From Rhodospirillaceae bacterium (GTDB taxonomy: Bacteria; Pseudomonadota; Alphaproteobacteria; UBA6615): a stretch of DNA of 63,719 nucleotides. The notes beneath the pieces are model-generated. The model saw nothing but the letters and a program-made list of their open reading frames with translations. It was not told where the DNA came from and ran no database searches. Shown here piece by piece: positions 1 to 63,719 of the stretch; position 1 is the stretch's first letter, and every line of letters begins with the position of its first letter. The position numbers and the translations under genes are program-made. The DNA lies in NCBI GenBank assembly GCA_002724635.1, contig PBPM01000037.1:1-63719 (forward strand), in the 5' to 3' direction.

Positions 1-37
1 ACGAACCCCGATCAATTCCTTCAAGTGCCGATTTTGG

Positions 38-122
38 TGGTGGAGGGGGTTGGATTCGAACCAACGTAGGCGTAGCCAACGGATTTACAGTCCGCCCCTT
101 TTAACCGCTCAGGCACCCCTCC
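38..122 (-). tRNA. tRNA-Tyr (GTA anticodon)
   Basis: Read on the minus strand, the segment folds as a type II (long variable arm) tRNA of 85 nt with an encoded CCA end at 38-40. The acceptor stem pairs GGAGGGG (116-122) with CCCCTCC near the 3' end, and the T-loop GGTTCGAATCC is present. The anticodon GTA is the complement of 86-88. A long variable arm with GTA is diagnostic of bacterial tRNA-Tyr. Confidence 0.95.
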
Positions 123-345
123 TCCTGCCGCAACAGCCACATGCACCCCACATGCAGCCAACAGCAAACGCGCCGCACGCCAAAGAGCGCCGGCCCGTGG
201 AGCGCAATATGTAGATTTCGTCCTGTGTGTCAACCGCCAATCGGCGGAAAACGCCAAAATAACAGCCGTTTGTGCACACACGTCATGACCGGCGCAGCAA
301 CCCAGTCATTGCGAGCGAGCTTAGAATGCCCTAAGAGCGGCTACC

Positions 346-1149
346 ATGGCACGAAAGCATCCCAAAAAACGTACAAATTCCGGCAAATCCCACCGTCGGC
401 GAAGCGGCGGCGATACCACAGCGCCAGCTTGGCTTTATGGCAGCCACGCAGTCTTGGCGGCGTTGGCCAACCCTGCACGCGTATGCGAGCGCGTGCTCGT
501 CGCCGACGACCAAGAAGCCGAACGCGCGGCATTGGCTGCTGAGACCGGCGGTCATGCCGGCTTGATCGACCTAGTCTCCCGCGCTGACGTCACAGCGGTC
601 CTTCCAGAGGGCGCGGTCCATCAGAACATTGCCCTGCTTACAAGACCGCTTCGGGATATCAGCTTAGAAGATGCGATAGACAAAGCAATAGAAACTGCCG
701 AGCAATGCATTCTCGTGCTCGACCAAGTAACCGACCCGCAAAATGTGGGTGCAATCATCCGTACCGCAGCCGCCTTCGGCGCCGCGGCAGTAGTGATGCA
801 GGACCGCCACGCGCCCCCAGTGACTGGCGCACTGGCGAAGGCGGCGTCAGGCGGCCTTGAGATGGTGGCGCTGTTACGTGAAACGAATCTTGTGCGTGCG
901 ATCGAAGGCCTGAAGGCTCGGAACTTCTGGTGCATCGGGCTTTCGAGTGCAGTCGGCACGCCGCTGGCCCAAGCTAGAGTCAAAGGGCCTACGGCGATAG
1001 TGCTTGGCGCGGAAGGAAACGGAATCCGCCGTCTCGTGGCTGAGAGCTGCGACACGCTTGCACGTATTCCTCAAACAAACAAAATTGGGAGCCTGAATGT
1101 CTCGAGCGCCGCAGCTGTAGCGCTATATGAGATCACCCAAAGCGCGTAA
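346..1149 (+). CDS. rlmB: 23S rRNA 2'-O-ribose methyltransferase, RlmB/TrmH (SPOUT) family
   Basis: A 267-residue SpoU/TrmH-family methyltransferase, which in this family transfers methyl from SAM to a ribose 2'-OH in 23S rRNA (G2251 for RlmB). The basic N-terminal stretch (residues 1-20) leads into a substrate-binding domain starting at WLYGSHAVLAAL. The catalytic SPOUT domain carries three family motifs: LDQVTDPQNVGAIIRTA (motif 1, with the conserved N and R), IVLGAEGNGIRRL (motif 2) and SLNVSSAAAVALYE (motif 3), so the deep trefoil knot looks intact. Length is normal. The ATG lies about 220 bp past tRNA-Tyr, which is transcribed away from it. The paralogous tRNA methyltransferase TrmH is the alternative, but the N-terminal domain favours RlmB. 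Confidence 0.9.
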   Translation: MARKHPKKRTNSGKSHRRRSGGDTTAPAWLYGSHAVLAALANPARVCERVLVADDQEAERAALAAETGGHAGLIDLVSRADVTAVLPEGAVHQNIALLTRPLRDISLEDAIDKAIETAEQCILVLDQVTDPQNVGAIIRTAAAFGAAAVVMQDRHAPPVTGALAKAASGGLEMVALLRETNLVRAIEGLKARNFWCIGLSSAVGTPLAQARVKGPTAIVLGAEGNGIRRLVAESCDTLARIPQTNKIGSLNVSSAAAVALYEITQSA

Positions 1150-1163
1150 TTCGGCGACGCCGG

Positions 1164-2192
1164 TCAGCCGAGCAGATTTCGCAGAAGCCCCAAATTCGTC
1201 GGCTCAGCCGCTAGTTCACCGCTCTCTATCCGGCGCGCAATCTCGACCAACCCCTTATTCACCGGGGCCGAGCCGCCGCGCGCTGCCTGCTCCCGAACTA
1301 CAAGTCCATTGATCTCCTCAACTTCGGCACGACGCCCCTTCTGCCAGTCCTGCAGCACTGTCACCCGGGTATCCGGCATGGTCCAGTCGGACAAGACTGC
1401 ATCGAGTAAGGTAGTCGCGTAACCGTCTGGATCGTTTGCCTCAACTTTCGTATCGCCGAAGATCGGCACCAACTGCTGGCCGAGTAAAAGCGCCGTATGC
1501 ACTGCCTCGCGTCCTGAAGCCATCATCAACTCATGCATGCCTGGCAGCTTGATCGCCTCGGCGAGCGGCAGGCCCAAGATCGACGATGGTAAAAACTCGG
1601 CTGCGTTAACCACGAGTTTCATCCACTTAGCCGAACGAATATCACTCTTGACTTCTGCGGTGCCGGCGTGACGCAGCACGTCTACTATCTCGGCCTCGCG
1701 TCCGGCCGCCGCAGCATCATAGGCACCAACGCCGAACCAAGTCCCGCTCGGGCCAGTCTGGCGACCGATTACACCGGGCTCGTCCATATAAGCGGCAACC
1801 TCAATGACGGCGCCTATGGTTCGCCCCGCTCCTACAACTGAGGCCACGTCATCGATGGTCATGCCGTTCTGTAAGCCGACGACCAGCCCGTCGGCAGCGA
1901 CAAGGGGCTTTATCAACTCGGACGCCCAGAGGGTATCGTAGGCCTTCACGCCAAGGAAGACGATGTCAAAGGTGTTAGGCAAGGTCGCAATATCGCAGAG
2001 ATGAAAGGCGTCCACTTGGGTGACAACGGTCTCGCCGGGCATCTCTACCTTTAGGCCGTCTGCTCGCATCGCCTCGACATGAGCAGGCCACTGATCAAAA
2101 AGTGTTACGTCGAGGCCAGCATTGATCATATCAGCGCCGAAGGCGCCTCCATTGGCACCCGCCCCCACTACTGCAATCCGCTTTTCCGTCAT
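1164..2192 (-). CDS. Ketopantoate reductase (PanE/ApbA) family NAD(P)-dependent oxidoreductase
   Basis: A 342-residue ApbA/PanE-family reductase, related to enzymes that reduce 2-dehydropantoate to pantoate with NADPH. The N-terminal Rossmann fold has a dinucleotide motif VVGAGANGGAFGADMI (residues 8-23), and a conserved FLGVKAYDT follows near residue 80. KWMKLVVNAAEFLPSSILG fits the family's conserved catalytic-lysine region (KxxxNxxxN/S). Start is ATG after GGGATGAACGG. It converges on the rRNA methyltransferase with a 14-bp gap. No pantothenate or CoA genes are adjacent, and alphaproteobacteria often carry several PanE-like paralogs with other substrates, so no gene symbol is given. Confidence 0.8.
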   Translation of the reverse strand: MTEKRIAVVGAGANGGAFGADMINAGLDVTLFDQWPAHVEAMRADGLKVEMPGETVVTQVDAFHLCDIATLPNTFDIVFLGVKAYDTLWASELIKPLVAADGLVVGLQNGMTIDDVASVVGAGRTIGAVIEVAAYMDEPGVIGRQTGPSGTWFGVGAYDAAAAGREAEIVDVLRHAGTAEVKSDIRSAKWMKLVVNAAEFLPSSILGLPLAEAIKLPGMHELMMASGREAVHTALLLGQQLVPIFGDTKVEANDPDGYATTLLDAVLSDWTMPDTRVTVLQDWQKGRRAEVEEINGLVVREQAARGGSAPVNKGLVEIARRIESGELAAEPTNLGLLRNLLG

Positions 2193-2354
2193 CCGTTCAT
2201 CCCGTCAACAACGCGATCGCAAAGCTGTCCAGCCCCGTGTAATTCCGACGCATTTACGTTACCCTAGGCTCCAACCACTTACTTTATACGCCATCCTAGA
2301 CAACACCTTTTTCATTTTATTTCAATTACTTCGTTAAATCCGCCGGAAGAACCA

Positions 2355-3911
2355 ATGACAGGAAAGTTGATGCAAACCAAACCGGCGCCCGAGACGCCCC
2401 TGCTAAACGCCAAGGGTATCACCAAGTGCTTTGGCGACTTCACCGCAAATGAGGATATCTCATTGGCCCTAAAAAAGGGCGAAATACACGCACTCCTTGG
2501 TGAGAATGGTGCAGGCAAGTCGACGTTCGTGAAAATAATTTATGGTCTTGTGCAGCCCGACAAAGGCGAAATTGATTGGCGAGGAGAACCGGTGAAAATT
2601 CGCAGCCCTCAGCACGCTCGCGAGCTCGGCATTGGTATGGTTTTTCAGCACTTTTCGCTTTTTCAAGCATTAACAGTCGCCGAGAATATTGCGCTTGCCC
2701 TCCCCCGAGGCGAAAAGCTGTCAGATATATCGCGTCGTGTTCGCCAGATCTCGGCGGAATACGGGATTGGTGTCGACCCAGATGCCAGAATTCACAATCT
2801 CTCAGTTGGACAACAGCAGAGAGTAGAAATCGTTCGGTGCCTGTTGCAGGATCCTTCCCTTCTAATTATGGACGAGCCAACTTCTGTATTAACCCCTCAG
2901 GAAACTATTCAGCTTTTCGACGTTCTGCGACGGTTTTCCGAGGCTGGTGTCGCCATCCTATTTATTTCCCATAAGCTTGACGAAATCAGAGCCCTTACAG
3001 AACGCGCTACAGTTCTTCGCCAGGGACGCACTGTTGGTACTGTCTTATCTGATAGTAAAAGCAGTAAGCAGCTCGCGGAGATGATGGTCGGAAGCAGTGT
3101 CGGTGACATTGATCGTCAAGAGCGCCCCCGGGATACGTCCGATGCAATGTTTTCAGTGCGAGGCCTCAACCAACCAGCTGAAACTGCCTTCGCAACTTCA
3201 CTTAAAGACATTACTTTTGATGCGTATGCCGGTGAAGTACTTGGAATCGCCGGGATTGCTGGCAATGGGCAATATGAACTAATGGAGACTTTGGCAGGCG
3301 AGCGGCAAGTCCGCGGGTCTGGTCAGATTTATGTGAATAAAATCGATGTTAGTCGGCTAGGACCAAGCAGCAGGCGTCAAGCAGGTTTGGGCTTTGTGCC
3401 CGAAGAACGTAACGGTCACGCTGCAGTTACGAGTATGACCTTAGCTGAAAATTCCTTGTTAACTTCGCACTCGTTGGGCACGACCGTCACCAAGGGCGTT
3501 ATCGAACGAAAACTAATCAATCAGATGGCAAAAAAAATTGTTGCCGACTTTGATGTAAGAACCCCAAGCGCGAATCCGATAGCCTCGGCACTTTCAGGGG
3601 GAAACCTACAGAAGTTCGTCGTAGGCCGCGAAATTTCAAAAAAACCATCGGTTTTCATCGTATCGCAACCAACTTGGGGCGTGGACGTTGGTGCAGCTCT
3701 GTTTATCCGAAAGGCAATGCTTGACCTTGCTTCATGTGGATCTTCTGTTGTGATGATATCGCAGGATCTTGACGAGATTTTTGCAATTTCACATCGCGTT
3801 GCCGTACTTTCCAACGGCTCACTAACGGAACCCATGATAACCGCGGACGTAACCCCCGAATCTATTGGTTTGTTGATGGGGGGTAGTAAGTCTCTGCCTG
3901 CAATGGTTTAA
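2355..3911 (+). CDS. Nucleoside-type ABC importer, duplicated ATP-binding protein (YufO/NupO-like)
   Basis: A 518-residue fused pair of ABC ATPase domains that would energise uptake through the two permeases downstream. Domain 1 (about 15-245) has Walker A GENGAGKST, signature LSVGQQQRVEIVR, Walker B LLIMDEPTSVLTP and an H-loop in FISHKLDEI. Domain 2 (about 260-500) has a degenerate Walker A region (GIAGNGQYELMETLAG), signature LSGGNLQKFVVGREI, and SQPT in place of DEPT. That asymmetry is normal for RbsA/YufO-type ATPases. SD GGAAG lies 6 nt before the ATG. It is the first gene of a four-gene unit with a codon use visibly richer in A/T than neighbouring genes. Confidence 0.9.
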   Translation: MTGKLMQTKPAPETPLLNAKGITKCFGDFTANEDISLALKKGEIHALLGENGAGKSTFVKIIYGLVQPDKGEIDWRGEPVKIRSPQHARELGIGMVFQHFSLFQALTVAENIALALPRGEKLSDISRRVRQISAEYGIGVDPDARIHNLSVGQQQRVEIVRCLLQDPSLLIMDEPTSVLTPQETIQLFDVLRRFSEAGVAILFISHKLDEIRALTERATVLRQGRTVGTVLSDSKSSKQLAEMMVGSSVGDIDRQERPRDTSDAMFSVRGLNQPAETAFATSLKDITFDAYAGEVLGIAGIAGNGQYELMETLAGERQVRGSGQIYVNKIDVSRLGPSSRRQAGLGFVPEERNGHAAVTSMTLAENSLLTSHSLGTTVTKGVIERKLINQMAKKIVADFDVRTPSANPIASALSGGNLQKFVVGREISKKPSVFIVSQPTWGVDVGAALFIRKAMLDLASCGSSVVMISQDLDEIFAISHRVAVLSNGSLTEPMITADVTPESIGLLMGGSKSLPAMV

Positions 3912-3915
3912 GCTT

Positions 3916-5022
3916 GTGATCCGCCTCACCCCACGCAAAAACATCCCGGTAACGCTCACATTATTGACTCCAGTCATTGCAGTGGGAATTACGCTAGTCG
4001 TTGGCGCCGCTATTTTTGTGATTCTTGGGTACAACCCAGGAGCCGCTCTTTACCAGTTTTTTATTGCACCAGTTTCGCGGCCAGATCAAATCGCTGATCT
4101 TTTTGTTAAAGCTTGCCCATTAATTATCATAGCGACCGGTCTGGTCTTCGCGTACCGCGCTAATATTTGGAATATCGGTGCTGAGGTCCAGATGATTCTG
4201 GGAGCGCTTGCGGCCGGATGGGTGGCCCTTTCTTTTCCGCAGTTACCAGGTATAGCGATGATGCCCCTCATCATCTTGGCGGGGGTCGCAGGCGGTCTGG
4301 CTTGGGCGATGATCTCGGCGGTATTGAAAACACGTTTCAATACCAATGAAATACTAGTTACCTTGATGCTCACTTACGTCGCGATTTTGCTTATCGATTG
4401 GACGGTGCGTGGGCCTTGGCGTGACCCACTGTCTTTTGGGTTTCCGCTCACCCCAATGTATCCAGACTCAGCGCTGATCCCGCGCGTTGAGCTGCCGGCG
4501 ATAGGTCGACTTGCACAGCTCCATTGGGGGGTTTTTGGGGCAATTATTTTTGCCCTAGCTGGATGGTTCGTGTTGGCCCGTACGTTAATAGGTTTTCAAG
4601 TAAAGGTATTGGGTGACGCGCCGCGCGCAGGGAAATTCGCGGGTTTCAGCCCTTCGCTAGTAACACTAATGGTTATGGGTATCTCAGGTGGTGCCGCTGG
4701 TCTTGCTGGCATGATTGAAGTATCCGCTAACATCGGACAATTGCAGCCTGATATATCGTTTGGGTACGGGTTCACAGCTATCATTGTAGCTTTCTTGGCT
4801 AGATTAAACCCGCTCGCCGTAATTGCAGCAGGTCTAGTCGTAGCGCTAGCAGAGCTTGGCGGTGATTCGGCTCAAATTGCTCTCGCGATGCCAAAAGTGG
4901 TGACTGGCATTTTCAAGGGTGTACTACTTTTTATGCTGCTGGCCGGAGAAACCTTCAATCGCTATCACGTTACATTTAAGCGTCCGGGGATACTTTCTCG
5001 TCGGAGATTAAATAATGATTGA
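3916..5022 (+). CDS. Nucleoside-type ABC importer, permease subunit 1 (YufP-like, BPD_transp_2)
   Basis: A 368-residue integral membrane permease of the branched-chain amino acid/ribose/nucleoside class. About ten hydrophobic segments are visible, starting with VTLLTPVIAVGITLVVGAAI. The family hallmark FNTNEILVTLMLTYVA lies near residue 140, and GFSPSLVTLMVMGISGGAAG later. Start is GTG, 4 nt after the ATPase stop codon. It overlaps the second permease by 8 nt, so the two are almost certainly translated together. Like the rest of this unit it is AT-rich in third codon positions. Confidence 0.88.
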   Translation: MIRLTPRKNIPVTLTLLTPVIAVGITLVVGAAIFVILGYNPGAALYQFFIAPVSRPDQIADLFVKACPLIIIATGLVFAYRANIWNIGAEVQMILGALAAGWVALSFPQLPGIAMMPLIILAGVAGGLAWAMISAVLKTRFNTNEILVTLMLTYVAILLIDWTVRGPWRDPLSFGFPLTPMYPDSALIPRVELPAIGRLAQLHWGVFGAIIFALAGWFVLARTLIGFQVKVLGDAPRAGKFAGFSPSLVTLMVMGISGGAAGLAGMIEVSANIGQLQPDISFGYGFTAIIVAFLARLNPLAVIAAGLVVALAELGGDSAQIALAMPKVVTGIFKGVLLFMLLAGETFNRYHVTFKRPGILSRRRLNND

Positions 5023-5929
5023 AGACCTTATTCTAACGGTACTTCTTACTTCCGTCCCCCTGATTTATGCTGCAACGGGTGAATTAATCGTCGAGCGCAG
5101 CGGAGTTTTGAACCTTGGTGTCGAAGGAATGATGCTGATGGGCGCAGTATCAGCCTTTGGCATCTCGATGGTCAGCGGCAGCCTAGTTCTCGGTATCGTC
5201 GCAGGCGGGTTTGCAGGAATGTTCACCGCCGCCTTGTTCGGCATTTTAGTTTTATTTTTTACCACCAATCAGGTTGCAACCGGACTTGCCTTAACAATAT
5301 TTGGGACGGGTTTATCAGGACTTGTCGGAGCGCCTCTTATTGGCCACGCAATTGAAGGGCTCCCAGTAATCAATATCCCTGGACTTTCAAATCTGCCCAT
5401 TCTGGGGAAATTAGTTTTTTCTCATGACTGGATGGCATACGGGTCAGTCTTAATTTTAGCAGCCGTTGCTTTTTTTCTAAAAAGAACGCGTGCTGGCTTG
5501 GTTCTCCGATCTATTGGTGACAATCACGACAGCGCTCATGCCTTAGGCTATTCAGTCTTAGGTGTAAGATTCATTGCCATACTTTTTGGTGGCTTCACGG
5601 CAGGCTTAGGCGGCGCGTATATCCCGTTGATGCTAACGCCGCATTGGGCTGAAGGTATGACCGCAGGTCGAGGATGGATTGCCCTTGCGCTGGTCGTTTT
5701 CGCGTCTTGGATGCCTTGGCGTATTTTGGTGGGCGCTCTGTTGTTCGGAGGGATAACCATAATGCAGCTTGCGGGCCAAGCACGAGGATGGACTATTCCC
5801 TCTCAATTTCTATCAATGCTACCATACCTTGCGACAATCGCTGTTTTGGTGGTTTTGTCCGGTAGTCGGGAGTTATCCCTAGTGAATACGCCGGCGTGTT
5901 TGGGACGAAACTTCCGTGTGGGAGACTAA
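5015..5929 (+). CDS. Nucleoside-type ABC importer, permease subunit 2 (YufQ-like)
   Basis: A 304-residue second permease of the same importer. It starts with MIEDLILTVLLTSVPLIYAATGELIVERSG; the hallmark GELIVERSGVLNLGVEGMML matches the YufQ/NupQ subunit. At least eight hydrophobic segments follow. Its ATG sits inside the last codons of the first permease (8-nt overlap). The order here (ATPase, permease, permease, binding protein) places the binding protein last, while it is often first in related operons. A 95-bp gap (5930-6024) separates it from the binding-protein start chosen here. Confidence 0.88.
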   Translation: MIEDLILTVLLTSVPLIYAATGELIVERSGVLNLGVEGMMLMGAVSAFGISMVSGSLVLGIVAGGFAGMFTAALFGILVLFFTTNQVATGLALTIFGTGLSGLVGAPLIGHAIEGLPVINIPGLSNLPILGKLVFSHDWMAYGSVLILAAVAFFLKRTRAGLVLRSIGDNHDSAHALGYSVLGVRFIAILFGGFTAGLGGAYIPLMLTPHWAEGMTAGRGWIALALVVFASWMPWRILVGALLFGGITIMQLAGQARGWTIPSQFLSMLPYLATIAVLVVLSGSRELSLVNTPACLGRNFRVGD

Positions 5930-6024
5930 CCTTGGGCGCGGGCCCGTACACAGTTCAATCAATAAGTTAATGAACAAAATAAGCGTGGATGAAAAACCCA
6001 ATGTTGAAATCGATGGAGTTAAGA

Positions 6025-7119
6025 ATGCGAAAATTACTTAGGTTAATTTTGATGAGTACCGCCGCACTGGCTATGTCTGCATCCCTCGGGGTAGCTGAAC
6101 CGCTTAAAGTCGGCTTTTTATATTTAACAACGCCAGGCGATCATGGATGGACATACGCGCATGAAAAGGCACGACAAAAAGTTCAGGCGCACTTTGGTGA
6201 CAAAGTTAAAACAACATTTGTCGAAAATGTCCCCGAGGGCCCAGATGCGGAAAGGGTCGTTCGCGAATTAGCACGTCAAGGTAATAAGGTTATCTTTGGA
6301 ACTTCGTTCGGCTACATGGACCCGATGCTAAAAGTCTCAAAAGATTTTCCGGATGTCCATTTCGAGCACATTACTGGGTACAAGCGCTCAAAAAATATGG
6401 CCACTGGAAATATTCGGTTTTATGAAGGCCGGTATGTCCAAGGTATTGTCGCGGGAATGATGACGAAAACAAATAAGATCGGATATATCGCACCGTTCCC
6501 TATCCCGGAGGCCTACCAAGGCCTGAATGCATTTGCGATTGGCATGCGCGAAGCAAATCCCAAAGCAGAGATCATGGTAATCTGGGCAAATACGTGGGCT
6601 GATCCTGTAAAAGAGGCTGATGCAGCCAAAGTCTTAGTAGCTCAGGGCGCCGACATCATGGCTCAGCACACAGACACACCTGCCATGCTTCAAACAGCAG
6701 AAAAGGCTGGGATTCATGGGTTTGGTCAAGCGAGCGATATGAAGTCTTTTGCGCCAAACGCTCAACTTTTTTCCTCAGTAAATGATTGGTCGCACTACTA
6801 CATCGCAAAAATTCAACAGGTAATTGACGGTTCTTGGTCGACAGGTGACGGTCCCGATCACTGGGCCGGCAATACTTGGAAAGGCATGGCGGACGGGTAT
6901 CTGGTTCTTACGCCGTTCGAAAATATGCCAGCCAACGTAAAGGCAGCAGCTGAAGATGCCGCAGCGCGAGTAAAGGCTGGACACAATATCTTTACTGGGC
7001 CGATCAAAAATAATAAGGGAAAGATAGTAATAAAAAATGGTGAATCTTTCCATGATGGAAACCTTTGGCAGGATATTTTCTTTTATGCCGAGGGCATTCA
7101 AGGCGAAATGCCAGGATAA
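6025..7119 (+). CDS. BMP-family (PnrA-like) substrate-binding lipoprotein or periplasmic protein
   Basis: A 364-residue solute-binding protein of the basic membrane protein family, the nucleoside-type receptor of the ABC importer upstream. From the chosen ATG the protein begins with a signal peptide (MRKLLRLILMSTAALAMSAS, cleavage near GVA-EP), and GGAG lies 6 nt before that codon. Earlier in-frame ATGs at 5989, 6001 and 6014 would add residues in front of the signal sequence. The mature part begins LKVGFLYLTTPGDHGWTYAH and has the BMP periodicity of KIGYIAPFPIPEAYQGLNAF and DTPAMLQTAEKAG. No lipobox cysteine is evident, so it is probably soluble. The exact ligand (purine nucleoside or another) cannot be told. 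A strong terminator follows. Confidence 0.88.
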   Translation: MRKLLRLILMSTAALAMSASLGVAEPLKVGFLYLTTPGDHGWTYAHEKARQKVQAHFGDKVKTTFVENVPEGPDAERVVRELARQGNKVIFGTSFGYMDPMLKVSKDFPDVHFEHITGYKRSKNMATGNIRFYEGRYVQGIVAGMMTKTNKIGYIAPFPIPEAYQGLNAFAIGMREANPKAEIMVIWANTWADPVKEADAAKVLVAQGADIMAQHTDTPAMLQTAEKAGIHGFGQASDMKSFAPNAQLFSSVNDWSHYYIAKIQQVIDGSWSTGDGPDHWAGNTWKGMADGYLVLTPFENMPANVKAAAEDAAARVKAGHNIFTGPIKNNKGKIVIKNGESFHDGNLWQDIFFYAEGIQGEMPG

Positions 7120-7140
7120 AAATCAAACCTTGGAATTTCG

Positions 7141-7176
7141 AAGAGAGGGGCACCAACTTACCGGCGCCCCTCTTTT
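7141..7176 (+). terminator. Rho-independent terminator of the ABC importer operon
   Basis: AGAGGGGC (7144-7151) pairs with GCCCCTCT (7166-7173) across a 14-nt loop, extended by A-T/G-T pairs at the base, and the 3' arm runs into TTTT. It lies just after the binding-protein stop codon. Confidence 0.85.
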
Positions 7177-7210
7177 CACAACAAAATTAAGTTCCATAAT
7201 TTCCTAAAGA

Positions 7211-7286
7211 GCCGGCTTAGCTCAGTTGGTAGAGCGGCTGATTTGTAATCAGTAGGTCAGGGGTTCGAATCCTCTAGCCGGCACCA
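7211..7286 (+). tRNA. tRNA-Thr (TGT anticodon)
   Basis: A 76-nt cloverleaf including encoded CCA. The acceptor GCCGGCT pairs with AGCCGGC, the D arm is GCTCAGTTGGTAGAGC, the anticodon stem GCTGA pairs with TCAGT by one G-T pair, and the anticodon TGT lies at 7244-7246. The T-loop is GGTTCGAATCC. Confidence 0.95.
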
Positions 7287-7294
7287 TTTTTTCA

Positions 7295-7921
7295 ATGAAC
7301 CCTTCAAACTCGCACAGCACAGGCTTTCAAAAAAGCACCGCAAGTTTGGCGCGCCTGTTCGTATTTGTTCTATCGATTTTTTTGCTGAGCAGCATGCAAG
7401 CAAGGAGTGACACGTTGCTGGTCGATGATTTCGCGGATAGCGAATTAATCTCGGCGCTAGGAACGAAATGGCGCGGGGTAAGTGACAAAGTCATGGGCGG
7501 GGTTTCAATTGTGCGTCTCGAGCGGGGTAACGCTGAGGGAAGGGCCTTTCTTCGCCTGAAGGGCGACGTCCGGCTAGAAAATAATGGCGGTTTTGTTCAG
7601 GCCGCGCTCGATTTAGAGCCGTCTGGCGGCGTCCTCGACGCCTCGGGGTATCGTGGCCTTCGCATCACGGTTCGCGGCAATAGTCAAAAATACTCTCTGC
7701 ACCTGCGGACCTCGGACGCGACACTACCTTGGCAATCATACAGAGCGCATTTTTTCGCCAGCGACCGATGGCAAGAAATTGATATCCCATTTGCTGATTT
7801 CGTGCCGTATCGAATCGATAAGGCCCTCGATACAAAAAGCCTGAAACGCATAGGGGTCGTAGCGATTGGGAGGGCGTTTTCTGCCGACGTTTTGATTTCG
7901 AATATGTACTTTTACGAGTAG
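7295..7921 (+). CDS. CIA30 (NDUFAF1-type) domain protein with signal peptide
   Basis: A 208-residue protein. A hydrophobic stretch at about residues 18-38 (LARLFVFVLSIFLLSSMQ) followed by AR-SD suggests a secretory signal. The rest is a CIA30 fold: DDFADSELISALGTKWRGVS, then DKVMGGVSIVRLE, DASGYRGLRITVRGN, YSLHLRTSD and PFADFVPYRI. In eukaryotes this domain belongs to the complex I assembly factor NDUFAF1; bacterial secreted versions are uncharacterised and resemble carbohydrate-binding galactose-binding-like modules. The start is 8 nt after tRNA-Thr, so it may be read through from the tRNA promoter. Base composition is between the AT-rich importer and the GC-rich genes that follow. Confidence 0.8.
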   Translation: MNPSNSHSTGFQKSTASLARLFVFVLSIFLLSSMQARSDTLLVDDFADSELISALGTKWRGVSDKVMGGVSIVRLERGNAEGRAFLRLKGDVRLENNGGFVQAALDLEPSGGVLDASGYRGLRITVRGNSQKYSLHLRTSDATLPWQSYRAHFFASDRWQEIDIPFADFVPYRIDKALDTKSLKRIGVVAIGRAFSADVLISNMYFYE

Positions 7922-7989
7922 CCGAGACGATTATCCATGCCCCCGTAGGATGGCCATTGTGCCTCCCTAGACATCCTCTGAGCCTCAGC

Positions 7990-8613
7990 CTAAGGCGCCA
8001 GCCAGCAAGCTTGCAGATTTTCGTCCGTCCAGTCGAAACGGGCGCGGCGGTGACCGCGGCTATTCAGATACAGCCATTCCATATGCAGTACACGAAGCTG
8101 AACGAGCAGGAAGTTGTTGACGCCTTTCGCGTTCGCAGACGGATCAAAAACGATCATTGCGGGATCCTCGACCAAAGATCCCGGGGCAACATTGATTTGG
8201 TAACAGTAACGGCTTTGCGCGCGGGTGCGCGACCAAGCCGCAATCGCCTCTCTATCTGCAAAGTGGAGCCTAGCCTGACATCCTAGACGAACCTGTACTT
8301 TTTGATGCGGGTCATACACGTGTAAAAGCGCGCGTGGATCGGCTTTCAACTCCTCAACCTTTGCGGACCGCCTATCGGTGTGGATCGAGAGCATTCGATC
8401 CACAGGACTACACCCTCGCAAAACGACGGTTCGAGCCTGAGGCGCTCCATCCAATCCTGTGGAAACAAGAACTGGCGTGTGGGCTGGTGCTTTTCGGTCT
8501 TTGGTTCCACGCGAAAGGAGCGACCAAGCTGATGACATACATTGCTGAAGGTTCGTGTAATGACTGGGCACATCATGAACGGCGCCGATCATGTAATCTG
8601 CATCGCGGTTCAT
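7990..8613 (-). CDS. Pyridoxamine 5'-phosphate oxidase-like FMN-binding protein
   Basis: A 207-residue protein of the split-barrel PNPOx-like (Alr4036-type) family. Visible marks are TPVLVSTGLDGAPQARTVVLR near residue 45, matching the FMN-binding N-terminal strand pair. RALLHVYDPHQKVQVRLGCQA follows, and later WSRTRAQSRYCYQINVAPGS. True PdxH enzymes oxidise pyridoxine/pyridoxamine phosphate; this subgroup is usually of unknown substrate. It stands alone on the minus strand, convergent with the CIA30 gene. Confidence 0.75.
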   Translation of the reverse strand: MNRDADYMIGAVHDVPSHYTNLQQCMSSAWSLLSRGTKDRKAPAHTPVLVSTGLDGAPQARTVVLRGCSPVDRMLSIHTDRRSAKVEELKADPRALLHVYDPHQKVQVRLGCQARLHFADREAIAAWSRTRAQSRYCYQINVAPGSLVEDPAMIVFDPSANAKGVNNFLLVQLRVLHMEWLYLNSRGHRRARFDWTDENLQACWLAP

Positions 8614-8773
8614 GAGAATTTAAGTTTTAAGTTTCAAATTGGAAAAAATAGTTTATCGACTTAACAGGACAGCCCAGCTGCTTGCGGCCAGCTGCAACGA
8701 CGAAGGAAATCCGAAACTGGACGTTAATTCTTAACTAGTCCAGTAGCCCGAAATAAGGTCACAGCGGCTACCC

Positions 8774-8944
8774 CTACATCGCCTCTGCAAACGCTATTTC
8801 CGAAGCGGCGGCCGGCTCTCCAAAAACAAGCAGTTCTGCCGCTAGACCGAGGAGGCAATCGGCTGCAATGCCAGATGCATCAAGTTCGTCCGCGCGGGCC
8901 TGAAGAATGGCAGCAACAGTCATTGGGTCTTGAATATTAGACAT
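8774..8944 (-). CDS. Small hypothetical protein, 56 residues
   Basis: A short reading frame beginning MSNIQDPMTVAAILQARADE and ending AFAEAM. AAAGGAATTAATCAA, a good Shine-Dalgarno with about 8 nt spacing, lies directly before the ATG. The composition (Ala/Leu/Glu-rich, no Pro after residue 44) suggests two amphipathic helices. I do not recognise a family. It fills part of an otherwise empty 546-bp gap (8614-9159). The SD and codon use make it more likely real than not. Confidence 0.5.
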   Translation of the reverse strand: MSNIQDPMTVAAILQARADELDASGIAADCLLGLAAELLVFGEPAAASEIAFAEAM

Positions 8945-9159
8945 TTGATTAATTCCTTTCTTGACACCTTACGCACTGTTTTAGGTTTCGGATCACTTTG
9001 GCCTGCTTAGATTGCGATCAACCTTGAACGGCGAACGAAGGCGTCGTCGCGATCACGCAACATATCCACGAGGGCAATTTATTACCGAAAATTGAGAACC
9101 TCGAACTGCTGCGAGCGAAAAACGCGGGCCTGAAACGGCGCGCGAGTCGCAAATCAGGC

Positions 9160-10773
9160 TCACGTGTCCTCAAGAATCATTGCTGCCGCTTTCTCACCGA
9201 TCATGATCGTCGGAGCATTGGTATTGCCTGAAACGATCTTCGGCATGATCGAGGCATCGGCGACACGTAGCCCTTCGATCCCGCGCACCCGCAACCGCGG
9301 ATCCACGACCGCCCGGTCGTCGGGTCCCATGCGACAGGTCCCAACCGGGTGGAAACTCGTCGCGCCGTTATGGCGGACATATTCGAGGACCTCCGCCTCG
9401 GTCACGACATCGTCGCCGGGGAGATGTTCCCTCTCGACATATACGGCGAGTGGCCCCGTCATGGCGATTTTCCGCGACATCTGGCAACCGCGTGTGATTG
9501 CTACGCCGTCGCGCGGTGCATGCAGGAAATTCGGCCGGATCGCCGGGGCCTCGAAGGGGTCTGCCGAGCGAGCCATGATCGTGCCCTGGCTCTCCGGACG
9601 CAGAAGCCGCACAATGAAGGAGATGCCGGGGAATGGGTGCAGCCGCTCGCCAGCCTTCTCGGCGCTGAACAACGTCATACCGAGCTGAATATCCGGAGTG
9701 GCGAGTGCCGGATCGGTCTTGAAGAAACCGGCCGCGACGGACGCGCCCATGGCGAAGAAGCCGCGCCGACGGAACGCGAAATTCGCGGCCTCGCGCACAC
9801 CTCGTAGCGGGTGCCGCACCGAGTCATTCAGGGTAATCGGCCGATTGCATCGGTAAACCATACGGATATTGAAATGGTCCTGCAGGTTTCTGCCCACGTC
9901 CGGCATATCGGCGACCACTTCGACCCCGATGTCACGGAGGTGCTCGGCCGGGCCAAGCCCCGAGAGCTGCAGGAGCTGCGGCGAGTTGATCGCACCGCCT
10001 GAGAGAATGACCTCGCCGCGTGCCTTAGCGACAACACGTTGCCCCCCACATTCATACTCCACGCCTGTCGCCCGCCGCCCCTCGAGCAGGACCCGGGTCG
10101 CATGGGAATTAGTTTCGACGGTTAGGTTCCGGCGTTTTTCCGCAGGACGAAGAAAAGCTACAGCTGTGCTACTGCGCATCCCCTTTCGGGCCGTCAGCTG
10201 CATGTAACCGAACCCTTCGTGATCCGGGCCGTTGAAATCATCGGTGCGCTTAAACCCGCACGCGACCGCAGACTCGATGAAGGCATCGCAGAGCGGGTGC
10301 CGTGTCCTGCTATCGGAAACGCCGAGCGGTCCGCCGACCCCATGATAGTCGCTTTCACCGCGCTCCTGATCTTCCGACTTTCGGAAGTAGGGCAGAACAT
10401 CTTCGAAGCTCCAACCTTCGTTACCGAGCTGGCGCCAGTGATCGTAATCCTCACGCTGACCGCGAATGTAAACGAGACCATTGATCGAGCTGGAACCGCC
10501 AAGGACCTTCCCGCGCGGGTTGGGAATACGCCGGTCCGCTACCGCGGGGTCGGGCTCGTTGAAATAGAGCCAGTTCACCTTTGGGTTGGAGAAGTGCTTG
10601 CCATAGCCGAGCGGGATATGAATCCACGGGCTGGTATCTCGTCCGCCGGCTTCCAGCAGCAGCACATAGTGCCGCCCCGATCCCGAGAGCCGGTTTGCCA
10701 AGACACACCCCGCGCTGCCGGCGCCCACCACGATAAAGTCATATGTGTTTCCCTGCTCCACCCGATTCCTCAT
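9160..10773 (-). CDS. GMC-family FAD oxidoreductase (choline/alcohol dehydrogenase-like)
   Basis: A 537-residue flavoenzyme that would oxidise an alcohol group. The FAD motif [17 protein letters not shown] sits at the N-terminus, followed by GMC signature 1 ([19 protein letters not shown]) and signature 2 ([14 protein letters not shown]). The C-terminal active site [20 protein letters not shown] supplies the catalytic His, and the second residue lies in [13 protein letters not shown]. The frame is open to 10875 with further starts at 10818 and 10875. The start at 10773 ([13 protein letters not shown]) gives the usual family length but has only a weak SD; GGAAGG lies 11 nt before the 10818 ATG. 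It is divergent from the MDR gene. Confidence 0.88.
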
Positions 10774-10960
10774 ATCCGAGCGCGGCGGACCTGTCATCAA
10801 CGTTCCCGATCGTGTCATCCGGTTTGAACCTTCCGAATTGCGCAAAGCAAACCAACGCGCCATAACTCCGTTCATTTCTTAAAGTCATTGGGTGCCCGTC
10901 CCGTTCCCTTTGCGATCGGATCGTTGTAAACTTAGCGCATATCAACGAAAGAATTCGGTC

Positions 10961-11953
10961 ATGTCGGAAGAGAAAATGCAGGCGGTTGTCGTCGGACAGA
11001 GCGGGGTTGAGATCGCCGAAGTCGACGTGCCCCAGATCGACGCAAGTCAGGTACTGGTCAAGGTCGCGGCCTGCAGCGTCAACCGCTCGGACCTATTAAC
11101 GGTTCAGGGACAGAATTACGGACATGTCGGCGGCGCCCAAAAGATCATGGGGGCGTCATTTACCGGTGAGGTGGTCGCCGTGGGCGACGACGCCGAGGGC
11201 GTCGCCGTGGGCGACAAGGTTTCAGCGACCGGTGCGGCCGGCTGGGCGGAGTATGCCGTCTCGCACTGGCAGCGCACCCTGCCCGTCCCGTCCAGCGAGG
11301 TTGAGTTGATCGAGGTAGCGGGGCTCGCCTCGGGGCTCTGCATTATGCACGACGCGATCGTTACCAACGGGCGTTTCGAATCCGGCCAGACCATGCTGGT
11401 CCAAGGCGCCAGCAGCGCTGTTGGGATCATCGCGATGCAAATCGGCAAGCATCTCGGCGCGAGCATGGTGATCGGCACCTCGACGAATGCGGAGCGCCGC
11501 GGGCGCCTAGCCCAAGTCGGTGCTGACATAGCACTCGATTCCCGAGATGAAGGTTGGGTCGATCAGGTCCTCGAGGCGACCGGCGGCGACGGCGTCGATC
11601 TGACGGTCGACCAGATCTCGGGCTATACCGCAAACGCAAACATGGCCGCGACTAAAGTCCATGGGCGCATCATCAATATCGGCCGACTGGGCGGCGAGGT
11701 CGCAGAGTTCGACTTTAACCGGCACGCCGAACGACGCCTCACCTACATCGGTACCACCGGCCGCACCCGCTCGCTGGCCGAGCATATCGAGGTCGTGCGG
11801 CTCGCACGTGAAGGCCTCTGGGATGCACTCGCGAACGGCGCCTTTCGGATGCCGATTGATAGCACCTACAGCCTTTCCGAGGCGAGCGACGCGCTTGATA
11901 GAATGGCCGCGAACGCGCATTTCGGTCGTATCATGCTGACGGTCCGCGACTGA
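10961..11953 (+). CDS. NADPH:quinone reductase-like MDR (zinc-free) oxidoreductase
   Basis: A 330-residue medium-chain dehydrogenase/reductase. The GroES-like N-domain contains VNRSDLLTVQGQNYG and GEVVAVGDDAEGVAVGDKVS. The Rossmann region TMLVQGASSAVGIIAMQIGK marks the quinone-reductase branch, and neither catalytic nor structural zinc cysteines are present. The frame is open from 10892, but the ATG at 10961 gives the expected start (MSEEKMQAVVV). The next gene is 53 bp on, so it probably heads an MDR, MetE-like, RidA unit. Substrate unknown. Confidence 0.85.
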   Translation: MSEEKMQAVVVGQSGVEIAEVDVPQIDASQVLVKVAACSVNRSDLLTVQGQNYGHVGGAQKIMGASFTGEVVAVGDDAEGVAVGDKVSATGAAGWAEYAVSHWQRTLPVPSSEVELIEVAGLASGLCIMHDAIVTNGRFESGQTMLVQGASSAVGIIAMQIGKHLGASMVIGTSTNAERRGRLAQVGADIALDSRDEGWVDQVLEATGGDGVDLTVDQISGYTANANMAATKVHGRIINIGRLGGEVAEFDFNRHAERRLTYIGTTGRTRSLAEHIEVVRLAREGLWDALANGAFRMPIDSTYSLSEASDALDRMAANAHFGRIMLTVRD

Positions 11954-12006
11954 CACCCGGTGCCCATCCCAGGGGCGCGCGGACCACACAATAAAAGCCG
12001 GGCAAA

Positions 12007-13164
12007 ATGAAACTCAGTAGCGATCGAATTCTGACGACCCATGTCGGAAGCCTGCCCCGGCCCGCCGAACTGCTCAAACTCCTGCGTCGGGAGGACCGCG
12101 GCGAAGCGATAGACGAGCCTGCTCTCCACGAATGCACCACGGCAGCCGTGTTGGGCGCAGTACGCGACCAGGTCGCGGCCGGGGTAGATGTCGTGTGCGA
12201 CGGCGAGATGAGCAAGATCTCCTACCACGTCTATGCCCGGCACCGGCTGGCGGGACTCGCCGCGACGGATGGCACCGGCGTACCCGACCGTCCCTACCCA
12301 CGCGATTTCCATGACTTCCCAGAGATCATGGAGACGCTCGGCAAAGCTGGCCCGGAACTTATGAAGGCGACCGTCTGCGAGGGACCGGTCTCCTACGCCG
12401 ACTTCGCGCCGCTCGAGCGAGATATCGCCAACCTCAAAGCCGCGACAGATGCGGAGAAACCAACCGACGTCTTCATGAACTCGGTCTCGCCAGGTTGCCT
12501 ATCGACCTATGTACCGAACCGCCACTACCCCGATCGTGATGCCTATCGCGAGGCGCTAATCGAAGCTTTGCGCCCGGAATACAACGCTATCCACGAAGCC
12601 GGCTTTGTGCTTCAGGTTGACTGTCCCGATCTTGCCGGCGCACGGCACACCGACTACCAAGCAATGGACGAGAAGGAATTCCTCGCCGACGCAGAGAAGA
12701 GCATTGAGGCCCTCAACGCCGCGACCAGCGATATCCCACCCGAGGCTATGCGGATGCACATCTGCTGGCTCAACTATGCAGGCCCACACACCCACGACAT
12801 TCCAATCAAAAAACTACTCGGGCTGCTGGCGAAGGCGCGCCCGCAAGGAATCCTGTTCGAGGGCGCGAATCCGCGCCATGCCCATGAGTGGGAGGATATT
12901 CGCGATGTCGGCGTCCCCGACGACAAGGTACTCGTCCCCGGTGTGATCGACTCGACGAGTAACTTCGTCGAGCACCCGCAGCTGATCGCCCAACGTATCA
13001 CCCAGTATGCGAACATCGTCGGCCGCGAGCGGGTGCTGGCCGGCAGCGACTGCGGCTTCGGTACATATGCCGGTCGGAAGGGGGTGTTCCCCTCAGTCGT
13101 TCGGGCTAAGTTTCGCGCACTCGCCCAAGGCGCGCACATGGCCACGGACCGGCTCTGGGGCTAG
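12007..13164 (+). CDS. Core MetE-like cobalamin-independent methyltransferase (short form)
   Basis: A 385-residue protein matching only the C-terminal catalytic barrel of MetE; full MetE is about 750 residues. It starts with ILTTHVGSLPRP, the family's substrate-loop motif. The zinc ligands are all identifiable: His251 and Cys253 in MHICWLNY, Glu285 in LFEGANPR and Cys349 in AGSDCGFG. Known relatives include 'core MetE' methionine synthases and alkyl/thiol transferases such as epoxyalkane:CoM transferase. Context is catabolic (MDR upstream, RidA and FAH-type hydrolase downstream), with no methionine genes, so methyl transfer from a substrate or cofactor to a thiol is as likely as methionine synthesis. 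Confidence 0.82.
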   Translation: MKLSSDRILTTHVGSLPRPAELLKLLRREDRGEAIDEPALHECTTAAVLGAVRDQVAAGVDVVCDGEMSKISYHVYARHRLAGLAATDGTGVPDRPYPRDFHDFPEIMETLGKAGPELMKATVCEGPVSYADFAPLERDIANLKAATDAEKPTDVFMNSVSPGCLSTYVPNRHYPDRDAYREALIEALRPEYNAIHEAGFVLQVDCPDLAGARHTDYQAMDEKEFLADAEKSIEALNAATSDIPPEAMRMHICWLNYAGPHTHDIPIKKLLGLLAKARPQGILFEGANPRHAHEWEDIRDVGVPDDKVLVPGVIDSTSNFVEHPQLIAQRITQYANIVGRERVLAGSDCGFGTYAGRKGVFPSVVRAKFRALAQGAHMATDRLWG

Positions 13165-13209
13165 AGCCCGGTAGACAAGACACGATCACTCATTATCTCG
13201 GAACTAATA

Positions 13210-13617
13210 ATGGCTGCCAAGATCAAACGCATTCGCCCGGAGTTCCTTTGGAACAAGCCACACTTCACAAATCTCGTCACCAGCGAGGGTGGCAGGACGA
13301 TCCACCTGTCGGGGCTCGTCGCGGGCACGGTCGAGGGAGAACTTGTCGGACCGGGCGATCTCGGCGCGCAGATGTCCTATGTTTACGACACCATCCGCCA
13401 GTCCCTCGCACTTGTAGATGCCACCCCGGCGGACATTGTTCGCCAACGCGTCTTCATTGTAGACCTGAAACCCAGCGACCGACCGACCATCATGAAGGCT
13501 ATGATGGATTTTTACGGCGACGACAAGTCGGCCTCGAGCACCTGCGTCGGCGTGACGGCCCTGCTTCTGGAAGGCGCGCTGGTCGAGATCGACGTGACGG
13601 CAGTCGTCAACGGCTGA
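13210..13617 (+). CDS. RidA/YjgF/UK114-family protein
   Basis: A 135-residue Rid protein, a trimeric fold whose archetype hydrolyses 2-aminoacrylate and other reactive enamines/imines. Family marks are IHLSGLVAG, the long helix with TIRQSLALVDATPADIVRQR and the C-terminal LLLEGALVEIDVTAVV. The arginine essential for imine deaminase activity in RidA (in the usual PAR-x-x-V segment) is absent: here the segment reads SASSTCVGV. It therefore belongs to one of the Rid subfamilies without proven deaminase activity, often found in catabolic operons. Start ATG is 45 bp after the MetE-like gene. Confidence 0.85.
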   Translation: MAAKIKRIRPEFLWNKPHFTNLVTSEGGRTIHLSGLVAGTVEGELVGPGDLGAQMSYVYDTIRQSLALVDATPADIVRQRVFIVDLKPSDRPTIMKAMMDFYGDDKSASSTCVGVTALLLEGALVEIDVTAVVNG

Positions 13618-13730
13618 ATGGGCATGGCTCGAGCACATAGGCCCGCTCGGCCAGGATCCGGCATAGATCGAGCGCGCCTCGACTGAGGGGATATCCGTGT
13701 CAAAGGGCGGAAACGATCGGACCTCGCGGA

Positions 13731-14501
13731 TCAGTCCTCGTAGGTGTTGGAGAGGGTACCGATCCCATCGATGATGATATCGATGGTTGCACCGGGCCTC
13801 ATCGGCAGCGCGCCCGGGCCTGTCCCGCAAGCGATGAGGTCTCCTGGCTCGAGCGTCATCGACCGGGACAGATGGGCGACGATGTCCACCGGCGGCATGA
13901 ACAGGTCCGAGACCAAATAATTCTGCCGTTCGCGACCATTTAGCTCGGCACGGATCGCGCACTCGGAGACATCTGTATCCGTTACGATCGCGGGGCCGAA
14001 TGCGCCGAACGTGTCGAACCCCTTAGCCCGTGCCCATTGTGGAAAAGTTGGGTCGGTGCCAAGCAACTGCATCGCGGTCACGTCATTGACGCAGGTGAAA
14101 CCGAAGATGGCATCAGCGGCGGCGGCCGCGTCGACATTGCTGACGGTCTTCCCGATCACAATGCCGAGCTCGGCCTCGTAGATCACCCGGCCATCATAGT
14201 CGTCGGGCTTGCGGATAACGCCACCCGGCGCGAGGTATGTGGTCGACGGCTTCAAGAAAAAGAGCGGATACTCCGGCTCATCAAGCCCCTGCTTCTCCGC
14301 CGCGGACTTCGAATTATTCCATAGCGCAATGAACTTGCCGGGCACGCACGGCGTAAGCAACGTCACGTCACCCAGTGCCAACGTCTCGCCGGTAGGCGCG
14401 GCGTTCGCGAAAATGTCGCCATCATGTATTGCGATGTTGTCACCGCCCAACACCCCGATGCGCACTGCGCCTTCACTCTCAAATCGAACCCAGTTGGCCA
14501 A
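13731..14501 (-). CDS. Fumarylacetoacetate hydrolase (FAH) family protein
   Basis: A 256-residue FAHD-type hydrolase/isomerase acting on 2-oxo-acid or diketone intermediates. Typical segments are LFLKPSTTYLAPGG, VIYEAELGIVIGKTVSN (metal-binding Glu), FTCVNDVTAMQLLG (Asp) and DLIACGTGPGALPMRPG. The frame stays open to an ATG at 14555, but no SD precedes it. A TTG at 14501 is preceded by GAGGGGGGA at 5-6 nt and gives the conserved start region ANWVRFESEG, so I chose it. It converges on the RidA gene and diverges from the broken TPP-enzyme gene. Confidence 0.85.
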   Translation of the reverse strand: MANWVRFESEGAVRIGVLGGDNIAIHDGDIFANAAPTGETLALGDVTLLTPCVPGKFIALWNNSKSAAEKQGLDEPEYPLFFLKPSTTYLAPGGVIRKPDDYDGRVIYEAELGIVIGKTVSNVDAAAAADAIFGFTCVNDVTAMQLLGTDPTFPQWARAKGFDTFGAFGPAIVTDTDVSECAIRAELNGRERQNYLVSDLFMPPVDIVAHLSRSMTLEPGDLIACGTGPGALPMRPGATIDIIIDGIGTLSNTYED

Positions 14502-14641
14502 GACAATCCCCCCTCGTCTGACGCTCGACCCTTGATAACCGTTTCCTTGCCGCATTTCGAGTGTGCGGCATCGTCTTTACGGCCTTGTTCGAAGCTCATA
14601 CTTCGTTATCCCCGGAACTCCATGTCTGCTGGGAGAAACGG

Positions 14642-15046
14642 ATGGACGAGAGCACCACCGCCAAACGGATCGTCGACTGCCTAATCGAGGTGGGGACCGA
14701 GCATTTCTTCGGCCTAATCAGCGGTGCGGCGATGGATATTTACCGCGCGCTGCAAGACCGACAGGACAAGATCCGAGCCATGGTTCCTCGCGACGAGCAG
14801 ACGACGTCCTGCATGGCCGACATGTATAGCAAGCTTGCAGGCAAACTTGGCGTTTTTGCCGATCAGGGCGATTTCGCAGGCTCGACGGGTATGTTCTGCT
14901 TGATAGAGGCTTTCCTCGCCTCATCCCCTATGCTGGTGCTAACGGAGCTGTCCGACCACAACAAGTTCGTGACCCACAGCCCGATTCAGTCGAGCGCAGG
15001 GTGTACGCCCCGTATAGCGCACGCGGATCGACCGCTCACATATTGA
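14642..15046 (+). pseudogene. Truncated TPP-dependent enzyme, N-terminal domain only
   Basis: The reading frame starts well (GGGAG 6 nt before ATG, MDESTTAKRIVDCLIEVG) and encodes about 115 residues of a thiamine-diphosphate-enzyme N-terminal (PYR) domain. It has the conserved glutamate region (RDEQTTSCMADMYSK) and GVFADQGDFAGSTGMF. After SPIQSS the frame turns into unrelated residues and stops. A +1 shift at about 15000 gives VYAPYSARGS, resembling the expected GAYG-YD continuation, then similarity fades. Intact acetolactate-synthase-like enzymes have about 550 residues, so the middle and cofactor-binding domains are gone. Remnant of a carboligase/decarboxylase that once belonged to this cluster. 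Confidence 0.75.
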
Positions 15047-15140
15047 GCGACGGCCATGGCGCGCTTGTACGAACCGGATTCTACGCTAACATCGTGCAAC
15101 AGATTCCCCCAAGGGAACCGCAAAACGTACGAGGCATGAG

Positions 15141-16175
15141 ATGTCTACCGCAGAGATCGCTATTCCCACGGATTTCCGGGACGAGGAGATTCCGATCCTA
15201 GATTTCGGCCCCTACATGGCCGGCGAAGACGGCGCGCTGGAGGAACTGGCGGCAGAGTTGCGTCACGCCCAAGAAGATGTCGGCTTCTATTTCGCAATCA
15301 ATCATGGTGTGCCGCGCGCGCTTATCGAGCGAACCCACAACAACCTCGTACGGTTCTTCGACCTGCCGGACGCAGAAAAGCGCAAACATGAGAACTATAT
15401 CCCGCCGGGATCGACGATCTATGTGTCATCCACGGTGAATGAAAATACCAAGCCCGATCTCAACGAGATGCTGCGGATCGTGCGCGAGCGCCCGGACGAC
15501 CACCCTGGGGTCAAGGCAGACCTAAAGCCCTATTTCGGCCCCAACCAGTGGCCGGACGAATCTCTCCTGCCCGGCTGGAAGGCCGAGATGACCGAATACT
15601 ACGACGCCATGGAAGCGCTCGGTCACAAGCTGTTACCGCTCTATGCCCGTGCACTCGACCTACCAGCCGACTATTTCGACGGTCTGTTCGACGATCCGCT
15701 CTGGACAACCCGCAACCAACACTACCCTGCCGTCGAAGGCGAGGAAAACCAGTTCGGCATTGCACCGCATCGCGACCATGGATTCATCACGCTATTGCCA
15801 GTGACGGACACGCCGGGCCTGCAGATCCAGACCCAGTCGGGACGCTGGTTGCCGGCAAACACGATCGAGGGCGCGATCATCATCAATACCGGCGAGTTCC
15901 TGAACCGTTGGACCAACGGCCGCTTCATGGCGACCCCGCACCGGGTTATGCCGCCGAAGACGGATCGCTACTCGCTGGCCTTCTTCTTTAGCCCGTCTTG
16001 GGACACGTTAGCCGACCCGATGCCGAGCTGTATCGGTCCGGACAACCCGCCAAAGTTCAAGCCGGTGCGGTTCCTTGATTATCGCGACTGGTATGTAAAC
16101 CAAAATTATCTCGACGAGCTCGACAAGTCGGAACCTGAGCCGCCCTCGCCCAAGGAAAGCCGGTTCCAGTTCTAG
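15141..16175 (+). CDS. Fe(II)/2-oxoglutarate oxygenase, isopenicillin-N-synthase-like
   Basis: A 344-residue non-heme iron enzyme. The N-terminal DIOX_N region (residues 16-130) contains GFYFAINHGVPRALIE. The double-stranded beta-helix core provides the iron facial triad His210 and Asp212 (PHRDHGFITLL) and His267 (TPHRVM), and the 2-oxoglutarate/co-substrate arginine R277 in RYSLAFF. Known family reactions are hydroxylation, desaturation or oxidative ring closure; the substrate is not apparent. The start is the ATG of MSTAEIAIPT, about 95 bp after the TPP remnant. NIPSNAP and cupin genes follow. Confidence 0.85.
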   Translation: MSTAEIAIPTDFRDEEIPILDFGPYMAGEDGALEELAAELRHAQEDVGFYFAINHGVPRALIERTHNNLVRFFDLPDAEKRKHENYIPPGSTIYVSSTVNENTKPDLNEMLRIVRERPDDHPGVKADLKPYFGPNQWPDESLLPGWKAEMTEYYDAMEALGHKLLPLYARALDLPADYFDGLFDDPLWTTRNQHYPAVEGEENQFGIAPHRDHGFITLLPVTDTPGLQIQTQSGRWLPANTIEGAIIINTGEFLNRWTNGRFMATPHRVMPPKTDRYSLAFFFSPSWDTLADPMPSCIGPDNPPKFKPVRFLDYRDWYVNQNYLDELDKSEPEPPSPKESRFQF

Positions 16176-16364
16176 ACGGCGCGCGCCTCGACGATTCACG
16201 TCTGATCATCGGGGGCGGGACCACCCCGCCGGTCGAATCCTCGTTCGAGCATCTCCCGAATGCCAACGATTTGGCCCTTAGACTGAGCGACAACCCCTCT
16301 TGCTTTGCATTCGGTCCGAGATCAGGCTGTGGGCAAATAACGATACTCGCCAAGGGGGACAGAT

Positions 16365-17000
16365 ATGATCCACGAACTGCGTACCTACACCGCCCGCGCG
16401 GGGGCCGTGCCGGAAATTCTTAAGGTCAACGAGGAGGTCGGCCGCAAGGCGCGCGGCAACGACTACGGCGTGCTCGAGGGTTACTGGTACACGGAGATCG
16501 GGCCGCTAAACCAAGTCATGCACTTGTGGCGCTACGACAGCTATGAGGAACGTACTCGCCTTCGCGGCGAGTTGGCCAAGGTTGAGGACTGGACCGAGAG
16601 GTATGTGCCGACCCTGCGCCCGCTGCTGGTCAACCAGACCACCCGATTCCTCAACCCGGCCAAGGAACTCGTTGCGCCGGCCAAGGAAGGGAACTTCTAC
16701 GAGTTTCGCAACTACCGGCTGAAACCGGGCAAGGTAGCCGGTTGGATGAAGCGGTTCATAGACGTCATGCCAACGCGCGAGAAGTACTCACGGAATGTCT
16801 GCGCCTGGATTACCGAGGGCCCGAACCCCAACGAGGTCTGCCATCTTTGGGCCTACCAGAGCCTCGAGGAACGGATAGAGACGCGCAACAGCGTAACTAC
16901 GGAGAAAGCATGGCAGGAGTTCGCAGCAGCGGGACGCGAGGAGCTCGAAGAGATGCACTCCACGTTACTGTTTCCAGCGAATTTCTCGCCGCTCAAATAG
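16365..17000 (+). CDS. NIPSNAP-family protein with two tandem domains
   Basis: A 211-residue protein consisting of two ferredoxin-like NIPSNAP repeats. The first (residues 1-102) starts MIHELRTYTARAGAVPEILK and contains VMHLWRYDSYEERTRLR. The second (108-211) starts NFYEFRNYRLKPGKVAGWMK and contains VCHLWAYQSLEERIETR. Bacterial NIPSNAPs are dimeric alpha-beta barrel proteins commonly placed in catabolic operons, with no firmly established activity. SD GGGGGACAG precedes the ATG. Confidence 0.88.
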   Translation: MIHELRTYTARAGAVPEILKVNEEVGRKARGNDYGVLEGYWYTEIGPLNQVMHLWRYDSYEERTRLRGELAKVEDWTERYVPTLRPLLVNQTTRFLNPAKELVAPAKEGNFYEFRNYRLKPGKVAGWMKRFIDVMPTREKYSRNVCAWITEGPNPNEVCHLWAYQSLEERIETRNSVTTEKAWQEFAAAGREELEEMHSTLLFPANFSPLK

Positions 17001-17006
17001 GGTCGA

Positions 17007-17255
17007 TCACCCCTCCGGCGGGAGAATCTCCTGAACACACACCTGATCGACGAGGTGGCCGCGCCCGATATCATCAAGATGAGCACGCTTGTGATCATTG
17101 GCCAACTCGGCCCCCACGCCCTGGGTCATGGCCATAACGACAGACCGGTCGCTCATGTCGAGCCAGAATCCGCGGCGCACCAGCTTTCCGTCGGCGTCGC
17201 GCGCGAAGGGGTCATCCGGGTTCATGCCTAAGTCGGGGCTGTAAAAATCTGGCAT
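17007..17255 (-). CDS. Small hypothetical protein, 82 residues
   Basis: An open frame beginning MPDFYSPDLGMNPDD, which converges on the NIPSNAP gene 6 bp away. Third codon positions are GC-rich as in neighbouring genes, and the protein is hydrophilic with no signal or membrane segment. No convincing SD precedes the ATG at 17255 (an in-frame TTG lies one codon earlier). I recognise no family; it could be a fragment of a longer lost gene. Confidence 0.4.
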   Translation of the reverse strand: MPDFYSPDLGMNPDDPFARDADGKLVRRGFWLDMSDRSVVMAMTQGVGAELANDHKRAHLDDIGRGHLVDQVCVQEILPPEG

Positions 17256-17320
17256 CAAAAATACTCGCAGCGGTCACGGGACGGATGTTGTGACACAGCC
17301 ATCCCGTAAACGATAGAGCA

Positions 17321-17491
17321 TTACTTCTCGGGCGTGACGGCGGTCATATCGGCGACTGCGAACGCCGTCAGGTGATATTCGATGAATGCCTTGGTTTTAT
17401 CGTCGCCTCCGGCGACAAATCTACCCAGTGATGCAGGAATGAGCCCCAGCGCAATTACGAATAGTGCGAACAAGCGCTTCATGCGTGTCAT
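17321..17491 (-). CDS. Small secreted hypothetical protein, 56 residues
   Basis: Starts at an ATG preceded by a strong SD (GGGGGAGG, 5 nt spacing). The first 24 residues (MTRMKRLFALFVIALGLIPA then SLGR) form a classical signal peptide, and the mature part would be only about 30 residues (GDDKTKAFIEYHLTAFAVAD and a short tail). The frame is open much further upstream, but that part has no protein-like character. An alternative start is the ATG at 17482. Family unknown; the short mature part may mean a truncated gene. Confidence 0.5.
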   Translation of the reverse strand: MTRMKRLFALFVIALGLIPASLGRFVAGGDDKTKAFIEYHLTAFAVADMTAVTPEK

Positions 17492-17688
17492 GATGCCTCC
17501 CCCGAAGATAATTGTGTATAAAACAGGTGGGTGCCACGCTTTCGGATAGGTTGCTCGCCTCGAGATATCACGATTAGGTTGGGAAACTCTGTACGCTGGG
17601 GAGCGATGCCTAGGGAAAGTCCGCAGCCGGCTTGTAATGACCAGCGGTTGAGCTAGTGTTTCTGGAATGACGGGGATGGAGACACACG

Positions 17689-18273
17689 ATGAAAGACGTT
17701 GATTTAAACAATCCGGATATGTCGAACCGCATCGCACGGTTCAAGCACCTGAAGCCCTATAAACAATCGATCATGGAGGGCACCGGCATTCCGGCCGAGG
17801 CGGTCGAAATCGTCTCGGCGAAATCGGTCTACCCGTTGATGTCGCCAGAAGGCTGGGAGGGGCGCTCCAAGGTTGCACCAGTCAAGGGTATGGACGGCCT
17901 GACCGTCACGATTGCCGAATGCCCGCCGGGCAATAATCCGGGCCTGCACAGCCATTCCCACACAGTCGAGAACTTCTTCTGCCTGAACGGAAAGTTCCGC
18001 ATTTCATGGGGTGAGAACGGCGAGAATTCGGTCGAGCTCGAACCGCTCGACTTCATTTCCGTGCCAGCTGGCGTCTATCGCGATTTCAACAACATCTCCA
18101 CCGAGACTGCGCGTCTATTGGTCATGATCCAGAATGTCGAGGGCGACGTGAAGGACGAGGTCGTCTTCCATCCTCAGGTAGGACAGGAGATCATAGAGAA
18201 GTTCGGCGAGGACACCGTTGTCGCCTTGGATAAAGTGGGCTTCCGCTTCGCCGATCGGATCGCTGCCGAGTAG
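17689..18273 (+). CDS. Cupin-domain protein
   Basis: A 194-residue protein with one cupin barrel between about residues 70 and 155. Motif 1 reads GLHSHSHTVENFFCLNGKFRISWG, giving metal ligands His87, His89 and Glu94. Motif 2 (LDFISVPAGVYRDFNNI) has Arg131 where the last metal-binding histidine normally sits, so metal binding may be incomplete or use another residue. The start MKDVDLNNPDMSNRIARFKH is preceded by GGGGATGGAGACACACG. It stands between two putative small minus-strand genes and the GDP-fucose synthase. Substrate unknown. Confidence 0.85.
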   Translation: MKDVDLNNPDMSNRIARFKHLKPYKQSIMEGTGIPAEAVEIVSAKSVYPLMSPEGWEGRSKVAPVKGMDGLTVTIAECPPGNNPGLHSHSHTVENFFCLNGKFRISWGENGENSVELEPLDFISVPAGVYRDFNNISTETARLLVMIQNVEGDVKDEVVFHPQVGQEIIEKFGEDTVVALDKVGFRFADRIAAE

Positions 18274-18328
18274 CCTCACCTAGAGGCCGACCCGCGCGCA
18301 ACTCTCGTTCCGGGACCGGAAAACGAGA

Positions 18329-19297
18329 ATGATGGAACAAGACGCCAAAATTTACGTGGCTGGACATCGTGGTCTGGTCGGCCAGGCGCTGGTTCGGCAG
18401 CTCCGGGCCCAAGGTCACGAGAATATCGTGACCCGCACGAGCTTGGAGCTCGATCTTACAGAGCAGGCCGACGTACGCGACTTCTTCGAGGCCGAGAAAC
18501 CGGACTATGTGCTCGACGCTGCCGCAATAGTCGGCGGTATCCTTGCCAACCACCAGTACCCTGCAGATTTCATCGCCGGCAATCTGAAAATCCAGACCAA
18601 CCTGATCGAAACCGCCTACCGAGCCGGCGCGAAAAAGATGCTGTTCTTGGGCTCGACCTGCATCATGCCTCGCGATGCGCCGCAACCCATAAAGGAAGAC
18701 TACATTCTCACCGGGCCGTTGGAGGAAACCAATCAGTGGTACGCGGTGGCCAAGATCGCCGGCATCAAGATGTGCCAAGCTTATCGGCGCCAGTATGGCT
18801 TCGACGCGATCAGCGTGCAGCCGACAAACTTGTTCGGAATCGGCGACAATTTCGACTACGAGACATCCCACATGGCACCGGCGATGATCCGCCGGATGCA
18901 TGAAGCAAAACAGTCGGGCGCGCAAAGCGTGCTGATATGGGGCACGGGAACGCCTCGGCGCGAAATCATGTTCGCCGACGACATGGCGGACGCGTGCGTC
19001 TATCTGATGAACAAATATTCGGGCGAGGACTTCGTCAACATCGGCACTGGCGAGGATATCTCGATTACCGATTTTGCGACCATGGTGGCGGATGTCGTCG
19101 GATACGACGGATCATTCGAATACGATACCTCGCGCCCGGACGGCACGCCTCGCAAACTGGTCGATGTCACGCGGCTCACCGACCTAGGGTGGCAATCGAA
19201 GATCAGCCTGCGCGAGGGCGTCGAACGCACCTATGCCTGGTATATCGAGAATGAAGGAGAACTGCGAACGCTCAGCGCAGAAAACCTGTCACACTAA
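18329..19297 (+). CDS. fcl: GDP-L-fucose synthase (GDP-4-keto-6-deoxymannose epimerase/reductase)
   Basis: A 322-residue extended SDR that converts GDP-4-keto-6-deoxy-D-mannose to GDP-L-fucose with NADPH. The N-terminal nucleotide motif is VAGHRGLVGQALVRQL. The catalytic group is visible as GSTCIMP (Ser109 region) and Tyr138/Lys142 in NQWYAVAKIAG. The GDP-sugar loop is ISVQPTNLFGIGDNFD. Length is typical. The partner gmd (GDP-mannose dehydratase) and glycosyltransferases are absent from the window, which is unusual because fcl is normally in a polysaccharide cluster. A second ATG three bases on is an equally good start. Confidence 0.88.
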   Translation: MMEQDAKIYVAGHRGLVGQALVRQLRAQGHENIVTRTSLELDLTEQADVRDFFEAEKPDYVLDAAAIVGGILANHQYPADFIAGNLKIQTNLIETAYRAGAKKMLFLGSTCIMPRDAPQPIKEDYILTGPLEETNQWYAVAKIAGIKMCQAYRRQYGFDAISVQPTNLFGIGDNFDYETSHMAPAMIRRMHEAKQSGAQSVLIWGTGTPRREIMFADDMADACVYLMNKYSGEDFVNIGTGEDISITDFATMVADVVGYDGSFEYDTSRPDGTPRKLVDVTRLTDLGWQSKISLREGVERTYAWYIENEGELRTLSAENLSH

Positions 19298-19627
19298 TGC
19301 CAATCATCGCGGGATCAGCTAGGACGCCGCCTCGCCGGTGCCCGCCGGATAGTAGGCCGCACCCAGCACGGGTGTGCCCTTCCCGTCCTGAACCAAGATC
19401 GCGCAACTCTTGCAGTCCTCGAGCATTAGATCAGACACGCCGAACGCCGCGCAGCTTTATCCCGCCGGGCATATGTGATTGATTCGAATTCAGTCATCTC
19501 GTTCAGATTCTCGTAATATTTATAAGGTTTTGTTAGCACTTCAGTCTCTACGACCGTGTTATAGCCGCGCTGTCCAAATCACAGATCACAAAATGGCGTC
19601 ATGTCCAATCAGAACTGGGAAAATCAT
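19298..19627. other. Intergenic region with a possible minus-strand coding remnant
   Basis: The left part, read on the minus strand from about 19440 to the stop at 19319, encodes a short Cys-rich stretch (AAFGVSDLMLEDCKSCAILV, then QDGKGTPVLGAAYYPAGTGE). It looks protein-like but has no proper start, and a stop codon lies immediately upstream. The family is not recognised. The right part (19480-19600) is AT-rich and probably holds the cytochrome c' promoter. Confidence 0.3.
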
Positions 19628-20095
19628 ATGTTCACCGTTCGCAAGCTTAAAAGAGCAGGCCTAGTCACCGGCGCGGCCCTCGCCCTCGCCGTCACATTCA
19701 CGTTATTCAACAGCAACGAGGTGTGCGCCGACAATCACGCCGATCGGAATACCGATATGAAGTCGCTGGGTCGCGCCATGAGGGCGCTCGGGGCAGCCGT
19801 CGCGGCCGGCAACACTGCTGACGCAGAAGCTGCCGCAAAAAAGATCAGCGCAATCGCTTCGGAGGTGCCTGAGCTGTTTAATGGTGGTAAGCCCGGCAAA
19901 AGCCGGGCTAAGCCGGAGATCTGGACCAACTTCGCCGACTTCACCGCCAAGGCCAATGCAATGAAGGCCAAGGCCGACGGTGTAGCCGCCGATGCGGCCG
20001 CGGGCAAGCTCAGCTCCGATCCGAAAGCCGTCGTTGGTAAGATCGGCGCGACCTGCGGCGCTTGCCACAAGGTCTATCGGGGACCCAAAGTCTAA
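19628..20095 (+). CDS. Cytochrome c' (class II c-type cytochrome)
   Basis: A 155-residue exported heme protein. A signal peptide (MFTVRKLKRAGLVTGAALAL, cleaved near VCA-DN) precedes a four-helix-bundle domain. The single heme motif CGACHKVY is at the extreme C-terminus, the diagnostic arrangement of cytochrome c'. These periplasmic proteins bind NO/CO or act as electron shuttles. The ATG at 19628 is preceded by GGGA and gives a canonical signal; an ATG at 19601 would add nine residues. A strong terminator follows at once. Confidence 0.88.
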   Translation: MFTVRKLKRAGLVTGAALALAVTFTLFNSNEVCADNHADRNTDMKSLGRAMRALGAAVAAGNTADAEAAAKKISAIASEVPELFNGGKPGKSRAKPEIWTNFADFTAKANAMKAKADGVAADAAAGKLSSDPKAVVGKIGATCGACHKVYRGPKV

Positions 20096-20123
20096 CGGTG
20101 TCCGAAAAATCGGCTTCGAAGAT

Positions 20124-20150
20124 CGCCCGGCTCTGCCGGGCGTTTTTTTT
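20124..20150 (+). terminator. Rho-independent terminator after cytochrome c'
   Basis: Perfect stem CGCCCGGC (20124-20131) / GCCGGGCG (20135-20142) with a TCT loop, followed by eight T residues. It separates the cytochrome c' gene from the diheme cytochrome gene that starts only 15 bp later. Confidence 0.92.
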
Positions 20151-20164
20151 GCTAAGGTCGAGAC

Positions 20165-21028
20165 ATGAGAAATCTAATCAGGATGCTGAACCTGCTGGCC
20201 GTAGCGGCCCTTGCCATCCCGACAACCGCGCAGTCGGGTAACCCGGCGCGCGGCGAATACATGCTCGCCGCGGCCGGCTGCATCGCCTGCCATACGGTGC
20301 CCGAGGGAGGCGCATTCCTAGCCGGCGGACGCAAACTCAAGACGGATTTCGGAACCTTCTTCACGCCCAACATCACGCCCGACCTCGAAACCGGCATCGG
20401 CAACTGGAGCGAGGAGGACTTCGTCCGCGCGCTGAAGGAAGGAAAAGCGCCAGACGGGAGCCGCTACTATCCGACTTTCCCCTACACCTCCTACACACGT
20501 ATGACGCGCCGGGACATGCTCGACCTCAAGGCCTATCTCGACGAGGTCCCGGCGGTAAACAATCCGGTGCCCAAACACGACCTCCACTTCCCATTCGGGA
20601 TACGTGCGAGCATGGTCGGCTGGCAGATGATGTTCTTCGACGACGCGCCCTTCGAACCGGACCCCGACCGAAGTAAAACTTGGAACCGCGGCGCCTATCT
20701 GGTGAACGGCCCCGGACATTGCGGTGAGTGCCATACACCACGCAATATTCTGGGCGCGATCGATTCCGACCGCCCGCTCTCCGGCAACACAAGCGGCCCG
20801 GGCGGCGCACCGGTACCGAACATCACGCGAGGCCCCGGCGGAATTAGAGATTGGAACGAGGACGACATCGTCTCGGCCCTCGAGATTGGCCTGCTACCGG
20901 ACGGTGACTTCGTTGGCGGCGCGATGACCGACGTCATCGAACAAAGCACGGGCAAGCTGACGGTCGATGATCTACAAGCCATTGCGAAATATCTGTCGTC
21001 ATTGCCGCCGCTCGACAGCGCGCGGTAG
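20165..21028 (+). CDS. Diheme cytochrome c
   Basis: A 287-residue periplasmic cytochrome with a signal peptide (MRNLIRMLNLLAVAALAIPT, cleavage near TAQ-SG). It has two class I heme sites: AAAGCIACHTVPEGG near residue 40 and GPGHCGECHTPRNILG near residue 185, with FTPNITPDLETGIGNW and VPNITRGPGGIRDWNEDD as matching distal segments of the two halves. This tandem type (COG2010) serves as electron acceptor for alcohol, gluconate or sulfur-compound dehydrogenases. Neighbouring DUF1330 and cytochrome c' genes do not tell which. The promoter must lie in the few bases around the preceding terminator, or transcription reads through it. Confidence 0.88.
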   Translation: MRNLIRMLNLLAVAALAIPTTAQSGNPARGEYMLAAAGCIACHTVPEGGAFLAGGRKLKTDFGTFFTPNITPDLETGIGNWSEEDFVRALKEGKAPDGSRYYPTFPYTSYTRMTRRDMLDLKAYLDEVPAVNNPVPKHDLHFPFGIRASMVGWQMMFFDDAPFEPDPDRSKTWNRGAYLVNGPGHCGECHTPRNILGAIDSDRPLSGNTSGPGGAPVPNITRGPGGIRDWNEDDIVSALEIGLLPDGDFVGGAMTDVIEQSTGKLTVDDLQAIAKYLSSLPPLDSAR

Positions 21029-21060
21029 ACAAAACAAATTCAAGACAACGGAGAGTAGCC

Positions 21061-21369
21061 ATGGCCGCCTACTGGCTTGCACGCGCAAAGATTAACGACC
21101 CGGTCGAGTACAAGAAGTACACCGACCACATCCCAGACATCCTCGAAAAGTACAATGGGAGGGTGTTTGCGCGCGGCGGCGAGTACAAGGTGCTGGAAGG
21201 TGAAACGCCGTATGAGCGCTTCATCGTCATCGAGTTCGACTCGATGGCCGACGCCGAGTCCTGTTTCAATTCACCCGAATATGTTGCGGCGGCGAAATTC
21301 CGACGCATCCCCGGCATCGCACAAAACGAACTGGTGATCGTGGACGGCGGCGACGCGACACCGCGCTAG
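21061..21369 (+). CDS. DUF1330 family protein
   Basis: A 102-residue dimeric alpha-beta barrel-like protein. [20 protein letters not shown] and [20 protein letters not shown] with YVAAAKFRR match DUF1330. SD GGAGA is 6 nt before the ATG. Function is not established for the family. Its TAG stop overlaps the TAG of the convergent mtnA gene in the shared tetranucleotide CTAG (21366-21369). Confidence 0.88.
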
Positions 21370-22469
21370 ACAGTACCTACGCGTTCCGGAAACAGACCCG
21401 CCAGCCCTTCGCGGCTGGCGGCGCAGACGCCGCGCTCGGTTATCAGGCCGGTCACAAGGCGCGCCGGCGTAATATCAAACGCATAGTTGGCGACCGCCGA
21501 GCCGTCGGGTGTGAGCTGAACAGTCACAACTTCGTCGTTAGAATCCTTGCCCGCGATATGGGTGACTTCCTCCGGGCCGCGTTCCTCGATCGGGATGTCG
21601 CGAACGCCGTTGGTGATAGTCCAGTCGATCGTCGGAGACGGAAGACCGACATAGAAGGGGACATTATTGTCCCGGGCTGCGAGCGCTTTGAGATAGGTGC
21701 CGATCTTGTTCGCCACGTCTCCGGAGGCCGCGGTGCGGTCTGTCCCAGTGATGCAGAGGTCCACGAGTCCATGCTGCATCATGTGACCCCCGGCATTATC
21801 TGCCACCACGGCATGCGATACTCCGTGGCACCCGAGTTCCCAAGCCGTCAGCGCAGCCCCTTGGTTGCGCGGTCGCGTCTCGTCCACCCAAACATGTACC
21901 GGAATCCCGAGATCATGGGCCTTATAGATCGGCGCAAGCGCGGTGCCCCAGTCCACCGTCGCGAGCCAGCCGGCGTTGCAGTGGGTCAGGATGTTCACCG
22001 GCCCCGAGCCGCCGCGCGCTTCGTAGACGGCGCGAATCACCTCGAGCCCGTGATCGCCGATGGCGCTGTTGATTGCGACATCCTGGTTACAGATGTCCGC
22101 CGCTCGCGCATAGGCCAGATCGACCCGCGCGTCGGCTGGCTGCGACCAAAGGCGTGCGCACATATCGTCGAGCGCCCAGCACAGGTTCACCGCCGTGGGG
22201 CGCGTCGCCGTCAAAACGGCGTGAGCACGCTCGACTCCTGCGTCCGTGTTGTCCTCCCGCATTGCCAGCGCCATACCATAGGCTGCCGCAGCACCGATCA
22301 GCGGGGCGCCACGCACCAGCATGTCGCGGATCGCGCGCGCTACATCGTCCAGTGATCTCAGCACGGCCACTTCGAAGCGATGAGGAAGCCGGGTCTGGTC
22401 AATGATCTCGACCGTCTGCGCGTCTTCGGCAAGCCAGATGCTGCGGTAGGCTTCACCGTCGATTTTCAT
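21366..22469 (-). CDS. mtnA: Methylthioribose-1-phosphate isomerase
   Basis: A 367-residue aldose-ketose isomerase (eIF2B-like fold) converting 5-methylthioribose 1-phosphate to methylthioribulose 1-phosphate in salvage of methylthioadenosine. Substrate-loop [16 protein letters not shown] is intact, as are the catalytic cysteine Cys164 ([12 protein letters not shown]) and aspartate Asp244 ([20 protein letters not shown]). The ATG overlaps the stop of tusA by 4 nt, so the pair is translationally coupled. No other methionine salvage gene (mtnB, C, D, K) is in the window. The pairing with a sulfur-carrier gene next to a sulfur-oxidation operon is unusual. Confidence 0.92.
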
Positions 22470-22708
22470 TTGTCATCCGCCTTGCGGATACGGAAGGTAT
22501 AGACCCCATCCGCCGCATGCGATTCCAGCAGCGCATCCCCTGTGGCATCGCAGAAATGCGCAAAGTCTCCGACCGACCCCGGATCCGTCGCGATCACCCG
22601 CAGGGTGGCACCGGCGTGCATCGTCTTGAGCGCCTTCTTCGCCTTCAGAACCGGCAGCGGACATTTTAACCCACTCGTGTCGAGCTGTTGTTCTTTGTCA
22701 GAAGTCAT
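22466..22708 (-). CDS. tusA: TusA/SirA-family sulfur carrier protein
   Basis: An 80-residue sulfurtransferase of the TusA family, which carries persulfide sulfur on a cysteine to downstream acceptors. The signature [19 protein letters not shown] places the active Cys at residue 16 in a CPxP motif. The C-terminal [11 protein letters not shown] is typical. It is first in a two-gene unit with mtnA (ATGA overlap) and faces the bigR-like gene across 54 bp. TusA-like proteins deliver sulfur either to tRNA thiolation or, in sulfur oxidisers, to the oxidative pathway; the neighbourhood favours the latter. Confidence 0.9.
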
Positions 22709-22726
22709 TTCATTTCCCAGTTCACG

Positions 22727-22756
22727 TTGACCGGTTTTCGAATATACGAATACACT
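22727..22756 (+). promoter_or_regulatory. Candidate promoter of the bigR-soeABC operon
   Basis: TTGACC (22727-22732) and TACACT (22751-22756) are separated by 18 nt and stand a few bases before the ATG at 22763, so the transcript would have almost no leader. The dyad at 22736-22751 lies between the two boxes. Position and dyad support it, but the -10 is only a moderate match. Confidence 0.4.
22736..22751. promoter_or_regulatory. Candidate BigR/SqrR operator (TTTC-N8-GAAT dyad)
   Basis: The stretch between the divergent tusA and bigR genes contains TTC-N8-GAA flanked as TTTC...GAAT, within an imperfect inverted repeat TTCGAATATACGAA (12 of 14 positions symmetric). From memory, the persulfide sensor SqrR of Rhodobacter binds ATTC-N8-GAAT; this differs at one base. 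Its place between both promoters fits autoregulation and control of both units. Confidence 0.5.
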
Positions 22757-22762
22757 CAGCCG

Positions 22763-23086
22763 ATGGACGTTGAGGTACTTCAGGAAAAAGCCGGACAGGC
22801 AAGCAAGCTCCTCAAGTCGCTCGCCAACGAACGACGCCTGCTGATCATGTGCTATTTGAGTGAGGGAGAAAAGTCCGTCAGCGAGCTCGAGCCGCTGATC
22901 GGAGTTAACCAGTCCGCCCTGTCACAGCATCTTGCGCGGCTCCGCCGCGGGCATCTCGTGACCACACGCCGTGAGGCCCAGACTATTTATTACTCGATCC
23001 GAAGCTCGGAAGCCGAAGCGGTGCTCGGTACCCTCTATAAACTCTATTGTGCCGAGGCCGATGACGACACCGTCGGACCGGCATGA
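22763..23086 (+). CDS. bigR: ArsR-family persulfide-sensing repressor, BigR/SqrR type
   Basis: A 107-residue winged-helix regulator. ANERRLLIMCYLSEGEKSVS starts the fold, and SALSQHLARLRRGHLVTTRR is the recognition helix region. Two cysteines, Cys30 and Cys96 (LYKLYCAEAD), are 66 residues apart, exactly the spacing of the redox pair in BigR (Cys42/Cys108) and SqrR (Cys41/Cys107). In those proteins hydrogen sulfide-derived persulfides link the pair and release the DNA. No arsenic-type CxC metal site is present. The frame is open from 22688, but the ATG at 22763 fits the family start. It heads an operon of sulfur genes. Confidence 0.88.
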   Translation: MDVEVLQEKAGQASKLLKSLANERRLLIMCYLSEGEKSVSELEPLIGVNQSALSQHLARLRRGHLVTTRREAQTIYYSIRSSEAEAVLGTLYKLYCAEADDDTVGPA

Positions 23087-23114
23087 CAACGATCTGGATC
23101 GGGATGCACCCCTC

Positions 23115-23450
23115 ATGAATGATGGCAGCGCACGGGTGGTTATGCTCTCGGCGGAAGAGGTACGTGCGCGCATCGCCGAGGGTACAGCCTATCTGGTTGA
23201 CGTGCGCGAGCCACATGAGAATGCGAAACTGCGGATCGCCGGCGCGCAGCTCGTTCCGCTTTCGCAGTTTGATGAAGCACGAATCATACCGTCTGACGGC
23301 CAGGACTTGATCCTGCACTGCCGTATCGGACAGCGCTGCGGCGTTGCTGCGGACCATCTTTGCGCCGCGGGCTATCCAAGCACGATCTACCGCATGCGCG
23401 GGGGCATCCTCGAATGGATGTTCGCGGACTACCCAATAGAGACCGGCTAA
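23115..23450 (+). CDS. Single-domain rhodanese (sulfurtransferase)
   Basis: A 111-residue rhodanese. The domain reads from SAEEVRARIAEGTAYLVDVR (CH2A-like) to the active-site loop LHCRIGQRCG with Cys69, and ends in RMRGGILEWMFADYP. It would transfer sulfane sulfur between persulfide carriers, with the TusA encoded next door as a plausible partner. The frame is open upstream: an ATG at 23061 overlaps bigR by 26 nt and has GAGG close by, while the one at 23115 gives a standard-length protein. Both are possible. Confidence 0.88.
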   Translation: MNDGSARVVMLSAEEVRARIAEGTAYLVDVREPHENAKLRIAGAQLVPLSQFDEARIIPSDGQDLILHCRIGQRCGVAADHLCAAGYPSTIYRMRGGILEWMFADYPIETG

Positions 23451-23473
23451 AAGATGGCACGCGCGATCCTAGC

Positions 23474-24400
23474 ATGACCATTTACCTTCCCATCGCCGAG
23501 ATGTCAGTCGACGTCTTTCTGCTTCTGTTGCTAGGCGGGGGGGTCGGCTTCCTGTCTGGCCTTTTTGGTGTCGGGGGCGGATTCTTGATGACGCCCTTGC
23601 TTATCTTCATCGGCATCACCCCCGCCGTGGCCGTGGCGACCGAAGCCAATCAGATCGTCGCGGCATCGGTGTCCGGAGTGCTCGCCCACATGCGCCGGCG
23701 CAATGTCGACTTCAAGATGGGTATGGTCTTGACGGTCGGGGGCTTCGTCGGATCAGGACTTGGTGTGTGGATATTCACCTTCCTGCGGGAAATCGGCCAA
23801 GTAGATCTCCTTGTGCAACTTAGCTACGTGGTATTCTTAGGAATCGTCGGCTTCCTGATGCTTTTCGAGAGTGCCCGGGCCATATTCCGCAGCCGAACCG
23901 GCACCGCGACCCGAGGCAAGCTGCACCAGCACACCTGGCTGCACGGCCTTCCGTTCAAGATGCGTTTCCGGCGGTCGCGGCTCTATATTAGCGCGCTACT
24001 GCCGCTTGGCATTGGCTTCTTCGTGGGCATCCTCGCAGCGGTCATGGGCGTCGGGGGCGGGTTCCTCATGGTGCCGGCGATGATCTATCTGCTGGGCATG
24101 CCCACGTCCGTCGTGGTGGGCACCTCTCTATTCCAGATCATCTTCGTGACAGCCAACGTCACATTCCTCCAAGCAGTGAATAACCAGACCGTCGACGTCG
24201 TTCTGGCCCTGCTGCTGCTCACCGGCGCCGTCATCGGCGCCCAACTTGGCACCAAGGCCAGCGGTCGCCTCCGCGGCGAGGAACTGCGCGGTCTGCTGGC
24301 TCTCATGGTTCTGAGTGTGTCCGTAAAGATCGGGATCGATCTCGTCTCGACCCCCGAAGATGTCTATTCAATCAGCGAAACCCCCGGATTCGGCCTGTGA
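23474..24400 (+). CDS. TSUP-family membrane exporter (TauE/SafE type), probable sulfite or organosulfur exporter
   Basis: A 308-residue integral membrane protein with about eight hydrophobic segments and the two internal glycine-rich repeats of the TSUP family: GFLSGLFGVGGGFLMTPLLI near residue 22 and GILAAVMGVGGGFLMVPAMI near residue 190. TSUP proteins move sulfite, sulfoacetate, thiosulfate or related anions. Location between a persulfide sensor and sulfite dehydrogenase genes suggests relief of sulfite or thiosulfate stress. Start ATG at 23474 (MTIYLPIAEM) gives the conserved first segment; the frame is open from 23360. Confidence 0.88.
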   Translation: MTIYLPIAEMSVDVFLLLLLGGGVGFLSGLFGVGGGFLMTPLLIFIGITPAVAVATEANQIVAASVSGVLAHMRRRNVDFKMGMVLTVGGFVGSGLGVWIFTFLREIGQVDLLVQLSYVVFLGIVGFLMLFESARAIFRSRTGTATRGKLHQHTWLHGLPFKMRFRRSRLYISALLPLGIGFFVGILAAVMGVGGGFLMVPAMIYLLGMPTSVVVGTSLFQIIFVTANVTFLQAVNNQTVDVVLALLLLTGAVIGAQLGTKASGRLRGEELRGLLALMVLSVSVKIGIDLVSTPEDVYSISETPGFGL

Positions 24401-25170
24401 TCGCCGCAACGCACATCCGTCGTCATCTATGCGCCAGCATGGTGATTGTGGCAGCGCTGGTGCTCCTGCAAATCTCGGCCGACGCCGCACGTGACGACGC
24501 GCTTACGGTCGACCTGAGCCAAGACCTGATCGGCATCAGCACCGGATTCAGCGGTGCCGATGTGCTGCTCTTTGGTACAACGGAAGGAGAGGGCGACGTT
24601 ATCGTGGTCGTGCGCGCGCCCGACAGCCAAGTGATCGTCCGACGTAAGGACCGGTTGGCCGGAATCTGGGTCAATGCAGAAGAACAGATCTTCGACGATG
24701 CGCCGGGCTTTTACCATGTTGCCGCATCCGCACCGCTCGAAGGGCTGCTGCCGGACCCCGTGCTCGATGCAAGACAGATCGGCACCCGCCACATCGCCAT
24801 CCAACCGCATTCCTTGCTGTCCACAGGCAGGGAGCAGGACTTCCGCGCGGCGCTGATACGCAACAAACAGCGCAGCGGGCTCTACTCCAGTGGTGTGGAG
24901 AAAGTGAGCTTCCGCGGTGAGAGGCTGTTTCGCACGCGGGTCGCGCTTCCGGCGAATGTCCCCACCGGCGACTACAGTGTGACCGTCTATCTGGTTAACG
25001 ACAGGGAGATAACGAGCATCTCTGAAACTGGCCTGAGCGTTCGCAAGGTGGGTTTCGAGGCAAAGCTCACCGAGTTTGCATTCGAGCAAGCGCCGATCTA
25101 TGGATTGATCGCTATCATCATCGCGTTGATCGCCGGCTGGTTCGCAGGCTTTGTGTTCCGTAAGGTTTGA
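24397..25170 (+). CDS. TIGR02186/Alph_Pro_TM family membrane-anchored periplasmic protein
   Basis: A 257-residue protein that begins at GTG overlapping the exporter stop (GTGA). A signal peptide (CASMVIVAALVLLQISADA-AR) precedes a beta-rich periplasmic domain (LTVDLSQDLIGISTGFSGAD, then VLLFGT...). A single C-terminal transmembrane helix (YGLIAIIIALIAGWFAGFVF) ends in RKV. This family is largely alphaproteobacterial and regularly follows a TSUP gene, but has no known activity. It probably assists the exporter in the periplasm. Confidence 0.88.
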   Translation: MIAATHIRRHLCASMVIVAALVLLQISADAARDDALTVDLSQDLIGISTGFSGADVLLFGTTEGEGDVIVVVRAPDSQVIVRRKDRLAGIWVNAEEQIFDDAPGFYHVAASAPLEGLLPDPVLDARQIGTRHIAIQPHSLLSTGREQDFRAALIRNKQRSGLYSSGVEKVSFRGERLFRTRVALPANVPTGDYSVTVYLVNDREITSISETGLSVRKVGFEAKLTEFAFEQAPIYGLIAIIIALIAGWFAGFVFRKV

Positions 25171-25694
25171 TGATCATGTCTGATGCGCCCGCCGTCTCTC
25201 CCGCTCCCGAAGGCAACCGTCCCACTGGCGAACGCGCCGCTGTGTTTTTGGTTGTCGTGGATAATTCTCCGGAGATGCGGGTGGCCCTGCGCTGGGCAAG
25301 CCTGCGGGCGCGGCGAACGGGCGGCAAGGTCGGCCTAGTTCGCGTCATCCGGGAAGCGGATTTCCAGCACTGGGCCGCCGTCCGCAATCTGATGCAGTCC
25401 GAGGCGCGCGAGGAGGCCGAGCAACTGCTGCAGGAACACGCCGCCGAAGTCTTCCGGCTGCATGGGGGCATGCCCACCCTGTATCTTCGCGAGGGCGAAA
25501 CGAAATCCGCCGTGGTCGAACTGATTCAGGAGGACAAGGACATTCGAATCTTGGTGCTCGCGGCCTCGACCGGCCGGCGGGGGCCCGGCCCCCTCATCAC
25601 CCATCTGACCAAAAAGGTAATTGGCCAGCTGCGTATCCCCGTCACCATCATCCCCGGCGGACTGTCCGACGAACAAATCGACACCTTGGTATAG
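25170..25694 (+). CDS. Universal stress protein (UspA) family
   Basis: A 174-residue single Usp domain: VFLVVVDNSPEMRVALRWAS at the first strand and the C-terminal VIGQLRIPVTIIPGG. The nucleotide loop normally written G-x2-G-x9-G-S/T appears altered (ASTGRRGPGPLITHLTKKVI), so ATP binding is uncertain. Its ATG shares one base with the previous stop (TGATG); an ATG two codons on is an alternative. The gene is fused into the sulfur operon, with soeA starting 10 nt later. Confidence 0.85.
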   Translation: MIMSDAPAVSPAPEGNRPTGERAAVFLVVVDNSPEMRVALRWASLRARRTGGKVGLVRVIREADFQHWAAVRNLMQSEAREEAEQLLQEHAAEVFRLHGGMPTLYLREGETKSAVVELIQEDKDIRILVLAASTGRRGPGPLITHLTKKVIGQLRIPVTIIPGGLSDEQIDTLV

Positions 25695-25704
25695 TATTCC
25701 GCTT

Positions 25705-28653
25705 ATGCCCGATGATATCCGCCCCGACGATCGTTACGAGACGGTCGACACGTGCCCCGCCGTCTCCGACGAGGTGAAATCAACCACCTGTTACATGTGT
25801 GCATGCCGTTGCGGCATAAATGTGCATCTGAAGGACGGCGCGGTTCGCTACATCGAAGGGAACCGCGAGCATCCGGTTAACAAGGGCGTCCTATGCGCCA
25901 AAGGTTCCGCCGGCATCATGCAGCATTATTCGCCGGCCCGGCTGTCCCAGCCGCTGCGGCGGGTCGGCCCGCGTGGATCGGGCGAGTTCGAGCCCATCAG
26001 CTGGGAAGAGGCACTCGATACCGCGACGAAATGGCTATCGGAGATTCGTGGCCGCGACCCGCGGAAGCTTGCTTTCTTCACCGGCCGCGACCAAAGCCAG
26101 TCCCTGACCGGCTTCTGGGCCAGTCAGTTCGGCACCCCCAATCATGCCGCGCATGGCGGATTCTGCTCGGTCAACATGGCCGCTGCGGGGATCTACACGA
26201 TCGGCGGCTCCTTCTGGGAGTTTGGTGAGCCGGACTGGGATAACACACGCTACTTCATGATGTTCGGCGTTGCCGAAGACCATGATTCGAACCCGATCAA
26301 GATGGGCCTCGGCAAGCTCAAAACCATGGGTGCGGCGAAGTTCGTGTCGGTCAATCCAGTACGGACCGGGTACTCAGCAATCGCTGACGAATGGGTCGGG
26401 ATCCGACCCGGCACGGACGGCCTGTTCGTCATGTCACTGATTCATGAGCTAGTCCGCACAGGCAGGGTGGACCTCGAGTTTCTCGCCCGCTACACGAATG
26501 CCCACTGGCTCGTCCGCCAAACGCCCGGCTGCGCCGATGATGGCCTGTTCGTTCGAGGCTACGACGGTAAGCCGCTTGCCTATGACCGTAAAAGCGGCGA
26601 GCTAGTAGACGCGAATCGTACGGATATTTCGCCCGCCATGCGTGGCCAGTTCCCGCTGCACGACGCCATATCAGGAGACGGCGGCGCGGACACGAAGGCC
26701 GTGCCCGTGTTCCAAATCCTGCTCGACCGGTATCTGGACGCCCGATACAGCCCTGACGCTATCGCCGGTCAGACCGGGATTGACGCAGACCGCATTCGGC
26801 GCATCGCGGCCGAGCTGGCGGATGCGGCCTTCGAGCAGGAAATCTCACTCGACATCGAATGGACGGACTGGGCCGGGCGCAAGCATGACAAGATCGTCGG
26901 GCGCCCCGTTTCGATGCATGCAATGCGCGGGATTTCGGCTCATTCCAACGGTTTCCAGACCTGCCGGGCGATCCATGTACTGCAGATGCTGCTCGGCAGC
27001 ATCGACTGCCCGGGGGGCTTTAGGTACAAGCCGCCCTTCCCGCGCCCTGCACCGCCTGGTCCCAAGCCAGCCGGCAAGCCCCATCAGGTCTCGGCACGGA
27101 ATCCGATGGCCGGCCCGCCGCTCGGCTTCGTGACGGGCCCCGAGGATCTGCTGGTCGACGACAGTGGCGAGGCGCTGCGGATCGACAAGGCCTATTCCTG
27201 GGATGCGCCGCTCGCCGCTCACGGGATGATGCATATGGTCATCCGCAACGCTTGGGCTGGAGACCCATACCCGATCGATCTCCTGTTCATGTTTATGGCG
27301 AACATGAGCTGGAACTCATCGATGAATACCACCGAAACCGCTGAGATGCTGACGGCAATGGATCCGGAAACAGGAGAGTACAAGATTCCCAAGATCATCT
27401 ACTCCGACGCCTTCCAGTCCGAGATGATTGCCTATGCCGACCTGATCCTGCCCGATACCACCTATCTGGAACGCTGGGACTGCATCAGCCTCCTCGACCG
27501 GCCGATCTGCAGCGCGGACGGGCCGGCGGATGCGATCCGCCAGCCGGTGATCGCGCCGGACCGCGACGTACGCCCGTTCCAGGACATACTGATAGAGCTG
27601 GGCGCGCGTCTCGGACTGCCGGCGTTCACGACCGATACCGGCGAGCCAAAGTTTCCCGGTGGCTACCCGGACTACCTAACCCATCACGAACGCACACCGG
27701 GGATCGGGCCCCTTGCGGGCTGGCGGGGCGAGGATGGTCAGTCCCACGGACATGGTCCGCCGAACGAAAGCCAGCTCGACCGGTATGTGGAGAATGGCTG
27801 CTTCTGGAGCGAGGAGTTCGCGCCGGATGAGCGCTACTACAAGCACAGCAACCGTGCCTATCTCGTCAAGGCGGCGCGCATGGGCTGGATCTCTTCGGCC
27901 GACCCGATCGTCCTGCAGCTCTACAGCGAGCCCCTGCAGCGCTTCAAGCTGGCGGGGCAGGGATTCGGCGATGTCGTGCCGCCAGTTCGCTACCGTGAAC
28001 GCATCGCCGAGACCTTCGACCCGTTGCCGATCTGGTACGCGCCCTTCGAGGACGCGCATACCGACCCGCAGGCCTACCCGATCCACGCCCTGACCCAGCG
28101 TCCGATGGCGATGTACCACTCCTGGGGATCACAGAATGCGTGGCTCCGACAGATTCACGGCTGGAACAAGCTCTACATGAACCGTAGCAGCGCGGAAGGT
28201 CATGGCCTCACCGACGGCGATGCCGTGCGCGTCGAGAGCCCCTATGGCAGCATCCGGGCAACCATTGCGCTGATGGAGGGCTGCAATGGCGACACCGTGT
28301 GGACATGGAACGCGATCGGCAAGAAGCGTGGCGCATGGAACCTCTCGGACGACGCACCGGAATCCAACAAGGGCTTCCTGCTCAACCACCTCATCACCGA
28401 CCTGCTGCCGCCGAAAGACGGCTACCGGTTCTCCAACACCGATCCGATCACCGGCCAGGCGGCCTGGTTCGACCTGCGGGTGCGCGTCATCAAGGATGAT
28501 GGAACTGGCGGTGCGACTACGGACGAGGCGCTGCGCACGAAGGCGGTGCCGCGCGCACCCGGGGTGGACGAAGCCCCCAAGCGCTTGCGCTTCGGTTCAC
28601 GGTTCCTGCCGGGCGGAAGCTGGCGGCGCAATCGCGGAGGTGCAAACGAATGA
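25705..28653 (+). CDS. soeA: Sulfite dehydrogenase (quinone), molybdopterin subunit SoeA
   Basis: A 982-residue molybdo-bis(MGD) oxidoreductase that would oxidise sulfite to sulfate on the cytoplasmic face and pass electrons through SoeB and SoeC to quinone. The N-terminal [4Fe-4S] site is Cys29-x2-Cys32-x3-Cys36-x27-Cys64 (TTCYMCACRCG and GVLCAKG). Cys154 in GGFCSVNMAA sits where the Mo-ligating residue is expected. No Tat signal is present, consistent with the cytoplasmic SoeA rather than exported PsrA/PhsA-type relatives. The C-terminal molydopterin-binding domain starts near PIHALTQRPMAMYH. The ATG at 25705 was preferred to the open frame from 25621, which overlaps the stress-protein gene. 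Operon partners and sulfur context support SoeA; a thiosulfate or polysulfide reductase is the alternative. Confidence 0.88.
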   Translation: MPDDIRPDDRYETVDTCPAVSDEVKSTTCYMCACRCGINVHLKDGAVRYIEGNREHPVNKGVLCAKGSAGIMQHYSPARLSQPLRRVGPRGSGEFEPISWEEALDTATKWLSEIRGRDPRKLAFFTGRDQSQSLTGFWASQFGTPNHAAHGGFCSVNMAAAGIYTIGGSFWEFGEPDWDNTRYFMMFGVAEDHDSNPIKMGLGKLKTMGAAKFVSVNPVRTGYSAIADEWVGIRPGTDGLFVMSLIHELVRTGRVDLEFLARYTNAHWLVRQTPGCADDGLFVRGYDGKPLAYDRKSGELVDANRTDISPAMRGQFPLHDAISGDGGADTKAVPVFQILLDRYLDARYSPDAIAGQTGIDADRIRRIAAELADAAFEQEISLDIEWTDWAGRKHDKIVGRPVSMHAMRGISAHSNGFQTCRAIHVLQMLLGSIDCPGGFRYKPPFPRPAPPGPKPAGKPHQVSARNPMAGPPLGFVTGPEDLLVDDSGEALRIDKAYSWDAPLAAHGMMHMVIRNAWAGDPYPIDLLFMFMANMSWNSSMNTTETAEMLTAMDPETGEYKIPKIIYSDAFQSEMIAYADLILPDTTYLERWDCISLLDRPICSADGPADAIRQPVIAPDRDVRPFQDILIELGARLGLPAFTTDTGEPKFPGGYPDYLTHHERTPGIGPLAGWRGEDGQSHGHGPPNESQLDRYVENGCFWSEEFAPDERYYKHSNRAYLVKAARMGWISSADPIVLQLYSEPLQRFKLAGQGFGDVVPPVRYRERIAETFDPLPIWYAPFEDAHTDPQAYPIHALTQRPMAMYHSWGSQNAWLRQIHGWNKLYMNRSSAEGHGLTDGDAVRVESPYGSIRATIALMEGCNGDTVWTWNAIGKKRGAWNLSDDAPESNKGFLLNHLITDLLPPKDGYRFSNTDPITGQAAWFDLRVRVIKDDGTGGATTDEALRTKAVPRAPGVDEAPKRLRFGSRFLPGGSWRRNRGGANE

Positions 28654-29387
28654 CCAGGCTTCCCGAATCACGCGACGGCCGTAAGCTCGGTCTTGTGATC
28701 GACCTCGACATCTGCGTCGGGTGTCACGCCTGCGCCGTCAACTGCAAGGAATGGAACAAAGGTGGCCATTCCGCTCCGCTGACGGACGAAGACCCCTACG
28801 GGGCCGACCCGCTGGGCGTCTGGTTCAACCGCGTACACAGTTTCGAGGCTGGCGACGGCGACAGCGGACGGACGGTGCATTTCCCACGCAGCTGCCTGCA
28901 TTGCGAGGAGCCGGCCTGCGTTACGGTCTGCCCGACCGGGGCCTCTTACAAGCGCGAGAGTGACGGCATCGTGTTGGTCAACGCTGACAGCTGTATCGGC
29001 TGCAAGCTCTGCTCCTGGGCCTGCCCGTATGGCGCGCGCGAATATGACTATGCCGACGGCGTGATGAAGAAATGCACCCTGTGCATCGACCGGATAGAAA
29101 ACCAAAACCTACCCGAAGAGGATCGGGTGCCGGCCTGCGTGTCCACCTGTCCGGCGTCCGCGCGGCACTTCGGCGACTTGGGCGATCCGGAATCGGATGT
29201 AAGCCGACTTGTCGATGAACGTGGCGGCTACGACCTCATGCCGGAGTTGGGCATGAAGCCCGTGAACAAGTATCTACCACCGCGCCCCGGGTCCCGGCAC
29301 GAACAGGCGCCCCCCCTACCCGAAGCCGCCCCCGGTGAGACCGGAAGCGCGTTCCTCGACTGGGTCGACCGGATGCTGTCCCGTTAA
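28650..29387 (+). CDS. soeB: Sulfite dehydrogenase (quinone), iron-sulfur subunit SoeB
   Basis: A 245-residue electron-transfer protein with four ferredoxin-type Cys clusters: CVGCHACAVNCKEWN, CLHCEEPACVTVCPTGASY, CIGCKLCSWACPYGA and CTLCIDRI with PACVSTCP. These bind four [4Fe-4S] centres as in DmsB/NrfC-type subunits. It overlaps soeA by four bases (ATGA), so equal translation is likely. The C-terminus (about residues 195-245) is proline-rich and extends past the last cluster. Confidence 0.9.
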   Translation: MTRLPESRDGRKLGLVIDLDICVGCHACAVNCKEWNKGGHSAPLTDEDPYGADPLGVWFNRVHSFEAGDGDSGRTVHFPRSCLHCEEPACVTVCPTGASYKRESDGIVLVNADSCIGCKLCSWACPYGAREYDYADGVMKKCTLCIDRIENQNLPEEDRVPACVSTCPASARHFGDLGDPESDVSRLVDERGGYDLMPELGMKPVNKYLPPRPGSRHEQAPPLPEAAPGETGSAFLDWVDRMLSR

Positions 29388-29406
29388 TCGTCAACATACG
29401 CGAACG

Positions 29407-30354
29407 ATGAACCCCGCATACTCCGTCATTTTCTTCACAACCGCTTCGGGCGCGGGATACGGCTCCATCGTCTGGCTCGTGGTCCTCGCGCTGCTGGGCA
29501 TCGTCCCCCTCACCCCGGCGTTGGGTATCACGGTCTTCCTCGTGTCCCTCGCGCTCATCACGGCGGGGCTACTCTCTTCCACCCTCCACCTCGGACACCC
29601 CGAACGCGCATGGCGCGCGCTCAGCCAATGGCAAACCTCCTGGCTAGCGCGCGAGGGGATCGCCGCGATCGTGACATATATCCCCATCTTGGTTTTCGCC
29701 GTCGGCTCCCTGTTCTTCGCCGGCCTGAACTTCATCTGGATCTGGGCAGGGCTGATCGGCGCCGGTCTTTGCATCGTCACCGTGGGCTGCACCGGAATGA
29801 TCTATGCGAGCCTGCGCGCGATACCCCGCTGGTACATGCCATTGGTCATGCCGCTCTACATCGCCTTCGCCCTGTCCACCGGCGCCGTCCTCCTGATTGC
29901 CATCGTATCCTTTTTTTGGGTGACACCCGGCGTACTCGCCTGGTCCGCGGCAATCGTTACGCTAGCGACCTGGGCGGCGAAGATCGTGTATTGGCGCCAG
30001 ATCGACACTGCGGCGCCCATTGCGACGGCAGAATCCGCGACGGGCCTCGGCAACATCGGCCAGGTTCGGCTGCTCGAATCCCCGCACACCAACGAAAATT
30101 ACGTGATGCGCGAAATGGGTTATGTGATCGCCCGAAAACATGCCGCACGGCTGCGTAAGATCGCGCTTATGGTCGGCGGCGTGGCGACAGCACTAGCCCT
30201 TGTGGTCGCAGGCGTTCTGCCGGCACCTTACGCGACTCTAGCCAGCGGCGTGGCGCTGATCAGCACAGTGGTCGGCATTCTGCTGGAACGCTGGCTTTTC
30301 TTCGCAGAGGCGCAGCATGTCTCATCGCTCTATTACGGCGCAGCCAGCGTCTGA
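29407..30354 (+). CDS. soeC: Sulfite dehydrogenase (quinone), membrane anchor SoeC (DmsC family)
   Basis: A 315-residue polytopic membrane protein of the DmsC type that would anchor SoeAB and reduce the quinone pool. It begins MNPAYSVIFFTTASGAGYGS, and about eight hydrophobic segments follow. The conserved STLHLGHPERAWRALSQWQT with SWLAREG near residue 58 is a hallmark of SoeC/DmsC. Start is the ATG 19 nt after soeB; the frame is open earlier but overlaps soeB. No clear terminator was found downstream. Confidence 0.9.
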   Translation: MNPAYSVIFFTTASGAGYGSIVWLVVLALLGIVPLTPALGITVFLVSLALITAGLLSSTLHLGHPERAWRALSQWQTSWLAREGIAAIVTYIPILVFAVGSLFFAGLNFIWIWAGLIGAGLCIVTVGCTGMIYASLRAIPRWYMPLVMPLYIAFALSTGAVLLIAIVSFFWVTPGVLAWSAAIVTLATWAAKIVYWRQIDTAAPIATAESATGLGNIGQVRLLESPHTNENYVMREMGYVIARKHAARLRKIALMVGGVATALALVVAGVLPAPYATLASGVALISTVVGILLERWLFFAEAQHVSSLYYGAASV

Positions 30355-30672
30355 GGGGCGGTACGGAGTCTCCACCAACAATGTTCGCCTAATCAGCGGG
30401 GCACAATCACCAGTCACGTCAAACCGTAAAGTTGGCTCCAACGAACGCCAGGAAACGGTCTCCGTGGGCCGTGATCTAACTAAGATGTGGGCTGGCTCCC
30501 GGCCGGCAGCATCGATCGAGTACAACAGCGCCATTCTCGTCGACCCACGCAGGTCGGGGGCGGCGATGCGGGTGCTGCCGTTAGGCTCAAGAGTTTCAGA
30601 CCCGCGGGCCGGCGCGCCATCCCGTACCATGCGGAATTTAGGAAGTCTTGAACGACGAGGGTGCGCCGTCTG
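30355..30672. other. Intergenic region between soeC and the MlaF-like gene
   Basis: About 320 bp between convergent genes. Both strands are open over much of it (102-119 codons), but neither frame has a good SD or a recognisable domain. I see no terminator hairpin with a T-tract and no repeat. Confidence 0.4.
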
Positions 30673-31458
30673 TTAACCCGCAAGCGCCGGCATCCGGATC
30701 GGCCCGTCGAGCGACTGCGTCACGAATTGTCGGACATAGGCATTATCGGACCCGTCGAGTTCAGCCACGGGGCCGGACCAAACAACACGCCCTTCATGCA
30801 ACATCAGGACCGTGTCGGCGATCCGCCTGACTACAGCCAAGTCGCTCACGATCGAAATCGCGCTCGCGCCGAGATCATCCACCCGGTCATTGATCAGGTC
30901 GCTGATAACATTACTCATGATCGGGTCGAGTCCTGCCGTCGGCTCGTCCAGAAACAGGATATCGGGGTCGGTAGCGATCGACCGCGCGAGCCCCACGCGC
31001 TTCTGCATACCGCCAGAGAGTTCGGCCGGCGACAGGTCAGCCGTATCGGGCAGGAGCCCGACCTTCTCCAGCTTAGCGACCGCCATCTCCCGCGCCGCCG
31101 ACCGCGAGAGATGCTGTTCGTGCAACAGCCGGAACGCGACATTCTCCCAGACGGTCAGGCTGTCGAACAGGCCCTGGCGCTGAAACAGCACCCCGAACCG
31201 CCGCATCCACGTCATACGGTCGCCCGCCGGCATACCGACGGTTTCGCCGCCGTCCACCTTGATCGAGCCGGCATCCGGTTCGACCAGACCCAGTATGCAT
31301 TTCAACAGCAGCGACTTGCCGCTGCCGGATCCGCCGATCAGGACCAGCGACTGTCGGGGGTGCAGCGTCAGGTCGACCGCATCCACCGCGCGCACCCCGT
31401 CGAAGCTACGGGTAACGCCCGAAAGGCGAATTTTCGCGATGTCCGTCCCGGCGGTCAC
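30673..31458 (-). CDS. ABC ATPase of the MlaF (lipid asymmetry) type, lacking the H-loop histidine
   Basis: A 261-residue ATPase most like MlaF/Ttg2A, which drives phospholipid transport with MlaE and MlaD. Walker A is GGSGSGKSLLLK, signature LSGGMQKRVGLARS and Walker B ILFLDEPTAGLDP. The helical LTVWENVAFRLL region and LMLHEGRVVWSGP are MlaF-like. The switch (H-loop) histidine expected in the pattern T-H-D-M is replaced: here the sequence reads SIVSDLAVVRRIAD. GTG start overlaps the stop of the aldehyde dehydrogenase gene (GTGA). mlaE, mlaD, mlaC and mlaB homologues are absent from the window, so its partners are unknown and activity may be reduced or regulatory. Confidence 0.82.
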   Translation of the reverse strand: MTAGTDIAKIRLSGVTRSFDGVRAVDAVDLTLHPRQSLVLIGGSGSGKSLLLKCILGLVEPDAGSIKVDGGETVGMPAGDRMTWMRRFGVLFQRQGLFDSLTVWENVAFRLLHEQHLSRSAAREMAVAKLEKVGLLPDTADLSPAELSGGMQKRVGLARSIATDPDILFLDEPTAGLDPIMSNVISDLINDRVDDLGASAISIVSDLAVVRRIADTVLMLHEGRVVWSGPVAELDGSDNAYVRQFVTQSLDGPIRMPALAG

Positions 31459-32954
31459 TGCATCGTAGGCATGGTCAGACTACGGCCCTCACGAACACCA
31501 GATTTCGGCCAGCGCGAGGTCACAGCCTTGATCCGCGTGTAGAACCGTACGCCTTCCATACCATGCATGTGGGTATCGCCAAACAGGGAGCGCTTCCAAC
31601 CGCCGAAGCTGTGATAGGCGACCGGCACGGGGATCGGCACATTCACGCCGACCATTCCGATCTGTGCCCGCTCGGTGAAATCGCGGGCGGCATCGCCGTC
31701 CTTGGTGAAGATAGCGGTACCGTTGCCAAATTCGTTTCGGTTCACCATGTCGAGCGCGCTCTCGTAGTCCTGAGCACGCACCACCGAGAGAACCGGGCCA
31801 AAGATCTCTTCCTTGTAGATGCTCATGTCCTCAGTGACATGGTCGAAAAGGGTCCCGCCTATAAAGTAGCCATTCTCGTAGCCCTGCAGCTTCAGCCCGC
31901 GGCCGTCGACCGCGAGCGTCGCGCCGTCCTCCACGCCCTTGTCGATCAGGTTAAGGATGCGCTCCTGCGCTTGCCTTGTCACCACCGGCCCCATCTCGAT
32001 ATCGTCGGCATTACCCGGCCCGATCTTGAGCTCCCGGATCTTCGGGCTGAGATTCTCTACCAGCGCATCGGCCGTGCCGTCGCCGACGGCAACCGCCACC
32101 GAAACCGCCATGCAACGCTGCCCAGCCGATCCGTAACCGGCACCGATCAGCGCGTCGCTGGCCTGCTCGATATCCGCATCTGGCATGACGACCATGTGAT
32201 TCTTAGCGCCGCCAAGGGCCTGAACGCGTTTGCCGTGTTCCGCGGCGGTCGCGTAAATGTAGGATGCGACGGGCGTCGACCCGACGAAGGATACGGCGTC
32301 GATATCCGCATGGGTCAGAATTGAGTCGACTGCTTCCTTGTCGCCATTCACCATGTTGATGACCCCCTCGGGCACGCCCGCCTCATGCGCCAGCTCGACA
32401 AGACGATACGGGCAGGACGGATCGCGCTCGGACGGCTTCAGTATGAACGTGTTTCCGCAGGCAATCGAGATAGGGAACATCCACAACGGGATCATCGCCG
32501 GAAAGTTGAAGGGGGTAATGCCCGCGCAGACGCCCACGGGTTGGCGGATCGAATAGGCGTCGATGCCGGTGCCAACATCCTCGGTGAAATCACCGCGCAT
32601 GAGGTGCGGGATTCCGCAGGCGAACTCCACGACCTCGCGGCCGCGCAGAATATCACCCTTCGCGTCCTCGATCGTCTTGCCGTGCTGTTGCGTGATCAGC
32701 TCGGCAAGCTCCTCTTCATGCGTCAGTATGAGCTCATTGAACCGGAACATGATGCGCGCGCGCCGTAGGGGCGGCATCGCGGACCATTCCGGCAACGCCT
32801 CCTTCGCCGCGGCGACAGCCGAATCCACGTCGGCGACGTTGGCCAGTCGGACCTCGGCGATCTGTTCTCCCGTTGCCGGGTTGAATACCGGTCCGGTCCG
32901 GTCGGACGTGCCGGCGGAGGGCACGCCGTTGATCAGGTGATCCAGGGTCTTCAT
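31455..32954 (-). CDS. mmsA: CoA-acylating methylmalonate-semialdehyde dehydrogenase
   Basis: A 499-residue aldehyde dehydrogenase that oxidises (methyl)malonate semialdehyde to propionyl- or acetyl-CoA in valine, inositol and beta-alanine degradation. Markers are GVCAGITPFNFPAMIPLWMF, FVGSTPVASYIYATA, and the catalytic cysteine in GSAGQRCMAVSVAV, a motif typical of MmsA/IolA. The ATG at 32954 has AGGAGA 7 nt upstream; the frame extends a few codons further without SD. It is followed with a 4-nt overlap by the MlaF-like gene, an odd partner. Confidence 0.9.
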   Translation of the reverse strand: MKTLDHLINGVPSAGTSDRTGPVFNPATGEQIAEVRLANVADVDSAVAAAKEALPEWSAMPPLRRARIMFRFNELILTHEEELAELITQQHGKTIEDAKGDILRGREVVEFACGIPHLMRGDFTEDVGTGIDAYSIRQPVGVCAGITPFNFPAMIPLWMFPISIACGNTFILKPSERDPSCPYRLVELAHEAGVPEGVINMVNGDKEAVDSILTHADIDAVSFVGSTPVASYIYATAAEHGKRVQALGGAKNHMVVMPDADIEQASDALIGAGYGSAGQRCMAVSVAVAVGDGTADALVENLSPKIRELKIGPGNADDIEMGPVVTRQAQERILNLIDKGVEDGATLAVDGRGLKLQGYENGYFIGGTLFDHVTEDMSIYKEEIFGPVLSVVRAQDYESALDMVNRNEFGNGTAIFTKDGDAARDFTERAQIGMVGVNVPIPVPVAYHSFGGWKRSLFGDTHMHGMEGVRFYTRIKAVTSRWPKSGVREGRSLTMPTMQ

Positions 32955-33068
32955 CTTTATTTCTCCTAAAATCGACGCATGCGCCATTCAGCGAGCATTC
33001 ATTCGGTAGAATGCGCAGCGTCACTATAGCTGGGTAACGAGACCAGTTGGACTCAAAGCGGCTCGGAT

Positions 33069-33569
33069 TCAGGTGGCGTCGTCTACGGGCGCAATTCCGC
33101 TCAGCTTACCGCGAAAGAACAGCAGCGGGTCGCCATCGCAGGCCTGAAAACGCTCGACCTCGCCCACGATGATCACATGATCGCCACCGTCATGATGCAC
33201 CATGTTCCGGCACTCGAAGCGTGCTAGGCAGCCATCGAGTAGCGGCGCACCACCCAAACCCTCGCCACAATCCAGTTCCGAGAACTTGTCGCCGCCGGAC
33301 TTCGCGAAGGCCATACATTCATCGGCCTGCGCATCGCTGAGAATATGTACGCAGAAGTGGCTTGCCGCCTCAATGGTCTGCAAGCTCGCCGACGTTCGGT
33401 CCAGACTCCACAGGATCAGTGGCGGCTCAAGCGATACGGAATTGAACGAACTGGCGGTCACCCCTACCATCTCGCCCGTTTCGCCCTTGGCCGTCACGAT
33501 CGTGACGCCGGTAGCGAAGTTTCCCAATGCGTTGCGAAACTCCCGGCTGTCGAAAGGTGCATCCGGCAT
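33069..33569 (-). CDS. Flavin reductase (FMN-binding split barrel) family protein
   Basis: A 166-residue NAD(P)H:flavin reductase, the small component of two-component monooxygenases (HpaC type). RNALGNFATGVTIVTAKGE, VGVTASSFNSVSLEPPLILW and FCVHILSDAQ are the standard FMN-binding strand motifs. The C-terminal GDHVIIVGEVERF is also typical. The ATG at 33569 has GAGGAA at 7 nt. No monooxygenase large subunit is adjacent. It is transcribed in line with mmsA, about 115 bp upstream of that gene. Confidence 0.85.
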   Translation of the reverse strand: MPDAPFDSREFRNALGNFATGVTIVTAKGETGEMVGVTASSFNSVSLEPPLILWSLDRTSASLQTIEAASHFCVHILSDAQADECMAFAKSGGDKFSELDCGEGLGGAPLLDGCLARFECRNMVHHDGGDHVIIVGEVERFQACDGDPLLFFRGKLSGIAPVDDAT

Positions 33570-34000
33570 CCGTAATTCCTCTTCTTCTCGGGGTCTTCCA
33601 CGCGCGTGAACCCGGGCAAACGATAGGGTTGAGGTGTAGCGTCGTCGAGCCAGCGATTGCAACAGGCAGGCGAAAAGATGATCACTTTATGGGCAGATGA
33701 TGAAGCGAACTGGTGGCTCTGGCTTCGGACGCAAGGCGCAACGGCTTTCATATAACGAACTGTCATGGCCGGCACGTTTTATCGGCAGCGTCACACTTGT
33801 CCGTTGCGCAGCTTGACCATTCCGATTTTGACGGTATTTGCATGTATAAAAACAAAATTTATTGTATTTTATAACATAAATGTGATCAAAATACGAATGC
33901 CTAAGTAAATTTGATGTTAAATAAGAAAATTATAATCATCTTTTTCTAAATTTTTTCCGAAAAGGCGTCGTGTAATTCGATTTTTACTGTATTCATCGCC
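33570..34000. other. AT-rich intergenic region without a recognisable gene
   Basis: The span from about 33820 to 33990 is far richer in A and T than the surroundings (runs such as AAAACAAAATTTATTGTATTTT). It contains an imperfect AT-rich inverted repeat (AAAACAA / TTGTATTTT) at about 33850-33872. No reading frame there has protein-like composition. It may be a promoter-rich or transferred segment upstream of the small membrane protein gene. Confidence 0.4.
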
Positions 34001-34031
34001 TTGACAGATTTCGGTCATGTTGTGTGATACT
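34001..34031 (+). promoter_or_regulatory. Candidate sigma-70-type promoter for the small membrane protein
   Basis: A perfect -35 box TTGACA (34001-34006) and GATACT (34026-34031, 4 of 6 to the consensus) with a 19-nt spacer. The predicted start of transcription falls at about 34038, the first base of the tandem palindrome region. Confidence 0.4.
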
Positions 34032-34037
34032 TTTCGT

Positions 34038-34104
34038 CGGCTACAACATATCGTGGCCGCTTGGGCTTCTCGCCGGCTACAATATATCGTAGCCGCTTGG
34101 GCTT
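34038..34104. repeat. Two tandem 31-bp repeats, each containing a 20-bp palindrome
   Basis: CGGCTACAACATATCGTGGC at 34038 and CGGCTACAATATATCGTAGC at 34074 begin two near-identical 31-bp units with a period of 36 bp, each ending CGCTTGGGCTT. Each unit contains GGCTAC-N8-GT(A/G)GCC, and the second is symmetric at 18 of 20 positions around ATATAT. They could be paired operators or two leader RNA hairpins for the gene starting at 34136. Confidence 0.75.
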
Positions 34105-34135
34105 TAGGTCTGAAACAACCCAGAAGGGGAAAAGC

Positions 34136-34375
34136 ATGCCTGATGGTATGATGGAAAGAGCCAAGAAATGGATAGGTCAGGTGACCGAACTCGGGCTCCT
34201 GCTGATCGCATTGGCGATCGTGCTGGATATACTCGTGGTCGGCGATCTGCCGTTCTTCGGCGGCGTGGTTGCCGAACTGATCACCCTGATCGACACGCTC
34301 GGTGAAAACGGCATAGTCGGACTGATCGCGGTCGCGATCATTCTCTGGCTGTTTGCCAAGCGTAATCCGGGTTAG
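34136..34375 (+). CDS. Small membrane protein with two transmembrane helices, 79 residues
   Basis: The ATG has AAGGGGA at 6 nt. The protein begins MPDGMMERAKKWIGQVTE, followed by a hydrophobic helix LGLLLIALAIVLDILVVG. A short loop with DLPFFGGVVAELITLIDTLG follows, then a second helix IVGLIAVAIILWLFAKR. I do not recognise a family. It has its own promoter, a pair of palindromes in the leader and a terminator, so it is a single-gene unit under specific control. Adjacent genes give no hint of function. Confidence 0.65.
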   Translation: MPDGMMERAKKWIGQVTELGLLLIALAIVLDILVVGDLPFFGGVVAELITLIDTLGENGIVGLIAVAIILWLFAKRNPG

Positions 34376-34436
34376 AGAGCTTACCCCGTCGCCCCGGCCG
34401 CGGTCGGGTGCGACGGAAACATTTTGTAGTTTTTGG

Positions 34437-34468
34437 AACCGCCCCAGGCAAATGTCCGGGGCGGTTTT
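34437..34468 (+). terminator. Rho-independent terminator after the small membrane protein
   Basis: AACCGCCCC (34437-34445) pairs perfectly with GGGGCGGTT (34458-34466) over a 12-nt loop, and the arm ends in TTTT. Confidence 0.75.
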
Positions 34469-34551
34469 CCGTTGCGATGACCGACCGCGGCACTTGAACG
34501 CAGGGTAGCGGGTAGCCATGCTGCGGTCATCACTTGCAAGGGATCACCAGC

Positions 34552-35352
34552 ATGCCCATTACCCCGCCGCGCGACGGCGTCTCGATCAATTACGAAGTCC
34601 ATGGCGACGGACCGCCGCTGATCTTGGTCAGCGGCACCGGGCACGACATGCACTTCTGGGCCGGCCAGATCCCGCATTTCTCGAAATCCTTCCGCACAAT
34701 CGTGTTCGACAATCGCGGCGTCGGCGCCTCGAGCGTGCCCGAGCCCGGCTACAGCCTAGCCGACATGGCCGACGACACCGCCCACGTCCTCGACAGCGCA
34801 GGGATCGCGCACGCCCATGTCATGGGTTTCTCCATGGGCGGCCATATCGCCCAGGAGCTCACCCTCAACCACCCGGACAGGGTGATGAGCCTCGGCATTC
34901 ATCACAGCTGGGCGCGCAACGGCGCACGGCTTAAGAAGTTTCAGGAAACCCGGCTCTATCTCGCGCAGAACGACCAGCGGCTTGCGCTCGCCGAGATCAG
35001 CATGCTGGCACTCCACGCCAGTGCCTATTACGACCAGCATGTGGACGAGATGAACGCCCATCGGGCGTTTCTACTGGAGAAGTCCCCGGTTAACGCCGGC
35101 TGGATCGGCCAGCTCGAGGCCTGCATCGTCGGCGATACGTACGACCGGCTGCCATCGATCGATGTCCCGACACTGGTCACCTGCTCCGACCTCGACCTGA
35201 TCGCCTCGCCGCACCTGTCGGCCGCCATTCATGCGCAGATTCCCGGCGCCGAGCTGCGCATCCTCGAGGGCACCGGCCATGTGGCGCTGATGGAAGACCC
35301 CGACGGCTTCGCCGAAATCTGCCTCGAATTCCTCAACGGGATAGCCGCCTGA
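34552..35352 (+). CDS. Alpha/beta hydrolase
   Basis: A 266-residue alpha/beta-hydrolase. The oxyanion region LILVSGTGHDMHFW, nucleophile elbow GFSMGG (Ser94), an acid in TCSDLDLIAS and His in EGTGHVALMEDP give a complete triad. It resembles 3-oxoadipate enol-lactonase-type and related esterases, but the substrate is not defined. ATG at 34552 is preceded by AAGGGA. An acyl-CoA ligase follows about 90 bp later in the same direction. Confidence 0.85.
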   Translation: MPITPPRDGVSINYEVHGDGPPLILVSGTGHDMHFWAGQIPHFSKSFRTIVFDNRGVGASSVPEPGYSLADMADDTAHVLDSAGIAHAHVMGFSMGGHIAQELTLNHPDRVMSLGIHHSWARNGARLKKFQETRLYLAQNDQRLALAEISMLALHASAYYDQHVDEMNAHRAFLLEKSPVNAGWIGQLEACIVGDTYDRLPSIDVPTLVTCSDLDLIASPHLSAAIHAQIPGAELRILEGTGHVALMEDPDGFAEICLEFLNGIAA

Positions 35353-35440
35353 GCGTCTCCGCCCTTGAGCCGGGCCCCGGCTCGGCCGATACTTCGCCCA
35401 TGGAACGGTGATCAACGCCGGACATGAAGGAGGAGAATCC

Positions 35441-37063
35441 ATGCTCGGAAACATCATGGATCAGCCGCTGCTGATCTCGAGTCTGCTGCGGCATGCCGAC
35501 AGGACCTCCGGCGACCGCGAGATCGTGACGCGGACGGTGGAAGGCACAATTCACCGCTATACTTATCGTGACGCCCACATGCGTGCACGCCGGCTCGCCA
35601 ACGCGCTGCAAGCCCTCGACGTGAAGCTGGGCGACCGGGTCGCAACCATGGCCTGGAACACTCACCGCCACTTCGAGGTCTACTACGCCGTCTCCGGCAT
35701 CGGCGCTGTCACCCATACGCTCAACCCGCGCCTGCACGGCAGCCAGCTCACCTACATCATGAACCATGCCGAGGACGCCTATGTTTTCGTCGATATCAAT
35801 CTGGTTGCGCTGATCGAGGCGGTGGCGGACGATCTGGAGCATCTGAAGGGCGTGGTGGTGATGACCGACCGCGCACACATGCCGGAGACCTCACTCGCAA
35901 ACGTTCTCTGTTACGAGGAGCTGATCGAGAGCCATTCCGACGATCTCGAATGGCGGTCATTCGACGAGAACACAGCCTCCTCGCTCTGCTACACCTCCGG
36001 CACCACCGGAAACCCCAAGGGCGCACTGTTCAGCCACCGCTCGACCATGATCCACGCCTATGCGTCGGCCCTACCCGACGTTCTGCATATGGGCGAAAGC
36101 GAGGTCATCCTGCCGGTCGTGCCAATGTTCCACGTCAACGCATGGGGTATCCCTTACGGCGCGACCATGGTCGGCGCAAAGCTTGTCTTTCCCGGCCCCA
36201 GGCTCGACGGCGCCAGCATCCACGAACTGCTCGTCGACGAGGACGTGACCTGCGCGGCGGGGGTACCGACGATCTGGCTCATGCTGCTAGCCCACTGGCG
36301 CGAGGCCGAAACCCAAGCGCCCGCACTCAAGCGTACGGTCATCGGCGGATCAGCCTGCCCGGAATCCATGATCCGCGAGTTTCAGGAGGATTATGGGATC
36401 GAGGTACGCCACGCCTGGGGCATGACGGAGATGAGCCCGCTCGGCACCGTCTCTATTCCCAAGCCGTCGATGACGGACGACACGGAGCGCATGCGTAAGC
36501 AGATCAAGCAGGGACGTCCTGTGTTCGGCGTCGAAATGCGCATCGTTGACGATACCGGGGCCGAGCTTCCCCGCGACGGCGTGGCTTTTGGCAACCTCGA
36601 GGTGCGTGGCCCGTGGATCATCGACAATTACTTCAAGCTGGACAGGTCCGAATCCCAGAATGCGGCGGGCTGGTTCGCGACCGGAGATGTCGCAACGATC
36701 GATGCGGACGGCTATATGGAGATCACCGACCGGTCGAAAGACGTGATCAAGTCTGGCGGCGAATGGATCGGGTCGATCGAGATCGAGAATCTCGCTATGA
36801 GCCATCCGGAGGTCGCCCAAGCTGCCGTCATCGGCGTACCGCATCCGAAATGGGACGAACGCCCGCTCCTGATCATCGTGCCGGCCGGCGGCAAATCACC
36901 CACCCATGACGATATGATCGCATTCATGGAAAACAAGCTTACCAAATGGTGGCTACCCGACGACACGGTCCATATCGATGAATTGCCGCTGGGGGCCACC
37001 GGCAAGGTCCTCAAGACGAAACTGCGCGAGCAGTTCGGCGACCACACGCTGCCCACCGCCTAA
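35441..37063 (+). CDS. Acyl-CoA ligase (AMP-binding), medium-chain / DmdB-like
   Basis: A 540-residue ANL-superfamily ligase. Motifs are the P-loop SLCYTSGTTGNPKGALFSHR, HAWGMTEMSPLGTV, the hinge region GWFATGDVATIDADGYMEI and SGGEWIGSIEIEN. The catalytic lysine is in ATGKVLKTKLR. The N-terminus (MLGNIMDQPLLISSLLRHAD) strongly resembles alphaproteobacterial fatty-acyl and 3-methylmercaptopropionyl-CoA ligases (DmdB). A strong SD (AAGGAGG) precedes the ATG. The acid activated is unknown; other dmd genes are not present, so I do not assign dmdB. Confidence 0.88.
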   Translation: MLGNIMDQPLLISSLLRHADRTSGDREIVTRTVEGTIHRYTYRDAHMRARRLANALQALDVKLGDRVATMAWNTHRHFEVYYAVSGIGAVTHTLNPRLHGSQLTYIMNHAEDAYVFVDINLVALIEAVADDLEHLKGVVVMTDRAHMPETSLANVLCYEELIESHSDDLEWRSFDENTASSLCYTSGTTGNPKGALFSHRSTMIHAYASALPDVLHMGESEVILPVVPMFHVNAWGIPYGATMVGAKLVFPGPRLDGASIHELLVDEDVTCAAGVPTIWLMLLAHWREAETQAPALKRTVIGGSACPESMIREFQEDYGIEVRHAWGMTEMSPLGTVSIPKPSMTDDTERMRKQIKQGRPVFGVEMRIVDDTGAELPRDGVAFGNLEVRGPWIIDNYFKLDRSESQNAAGWFATGDVATIDADGYMEITDRSKDVIKSGGEWIGSIEIENLAMSHPEVAQAAVIGVPHPKWDERPLLIIVPAGGKSPTHDDMIAFMENKLTKWWLPDDTVHIDELPLGATGKVLKTKLREQFGDHTLPTA

Positions 37064-37112
37064 CCTCGACATCCGCTGCCCAGTCCGGCTTGCGCCGGAG
37101 AAATAATCCATC

Positions 37113-37949
37113 ATGCCCGACACCCCCTCGATCGACGAACTGCTGCAACTGCGTTTCGACGACGCTCCGCAAGACGTGCCCGACGCACCGGATGACGGCC
37201 TGTGGCAATCGATCGCGAACCATCAGTCCTGCCGCAGCTATGCCGATACGCCCCTGAGCAGCGAACTCGTCCGGCAGCTCTGCGCTCTGGCGCTCTGCTC
37301 TCCGACCAAGAGCGATCTGCAGCAGCGCGACATCATCATCGTCCACGATCCGGCGAAGCGGGCCACGGTCAATGCGCTGTTCCCCAGCAGTCCCTGGATC
37401 GCCGACGCGCCGGTGTTCCTCGTCTTCTGCGGCAACAACCGCCGTCTGCGACAGATCCACGAACGCCATGGCCATCCGTTCGAGAACGACCATCTCGATG
37501 CGTTCTTCAACGCGGCCGTAGATGCCGGGATCGCGCTGTCGGCATTCGTGCAGGCGGCCGAGGCCGCGGGCCTCGGCACCTGCCCCATCAGCACCATCCG
37601 CGACCATCTCGAGACGGTGAACGAGCTGCTCGGCCTGCCCGACTGGATCTTCCCGGTTGCAGGCATGACGCTCGGCTGGCCCGGGCGAACACCGCGCGCG
37701 AACCTACGCCTCCCACTCGCGGCAACCGTTCACACCGACACCTATGACGAGGACGCCCAATGGGCCGCCATCGAGGCCTATGACCTGCGCCGTGCCGAGT
37801 TGCGCCCTTATGGTTCCCAGCGCGACCCGGACCGATTCGGCACCCGCGCCCCCTATACATGGTCCGAAGACAAGGCGCGCCAGTACGCCGAGCCGCAACG
37901 TACCGATTTCGGCGCTTATGCACGCAAAAAGGGCTTCGATCTGAGCTGA
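37113..37949 (+). CDS. Nitroreductase-family FMN oxidoreductase
   Basis: A 278-residue nitroreductase fold protein. NHQSCRSYADTPLSSELVRQ at the FMN site, CSPTKSDLQQRDIIIVHD, and ALSAFVQAAEAAGLGTCPIS are the family signatures. The C-terminal extension (YDLRRAELRPYGSQRDPDRF onward) is characteristic of the NfsA-like group with an extra C-terminal arm. SD GGAGAAATAATCC before ATG. It follows the ligase by 50 bp in the same direction and may be cotranscribed. Likely reductant NAD(P)H; substrate unknown. Confidence 0.85.
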   Translation: MPDTPSIDELLQLRFDDAPQDVPDAPDDGLWQSIANHQSCRSYADTPLSSELVRQLCALALCSPTKSDLQQRDIIIVHDPAKRATVNALFPSSPWIADAPVFLVFCGNNRRLRQIHERHGHPFENDHLDAFFNAAVDAGIALSAFVQAAEAAGLGTCPISTIRDHLETVNELLGLPDWIFPVAGMTLGWPGRTPRANLRLPLAATVHTDTYDEDAQWAAIEAYDLRRAELRPYGSQRDPDRFGTRAPYTWSEDKARQYAEPQRTDFGAYARKKGFDLS

Positions 37950-37972
37950 ACTATTCCGCCGGCGCGGCGGCG

Positions 37973-38053
37973 AAGCGCAGCGGCAGTCGCGAAAATGAGC
38001 ATGAACAGGTGGTCGAGGAAGTGACCGATGTTCAGCAGCAGGAAATGCGCATT
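37973..38053 (-). pseudogene. N-terminal remnant of an MFS transporter
   Basis: Between the convergent nitroreductase and SDR genes, the minus strand encodes NAHFLLLNIGHFLDHLFMLI followed by FATAAAL. This closely resembles the first transmembrane helix of a common proteobacterial MFS family (usual form FLLLNIGHFLDH-FMLIFATVAAL). After AAAL the frame runs into unrelated residues, and no other MFS segment is present. It is a fragment of about 27 codons left by a deletion. Confidence 0.55.
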
Positions 38054-38078
38054 CTCGCGATTGGCCAAGGGCCGTCCC

Positions 38079-38840
38079 CTACCAGACGGACCAGCCGGCG
38101 TCGACGATGACGGTCTCGCCATGGATCATGCGGGAATCCTCGGTCGCAAGGAACACGGCGGTACCGGTCATGTCCTCGGGATCCATGAAGTCGATCCCGG
38201 TCGGCGTGAAAGTCTTCATCAGCTCCACATATTCTTCGTTGCCCGGGCCGCGGACATGCGCGTTCAGAGGCGTGGCCACATTGCCAGGCGCGATCGAGTT
38301 AACGTTGATCTTCTCCTTACCCAGTTCGGCTGCCAGCGCGCGGGTCATGTTGACAACTCCACCCTTTGACGCACAGTAGCCCGGACAGTTGGGGAAGGCC
38401 CCGGTGCCCGCGATGGACGAGATATTTACCACCTTGCCGCCTCCATTCTCGCGGAAATGCGGTACGAGCGTTTTCACCATGAAGAAGTAGCCCTTGAGGT
38501 TCAGGTCGAGCTGCTCGTCCCAGATTTCTTCGGTCGTCTCCATCACCGGGACCGTCCGGAACACACCGGCATTGTTCACCAGGATATCGACCCGCCCGAA
38601 CTCTGCGATGACGTCTGCCACGAGCTTCTCGATATTCGCGACCTGTGAGACATCAGCCTTGAAGGCCTTGCCCTTGCCGCCCGAATCCTCAATCTCCTTG
38701 ATGATTGCGGTCGCGCCCTCGTCGTTGCTCTTGTAGACCGTCGCCACGGTCGCACCCTCGGCCGCGTACCGCTTGGCGATCGCAGCGCCGATGCCGACCG
38801 AGCCACCCGTGACGATGGCCACTTTGTCTTTTAACCGCAT
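38079..38840 (-). CDS. Short-chain dehydrogenase/reductase
   Basis: A 253-residue classical SDR. NAD(P) motif VTGGSVGIGAAIAKR, NNAG near residue 89, catalytic Ser141/142, Tyr155 and Lys159 (PGYCASKGGVVN) are intact. The C-terminus ends GETVIVDAGWSVW. SD AGGGAGAA precedes the ATG. It is transcribed behind hyuA-hyuB, 38 bp after hyuB, so it is probably part of that operon. Confidence 0.88.
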   Translation of the reverse strand: MRLKDKVAIVTGGSVGIGAAIAKRYAAEGATVATVYKSNDEGATAIIKEIEDSGGKGKAFKADVSQVANIEKLVADVIAEFGRVDILVNNAGVFRTVPVMETTEEIWDEQLDLNLKGYFFMVKTLVPHFRENGGGKVVNISSIAGTGAFPNCPGYCASKGGVVNMTRALAAELGKEKINVNSIAPGNVATPLNAHVRGPGNEEYVELMKTFTPTGIDFMDPEDMTGTAVFLATEDSRMIHGETVIVDAGWSVW

Positions 38841-38878
38841 GAAACTTCTCCCTTTTTACTGTTTGTCGCGACCGGAAT

Positions 38879-40636
38879 TCACGCCGATCGCAGTTCCTCC
38901 GTGCCTGCGTGATCGACCGACAAATCGTCCGTGATCTTCACGCCGTAAACCTCTTCCGCCCTCGTGCGACTGACGATACCCTCGCGCACATCATGCAACA
39001 CCCGCTCCGGATCGCGCGAGCGCGGATCGCCATATCCGCCGCCGCCCTGCGCTATCGAGACCAGCGTCTCGCCGTCCTCGACCCAGACGATCGAGCATTG
39101 ATCGAGCTGCTTCTGCTCGCGGTTCCGATTCGCCTTGAACTGGTTCGACCGTGCGGCCGGCAAACCCGCCCGCGCGCCCTGAGGTACATGGATGTTGCCG
39201 TCATGCACGAACCCGGCCTCCATCCGACAATCGACGGGGCCGTACTCCACCTCGATCCCCGGCGCGCCGCGATGACGGCCTGCCCCCTCGCTGTCAGGAA
39301 TGAGTCGCCGGGTATGCACATGTATGGGCGTGTAAACCTCATCGAGTTCAACGGAATCGATGAAACACATACCGCCATTGCCCACATGCAGCATGGTGAG
39401 CCAGGCGTCCTGATGCGTAGCGCCCGCGCCCGCCGTATGGCCTAGGAACAGCTGATTCACATAAGGCTTGCCATTGCGTGGATCGATCCCGGACACCACC
39501 GCCGTTGAGGGCGCGCAGAAACAGCCGACCTCGCCCATGCCGAACCCGTCGCCCATCTCGGCCATGGCCCGTTGGGTCGCTGAGACGATGCGGTCGGCGA
39601 GGTTGGTGGTCGAGGCCGAGCAGCTGATCGGATGCCGAGGCACGCCGACGACTCCCGCGTCCTTCAGGTGAAGCTCGATGCGACGCAGGGAACCGGCATT
39701 CTTGGGTACCGTGTGGTCGATCGAGTTAAAGACCCCGATGTACGCCGCCGTGCGGGAGCAGGATTCCGACACGTTAAGCCCGCAGTTCATCTGGTCCGCA
39801 TTGTCGCGCAGATCGACGGTGATCCGGCCGGCATCGGGGTCGACGGTCACCTTCGATGTTACCGTGATGCCCTCATCGGGCGTGCCCGGAATCGCGTCAT
39901 GGGTCGACTGGGCCGAGGCTTCGCCCCCCGGAATCTCGCCAATGGCGTCCGCCATGCGTTTCTCGGAATATTCGAACCACTGGCCGATGAACGTGTGCAG
40001 CGTGTCCCAGCCCACCTCTTCGCCCAGCGCCAGCAACTCCCGCTCGCCGATGAGGGCCGAGCCGAGCATCGCCAGGAAATCCCCATGCCACTGCTCCGGC
40101 ACCCGGATGCGCAGTTGGCACATACGCACGATGTCCTCGATGGTCTCGTAGTCCTTGAGCACCTGAACCGCGGGGAAGATGAGCGCGCCTTCCTCGTAAA
40201 CATCGCGCGCGGTGCCGTGATACGTGGTCGGGATCGAGTTTCCAATGTCCGCCTGGTGGGCCTTGGCAAGCACCGTGAAGTGATGCACGCCGTCATCGTT
40301 GATCACCGGCATGATGATGGTGTGATCCGCCGGATGGGAGCAGCCGTGATAGGGCGAGTTGTGCAGGAATGCGTCGCCGCGCTTCAGCTTCGGATGAAAC
40401 TCCTTCATCGACCGTGCCATGATGTCCGGACCCGACAGGACATGGATCGGCAGGCTTTCCGCCACCGCCAGCAGATCGCAATCCGCCGTCAGAATACAGC
40501 AGGAGAAGTCCTTTGCCCGGTTGAGCACGCCCGACCGGCCGGTCCGCAGGAGCGTGTTACCCATCTTCGAGGAAATCCCCTCGAAGCGGTTGGCCAAGAT
40601 GGCGAGTTGTGCGCCGTCGAGTTGCCTGTTCGTCAT
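38879..40636 (-). CDS. Hydantoinase B / 5-oxoprolinase-type subunit (HyuB)
   Basis: A 585-residue HyuB-family protein. It begins DGAQLAILANRFEGISSKMG, and carries NSPYHGCSHPADHTIIMPVI (conserved metal-binding HPAD region), the central VDLRDNADQMNCGLNVSESC and a C-terminal QGGGGYGDPRSRDPERVLHD, all standard. With HyuA it forms an ATP-dependent amide or cyclic-imide hydrolase, or a related carboxylase such as acetophenone carboxylase. Start ATG has GGAGG upstream. It follows hyuA by 13 bp. Confidence 0.88.
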   Translation of the reverse strand: MTNRQLDGAQLAILANRFEGISSKMGNTLLRTGRSGVLNRAKDFSCCILTADCDLLAVAESLPIHVLSGPDIMARSMKEFHPKLKRGDAFLHNSPYHGCSHPADHTIIMPVINDDGVHHFTVLAKAHQADIGNSIPTTYHGTARDVYEEGALIFPAVQVLKDYETIEDIVRMCQLRIRVPEQWHGDFLAMLGSALIGERELLALGEEVGWDTLHTFIGQWFEYSEKRMADAIGEIPGGEASAQSTHDAIPGTPDEGITVTSKVTVDPDAGRITVDLRDNADQMNCGLNVSESCSRTAAYIGVFNSIDHTVPKNAGSLRRIELHLKDAGVVGVPRHPISCSASTTNLADRIVSATQRAMAEMGDGFGMGEVGCFCAPSTAVVSGIDPRNGKPYVNQLFLGHTAGAGATHQDAWLTMLHVGNGGMCFIDSVELDEVYTPIHVHTRRLIPDSEGAGRHRGAPGIEVEYGPVDCRMEAGFVHDGNIHVPQGARAGLPAARSNQFKANRNREQKQLDQCSIVWVEDGETLVSIAQGGGGYGDPRSRDPERVLHDVREGIVSRTRAEEVYGVKITDDLSVDHAGTEELRSA

Positions 40637-40649
40637 CGCCGTTCCTCCG

Positions 40650-42710
40650 CTAGGGCTGCATCAGCAGGCTGCCGGATGCCGTCCGCTCGAAACTGGTCGC
40701 TCTGTCCGCAATCACGGTTGTGAAGGGCGATTCGATGATCGCCGGTCCCTGATGCGTCTCGCCCGCCACCATCGTCTCGAAATCATGCACGGTCGCCTCC
40801 ACGGCCCCGTCTCCGGCGAAGAACACCGAACGGGTCGCCGCCGCCTGATGCCTCCTGCCCGGCAATAGGCGCCCGGGCCCGCCGTCACGCAGGCCGCAGC
40901 GCGCCGCCGCGGTCCAGCCGACATACTCGATCACGGATCCCGGGTCTCGGATCGCGAAGATCCGCTCATGCATCGCGTGAAACGCCTCGTCCAGCGCCGC
41001 GCGCTGGTCACCGGAGGTGAACCGATCCATCGGCAGCGGCACCTCGATCTCCCAGACCTGCGAGGCGTAGCGCGCCTCAACGGCAAACTCGATACGCGAC
41101 GATACAGCATTCGCGCCCGGTCCATCGATGAAGGCCCGGGCCTCGGCACGCAGGCCGTCGAGGGTGCGGTTCACGCCCGCCTCATCGAACGCATCCGAGG
41201 TGGTAAAGAAGGTGGCGCGATACTCATTCGTCAGGTCGGTCATCAGTGCACCCGCCGCGCTGAGCCCAGCGCCGGTTTCGGGAATGAGGAGCGTCGGACA
41301 GCCAAGGCGCCGAGCGATGTAGATCGAGTTCAATCCGGCCGCGCCGCCGCCGCCGATCAGCACCGCGTCGGCGGGATCGATCCCCTGATCGACGGTGATG
41401 TCCGAGATCGCCTGGACCATGTTCTCCGTCGCCACGCTGAGAATAGAGGCCGCCGCCACCTCTACAGACAGGCCGAGTGGCTTCGCCACATGCTCTTCGA
41501 GCGCCTTGCGTGCACCCGCCGCATCGAGGTCCATGCTGCCACCCAGAAAATAGCCTGGGTCGAGATAACCAAGGGTGACGCAGGCATCAGTGACCGTCGG
41601 CTCCGTCCCGCCCGCGCCGTAACAGACCGGGCCGGGCACCGCCCCGGCGCTCTGCGGCCCGACATGCAGCAGGCCACCCGGATCGACCCAGGCGATCGAT
41701 CCGCCGCCGGCCCCGACGCTCTTGATGTCGATCGACGGGAAGCCGGTCATGTGCCCGCGATAGGGCTGACCGATCCAGGTTTCCTTGGTCAGCGGGATAC
41801 GCCCGTCACGCACTAGGCTGACGTCATAGGTCGTCCCGCCGGTGTCGGCGATGATCACATTCTTGGACGCGGAATCGACCTCCGCATAGTTCCGGCCGGC
41901 GATCGGCGCCATAGACGGACCGGAATTGATGGCGTGGATGGGTTTTTGAGCCAGGTCTCCCGCATCCAGCATGCCGCCCTGAGAGGTCAGGACGAGGGTG
42001 CGGCCGGCAAAGCCGGCGGTCGTGAGGCGCGCGGTCAGGCCACCCAGATACTCGCCCATCAGGGGCTTGAGGGACGCATCGATTGCCGTCGCGGAGGCGC
42101 GCCGGTACTCGCGCAGCGCCGGGTTGATCTGGTGAGAGAGCGTATAGGGGACGCCCGGCAGATGCTCCTCGATCAGCTCGCCGACCCGCAACTCGTGGGC
42201 CGGGTTTGAAATCGACCAGAGGAAGCACACAGCAACCGCTTCCACGTTGACATCTCTCAACTTCCCAATGATCTCGACCGTCATCGCCTCGTCGAGCGGG
42301 GTATACGGAATCCCGGCGCTACTAATCCGCTCCGGCACTTCGAACGTCAGCGCACGCGGTATATAGGGTTCGGGGTAGGCCGCGACGAAGTTGAACGGTT
42401 CGATCCGGCCACCCTCGCGCAGCATCAGGATATCGGGATGTCCCGCCGTGGTCAGGAACGCGGTCCGGGCGGTGTTGGCCGTGATGATGGCGTTGATAGC
42501 GTGGGTCGTGCCGTGGATCAGCATCTCGCCACGTGCCAGAAGATCATCCAGCGACAGATCGCGGTCCGTGGCCGCGAGCGCGAGCGCGTCGAGCACCCCT
42601 TGAACCGGATCGGCCGGCGTCGTCGACGCTTTGTACATCGAAAGCGCGCCGTCATCGTCCTCGACAATCAGGTCGGTGAAGGTGCCACCCGTGTCACACG
42701 CGAATCGCAT
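40650..42710 (-). CDS. Hydantoinase A / 5-oxoprolinase-type ATPase subunit (HyuA)
   Basis: A 686-residue actin-fold ATPase subunit. CDTGGTFTDLIVEDD is the phosphate-binding motif at the N-terminus, MLIHGTTHAINAII follows, and the second ATPase half has ADTGGTTYDVSLVRDGRI and VGAGGGSIAWVDPGGLLHVG. IGGGGAAGLNSIYIARRLG closes the nucleotide domain. Substrate cannot be chosen among N-carbamoyl/hydantoin, oxoproline, N-methylhydantoin or ketone carboxylation. It heads the hyuA-hyuB-SDR unit and diverges from an HSL-type esterase. Confidence 0.9.
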   Translation of the reverse strand: MRFACDTGGTFTDLIVEDDDGALSMYKASTTPADPVQGVLDALALAATDRDLSLDDLLARGEMLIHGTTHAINAIITANTARTAFLTTAGHPDILMLREGGRIEPFNFVAAYPEPYIPRALTFEVPERISSAGIPYTPLDEAMTVEIIGKLRDVNVEAVAVCFLWSISNPAHELRVGELIEEHLPGVPYTLSHQINPALREYRRASATAIDASLKPLMGEYLGGLTARLTTAGFAGRTLVLTSQGGMLDAGDLAQKPIHAINSGPSMAPIAGRNYAEVDSASKNVIIADTGGTTYDVSLVRDGRIPLTKETWIGQPYRGHMTGFPSIDIKSVGAGGGSIAWVDPGGLLHVGPQSAGAVPGPVCYGAGGTEPTVTDACVTLGYLDPGYFLGGSMDLDAAGARKALEEHVAKPLGLSVEVAAASILSVATENMVQAISDITVDQGIDPADAVLIGGGGAAGLNSIYIARRLGCPTLLIPETGAGLSAAGALMTDLTNEYRATFFTTSDAFDEAGVNRTLDGLRAEARAFIDGPGANAVSSRIEFAVEARYASQVWEIEVPLPMDRFTSGDQRAALDEAFHAMHERIFAIRDPGSVIEYVGWTAAARCGLRDGGPGRLLPGRRHQAAATRSVFFAGDGAVEATVHDFETMVAGETHQGPAIIESPFTTVIADRATSFERTASGSLLMQP

Positions 42711-42890
42711 CAACTCTTCCCCCAGTAAACGCTGGACCGAATTGAAGCATCCCGGGCTGCATGTTCATAGGGTTTCTCGCGCGAAAATTGCTGAAAAATC
42801 ACCGGTTTCCGGTTGACTGCCACGGAACGCCGTCCGATGCTTCGGATCGTCGAAGCTGGCACCAAGAAGCTGGCGGAACCGGGATCACAC

Positions 42891-43850
42891 ATGACGCTGC
42901 ACCCGCAGGCAAAGGCGGTTCTAGATCTGCTGAATCAGGCCCCGACACCGCTCATGGACTTGCCGCCGACCGAGGCGCGCACAGCCTATGATCGGTTCAT
43001 CTTTCCGCGCAACTTCGACCCGGTGCCGCTCGGCAATGTCGAGGACCGGCAGATTCCCAGCTCCGGCGGGGACATGCGCATCCGCATCTACCAGCCCAAC
43101 ACTGCAAGCCAAGCCGAGGCCGGTCCGCTGCCGATATTCCTCTTCATTCATGGCGGCGGCTTCGTGATCGGCAGCATCGAGAGCCGAGACCCGCAGTGCC
43201 GCCTGATCTGCCGGGATACGCCCTGTATCGTCGTGTCGGTGGACTATCGCCTCGCACCCGAACACCCCTTTCCCGCGGCCCCCGATGACTGCTGGGCGGC
43301 CCTAGAATGGATCTATGTTAATGCCGCGGCATTCGGCGGCGACCCCGCGCGTATCGGCGTAGGCGGCGAGAGCGCCGGTGGCAACCTGGCGGCGGGCCTC
43401 GCGCTGCGCGCCCGCGCGGCCGGCGGCCCCGATCTATGGGCACAGATTCTGGTCTACCCGATCACCGACATGTTTCTCGAGCAGGACCTTCCCTCTTACG
43501 CCTTTCTCGACGAGGACTTCTTCCTGACCCGCGATCAGATGGCCTGGTACCACGACTGCTACGCACCGGGAATGACGACGACGGACGACATCATGCTGTC
43601 GCCGAGCAAGGCGGACGAACTCGGCGACCTGCCATTCACCCAGATCGTCACGGCGGAGTTCGATCCCTTGCGCGACGACGGGAAACGCTATGGCGAACGG
43701 CTCGCGGCGGCGGGCGTTCCGGTCGAATACATATGTATGGCCGGTATGATCCACGGATACTGGCATTACGGGAAGCTGATCGACGCCTCCGGCGAGGCGC
43801 TCAAACTCTCGATCGATGCCCTGCAGCGCGCCTTCAGCGACGGGAGCTAA
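42891..43850 (+). CDS. Alpha/beta hydrolase of the hormone-sensitive lipase family
   Basis: A 319-residue esterase. The HGGG oxyanion motif (residues 87-90, FIHGGGFVIGS), the nucleophile elbow GGESAGGNLA (Ser161), an acid in TAEFDPLRDDG and His in MIHGYWHYG make a complete HSL-type triad. The start MTLHPQAKAVLDLL is the usual family N-terminus and has GGGA upstream; in-frame starts at 42837 (ATG) and 42813 (TTG) exist. The next gene begins 5 bp after its stop. Confidence 0.88.
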   Translation: MTLHPQAKAVLDLLNQAPTPLMDLPPTEARTAYDRFIFPRNFDPVPLGNVEDRQIPSSGGDMRIRIYQPNTASQAEAGPLPIFLFIHGGGFVIGSIESRDPQCRLICRDTPCIVVSVDYRLAPEHPFPAAPDDCWAALEWIYVNAAAFGGDPARIGVGGESAGGNLAAGLALRARAAGGPDLWAQILVYPITDMFLEQDLPSYAFLDEDFFLTRDQMAWYHDCYAPGMTTTDDIMLSPSKADELGDLPFTQIVTAEFDPLRDDGKRYGERLAAAGVPVEYICMAGMIHGYWHYGKLIDASGEALKLSIDALQRAFSDGS

Positions 43851-43855
43851 CACAT

Positions 43856-44650
43856 ATGAATGCCACCGCAATCGACAAGGCCGCAACGGCTATCGCCGAG
43901 AACCGGCTGAACCGGACCAAGCTCGACACGCTGCCGACCGATCATCGCCCCGATGATCTGCATGACGCCTATTCGGTTCAGGAGCGGCACAACGTCATCC
44001 TCGGAGAACGAGGCCTCGGCCGCCCGGTTGGATATAAGATCGGCTGTACGACACCCGTGATGCAGGAGTATATGAACATCCGTGAGCCCGCTTTCGGCGA
44101 GGTATTCGACACAACGGTCCACCGCAACCATGCCGACCTGATCTTTGCCAACCTCGTGAATCCCGGTGTCGAGACCGAGATCGCCGTGTCGCTGGCATCC
44201 GACATGCCAGCCACCGGCAGTCCCTATACACGTGACAGCGTGCGCGACGCGGTGGGTGCGGTGATGATTTCCATCGAACTGGTCGAGGCACGCTACCGCG
44301 ACTATCGCGAGCTCGACACGCCGACCATGGCCGCCGACAATTTCTTCAACGCCGCCGTCATCCTCGGCGACCCGGTCACCAACTGGCAGGATATCGACCT
44401 CGCTGTCGCGGAGGGAACGATCCTACTTAATGGGGAACTGCTGGGCACCGGGCTGGGCTCGCTCATCATGGGACATCCCTTCGAGGCGCTCGCCTGGCTC
44501 GCCAATCGCCTGTCCGAACGCGGGCGCCATCTCAAGGCCGGTGAATTCGTCACTCTCGGCTCCGTCATCGCCACCCAGTGGGTCTCACAGGGTGACCGCA
44601 TTGACCATTCCATACAGGGCCTCGGTTCGGTCTCGATATCATTCACCTAG
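43856..44650 (+). CDS. 2-keto-4-pentenoate hydratase family (MhpD/DmpE-like) protein
   Basis: A 264-residue member of the hydratase/decarboxylase branch of the FAH superfamily, which hydrates 2-hydroxypenta-2,4-dienoate in meta-cleavage pathways. GRPVGYKIGCTTPVMQEYMN, EPAFGEVFDTTVHRN and NPGVETEIAVSLASDM (metal-binding glutamates) are present, followed by AADNFFNAAVILGD. The C-terminal GEFVTLGSVIATQWVSQGD is typical. ATG is preceded by GGGAG at about 10 nt, immediately after the esterase. No ring-cleavage dioxygenase is nearby, so the substrate may differ. Confidence 0.85.
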   Translation: MNATAIDKAATAIAENRLNRTKLDTLPTDHRPDDLHDAYSVQERHNVILGERGLGRPVGYKIGCTTPVMQEYMNIREPAFGEVFDTTVHRNHADLIFANLVNPGVETEIAVSLASDMPATGSPYTRDSVRDAVGAVMISIELVEARYRDYRELDTPTMAADNFFNAAVILGDPVTNWQDIDLAVAEGTILLNGELLGTGLGSLIMGHPFEALAWLANRLSERGRHLKAGEFVTLGSVIATQWVSQGDRIDHSIQGLGSVSISFT

Positions 44651-44677
44651 AACGCATAAACCGCGGAGAGATCGTCC

Positions 44678-45742
44678 ATGAAGAGTTATCAACTCGTCGC
44701 CGCCAACGCGCCCCTCGAACTGGTCGAGAGCGACACCCCGGAACCCCAAGGCCACGAGGTACTGCTCCGGATCACGGCCTGCGGCGTCTGCCATTCGGAT
44801 CTACATTTCTGGCACGGCTATTACGATCTCGGCGACGGCAACAAGATGACCCTTGAAGATCGCAATATTGAGCTACCCTTCACCATGGGCCATGAGCCCG
44901 TGGGCGAGGTGGTGGCTCTTGGCCCCGATGCCGCCGGCGGCGTCGAGGTCGGCAAGACCTATCTGATCTTCCCCTGGCTCGGCTGCGGCGACTGCGCGCG
45001 CTGCAACGAGGGCCGCGAGAACGACTGCGCCAATTCGGCCCCGCTAGGCGTGCGTCGGCCGGGCGGCTATGCCGATCATGTGGTTATCCCTGACGAGAAA
45101 TATCTGGTGGACATCGAGGGAGTCGACCCTCACTACGCCTGCACTCTCGCCTGCGCGGGCATCACCTCCTACAGCGCGATACGCAAGGCCCGGGACATAG
45201 CGGCCGACGACAAGCTGGTCATTATCGGCGCCGGCGGTGTCGGCCTGACGGGCGTGGGCATCGCGGCTGACTATATCGCGAACGAGAAGATCGTCGTCGA
45301 TGTCGACGAGGAGAAGCTCGCCGCGGCGCGCGAGGCGGGCGCCGATCACACGATCAACCCGCTGCGCGAGGACGCGCGGGCGACGATCGCCAAACTGACC
45401 GATGCCGGCGCCGGCGCCGTCGTCGACTTCGTGGCCAACACCGAGACGGCCAGCCTGGGCATCGACGTGCTGCGGCGAGGCGGCAGCTATATCGCGGTCG
45501 GCTTGTATGGAGGACGGATCGACATTCCGACCCTGGCTCTGCCGACGCGGGACATCGCCCTGCGCGGCTCTTATGTGGGCACGCTCGGCGAGATGCATGA
45601 GCTGATGGAACTGGTGAAGGCGGGCAAGGTCGATCCGATCCCGGTCGCCTCCCGGCCCATGTCGGAAGTCACCGAAACCCTGCAGGACCTCGAGGCGGGC
45701 CGAATCACCGGCCGCGTCGTGGTGGTACCCGAGGGGGCCTAG
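44678..45742 (+). CDS. Zinc-dependent alcohol dehydrogenase (MDR)
   Basis: A 354-residue medium-chain dehydrogenase. Catalytic zinc ligands are Cys38 (CGVCHSD) and the His72-Glu73 pair (MGHEPVGEV). The structural zinc loop has Cys103, 106, 109 and 117 (GCGDCARCNEGRENDC). NAD fold VIIGAGGVGLTGVGIA. GAGAG in the leader precedes the ATG. It ends a three-gene plus-strand unit (esterase, hydratase, dehydrogenase), consistent with ester cleavage and oxidation of the resulting alcohol. Confidence 0.9.
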   Translation: MKSYQLVAANAPLELVESDTPEPQGHEVLLRITACGVCHSDLHFWHGYYDLGDGNKMTLEDRNIELPFTMGHEPVGEVVALGPDAAGGVEVGKTYLIFPWLGCGDCARCNEGRENDCANSAPLGVRRPGGYADHVVIPDEKYLVDIEGVDPHYACTLACAGITSYSAIRKARDIAADDKLVIIGAGGVGLTGVGIAADYIANEKIVVDVDEEKLAAAREAGADHTINPLREDARATIAKLTDAGAGAVVDFVANTETASLGIDVLRRGGSYIAVGLYGGRIDIPTLALPTRDIALRGSYVGTLGEMHELMELVKAGKVDPIPVASRPMSEVTETLQDLEAGRITGRVVVVPEGA

Positions 45743-45744
45743 GG

Positions 45745-46743
45745 CTACGCCCGGACCATCCGCGCAACACCGTCAAGCAGGCCGGGAACCCTAGTCGCCG
45801 CCTCTTCCAGCTCCCAGGCCGGGTAGGCCCCGGCGCGCGCGCGTGCGCCCTGCTGCAGTGCAATGAGAGTCCAGCGCAGATGAGCAAAGACCTCCCAGAA
45901 CCGCACCCTTTCGCGATCCGGCACCGTGCCGCCGGCCGCCGTGTAGGCCTCGTGAAACGACTCCCGCGCGCCCAGTCCGCCGGCCGCTCGGCCGCGAGCA
46001 TCGCCGCGCCAACATGCGGCACAAAACCAACCGAAATCCTCGGCCGGATCCCCCCAGCCCGCGAATTCCCAGTCGAGGACCGCGGTCAGGCGGCCATCCG
46101 CGACGAGGAAATTGCCGGTGCGGAAGTCCCGATGCACGAGGCGCGCACCGGTATCTGCGGGCGCGTGCGCACGCAGCCATCGCAACCCCGTCCCGAGCCC
46201 GTTGGCGATCTCGGTGGGCAGCGGTCCGATCCCGTCAAACCATTGCACCAGCGTCGCAACACGCGAGCCAGGCGTGTTGCACGCGGCGTCTTCGCCGGGG
46301 TGAATCTCGTGAATACGCGCCAGCGCCGACGCCAGGTCTTGGATGAGCGCGCTGTTGTCCGACCGGGCGATCAGCGATGCGCGGCGCGCGTCGCCGGCGA
46401 CGAACGCGGTAACGAAGAACGGCACGTCCGCATCCGCCACCCACAGCGGTTCGGGCACCGGGATACCAGTCGCATGCGCGCGCGTCAGGAACGCGAACTC
46501 CGCGGCCTTCGGGAGGCTCTCGGGTAAGCCCGGATTCGGGCCCGCCCGCAACACAAACGCATGAGTTTCGCGCCCAGTGTCCACGTCGATACGCCAGTTG
46601 TGCTGGACGGCCCCCCCGGCTAGGAGCCGCGCCAACACGATGCGCACCCCCGTTGTCGTTAGACGGTCCGAGAACCAGTCCTCAAGCTGCGCCCTCGGCA
46701 GCGGCAACCCGGGGGTCGGCCCGGTGTGCAGGCTGTCGGGCAC
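45745..46743 (-). CDS. APH-type phosphotransferase (ACAD10/11-N-like, LvaA-like kinase)
   Basis: A 332-residue aminoglycoside-phosphotransferase-fold kinase. Catalytic loop LVHRDFRTGNFLV and metal loop VLDWEFAGWGDPAEDFGW are intact. This ACAD10/11-linked group phosphorylates 4-hydroxyacyl-CoA in lipid and levulinate catabolism rather than aminoglycosides. The start is GTG, which overlaps the upstream acyl-CoA dehydrogenase stop by one base (TAGTG), so the two are coupled. The frame is open far upstream within that gene, but this is a shadow. Confidence 0.85.
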   Translation of the reverse strand: MPDSLHTGPTPGLPLPRAQLEDWFSDRLTTTGVRIVLARLLAGGAVQHNWRIDVDTGRETHAFVLRAGPNPGLPESLPKAAEFAFLTRAHATGIPVPEPLWVADADVPFFVTAFVAGDARRASLIARSDNSALIQDLASALARIHEIHPGEDAACNTPGSRVATLVQWFDGIGPLPTEIANGLGTGLRWLRAHAPADTGARLVHRDFRTGNFLVADGRLTAVLDWEFAGWGDPAEDFGWFCAACWRGDARGRAAGGLGARESFHEAYTAAGGTVPDRERVRFWEVFAHLRWTLIALQQGARARAGAYPAWELEEAATRVPGLLDGVARMVRA

Positions 46744-47942
46744 TAATCCCAGCCCCAGAAGTCCATGCCCTCGCCCAGGAGATGGCCCGCGATGACCATC
46801 TTGTGCACCTCCGACGCTCCGTCGACCAGCTTCGCCTGGGGGGCATAGCGGTACATCCATTCGAGCGGCAGGTCCTTGGAGTAGCCACGCGCGCCGTTTA
46901 GCTGGATCGCCGTCGCGATCGTCTTGTGCAGAATCTCGGACACCCAGATCTTGGCCATCGAGACTTCCTTGCGGGCCTGATCGCCGGTATCCAGCTTCGC
47001 CGCCGCACGCATGGTAAGCAGCCGGCCGATCTCGATGTCCATGGCCGCGTCGGCGAGCATCCACTGGACGCCCTCATGATCAGCCAGAGTCGCGCCGAAA
47101 TTTTCGCGCGTCTTTACGTAATCGAGGCACTCCTCGATCGCGCGTTTCGACATGCCCAGCCAACGCATACAGTGGGTCAGGCGGGCGATTCCCAGACGGA
47201 TCTGCACCGACTTCATGCCCTCGCCGACCTCCATCAGCCGGTTCTCGTCTTCGATCTCGAGCCCCTCGAAGATGACCTCGCAGTGCCCGCCATGTTCCTC
47301 CGGACCCATAATCGGAATGCGGCGCTCGATACGCCAGCCCGGCTGGTCCTTGTGAAACAGGAAGGTCGTGAGCGCCCCGCGCCGATCGTCCGAGGTGCGC
47401 GCCAAGAGAATGAAATGCTCGGCCCCCTGGGCACCGGTGATGAACCATTTGCGGCCGCTGATCACCCACTTGTCGTTGCCCTTGCGCTTGGCCCGGGTCA
47501 GCATCATCGTAGGGTCGGAACCGGAACCGGGCGCCGGCTCGGTCATGACGATCGACGACCGGATTTCACCGTCGATGATCGGCTGTAGCCATTTGTCCTT
47601 CTGGTCCTCCCGCGCGACTCGGTCGAGCAGAATCATGTTGCCGTCATCCGGCGCGGCGCAGTTGAACACGACTGGGCCGAAACGCGAGCGCGCGGCCTCC
47701 TCGTAGAACGTCGCCATGCCCACTGTGTTGAGCCCGAGGCCGCCGCGCGATACCGGCATCTGCGGAGCCCACAGACCGGCCGCCCTGGCCTTCACCCGCA
47801 GCGCCTGCAGCGGCTGCGCCGCGATATTCTCATGTTCCCCGAAGTTCGCCTGATCGGCCTCGACCGGCATAATCTCGTCGGCCACAAATGCGGCGACCCG
47901 CCGGCGCAGTTCCTCGAGTTCCTGGGTTAGGGAAAAATCCAC
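46743..47942 (-). CDS. Acyl-CoA dehydrogenase, ACAD10/11 (LvaC-like) type
   Basis: A 399-residue flavoprotein. It has MTEPAPGSGSDPTMMLTRAK for FAD/substrate binding, WVISGRKWFITGAQGAEHFI and LMVEG-like ENRLMEVGEGMKSVQIRLG. At the C-terminus KLVDGASEVHKMVIAGHLLG has Asp in the position of the usual E-G-T, the pattern of ACAD10/11 homologues. Those enzymes act on 4-phosphoacyl-CoA made by the partner kinase. SDR gene upstream and kinase downstream complete the trio. Confidence 0.87.
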   Translation of the reverse strand: MDFSLTQELEELRRRVAAFVADEIMPVEADQANFGEHENIAAQPLQALRVKARAAGLWAPQMPVSRGGLGLNTVGMATFYEEAARSRFGPVVFNCAAPDDGNMILLDRVAREDQKDKWLQPIIDGEIRSSIVMTEPAPGSGSDPTMMLTRAKRKGNDKWVISGRKWFITGAQGAEHFILLARTSDDRRGALTTFLFHKDQPGWRIERRIPIMGPEEHGGHCEVIFEGLEIEDENRLMEVGEGMKSVQIRLGIARLTHCMRWLGMSKRAIEECLDYVKTRENFGATLADHEGVQWMLADAAMDIEIGRLLTMRAAAKLDTGDQARKEVSMAKIWVSEILHKTIATAIQLNGARGYSKDLPLEWMYRYAPQAKLVDGASEVHKMVIAGHLLGEGMDFWGWD

Positions 47943-47965
47943 GTTACAGTCTCCTGCGCTGCGCG

Positions 47966-48736
47966 CTAAAGAGTCGAAAGGGTCAGGCCGCCATCAATAC
48001 CGATGACCGCGCCGGTGATGTAAGCCCCTGCCGGGCCGGCGAGCAGTAGCAACGCGCCGTCGAGATCCGCCGCCTCGCCAAACCGCCCCACCGCAACGCG
48101 CTTGCGGATGCGCTGCCCCGCATGGCTGTCCAGAAACGCATCGTTGAGTTCCGTGCGGATATACCCGGGCGCGATCGCGTTCACCAGGATGCCGTCCCCG
48201 GCAAGTTCGAGGGCCATGGTCTCGGTCATGCTCACGAGGCCTGCCTTTGACACGCCGTAGGACTGAATCCGCTTGGCGACGGTCTTCCAGCCCAAGACCG
48301 AGGCAATATTGATGATCCGCCCCCCACGCCCGTGGGCCACCATGTGACGCCCGATCTCACGGGCAACCAACCACGCGCCCTTGAGGTTCGTCCCGACTAC
48401 CCGGTCCCACTCCTCTTCCTCCATCTCGAGCGTCAACGCTCGGGGCGGGACCCCGGCGTTGTTGACCAGAATGGTCATCGCACCGAGCTCTTCCTTGGCG
48501 ATTCGCACCGCACGCGCCACGGAGCACGCATCCATCACATCTAGTTCGACCGGAAGGGCGCGGCCTCCATCGGCCTCGATTACGGTCGCGAGATCGAACA
48601 GCCTGTCGGCCCGGCGCGCGGCGATGGCCACCTTTGCTCCGGCACGTGCAAGAGTTTCCGCGAAATGGGCTCCAAGTCCGCTGGATGCCCCAGTTACGAA
48701 GGCCACCTGGCCGGTTAGATCAAATCCTTCGCCCAT
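47966..48736 (-). CDS. Short-chain dehydrogenase/reductase (LvaD-like position)
   Basis: A 256-residue SDR. FVTGASSGLGAHFAETLARA, LVNNAGVPPRAL and catalytic SVLGWKTVAKRIQSYGVSKA (Ser, Tyr, Lys) are intact, and the end is GAVIGIDGGLTLSTL. Upstream is GGCGGGAGTG before the ATG. It is the first gene of an SDR, ACAD, APH-kinase unit (23-bp gap to the ACAD gene). In that setting it probably oxidises a 3-hydroxyacyl-CoA formed from the phosphorylated intermediate. Confidence 0.87.
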   Translation of the reverse strand: MGEGFDLTGQVAFVTGASSGLGAHFAETLARAGAKVAIAARRADRLFDLATVIEADGGRALPVELDVMDACSVARAVRIAKEELGAMTILVNNAGVPPRALTLEMEEEEWDRVVGTNLKGAWLVAREIGRHMVAHGRGGRIINIASVLGWKTVAKRIQSYGVSKAGLVSMTETMALELAGDGILVNAIAPGYIRTELNDAFLDSHAGQRIRKRVAVGRFGEAADLDGALLLLAGPAGAYITGAVIGIDGGLTLSTL

Positions 48737-48830
48737 GCAACACTCCCGCCTTTCGGGTTGTGACGATTGATGTACCCATGCGGCACCGGTAAGTTTGCGA
48801 CATCACCCACGCCAACCGGAAACCAATCCA

Positions 48831-49616
48831 ATGCCGACCATTCTAGTGGACAAGCAGGGGCCCGTCGCCACCCTCACGCTAAACCGCCCCGATGTGCTGA
48901 ACGCACTCAACCGCGACATGGCCCTCGAACTCAACGACGCGGTCGATGATCTGGCGGGTGATACCAACATCCGCACCGTCATACTCAAGGGTGCGGGCCG
49001 CGGATTCATGGCGGGCGGTGATGTTGCTACGTTCCACGAGAATATCAACGCGATTGAGGAAACTATTGACGACCTCATCGGCCTCTACCACAAGGCTGTC
49101 CTCGGGCTTTCTGCCATACCGAAGCCGGTTGTCGCGGCCCTGCATGGCCCGATCGCCGGCGCCGGCGTCGGGATGGCACTGAATGCGGACATCGGCATTG
49201 CCTCAGAGAACGCCGTGTTCACCATGGCCTATATCGGGATCGCGACCATTCCCGACGGCGGGTCGACCTATCTGCTGCCGCGTATCGTCGGACGACGTAA
49301 GGCGCTCGAGATGGCCATGCTCAGCGAACCCGTTGATGCAGCCACGGCCCTCGATCTCGGTCTGGTCAATCGCGTCGTGGCCGACGATGCACTGGATAAC
49401 GAGGTCACCAAGCTTGCCGAACGCCTCGCGAAGGGCCCCACGACGGCCTACGCGAACACCAAGGCACTCATCAACCAGAGCCTTGAGGCTGACGACATGG
49501 TGGCGCATCTGTCGGCGGAACACGCCGCCTTCCTGCGCTGCGCGGTGACGGGCGATTTTGCGGAAGGGGTCGCCGCCTTCGTCGAGAAAAGACGCCCAGG
49601 CTTCAAGGGTGACTAG
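48831..49616 (+). CDS. Enoyl-CoA hydratase/isomerase family protein
   Basis: A 261-residue crotonase-fold enzyme. VATLTLNRPDVLNALNRDMA, the oxyanion segments AGRGFMAGGDVATFHENINA and HGPIAGAGVGMALNADIGIA are clear. In the second catalytic loop (IGIATIPDGGSTYLLPRIVG) the usual glutamate is replaced by Asp or Pro-Asp, so it may be an isomerase or another crotonase rather than a hydratase. ATG at 48831. Ten bp later a thioesterase gene starts. Confidence 0.85.
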   Translation: MPTILVDKQGPVATLTLNRPDVLNALNRDMALELNDAVDDLAGDTNIRTVILKGAGRGFMAGGDVATFHENINAIEETIDDLIGLYHKAVLGLSAIPKPVVAALHGPIAGAGVGMALNADIGIASENAVFTMAYIGIATIPDGGSTYLLPRIVGRRKALEMAMLSEPVDAATALDLGLVNRVVADDALDNEVTKLAERLAKGPTTAYANTKALINQSLEADDMVAHLSAEHAAFLRCAVTGDFAEGVAAFVEKRRPGFKGD

Positions 49617-49625
49617 ACAGCCCAC

Positions 49626-50048
49626 ATGAGTGATTTTACCCGCGACGATGCGCAGCATTTGCTCGACACGGTAATGACGCCGTGGCTCGACGAGCTGGGT
49701 ATGATCGTCGAGGAGCTCACCGCCAACGGCGCGATCGTCCGCTTACCCTGGCACGAGCGGATAGCGCGTGATGGCGGACTGGTCACCGGTCAGGCTCTGA
49801 TGTCATTTGCGGATGCGGCGATGGTCGTGGTGATTTCATCCGCAATTGGGGGCTTTCAGAAGATGGCCACCATCGACATGACGACGAGCTTCCTTTCGCC
49901 GGCCTTCAATACCGATATCATTGCGAGAGGCAAGGTCCTGCGCCGCGGCAAGCGGATGATTTACAGCCGAATCGATCTGGAAACCGCCGACGACGGCACA
50001 GCGGTCGCCCTGATACAGACGACCTGGACCTTGCTGGGCAACGCGTAG
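49626..50048 (+). CDS. PaaI-type hotdog thioesterase
   Basis: A 140-residue hotdog-fold protein. The catalytic-type motif lies in GGLVTGQALMSFADAAMVVV, with FQKMATIDMTTSFLSPAFNT and ARGKVLRRGKRMIYSRIDLE after it. It would hydrolyse acyl-CoA esters, possibly the product of the crotonase encoded just upstream. No clear SD precedes the ATG. It converges on the amidohydrolase gene. Confidence 0.82.
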   Translation: MSDFTRDDAQHLLDTVMTPWLDELGMIVEELTANGAIVRLPWHERIARDGGLVTGQALMSFADAAMVVVISSAIGGFQKMATIDMTTSFLSPAFNTDIIARGKVLRRGKRMIYSRIDLETADDGTAVALIQTTWTLLGNA

Positions 50049-50076
50049 AGGTCCCTACCCGGACCACCCGCCGACC

Positions 50077-51102
50077 CTACCCGATGCCCATCATAGCGGC
50101 GGCGGTGCCACCAAGAATCTTCTTACGCTCGGGCGCGGTCAGCTTTGTCGCGCTCTCGACGAAAGAGACAGGCTCGAACTCCTGCATGTCGAACGGATAG
50201 TCAGTTCCCATCATAACGCGGTCAACTCCGACTAGATCAACGAGATACTCGAGCTGATCGGGCCGGAACACAACAGTGTCGTAGTAGAGCTCCCTGAGAT
50301 ACTCGCTAGGCGGGCGGCTGATCTTGTCGCGTAGTTCCGGGCGGAACTCCCAGCTGTGATCCATTCGGCCCGCGTAATACGGGAAGTATCCACCGCCATG
50401 GGCGATGCAGATCTTAACCCTTGGGTGCCGGTCCAGCACGCCGCCGAAGATCAGATGGGTGATCGCGATCTGTTCCTCCAGCGGCTGTCCGACGCAGTTA
50501 TGCATGAAGAAGGGGCGCAGGCGCGCACCATCGGTAAAACCGAACGGATGCAGGAACAATGGCACGTTGAGCGCTACAGCCTCGGCATAGACCGGATCAA
50601 AGCGTTCATCCGAAAGCTCCACGCCATCCACATTGGTGGACAGGATGAAGGCGCGAATATCGAGCTCCTTCACCGCCCGGCGCATTTCGGCGACCGACGC
50701 AGATGTGTCCTGTAAAGGCAAAGTTCCCATGGCAGCGAAACGATCAGGGTTTCCCGCGACCAGTTTAGATACGTCGTCATTCTGCACCCGGGCCAGCTCG
50801 TTCCCCAGCGCAGGATCCGTCCAGTAGTAGAATTGGATTGGAACGGGACTGACGATCTGCATGTCCACGCGAGTCCCGTCCATGTCGGCCTCACGTGGCG
50901 CAAGGTCGATCATCTTCGGCACGAGGCTCGGGATATTCTCGTTGTCAACCGCCATGGACGACGGGTGGGCGTAGAACATGTACGGATCCCGGTTCGGGTC
51001 CAGAATCTCCTCGGGCTGGTAATGCTTGTCCATCAGCGCCTTCGCCGATGGCGAAAACACATGACAGTGCATGTCGATAGCAACGGTTCCGTCAGCGGCC
51101 AT
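50077..51102 (-). CDS. Amidohydrolase 2 / ACMSD-like decarboxylase
   Basis: A 341-residue TIM-barrel metal-dependent enzyme of the ACMSD family (decarboxylases and hydrolases of aromatic or hydroxymuconate-type acids). Metal ligands His12 and His14 (IDMHCHVFS), His in VPLFLHPFGF, His in CIAHGGGYFPYYAG and Asp in MMGTDYPFDMQ are all present. The ATG has a purine-rich stretch GGAGGGGGAAAC upstream. It is followed by the TRAP transporter genes, oriented the same way but upstream of it in the unit. Confidence 0.86.
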   Translation of the reverse strand: MAADGTVAIDMHCHVFSPSAKALMDKHYQPEEILDPNRDPYMFYAHPSSMAVDNENIPSLVPKMIDLAPREADMDGTRVDMQIVSPVPIQFYYWTDPALGNELARVQNDDVSKLVAGNPDRFAAMGTLPLQDTSASVAEMRRAVKELDIRAFILSTNVDGVELSDERFDPVYAEAVALNVPLFLHPFGFTDGARLRPFFMHNCVGQPLEEQIAITHLIFGGVLDRHPRVKICIAHGGGYFPYYAGRMDHSWEFRPELRDKISRPPSEYLRELYYDTVVFRPDQLEYLVDLVGVDRVMMGTDYPFDMQEFEPVSFVESATKLTAPERKKILGGTAAAMMGIG

Positions 51103-51167
51103 GTTTCCCCCTCCATGTCGGTCCGGTAATTAGACCGGTTGCCGCAAAGCTTAGCATCACTGGCGCA

Positions 51168-51198
51168 AAGAGAAAGGGCGGCACGAAATCCGCCGCCC
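51168..51198 (-). terminator. Rho-independent terminator of the TRAP transporter operon
   Basis: On the minus strand GGGCGGC (51192-51198) pairs with GCCGCCC (51176-51182) over a 9-nt loop and runs into TTTCTCTTT. It lies 30 bp after the DctM stop and before the amidohydrolase gene. Confidence 0.8.
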
Positions 51199-51228
51199 CT
51201 TCCAGACGTTCTGTCGGATGCATCGCAG

Positions 51229-52566
51229 TTAGTTCAGCGACCGCTTTAGGTCAACCAGCGCCAGCGGGATCTCCGGGAAGATCATCACCAAGATCAGGAC
51301 GAACAGCATGACGAGTGCGAACGGCGCCGCGCCGATGAAGATATCGGCCAGCGAGATATCCTTCTGCACAAGGGTCGACTTGATTACATAGACCGCCAGC
51401 CCGAGCGGCGGTGTCAGGAGCCCGATCTCAACCGCGATCACAGTCACGACGCCGAACCACACCAGATCGATGTTGAACGGAGCGAGCACCACTAGGAACA
51501 GCGGAACGGCAATAAGCATGATCGATACGGAATCTATGATGGTCCCAAGGACGATCAGGATGATCACGTAGATGATCAGGAGCTGCGCGAGACTTGCATT
51601 CATGTCGCCGATCAAGCGACCAAGCTCAGTCGGCAGGCCGGAAATACCGAGCATGCGACTATACATGCTGGCCGCGATGATCAGGAACAGCAAGGTCGCG
51701 GTGATGTGCCCGGTCTCCACTAGCACGTCCCAGAGCTTGCGCGGTGTGATCTGCTTGCGCGCAAGCGCGAATAGGAAGGCGACAAAAGCACCCGCCGCGC
51801 CCGCTTCTGTTGGCGTATACAGGCCCGCATAGATACCGCCGAGCACAACCAAAACAAGAATGACGATCGGATAGGTCTTCGCGAATAGCTCCCGACCGGG
51901 CATCTTTTCCTGATCCATGTGCTGATCGAGCGCACCGGACTGCGCGACCGTGCTCGGAAAACCGTACGCCATGATCGCGATCAGAATACAGAAACAGAAG
52001 GTCAGAAGGATCCCTGGGCCGATACCGGCTATAAACAGGTCACCGACGGATTCTTCGGCGATCAGCGCGAAAATAATCAAGAGGATCGACGGGGGAATGA
52101 GCATCCCGAGGACCGAGGAGCCGGCGACGGTGCCGACCGCGAAGCGGCCCTTATAACCATAGCGCAGAATCTCCGGCACGGAGATGCGCGTAAACACGGT
52201 CGCCGACGCGATCGACACGCCCGTGATGGCCGCGAAGATCGCGTTGGCGATCACCGTCGCCATGCCTAGGCCACCTCGCACCCGGCGCAAGGCGTTTTGA
52301 GCGATATCATAGGTATCGCGCCCCATGCCCGCCGTACTGACGAGGAGCCCCATCAGGACAAACAAAGGAATGACGCCGAACAGGAAGTCGGCAACAGTTT
52401 TCGCTGCCGAGATCCAAAGAAGACTAATCGCAATTTTGATGTTGCCCTTGATGATCCAGACCCCAACGAACGAGATCAGGGCCAAGACCACTGGAACATG
52501 CATGCCGATATAGATCAGCAGTAACATCGCGACGATGGAAATAATGCCAATCTCGAAGCCAGTCAT
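51229..52566 (-). CDS. TRAP transporter large membrane subunit (DctM-like)
   Basis: A 445-residue polytopic protein with about twelve hydrophobic segments. Typical DctM segments are PLFVLMGLLVSTAGMGRDTY, GVSIASATVFTRISVPEILR, and GSSVLGMLIPPSILLIIFAL, with PLGLAVYVIKS near the end. It imports an organic anion using the sodium gradient with the DctQ and DctP partners. ATGA overlap with dctQ (4 nt). Confidence 0.9.
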   Translation of the reverse strand: MTGFEIGIISIVAMLLLIYIGMHVPVVLALISFVGVWIIKGNIKIAISLLWISAAKTVADFLFGVIPLFVLMGLLVSTAGMGRDTYDIAQNALRRVRGGLGMATVIANAIFAAITGVSIASATVFTRISVPEILRYGYKGRFAVGTVAGSSVLGMLIPPSILLIIFALIAEESVGDLFIAGIGPGILLTFCFCILIAIMAYGFPSTVAQSGALDQHMDQEKMPGRELFAKTYPIVILVLVVLGGIYAGLYTPTEAGAAGAFVAFLFALARKQITPRKLWDVLVETGHITATLLFLIIAASMYSRMLGISGLPTELGRLIGDMNASLAQLLIIYVIILIVLGTIIDSVSIMLIAVPLFLVVLAPFNIDLVWFGVVTVIAVEIGLLTPPLGLAVYVIKSTLVQKDISLADIFIGAAPFALVMLFVLILVMIFPEIPLALVDLKRSLN

Positions 52567-53153
52567 TTGTTCGGCTCCTCAATCGCGGCCACTTCCACGT
52601 CGACTGCTTCTTCATGCTCGAGCGGCGGCTTTCCAAAGATGCCGCGGACATTGTCTAAGACCGCCAGGAAAAACTGAACCCCTAGGAGCGAACAGCCAAC
52701 GACAAGCGCCAGTCGTTGCGGCCATTCCGGAAAGGTGAAGACGCCGGTGTTTCCGACGAAATGTCCGCCATGATAGGCCTGCAGCCACTTTGGCCAGCCC
52801 CCAATCACGATGGCGACCATGAGCCCGAGCCCCGCCAGATGGAAGAATATGCCCATGATGTTTCCCAGCGGCGGCCACTTCATTAGTATCCGGCCATAGA
52901 GCGCATCCGAACGTGTTATGCGACCGACCTTCAGCGTATGCGCGATCTGCAGATAGAGGATCGTGACGATAGAAATCTCGACGATCTCCGTCGTGCCGCT
53001 TAGCGGCGAATTGAATACAAACCGCAGGACGATATCGAGGGTGATCAACAACATCAGGATGAAAATCCAACCCGATGCCACCGCGTTGCTCACGAGGACT
53101 ATCCAGTCGAATATTCGCCGTAAATGGTCGAGTAAGCCAAGTATTGCGCTCAA
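52563..53153 (-). CDS. TRAP transporter small membrane subunit (DctQ-like)
   Basis: A 196-residue protein with four hydrophobic segments (ASGWIFILMLLITLDIVLRF, EISIVTILYLQIAHTLKVG, GIFFHLAGLGLMVAIVIGGW and LALVVGCSLLGVQFFLAVL), the DctQ topology. RSDALYGR matches the family loop. Start is TTG (53153). The acidic C-terminal tail (EEAVDVEVAAIEE) is unusual but short. It sits between dctP and dctM. Confidence 0.88.
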   Translation of the reverse strand: MSAILGLLDHLRRIFDWIVLVSNAVASGWIFILMLLITLDIVLRFVFNSPLSGTTEIVEISIVTILYLQIAHTLKVGRITRSDALYGRILMKWPPLGNIMGIFFHLAGLGLMVAIVIGGWPKWLQAYHGGHFVGNTGVFTFPEWPQRLALVVGCSLLGVQFFLAVLDNVRGIFGKPPLEHEEAVDVEVAAIEEPNK

Positions 53154-53233
53154 TGGAAATTGGGGAGCCGCGTTACGACGGCTCCCCTCCCCTATTTCGA
53201 GATTGAAATCACGTAAAGGCTGTCAGTTGATGC

Positions 53234-54322
53234 CTACTCACGATCCCAGTGACGGGCAATCGGCTGGTTGGCCGCACGTAGTTCGTCCATCCAGGCCTTC
53301 AGAATCTCCGTACCCGGCTGGCCGGCAGCGTTCCGCTGTTCGGCCCACTGCTTGCCGAGCGGCGGCAGGGCCTGTGCCCAAGCGTTGCGCTGTTCGGTCG
53401 AGGCCTTGGTCACCTTGGTGCCGAATTCCTTCTGGCAACGATTAAGCCCCCAAACGGCGCCGTTGTTCACGCGCTTGACATTTTCTTCGACCCAAGCCGA
53501 AGTCGAAGACTGAAGTGCGTTCTGCACCTCTTTTGGCAGGCCGTCCCAAACGTCGCGGTTGACGTTCAGCGAGAAGCCATTCACGCCACCAAGCGTCGCG
53601 TCGAACGCGAACGGTGCCGGCTCACAAAGCTTGAACGCACCGGCGCCCTGACGCCACACGATCATGGCCTCGTAGATGCCCGTACTAAGGCTGTTGTAAG
53701 CGTCCGCGAGGTTGGTCTGCACGCCGGCAGCACCAATCGCCAGAACCCACGGTAAATTCGGGCCGGCCGCGCCAACCTTCAGCCCCTTGACCTGACCGAG
53801 GTCGCTGATCGGCTTCGCCGACCAGAGCATGTAGTTATCGACCGCACCCGTCGGTGCTAGCGGCACCTGATTGAACTCCTTCAGCCAAGTCTGGTTGTAC
53901 TGCGGGAAGGTATCGACCATCTTCTGGGTGGTTCGACTGATCAGCGCAATGTCGTTGGTCGAGAACGGCGTCTTGAAGGAGACATCGTAGAGCGGAACCT
54001 TATCCGCATGGAATGCGGTCACGATGACGCCGAGATCGCCGATGCCGGTCTCGACACCTTCCAGCTCACCGCGCGGCTTGACGATCTGGCCGCTGATGCC
54101 CTTGTTCCAGTTGATCTTGTAGTTGCCGGTCTTCGCGAGCTTGGCGTCGACGGCAGGCATATACGCATCGACCAGCGAACCTATCCAAGTCGCGGGCGGC
54201 GGATAACCGGAAATCGCGGTGAGATTAATGGTTTGCTGAGCGGCGGCCGGCGCCGAAACGGCAACAGTGGCGGTCGCGGCGGCGGCAATAAGCAATGCCG
54301 TAGTTTTAGAACTAATGGACAT
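53234..54322 (-). CDS. TRAP transporter periplasmic binding protein (DctP-like)
   Basis: A 362-residue solute receptor. A signal peptide (ALLIAAAATATVAVSAPAAA-QQ) precedes a DctP fold with NWNKGISGQIVKPRGELEG, KPISDLGQVKGLKVGAAGPN and a Trp/Arg-containing ligand region (IYEAMIVWRQGAGAFKLCEP). The conserved carboxylate-binding arginine is probably in this area. The ligand is likely a carboxylic acid processed by the neighbouring acyl-CoA enzymes. SD GGGAG at 6 nt. Confidence 0.88.
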   Translation of the reverse strand: MSISSKTTALLIAAAATATVAVSAPAAAQQTINLTAISGYPPPATWIGSLVDAYMPAVDAKLAKTGNYKINWNKGISGQIVKPRGELEGVETGIGDLGVIVTAFHADKVPLYDVSFKTPFSTNDIALISRTTQKMVDTFPQYNQTWLKEFNQVPLAPTGAVDNYMLWSAKPISDLGQVKGLKVGAAGPNLPWVLAIGAAGVQTNLADAYNSLSTGIYEAMIVWRQGAGAFKLCEPAPFAFDATLGGVNGFSLNVNRDVWDGLPKEVQNALQSSTSAWVEENVKRVNNGAVWGLNRCQKEFGTKVTKASTEQRNAWAQALPPLGKQWAEQRNAAGQPGTEILKAWMDELRAANQPIARHWDRE

Positions 54323-54611
54323 TTAGTGCTCCCTATTTGTTTTTGAGTCCCCGATAGACTTTTCTAGCCCTTACAAAACCTTGAAACAATCCGAGACTAA
54401 TGTCCACCGTGGTTTCAAGATTTTTGCCGAGATGGAAGAAATCAAAATTCAGTTTTCATTTGCCCAAAAAAAACCTCTACTCTGCGAGTTACCAAACTTC
54501 CAGTATCCAGTCATTTACCCATAGAAAGTCTTACTAAACGGGTTAGACGCTGGACACCCACGACCAGACCCGCAAAAGCCAGACCCGCGGCCCGGGCTAT
54601 AGACGCCGGGA

Positions 54612-55553
54612 CTACTCGGCAGCCTTTGCCAGAAGCGCCTCTGGCCCGAACAGCAGATCCCGCAGCCAATTTGCCTGCGCGCTCGAGACCTTCTCGAGAT
54701 GATCGTTGTTGGAATATAGGCTCATGTGATCGACGCCTTCCACGATCGCCAGTTCCTTGTTAGGGCAAGGCACGGCGTTGAACACGTCGATCTCGAGATC
54801 CGCCGAGGTAATGTTATCGCCCTTGGCGATAGCCATCATGTAGGGCGTCTCATAGATACGCTTGGCATAGGGCATCACGTCGTACTGCATCAGCAGCTCT
54901 ACCGATTCGAGCGTGTTCTCATGAATATGGTTCGGCGCCTCGCGTTCCTTTATGTCGTTGAAGATCGTGCAGACATGCGGGAACGGCCAAGAGCTAATCT
55001 CGTTGTCCGGATCGGTCGTCGACATGGCGATCATCTGGCTGGGCTCCCCGCGCTGCCGCGCCTCACGATCCTCGAGAATCAGCTTCTGGATCGCGGCGAA
55101 CTTACGCTCGCCATGGCAGCGGCGCATCGTTGGGAAGCCGTCGACCACCGGCACTACCGAGAGCGCGAACTTCACACGGGAATCCAGCGCCGCCACACAC
55201 AAAGCATGGCCACCGGAATAGGAGATCCCCCAAACCCCGATGCGATCCGTGTCGATATTGTCGAGGGTCTTCGCAAAGCTCACCGCGTTGCGGTAATCCT
55301 CGATCTGATCCCAAGGATTTATGTGCTGGCGCGGGAGACCGTCGCTTTCGCCGAAGCGGCGATAGTCGAAGACTAGGCACGCACAGCCGATATCCACGAA
55401 ATCGTCCGCGTAATACGGCATGACGATTTCTTTAACATAGCACCAGCCACCCGCCATCACCACGAGCGGCGGATTCTCCGCGCCGTCGGGCATGTAAAGC
55501 GTGCCACGCACAGTGTCGCCGCTACTGTTGAACTCTATGTCTTGAGTCTGCAT
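54612..55553 (-). CDS. Alpha/beta hydrolase (dienelactone hydrolase-like)
   Basis: A 313-residue hydrolase with nucleophile elbow GVWGISYSGGHALCVAALDS (Ser in GISYSGG) and a C-terminal VEGVDHMSLYSN providing His. It resembles DLH/S15-type peptidase-like hydrolases such as those of the YcjY group. AGGAGGGG directly before the ATG is a very strong SD. A perfect 7-bp inverted repeat lies 24 nt upstream. It precedes the TRAP genes and follows the acyl-CoA synthetase in the minus-strand run. Confidence 0.85.
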   Translation of the reverse strand: MQTQDIEFNSSGDTVRGTLYMPDGAENPPLVVMAGGWCYVKEIVMPYYADDFVDIGCACLVFDYRRFGESDGLPRQHINPWDQIEDYRNAVSFAKTLDNIDTDRIGVWGISYSGGHALCVAALDSRVKFALSVVPVVDGFPTMRRCHGERKFAAIQKLILEDREARQRGEPSQMIAMSTTDPDNEISSWPFPHVCTIFNDIKEREAPNHIHENTLESVELLMQYDVMPYAKRIYETPYMMAIAKGDNITSADLEIDVFNAVPCPNKELAIVEGVDHMSLYSNNDHLEKVSSAQANWLRDLLFGPEALLAKAAE

Positions 55554-55576
55554 TCGCCCCTCCTATCAAAAGCCAT

Positions 55577-55592
55577 TTTCACACATGTGAAA
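55577..55592. promoter_or_regulatory. Palindromic operator-like site upstream of the hydrolase
   Basis: TTTCACA (55577-55583), a 2-nt centre (CA), and TGTGAAA (55586-55592) form a perfect inverted repeat 24-39 nt ahead of the hydrolase ATG (minus strand). Its size and position suit a dimeric repressor such as a TetR or GntR regulator; none is encoded in the window next to it. Confidence 0.55.
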
Positions 55593-55611
55593 TGATTTTC
55601 TTTATGTCGTT

Positions 55612-55638
55612 CAGGTTGTCTTCCAATCATTCAACCTG
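55612..55638. repeat. Inverted repeat CAGGTTG / CAACCTG
   Basis: Seven-bp arms at 55612-55618 and 55632-55638 separated by 13 nt, between the acyl-CoA synthetase stop and the hydrolase start. No T-tract follows on either strand, so it is not a typical terminator. Confidence 0.45.
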
Positions 55639-55681
55639 TCAACCGGATGCACCCGTGCGCCGGCCTTACGGTACCCAGCCC

Positions 55682-57322
55682 CTACTCCGCTTTCATCGCT
55701 TCGACGACCATGTCACGTAATGTGTTCTTACGAATTTTCCCTGCCGCCGTACGCGGAAAATCATCGATAATCTCGAGCCGTTCGGGATACTTCTGCTTCG
55801 CCATTCCGGTTTTCCTGAGGAAGGCCGTGACGTCTGCCAGCTCAACGCTCGCTCCCGCCTCTAGAACGACAAAGGCGCAACCCGTCTCCCCCATGCGCGG
55901 ATGGGGCATTGCCACGACGGCCGCCTCGTGAATCGCGGGGTGTTCGTGAAGGGCGTCCTCGACTTCGCGCGGACTGATGTTCTCGCCCCCGCGAATAATC
56001 AGATCCTTCAAACGCCCGGTGATGACTAATGCCCCATGCTCATCGAGCATGGCAAGATCACCTGTGTGGAAGAAACCGTCCGACTCAAACGCGTCCGCAT
56101 TGTGATCGTCGGCCGCATAGCCGAGACACATCTCTGGGCCCCGTGAAAGAATCTCGCCCTCGACGCCCGGCCCGACTTCCCGCCCGTCGGCGGGGTCGAC
56201 GATCTTTACCTCGTGTCCGACGATGCGCCCCTCGGTCGTAGCGCCGAGCTCCTCTTCCGCCCGGCTATTGACACCCAGGGTGACCGTCGGCGCCTCGGTC
56301 GACCCATAGACGCGCGAGCACACACAATTCTCGAACGCGGCGTGTGCGCCATAGATCACCTCGGGCGGTACCGGCGCGCCCCCCGACGGAAAATAGCGCA
56401 AGCTCGGCAATGTCCGTCCGCTCTCCCGGGCAAACACTGTCAGTTCTTGAAGAAAGACCGTTGCGGCGATCATGAAGGTCACGCCTAGCGCATCAATCAG
56501 GTCGCCCGCGGCGGCGGCGTCCCAGTTATCCATGAACACGGCCGGCGCATTTAGCGTGAAAGGCATCTGAATTCCGTAAAGATATCCGGTGATATGGGAG
56601 ACAGGTGAAGGCATGAGGACAACATCCCGTTGCCCGAGCCCAAGGAAGTGCACAACCGCCTGAATCTCGGCGTCGATAGTGTTGTGGCTATGCAGGACCC
56701 CCTTCGGGCGTCCCGTCGTGCCCGAGGTATACATGATCAGCTTGACCGCATTGGGATCTACATCGGGCAATTGGAGGTCGGCGGGATCCGTCTCGGTCAG
56801 CAGATCGTCGAAGCACGTCGCGCCGGCGGCCGCACCGCGCACGGTGATCACATGCGCGAGCTCGGGAAGTTCGGCCTGGTGCCGAGCGATCATATCGGCA
56901 TAGTCGAAATTTCGGAAACTCGTTGGCACGAAAACGGCTTTGGTGCCGGCGTCGCGCAGAATGTAGGATACTTCCGCATCTCGGTAGATCGGAATAATCG
57001 GATTGCAGACCAGCCCGAGCATTGAGCAAGCCAAGTCGATCACGACCGTTTCTGGCCAGTTGGGCAACTCGAAGCTCACAACGTCGCCCGCGGTCAGTCC
57101 GCGCCTCTGCAGCGCAGCCGCCAGCGCCCGGGCTTGACGGTCCATGTCTTCTACCGTGTAACGCCGCTCGCCTTCGATGAAGATTACTCGGTCGGGATTC
57201 TCGGATAACAGCGCAGCCAGCTCGTGGGCCAGCGTACGATTACGCCAGATTCTTGAAGCGCTATTCTCGGCGATCAGCTCGTCGGTTAGCCGTGTCTTCC
57301 AGCCACTCACATCCGTGCGCAT
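55682..57322 (-). CDS. Acyl-CoA synthetase (AMP-binding; cyclohexanecarboxylate-CoA ligase-like)
   Basis: A 546-residue ANL ligase. Signature LIMYTSGTTGRPKGVLHSHN, YGSTEAPTVTLGVNSRAEEE, the hinge GALVITGRLKDLIIRGGENIS and catalytic Lys in RTAAGKIRKNTLRD are intact. Overall it resembles AliA/CHC-CoA ligases (N-terminal GWKTRLTDELIAENSASRIW). It follows the ACAD gene in the minus-strand run ECH, ACAD, ligase, hydrolase, which is a beta-oxidation-like set for an alicyclic or aromatic acid. Confidence 0.87.
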   Translation of the reverse strand: MRTDVSGWKTRLTDELIAENSASRIWRNRTLAHELAALLSENPDRVIFIEGERRYTVEDMDRQARALAAALQRRGLTAGDVVSFELPNWPETVVIDLACSMLGLVCNPIIPIYRDAEVSYILRDAGTKAVFVPTSFRNFDYADMIARHQAELPELAHVITVRGAAAGATCFDDLLTETDPADLQLPDVDPNAVKLIMYTSGTTGRPKGVLHSHNTIDAEIQAVVHFLGLGQRDVVLMPSPVSHITGYLYGIQMPFTLNAPAVFMDNWDAAAAGDLIDALGVTFMIAATVFLQELTVFARESGRTLPSLRYFPSGGAPVPPEVIYGAHAAFENCVCSRVYGSTEAPTVTLGVNSRAEEELGATTEGRIVGHEVKIVDPADGREVGPGVEGEILSRGPEMCLGYAADDHNADAFESDGFFHTGDLAMLDEHGALVITGRLKDLIIRGGENISPREVEDALHEHPAIHEAAVVAMPHPRMGETGCAFVVLEAGASVELADVTAFLRKTGMAKQKYPERLEIIDDFPRTAAGKIRKNTLRDMVVEAMKAE

Positions 57323-57337
57323 ATCGCCTTCCGGACC

Positions 57338-58510
57338 CTATTCGCGCGCCAGCCGCAGCCGGTTGGCGATATTGTTTTTCTGAATCGCGGACGACCCGCC
57401 AATGATTGGCATGAGCAGCGCCTCGCGCACATAGCGCTCCATATCGAATTCCTTAATGTAGCCGTAGGCACCCATAACCTGCTGACAGGTCAGCACAATC
57501 TCCTTGGTGACGTCGCTAACATAAAGCTTCGCCATAGAGGTTTCGACCGAGGCCGGCTTCTTCTCATCCAGCAGCCAGGCCGCGTGATAGGTCATTAGTC
57601 GGCAGGCGTGCAACCGCGTCTTGCAGTCGACCAGCATGTGACGCACCGATTGATAGGAGGAAACGGGCTTACCGAACTGTTTGCGCTCCTGCGCATATCC
57701 CCAGGCGTCGTCCACCGCTGCCGCGGCATTGCCGAGCGCCAGCGCCGCGACCTCGATCTTCTCGACATCTAGCCCTGGCCCAACGATTCGGCGCCAGCCG
57801 TCGTTCCAACCGGCCTCTCCGCCGACAATATTCTCCGCCGATATCTCGACATCCTCGAAAGTGACATCGCAGGTCGATGCCCCTTTCATACCCATGGAGT
57901 TCTGCAACTCGATCGTTACCCCGGGCGTATCGGGTGGAATGAGTACTATGGAGAGATTTTGATAGCGCTCGGCATCCGGATCGCTCTTCACAACCGCATA
58001 TATGTAATCCGCGATATTGGCGCCGGAACAGAACCGCTTAGCCCCGTTGATCGTAACAGTAGCGCCATTGCCTTTGCGCACGGCCGTCGTCCGCACACTC
58101 GCCACATCCGCCCCCACATCGGGTTCCGATATCCCGTAGGAAAATAACAATTTTCCGCTCGCGAGCTTCGGTAGTAATTCGCGCTTCTGCTCGTCGCTGC
58201 CCACCTCCTCGATGTTCATGCCGCCGTAGCACGCACACATGATGTAGGGTACGGCTACCGCCATCGAGCGACGGGCGAGTTCCTCGATTACCACCATTGT
58301 CGCGGTTATGTCGCGGCCCGCGCCGCCGAATTCTTCCGGCACTGTCAGCGCATTCACACCCAACGCCGACAATTGCTCGAAGATCTCGCGTGGGAAGTGA
58401 TTCTCCCGGTCCCACTCCTGAGCCAGCGTCCGCGGCATCTCCTTCTCGACGAACCGCCGCACGGTGTCGCGCAGCATCGTCACATGTTCGGCTTCCTGGA
58501 AATGATCCAT
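57338..58510 (-). CDS. Acyl-CoA dehydrogenase
   Basis: A 390-residue acyl-CoA dehydrogenase. It has SYGISEPDVGADVASVRTTA, the FAD segment KRFCSGANIADYIYAVVKSD, GAYGYIKEFDMERYVREALL and the C-terminal PIIGGSSAIQKNNIANRL. The usual catalytic Glu in the E-G-T segment is Gly here, so the base must lie elsewhere, as in several ACAD branches. ATG follows the ECH gene by 12 bp. Confidence 0.88.
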   Translation of the reverse strand: MDHFQEAEHVTMLRDTVRRFVEKEMPRTLAQEWDRENHFPREIFEQLSALGVNALTVPEEFGGAGRDITATMVVIEELARRSMAVAVPYIMCACYGGMNIEEVGSDEQKRELLPKLASGKLLFSYGISEPDVGADVASVRTTAVRKGNGATVTINGAKRFCSGANIADYIYAVVKSDPDAERYQNLSIVLIPPDTPGVTIELQNSMGMKGASTCDVTFEDVEISAENIVGGEAGWNDGWRRIVGPGLDVEKIEVAALALGNAAAAVDDAWGYAQERKQFGKPVSSYQSVRHMLVDCKTRLHACRLMTYHAAWLLDEKKPASVETSMAKLYVSDVTKEIVLTCQQVMGAYGYIKEFDMERYVREALLMPIIGGSSAIQKNNIANRLRLARE

Positions 58511-58522
58511 GATCCGTCCCGT

Positions 58523-59317
58523 CTACTTGCCCGTGAACTTTGGCTTTTCCTTATTCATGAACGCCTCGGTCGCGATCCGATGGTCATCGGTCATCTGGGA
58601 CATTGCCTCGAAGTTGAAGGCAGTGTCGAGCACAGCGTTTGCGGCCTGCTTCAGCCCGGCATTCACCGACGCCTTGGTCCACTTGATCGCATTGATTGCG
58701 CCGCCGGCTAGCCGCGCAGCCATCGCATCAACCGCCGCATCGATCTCGTCCGCGGGGAGTGCATGGTTGATGAGCCCGATCTCCGCGGCCTGGCGGGCGG
58801 TCAGTAGGTCGCCGGTCAGGAGATATTCCTTGGCGCGGGCATAGCCTATCAGCTGCGGCCAGATCACCGCGCCCCCGTCCCCGGCGACGAGGCCGACCGC
58901 CACGTGCGGATCCCCCAGCCTAGCGTTTTCCGCAGCGTATATGATGTCGCAGAAGAGTGCGATCGTGCAGCCGAGACCGATCGCATGGCCCGGCAGCCGG
59001 GCGATAATCGGTTTCTCCAGATCGAGCAAGCTGTTCACGAGCCGCTTGCCCTCCCACACCGTCTTCGCAAAGGCCGCGGGATCGCCATGCATAGCGTTGA
59101 GCCATTGCAGATCGCCCCCGGCACAGAACGCATCACCGGCACCGGTCAGCACCACGACGTCGGCATCGTCGTCAGCATCGACGTCGAAGAAAATTCGCGA
59201 CAACTCCTCGTGCAGTACCGCATCGATAGCATTAAGCGTCTCGGGCCGCGACAGTGTGAGCCGCAGAATGCGTCCGTCGCGTTCGGCGTCGATCGCCGTA
59301 TAACCGTCGTAGTTCAT
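58523..59317 (-). CDS. Enoyl-CoA hydratase/isomerase family protein
   Basis: A 264-residue crotonase. LRLTLSRPETLNAIDAVLHE, AFCAGGDLQWLNAMHGDPAA and HAIGLGCTIALFCDIIYAAE give the oxyanion hole. In VAVGLVAGDGGAVIWPQLIG, Gly/Asp stand at the usual catalytic Glu/Asp position. The ATG at 59317 has GGGAGAAACGAG before it; the frame is open to 59383. First gene of the ECH, ACAD, ligase, hydrolase unit. Confidence 0.86.
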   Translation of the reverse strand: MNYDGYTAIDAERDGRILRLTLSRPETLNAIDAVLHEELSRIFFDVDADDDADVVVLTGAGDAFCAGGDLQWLNAMHGDPAAFAKTVWEGKRLVNSLLDLEKPIIARLPGHAIGLGCTIALFCDIIYAAENARLGDPHVAVGLVAGDGGAVIWPQLIGYARAKEYLLTGDLLTARQAAEIGLINHALPADEIDAAVDAMAARLAGGAINAIKWTKASVNAGLKQAANAVLDTAFNFEAMSQMTDDHRIATEAFMNKEKPKFTGK

Positions 59318-59410
59318 CTCGTTTCTCCCGCATGCCGCTCTGAGCATGTCGCTGAAAACGTTCGCTGCACCAGCGCAAGTCAATGCGCTCTGACCTATCG
59401 CGTCAAGCCG

Positions 59411-59971
59411 TCAGCGACAATGGTCGTCGTCCCGACGCATCTTCAGCTTCATTCCAACTACCTGATAGATATCTAGGCCCGTAAGTGCGCAGATCTCCGC
59501 CATCGGCAGCGAGGTCTCCTGCAGGAGCACCCGTGCGTGGCTCTTTGGGTCGCGCTTTCGGTTACTTGACCGGGGCATACGGGCCACGGCCTCCTTGCGT
59601 CGCTCGGCCTCATCCAGACCACGCTGGCGCGCATCCTCCATTGCCGCATCCCGCCGCGCCTTGTCCGCCTCGGTCCAGGCATCTGTCATCCGGGCAGCCT
59701 TCGCGAGGCCAAACGCGTCCTTCGCCTGCTTGCGCGAAAAATGCGGAAAACGGCTCTCAGGGCGCTTCGGCGCTGGGCCGCCGCCGGCCGCCTCCTCAAG
59801 GGTCATCCCGTGGCTTTTCGCCATACGCTCGGCTGCGGCCAACGCGGCAGACCGCTCCCCTTCGTAGGGGCTCTCCTTAGCGAGGTTCAGGAGGTTTCGG
59901 AAGCGGGTCTGTTCCGCTTCGTCGAAGGTGCGAGCTTCGGCGATGACGTTACCTAGGGTCCGGGGTTGCAT
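59411..59971 (-). CDS. DUF2786-like protein with C-terminal HTH-like segment
   Basis: A 186-residue hydrophilic protein. The N-terminal part (FRNLLNLAKESPYEGERSAA, then LAAAERMAKSHGMTLEEAAG) matches the DUF2786 module. A charged, helical middle (ADKARRDAAMEDARQRGLDE) follows. The C-terminus, VLLQETSLPMAEICALTGLD followed by IYQVVGMKLKMR, resembles a helix-turn-helix as in small sigma-like or ParB-related domains. No SD is evident, but TATACT/TATAAA just upstream of the ATG would allow an almost leaderless transcript. Starts further upstream (60025) lack support. Function unknown, possibly DNA-binding. Confidence 0.7.
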   Translation of the reverse strand: MQPRTLGNVIAEARTFDEAEQTRFRNLLNLAKESPYEGERSAALAAAERMAKSHGMTLEEAAGGGPAPKRPESRFPHFSRKQAKDAFGLAKAARMTDAWTEADKARRDAAMEDARQRGLDEAERRKEAVARMPRSSNRKRDPKSHARVLLQETSLPMAEICALTGLDIYQVVGMKLKMRRDDDHCR

Positions 59972-60021
59972 AAACTTTATAGTATAACCGATTATGGGCC
60001 TGTCCGAAGCCGGAACGGGCC

Positions 60022-60129
60022 TCACATAAAGACGGCAACGACGGCGCCGGTAATGCAGGTCGCTATACTCCCTACGAAGAGCGACTTAAGGTCCAGCTCG
60101 ATCAGGGTGGCCTTGCGGTCGAGCGCCAC
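60022..60129 (-). pseudogene. C-terminal remnant of a concentrative nucleoside transporter (CNT/NupC family)
   Basis: The minus strand encodes 35 residues starting VALDRKATLIELDLKSLFVG and continuing SIATCITGAVVAVFM. From memory, CNT transporters end with a closely similar helix (…GMKSIVAGTLATCMTGAVVG). A TAA directly precedes the first codon, and nothing CNT-like is seen upstream. It is a degraded gene end rather than a small ORF. Confidence 0.45.
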
Positions 60130-60545
60130 TTATTTGAACAGGTCACGCGCAGAAAAAAGAGCGGGCCGGATCTAAATGAAAGTGGCTAACTGTAAAACAC
60201 TGATCCCGCCACTCGGTCTTGCCCTTTTTCGATCGACGCGTCTGTAATGCGGAAACCGGTCCAAGGGAGCGCTGGTTGAGATGCCAAGAATGTACCGGGG
60301 CAATGCGCAAACCGGCGGGATCTAGCTTGGGTTTTGTATCCGTTGTTTTTCCTATCACTTAGTCCGTTGTTGCGAGAAAGAATTGAGATCGAACCGAAAA
60401 ACCCGCCATTTCAATCTGTTAAAACTAAAATTGAATATATCTGAAACGCGATCTATCTCCTGCGCGCCGGCTTCCGGGGGCTGCGACGCAGCGTGTCGGA
60501 CGATATGATCGCCCGATATTAGCCGGTACTTTGGAGGACGAGACC
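60130..60545. other. Intergenic region upstream of the SDR gene
   Basis: About 415 bp with no frame of protein-like composition. A TTGTTGCGAG/AT-rich stretch at 60360-60440 may hold the SDR promoter. No hairpin with a T-tract and no repeats were seen. Confidence 0.4.
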
Positions 60546-61298
60546 ATGGGTGCACTCGATAATAAGGTTGCGATCGTGACCGGGGCCGGCGGCGGTATCG
60601 GACGCGCCATATCTATGCGGTTTGCCGCAGAAGGCGCGGCGGTGATATGCGTCGATATTGACGATAAACGCGTAAATACCACCGTCGACGAGATTGTCAG
60701 CGGCGGAGGTCAAGGGATCGCTCTGATAGCGGACGTCGCCGTTGAGGCAAACGCCGAAGCCGCCGTCGCGGCAGCGATCGAAGGCTTCGGGGGCCTGCAT
60801 GTTCTCGTAAGCAATGCTATCTACGACCTGCCGCTCGCCCGGCTGACGGAGATTTCCTACGACGACTGGCGCCGGACGATGGACGTCAACCTGAACAGCG
60901 CATTCTTGTTCTCCAAGCACGCGATCCCGGTGATCGAAGCAAACGGGGGCGGCAGCATCATCTTGATTGCCTCCCAGCTCGGCCGCACGGCCAAGCCCGG
61001 GCGGCCTTGGTACTGCGCCCAAAAAGGTGCACTGATCAACATGGCCAAGGCCATGGCCCTCGACCATGCACACCAGAATATCCGCGTCAACAGCCTATCG
61101 CCGGGGCCGGTCGAGACAGATCGCTTCATCACTAACTTCGAGGACCGGAAGGCCGCCCGGGCAGCCAATAACACTATGTTGGACCGGCTCGGCAAGCCGG
61201 AGGAGATCGCCGCCGGGGCGGTCTTCCTAGCCAGCGAGGAGTCCTCTTTTATGACCGGGTCAGATCTCCTGATCGACGGGGGATATACGGCCATCTAA
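60546..61298 (+). CDS. Short-chain dehydrogenase/reductase
   Basis: A 250-residue classical SDR. IVTGAGGGIGRAISMRFAAE (cofactor), VSNAIYDLPLARL in place of NNAG, catalytic Ser in ILIASQLGR, and Tyr/Lys in WYCAQKGALINMAKAMA. The C-terminal MTGSDLLIDGGYTAI is normal. GGAGG is 8 nt before the ATG. Replacement of the canonical NNAG by SNAI is a notable variation. It stands alone between two gene remnants. Confidence 0.87.
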   Translation: MGALDNKVAIVTGAGGGIGRAISMRFAAEGAAVICVDIDDKRVNTTVDEIVSGGGQGIALIADVAVEANAEAAVAAAIEGFGGLHVLVSNAIYDLPLARLTEISYDDWRRTMDVNLNSAFLFSKHAIPVIEANGGGSIILIASQLGRTAKPGRPWYCAQKGALINMAKAMALDHAHQNIRVNSLSPGPVETDRFITNFEDRKAARAANNTMLDRLGKPEEIAAGAVFLASEESSFMTGSDLLIDGGYTAI

Positions 61299-61362
61299 AA
61301 TCGTTTTTCTACATATAAATTTTTCCACGTATAAAACTGTTGTCGGCCCGCAATCGAAAAGA

Positions 61363-61571
61363 CGGCAGCATACTTGCCGCGAGCACGGCCCCGATGCTGC
61401 GACCTTAGATGCAGCGAGCAACCCGGAGCTCGACTCAGAGAATCTCGATAGCACCCTCGTCTTCTTGCTCGAGACCCAATATGCGATGCGGCCAATAGCC
61501 TTCGGACGGGAGAACCCGCTGCTAAGGGCCGACTACTAGACTGCTGGGCCGGGCTCAAAGACTGATTCGAC
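61363..61571 (+). pseudogene. C-terminal remnant of homogentisate 1,2-dioxygenase
   Basis: A reading frame from about 61363 encodes REHGPDAATLDAASNPELDS followed by ENLDSTLVFLLETQYAMRPI and AFGRENPLLRADY, then TAG at 61537. In the frame two bases on, it continues DCWAGLKD and a TGA then FD. This matches the HmgA C-terminus: HGPDA, which in human HGD includes the last iron ligand His371, then the F-M-F-E-T segment and D-Y-x-CWAGL-K at the end. No upstream part of the gene is present and no start codon fits. It is a gene fragment with a frameshift and two stops. Confidence 0.6.
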
Positions 61572-61587
61572 CTAGCACACCACTAGG

Positions 61588-63360
61588 TCACGTTGCCGGA
61601 ATAACCGGCAACAGTAAGTGGGAGGGATGGTCCGGACCGGTGTGGACCGTGACCTTCTTTCCGAATACCTCGAGCGGCCGGTTCCCTTTAATTTCGTGTT
61701 TGAACGGCCCTACACCGTACTGAATGCGCCCGGCGATCTCCGGCGAGCCCGGCTCGTAGCCCGGCCACACATAGTCCCGCCCGCGCACGCTAAGGCCCAG
61801 CCGGTAGCTTTCCGGCAACACGATCGACGTCGGCCAGATCTCGATGTCGAGCTCGTAGATCTCGCCCGGCGCCAATGGCTCCACCGCGTCATGCGCATGA
61901 TACGGCCGGTAAGGTAGCGTTTTCTCAGGGTCGAGCCTGCGGTGCGACGCACGCAGCCAGCCGATTGCGACCGGCGTGTGCGGGTCGTTGGCACCCTTGA
62001 AGACGATTTCCTTGAGGTCCGGCGTGAACACGCGCAGCACAAGGAAGAGATCGGCATCCTCGGTCTCCGACGAGACGAACAGCTTGGCTGCGACAGGGCC
62101 GGTGATCTCTGTTTCCGCCGCCACGGGCGGTGTCAGAAAGGTCAAACCGTCACCCAGTGCATCATAGGTCGTGGCAGTCGCCTCTGTCATCGGCGCGTCG
62201 GCAAGCGTCCGCCCAGCGGGCTCCAGATACTTCTTTGTCCACACGGTTCGCGGGATTGGCCAGTCTTCCTCCGCCCGCTCGACATACGTTTCGCCGGGAT
62301 GGCGCACCAGGAGTTGCACTCTCGGCTGCTTGTCCCAACCGGTATCCTCGCCCTTAAGGAAATGACCGAAGAAGCGCTTCTGCAGGTCGATGCCGTAATC
62401 CGTGTAGTAGTGGGTGAAGTGTTCAAGCCCATGCATCTCCAGCCACTTCTGATCACTCGCGGCGTTCACGAAACCCTCGGTATTGCCGCGCGGATGCAGG
62501 CCGACGCCGCCCCAGTTGCCGGATGACAGCAGCGGCACATTGATCTTCGAGAAGTCTGGAAACCGAGCTTTCCAGTAATCGTCGACCAGCGGATGGTCGA
62601 GGATGTCCTTACCGAAATCCCGGCGGTTCTGCGCGAGTTCTTCCTCGGTCAGCGTCTCCGGGCCCGAGATCCATTCGCCGTTCATCTTACTCTTTAGACC
62701 ATTCGCACCCTTGCCGTGCTGGCGCGGCACGACCGCGGAGTTGTACCAGACCGATGGGAAGCGGCAAGCGATACCGCCGTGGTGCCCGAGGTCACGGTAA
62801 TAGTCCGCCGCGCCCTCCCAAACGCACATGGCGGCCAGGTGCGGCGGTTGCAGGGACGCGACCTGCCACTGGTTCATGCCGTAGTAGGAAATACCCGAGG
62901 TCCCGACCTTGCCATTCGACCAGGATTGCGTTCCCGCCCATTCGATGCAGTCGTGGAAGTCCTGCGCCTCGCGCGCCGACCAGACATCCAGCATGCCCGG
63001 CGAACGGCCCGCGCCGCGTGAATCCACGCGCACGCAGATATAGCCGTCGGGCACCCATTTCTCCGGATCGACCAGCTCCCAGTTCTGATAGCGGTTGGTC
63101 GAACCGGCGAGACAATCGGGGTAGTCCTCGATCATCTGCTTCCACTGGTAGGGATAGCCGTCCTTCCAGTGCAGCCACTTGCAGTAGGGGCCATAGCTGA
63201 TGATGACAGGATACTGCCCGTCGTCGTCGGGCCGAAAGACGTCGCAGCGCAGAACGACGTCGTCGTCCATTGCGATGGGAACATCCCAGTCGATGCGGAT
63301 TCCCGCCACCACCTTGTCGTAGTTCTGGCCAATGTCTGTATAGGTCACGTTTTCGGTCAC
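61588..63360 (-). CDS. CocE/NonD family hydrolase
   Basis: A 590-residue S15-peptidase-type hydrolase (cocaine esterase/glutaryl-7-ACA acylase group). The alpha/beta-hydrolase core has the nucleophile elbow GTSGISYYGMNQWQ (Ser158) and VRVDSRGAGRSPG. The C-terminal jelly-roll domain is visible as YELDIEIWPTSIVLPESYRL and GLSVRGRDYVWPG. N-terminal segment MTENVTYTDIGQNYDKVVAG. SD GGGGGAGAG before the ATG. A paralog stands immediately upstream in the same orientation. Confidence 0.9.
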   Translation of the reverse strand: MTENVTYTDIGQNYDKVVAGIRIDWDVPIAMDDDVVLRCDVFRPDDDGQYPVIISYGPYCKWLHWKDGYPYQWKQMIEDYPDCLAGSTNRYQNWELVDPEKWVPDGYICVRVDSRGAGRSPGMLDVWSAREAQDFHDCIEWAGTQSWSNGKVGTSGISYYGMNQWQVASLQPPHLAAMCVWEGAADYYRDLGHHGGIACRFPSVWYNSAVVPRQHGKGANGLKSKMNGEWISGPETLTEEELAQNRRDFGKDILDHPLVDDYWKARFPDFSKINVPLLSSGNWGGVGLHPRGNTEGFVNAASDQKWLEMHGLEHFTHYYTDYGIDLQKRFFGHFLKGEDTGWDKQPRVQLLVRHPGETYVERAEEDWPIPRTVWTKKYLEPAGRTLADAPMTEATATTYDALGDGLTFLTPPVAAETEITGPVAAKLFVSSETEDADLFLVLRVFTPDLKEIVFKGANDPHTPVAIGWLRASHRRLDPEKTLPYRPYHAHDAVEPLAPGEIYELDIEIWPTSIVLPESYRLGLSVRGRDYVWPGYEPGSPEIAGRIQYGVGPFKHEIKGNRPLEVFGKKVTVHTGPDHPSHLLLPVIPAT

Positions 63361-63397
63361 GAAACTCTCCCCCTCTGTGTTCTTGTCCTGTCTCTCG

Positions 63398-63719
63398 TCA
63401 CTTGCCTGGGATCACCGGCAGCAGCAGGTGCGACAGATGCTTCGGCCCGCAATGGATCGTGACGTTACCGCCATAGACACGCGCGCCCCGTCCATCGTGG
63501 ATGAAAGGCCCCACGCCGGTAAACTCGTTCTTCATGTTGGACAGCCGCCCGCCCGTGCCGCCCGGATAGACATAGTCGCGTCCCCGCACGGTCAGCCCGA
63601 GGCGATAGCCCGGCGGCACGACGATCGACGTGGGCCAAATTTCGACATCGAGCTCGTAGATCGACCCGGGCTTCAGCGGCTGCTTCTCGTCATGGCTGTG
63701 ATAGGGCTGATAGGGCTTC
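63398..63719 (-). CDS. CocE/NonD family hydrolase, C-terminal part (cut by window end)
   Basis: The last 107 codons of a second hydrolase. They contain YELDVEIWPTSIVVPPGYRL then GLTVRGRDYVYPG, and end HCGPKHLSHLLLPVIPGK. The ends of the two genes are closely alike (compare HTGPDHPSHLLLPVIPAT), so this is a tandem duplicate. The N-terminus lies beyond the window. The stop is 37 bp before the start of the next copy. Confidence 0.88.
   Translation of the reverse strand, partial: KPYQPYHSHDEKQPLKPGSIYELDVEIWPTSIVVPPGYRLGLTVRGRDYVYPGGTGGRLSNMKNEFTGVGPFIHDGRGARVYGGNVTIHCGPKHLSHLLLPVIPGK

Follow-up and report, generated by a model that had tools for sequence, protein, structure and literature searches.

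Why should a protein of the uncharacterized family PF09608/TIGR02186 be encoded immediately downstream of a TauE-type exporter gene, in a run that begins with a persulfide-sensor type of repressor and ends with a putative sulfite dehydrogenase? The question is raised by a locus of a Rhodospirillaceae bacterium, on contig PBPM01000037.1, of which a stretch of 63,719 nucleotides (the window) was analyzed (Table 1). The name TIGR02186 is used here for the whole PF09608 family. All ten genes lie at the positions given in a first-pass annotation, and the unbroken plus-strand run with a divergent tusA-mtnA pair that it described is borne out in gene content and order. The three short overlaps that it reported fall at tauE/TIGR02186 (4 nt), TIGR02186/usp (1 nt, TGATG at 25168-25172) and soeA/soeB (4 nt), the mtnA and tusA frames also share 4 nt, and the region between tusA and bigR indeed measures 54 bp. 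The other gaps in the run, given as 10-26 nt, came to 10-28 nt when remeasured. We prefer ATG 23115 as the start of the rhodanese gene and ATG 25170 as that of usp; family searches began at 23109 and 25173, in unchanged frames. The run is predicted to be expressed as an operon.

Table 1. Genes and predicted regulatory elements of the locus, in window coordinates
Feature	Positions	Strand	Basis
mtnA, S-methyl-5-thioribose-1-phosphate isomerase	21366..22469	-	NF004326 and TIGR00512 above cut-off
tusA-like sulfur carrier, CPLP motif	22466..22708	-	PF01206 above cut-off
Predicted sigma-70-like promoter of bigR operon, TTGACC-N18-TACACT	22727..22756	+	pattern match
Candidate BigR/SqrR operator within promoter spacer, TTTC-N8-GAAT	22736..22751	+	pattern match
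bigR/sqrR-like ArsR-family repressor, Cys30 and Cys96	22763..23086	+	phmmer matches, aligned cysteines
Single-domain rhodanese, active loop CRIGQR	23115..23450	+	PF00581 and motif
tauE, TSUP-family exporter	23474..24400	+	PF01925
TIGR02186/PF09608 protein with signal peptide, Ig-like domain in the periplasm and membrane helix at the C-terminus	24397..25170	+	PF09608, predicted structure
Usp-fold protein without canonical ATP motif	25170..25694	+	PF00582
soeA, molybdopterin subunit with C-X2-C-X3-C-X27-C and without twin-Arg signal	25705..28653	+	family match, motif
soeB, 16-Cys iron-sulfur subunit	28650..29387	+	PF13247, Cys count
soeC, DmsC-type membrane anchor	29407..30354	+	PF04976 above cut-off; NrfD slightly under cut-off

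A search for this gene order, proposed with the first-pass annotation, recovered it from tusA to soeABC in two related genomes, at loci L031 (the same as record L116) and L112, the latter including mtnA as well, and without tusA at L033 and L034, loci of another family. Given this recurrence in relatives, the run of genes is more than a product of chance. SoeA and PF09608 are no more than 5 kb apart in 17 of 64 genomes, many of them fragmented, for which both places were listed and the tables compared by hand (window's genome counted; of 73 genomes with SoeA, 4 had no PF09608 and 5 had places outside those listed).

TIGR02186 goes with tauE rather than with soeABC. The exporter matches PF01925 at 171.6 bits (cut-off 32.6) and has multiple membrane helices by hydropathy, in support of its earlier assignment to the TauE/SafE type; sulfite export itself is a prediction. 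The protein encoded next to it scores 253.5 bits for PF09608 (Alph_Pro_TM; gathering cut-off 24.5) and 170.9 for the TIGR02186 hypothetical equivalog, under the cut-off of 255.25. It models as a periplasmic Ig-like domain followed by a C-terminal membrane helix (mean pLDDT 83.6), with generic fold matches. Among 289 sampled genomes of the class, PF09608 is present in 189 and a tauE orthologue (E <= 1e-40) in 191; 188 have both, 97 neither and 4 one alone, kinship being ignored in this count. In a sample of the phylum 66 of 299 genomes carry PF09608, all 66 from the same class, as against none of 14 control genomes. The pair is close together in 125 of 132 distinct TIGR02186 loci, and in 117 of these 125 the two frames overlap, by 4 nt (75) or 1 nt (42). 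Where the fetched TIGR02186 locus had no neighboring tauE (genomes G200, G043, G093 and G131), a tauE orthologue is nevertheless found elsewhere in the genome. The first-pass annotation had left the roles of TIGR02186 and of the stress protein unassigned; co-occurrence and overlaps now tie the former to tauE. TSUP exporters are commonly described as single proteins, and the association across the class looks as if the exporter had an unrecognized second part. We propose that TIGR02186 is an obligate second subunit of the alphaproteobacterial TSUP exporter, which would contact TauE and probably act on sulfite.

The pair mostly occurs with an atypical usp gene and often sits within housekeeping runs. 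ATP-binding universal stress proteins carry the motif G-2X-G-9X-G(S/T), and it was found in none of 118 matched Usp copies of such cassettes (duplicates counted, aligned stretch only). SoeABC and BigR are optional additions to tauE-TIGR02186(-usp): of 40 class loci sampled away from SoeA, 33 contain no tusA, bigR or rhodanese gene within 4 kb of TIGR02186, and a general sulfur role of the pair is therefore not evident from its neighbors. These solitary loci and the housekeeping surroundings, together with the several anions that TSUP proteins transport, leave a quarter of our confidence to a two-part transporter that mainly carries an anion other than sulfite (for instance sulfate, thiosulfate or an organic one) and serves for sulfite as a local adaptation; against it, the pair was found repeatedly with soeABC, bigR and tusA, and beside a sulfatase-like gene in Salipiger.

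TIGR02186 does not adjoin tauE at L107, L092, L098 and L043, and at L107 a YeeE-type transporter, not TauE, lies near it. A CcdA-like gene, judged by eye, follows TIGR02186 in four class loci. Both observations, and the generic fold, would suit a periplasmic protein (a chaperone, or a factor for envelope stress or redox) that is co-expressed with such a TauE and needed wherever it occurs, yet makes no contact with it. We regard this as doubtful in view of the near-perfect co-occurrence and the prevalence of 1- or 4-nt overlaps. The wider proposition is that TSUP exporters of the TauE type in alphaproteobacteria always need two subunits, with TIGR02186 gating or receiving the exported anion and a non-ATP Usp as a frequent cytoplasmic third member, and that this core repeatedly acquired sulfite dehydrogenase and persulfide sensing; in our judgment it has an even chance of being right.

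The molybdoenzyme has the make-up of SoeABC: a Mo/4Fe-4S SoeA without Tat signal, SoeB, and a SoeC of the DmsC/NrfD type. That it should instead reduce polysulfide, thiosulfate or tetrathionate is suggested by its closest NCBIfam and PDB matches, which are to PhsA/thiosulfate reductase, but we think this very improbable: SoeA scores 226 against the PhsA model, whose cut-off is 694, it has no twin-Arg signal, and an Azospirillum TSH58 orthologue (65%), itself accompanied by soeBC, adjoins xsc, whose product releases sulfite. In a phylogeny, 41 alphaproteobacterial SoeA form a single group (SH-aLRT 100) separate from PhsA, TtrA and DmsA, although these outgroups are one row each with very long branches. 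The first-pass identification of soeA, soeB and soeC is thus supported by sequence, their activity being predicted. The best Xsc-like match in the source genome is 29% identical.

Where the sulfite would come from was answered differently before. The annotation had drawn a step from persulfide through rhodanese and TusA to sulfite; rhodanese and TusA shift sulfane sulfur, and we know of no such conversion by these proteins. That the unit alone encodes this route up to SoeABC, with mtnA as a coupled member, is hardly credible even though the genes all adjoin, since it holds no enzyme oxidizing sulfane sulfur, the genome gave no match to SoxB or DsrA, a persulfide dioxygenase-rhodanese fusion lies on another contig, and mtnA adjoins tusA elsewhere only at L112 among 80 named loci and at none of 60 class loci, probably making it an incidental neighbor. 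The fusion is a full-length match to BpPRF, itself a persulfide dioxygenase-rhodanese fusion, and reached no NCBIfam cut-off. It is the likely maker of sulfite, or else the rhodanese, cleaving thiosulfate. The carrier meets PF01206 and falls short of the TusA equivalog PRK00299 (62.6 against 78), and is therefore labeled TusA-like.

The phmmer matches of the repressor comprise HlyU, an ArsR regulator (6o8l-6o8o, which we take to be SqrR) and BigR chains, and in each of the three alignments displayed its two cysteines fall opposite cysteines of relatives with solved structures. Its score for the BigR equivalog NF040642 (90.8 bits) is under the cut-off of 155, and it is therefore named BigR/SqrR-like rather than placed in that equivalog. 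The predicted promoter is the sole promoter-like match in 22450-30700, where shuffles give an expectation of 2.0. The candidate operator is one mismatch from the SqrR site, ATTC-N8-GAAT in the excerpt of PMC9774250; it matches once in the window (1.88 expected by chance anywhere in it), and an extended pattern occurs once in the whole genome, its reversed control not at all. Counterparts of promoter and operator are present 5' of bigR at L112 and L031/L116; the operator was not recognized by eye 5' of the remaining bigR loci. Sensor-position cysteines and candidate operator both support the BigR/SqrR-like repressor of the first reading and suggest that it regulates the run. By a refuting criterion that the first reading itself had set, the bigR-soeABC link fails as a general rule, though not in this lineage: bigR is in none of 20 fetched SoeABC loci unlinked to TIGR02186, and at 7 distinct loci with bigR the stretch retrieved contained no soeABC.

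We consider it rather probable that the run is a persulfide-controlled sulfite-disposal operon with TIGR02186 as an obligate subunit of TauE. Reduced BigR would occupy the operator within the promoter and repress the run until accumulating sulfane sulfur bridged its two cysteines and lifted repression. Cytoplasmic sulfite, supplied by the unlinked fusion or by rhodanese cleavage of thiosulfate, with TusA accepting the sulfane sulfur of that cleavage, would be oxidized by SoeABC with transfer of electrons to quinone, and any surplus would exit via TauE. TIGR02186, its Ig-like domain anchored on the periplasmic side, would be matched to TauE in synthesis by translational coupling, and the atypical Usp would frequently join them from the cytoplasm. 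TauE-TIGR02186(-Usp) may be the older alphaproteobacterial core, beside which SoeABC and BigR-rhodanese occur in some lineages only. A single persulfide-type switch may thus control sulfite oxidation and sulfite export together, and a widespread family gains a testable role. If the proposal is true, TSUP exporters have a two-part form, and assays of such a TauE alone could fail without its partner.

In Xylella fastidiosa and Agrobacterium a bigR operon, described in PMC5823870, likewise unites a dithiol ArsR repressor, a sulfurtransferase and a TauE-type sulfite exporter; it holds the dioxygenase Blh, whereas here TIGR02186, Usp and SoeABC are present and the dioxygenase fusion is unlinked. 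The sulfite dehydrogenase SoeABC of Allochromatium and Aquifex (PMC8076601, in excerpt) shares the three subunits, a cytoplasmic-type SoeA without twin-Arg signal, SoeB cysteines for four clusters and an NrfD/DmsC-like SoeC, but here the genes of the enzyme follow those of a persulfide-type sensor and an exporter in a single run. In Ruegeria pomeroyi soeABC corresponds to SPO3557-3559, which PMC4334477 lists together with pta (SPO3560) and tauR (SPO3562); there and in Azospirillum TSH58 sulfite oxidation by SoeABC, predicted for our locus, is shared, but the link is to sulfonate breakdown and not to bigR. The sHdrR/SoxR regulons of Hyphomicrobium denitrificans (PMC12423496, PMC10451225) resemble the locus in their related ArsR sensors, TusA, rhodanese and TauE for sulfite export. 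Unlike the SoeABC run, they control thiosulfate oxidation and sHdr, in an organism reported to be without efficient sulfite-oxidizing enzymes. A divergent tusA adjoins the module in other families too, for example at L045, L046, L061, L062 and L133.

The operon brings known parts together in a combination specific to its lineage. Its new element is the near-obligate pairing of TIGR02186 (the name used here for the whole PF09608 family), a family of unknown function, with one TSUP exporter, encoded by tauE. Among 289 genomes sampled from the class, PF09608 was found in 189 and a tauE orthologue in 191 (E ≤ 1e-40, a threshold of our own choice), with both present in 188 genomes and neither in 97 (Fisher p 2.6e-72, shared descent being ignored). 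PF09608 occurred alone in one genome (G061) and tauE alone in three (G176, G228 and G250); two of these three tauE matches (E 8e-45 and 1e-42) are far weaker than the remaining tauE matches and may be paralogues. A phylum sample of 299 genomes gave PF09608 in 66, every one of them from this class (the number of the 299 outside the class is not given), and it was absent from 14 of 14 control genomes.

Two sets of loci, sharing seven records, were used to examine neighbourhoods: 60 PF09608 loci from the class sample, and 80 named loci, the best 80 of 155 relatives from a TIGR02186 scan. Seventeen class loci were chosen for a nearby SoeA (drawn from 16 genomes other than the window's) and three for other reasons; the other 40 come from high in the PF09608 list after removal of the SoeA-linked loci, and are not a random sample. 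An extra 20 loci carried SoeA without PF09608 nearby. The names nifU, trpS, murJ, glnD, tsaB, rimI and ccdA were assigned by eye from sequence, unlike those of the window's ten genes.

tauE lies close upstream in 125 of 132 distinct TIGR02186 loci. An in-frame TIGR02186 start and the tauE stop overlap by 4 nt in 75 of these 125 and by 1 nt in 42, close relatives included, and the remaining eight junctions are gaps of 1-10 nt; the start nearest the tauE stop was used, a choice that favours overlaps, though chance in-frame overlaps should be a minority. tauE is directly 5' of TIGR02186 in 55/60 class loci (counting L051, which has a tandem copy) and adjacent to it in 77/80 named loci (best 80 of 155). 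The class exceptions are L038, at a contig edge, and L043, L092, L098 and L107, whose genomes each carry a tauE orthologue outside the fetched stretch, one with an internal TGA. Among named loci, tauE is 2.3 kb away in L125 and missing from the 5.4-kb contig of L141, and the TIGR02186 frame is broken in L176. We read the pairing as a two-subunit transporter. At L107 (9092-12700, genome G131), bigR, TIGR02186 and usp stand beside a YeeE/YedE-type sulfur transporter gene (PF04143) with no tauE between, and the tauE-like gene with an internal TGA is located elsewhere in that genome.

An AlphaFold model of TIGR02186 from 50 sequences (the window and 49 of the 79 usable named loci; mean pLDDT 83.6, pTM 0.69) starts with a signal helix at 3-26; a beta-sandwich spans ~36 to 217 and is interrupted by a helical insert (114-159), and C-terminal helices follow at 220-230 and 232-256, the last one hydrophobic; its fold matches are generic Ig-like. 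In both alignments K84, W91 and N93 never vary and R82 hardly does; R86 is nearly invariant in the first only. We speculate that the conserved residues could form an anion site. In the cassette Usp, the canonical ATP motif was found in 0 of 118 matched copies; a conserved GPGPL stretch takes its place in these and in the window. Judged from its sequence, this protein is an atypical Usp subfamily.

The positions, order and tight spacing of the ten genes described in the first-pass annotation were confirmed: the minus strand carries mtnA and tusA and, across 54 bp from tusA, the plus strand carries bigR, rhodanese, tauE, TIGR02186, usp, soeA, soeB and soeC, with overlaps of 1-4 nt at three plus-strand junctions and gaps of 10-28 nt at the others. 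Past soeC, the next gene-like long ORF, an ABC ATPase judging from sequence, is on the opposite strand. As contig C22, the window belongs to a 2.9-Mb genome in 137 contigs, listed as 100% complete and 6.15% contaminated. The order is beyond chance, since tusA<bigR>rhodanese>tauE>TIGR02186>usp>soeABC (< and > giving strand direction) recurs in L031 from the window's family (one record with L116 and genome G208) and in L112, and without tusA in L033 and L034, both of one other family. The order with tusA and without soeABC is found in L062, L133 (Oceanibaculum pacificum) and L142.

usp is next after TIGR02186 in 41/60 class loci and in 75/79 named loci (from the best 80 of 155). In many named genomes, among them Azospirillum, Nitrospirillum and Stella, tauE-TIGR02186-usp sits within a complete or partial housekeeping run, glnD-murJ-trpS-...-nifU-tsaB-rimI, with nifU near this core in 43, trpS in 29 and glnD in 18 of the best 80 of 155. 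soeABC is inserted between usp and nifU in L044 and L047, and follows usp within a housekeeping-type run in L035 and L042. SoeA (E ≤ 1e-150) was found in 73/289 class genomes, 69 of which have PF09608. On the evidence of the SoeA tree, soeABC has joined or left the core repeatedly, because linked SoeA (near TIGR02186) and unlinked SoeA interleave, with 10 changes of which at least 6 are forced by well-supported branches, and a single clade of the 20 linked rows was rejected. Among the 40 class loci away from SoeA, tusA, bigR or rhodanese lies within 4 kb in seven and none does in 33; among named loci (from the best 80 of 155), one of these or soeA is nearby in 22/79 and none in 57/79. Such sparse sulfur neighbours speak against the core having a general role in sulfur metabolism. 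On a Salipiger abyssi plasmid (L194, 1535-6678), sulfatase-like and tripartite tricarboxylate transporter genes directly precede tauE-TIGR02186. A CcdA-like gene (by eye) follows TIGR02186 in L055, L057, L068 and L104, a hint of periplasmic thiol chemistry.

SoeA carries a C-X2-C-X3-C-X27-C motif, and no twin-Arg signal was seen in its sequence; SoeB has 16 cysteines and SoeC passes the cut-off of the DmsC model. For SoeA, none of the NCBIfam families shown reaches its cut-off (PhsA scores 226 vs 694). In a 44-row tree, built after removal of three duplicates and of a single fragment at a contig edge, 41 alphaproteobacterial SoeA cluster away from PhsA, TtrA and DmsA; the branches of these last three are very long. 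Xsc releases sulfite; an Azospirillum plasmid SoeA orthologue (65% identity) with soeBC adjoins xsc, and in L090 xsc is ~4 kb from soeA. An ETHE1-like gene (by eye) is close to soeA in 3/20 unlinked SoeA loci.

The first-pass annotation derived sulfite from persulfide through rhodanese and TusA; these two alone were not borne out as the source, and the candidate is an unlinked protein of 345 residues on contig C25. The organism can probably turn persulfide into sulfite, because a PDB search with this protein gave matches to BpPRF (residues 1-339, E 1.9e-64) and to ETHE1 persulfide dioxygenase (E 3.1e-62). It reaches no NCBIfam cut-off, and no sulfur cluster is visible by eye around its gene. 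Across the genome, SoxB and DsrA had no match and the best Xsc-like match has 29% identity.

The 54-bp gap holds a candidate operator inside a promoter-like site (see table). The SqrR site published in PMC9774250 is ATTC-N8-GAAT. The short pattern TTTC-N8-GAAT is expected 1.88 times in the shuffled window; the candidate draws its weight from its place in the gap, its being readable 5' of bigR in L112 and L031/L116 too, and the single occurrence of its extended form in the whole genome. By inspection of the module loci, it was not recognised 5' of the remaining bigR genes. The promoter scan gave one site in 8.25 kb vs a mean of 2.0 in shuffles, and so by itself proves nothing.

Candidate regulatory sites and other features of the window
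Feature	Position	Strand	Remarks
ORFs of 252 and 200 residues	13204-13962 and 33917-34519 (-)		no Pfam match at E 1e-4; may not be genes
161-residue protein	14561-15046		sole match an N-terminal thiamine-diphosphate enzyme domain; as large as one subunit of a two-subunit decarboxylase
Cytochrome c' and cytochrome c	19601-21028	+	upstream, near the sulfur cluster; cytochrome c with two CxxCH motifs (by eye)
Sigma-70-like promoter	22727-22756	+	TTGACC-N18-TACACT; pattern scan; encloses the candidate operator
Candidate operator	22736-22751	+	TTTC-N8-GAAT
Cassette usp	25170-25694		GPGPL stretch

BigR Cys30 and Cys96 align with the cysteines of solved relatives. Both are kept in 7 of 12 distinct module BigR homologues (window included), among them all five beside soeABC; L102 lacks the second, and L067 is not decidable. 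The homologues of L133, L142 and L062 probably sense a different signal from the window's, since sensor cysteines are lost (both in L133 and L142, at least the first in L062). The Pseudomonas plasmid pBYT5-2 (L202, 466-6758) has genes for an ArsR regulator and YeeE downstream of a tetrathionate-reductase-like operon, possibly another sulfur unit under an ArsR switch.
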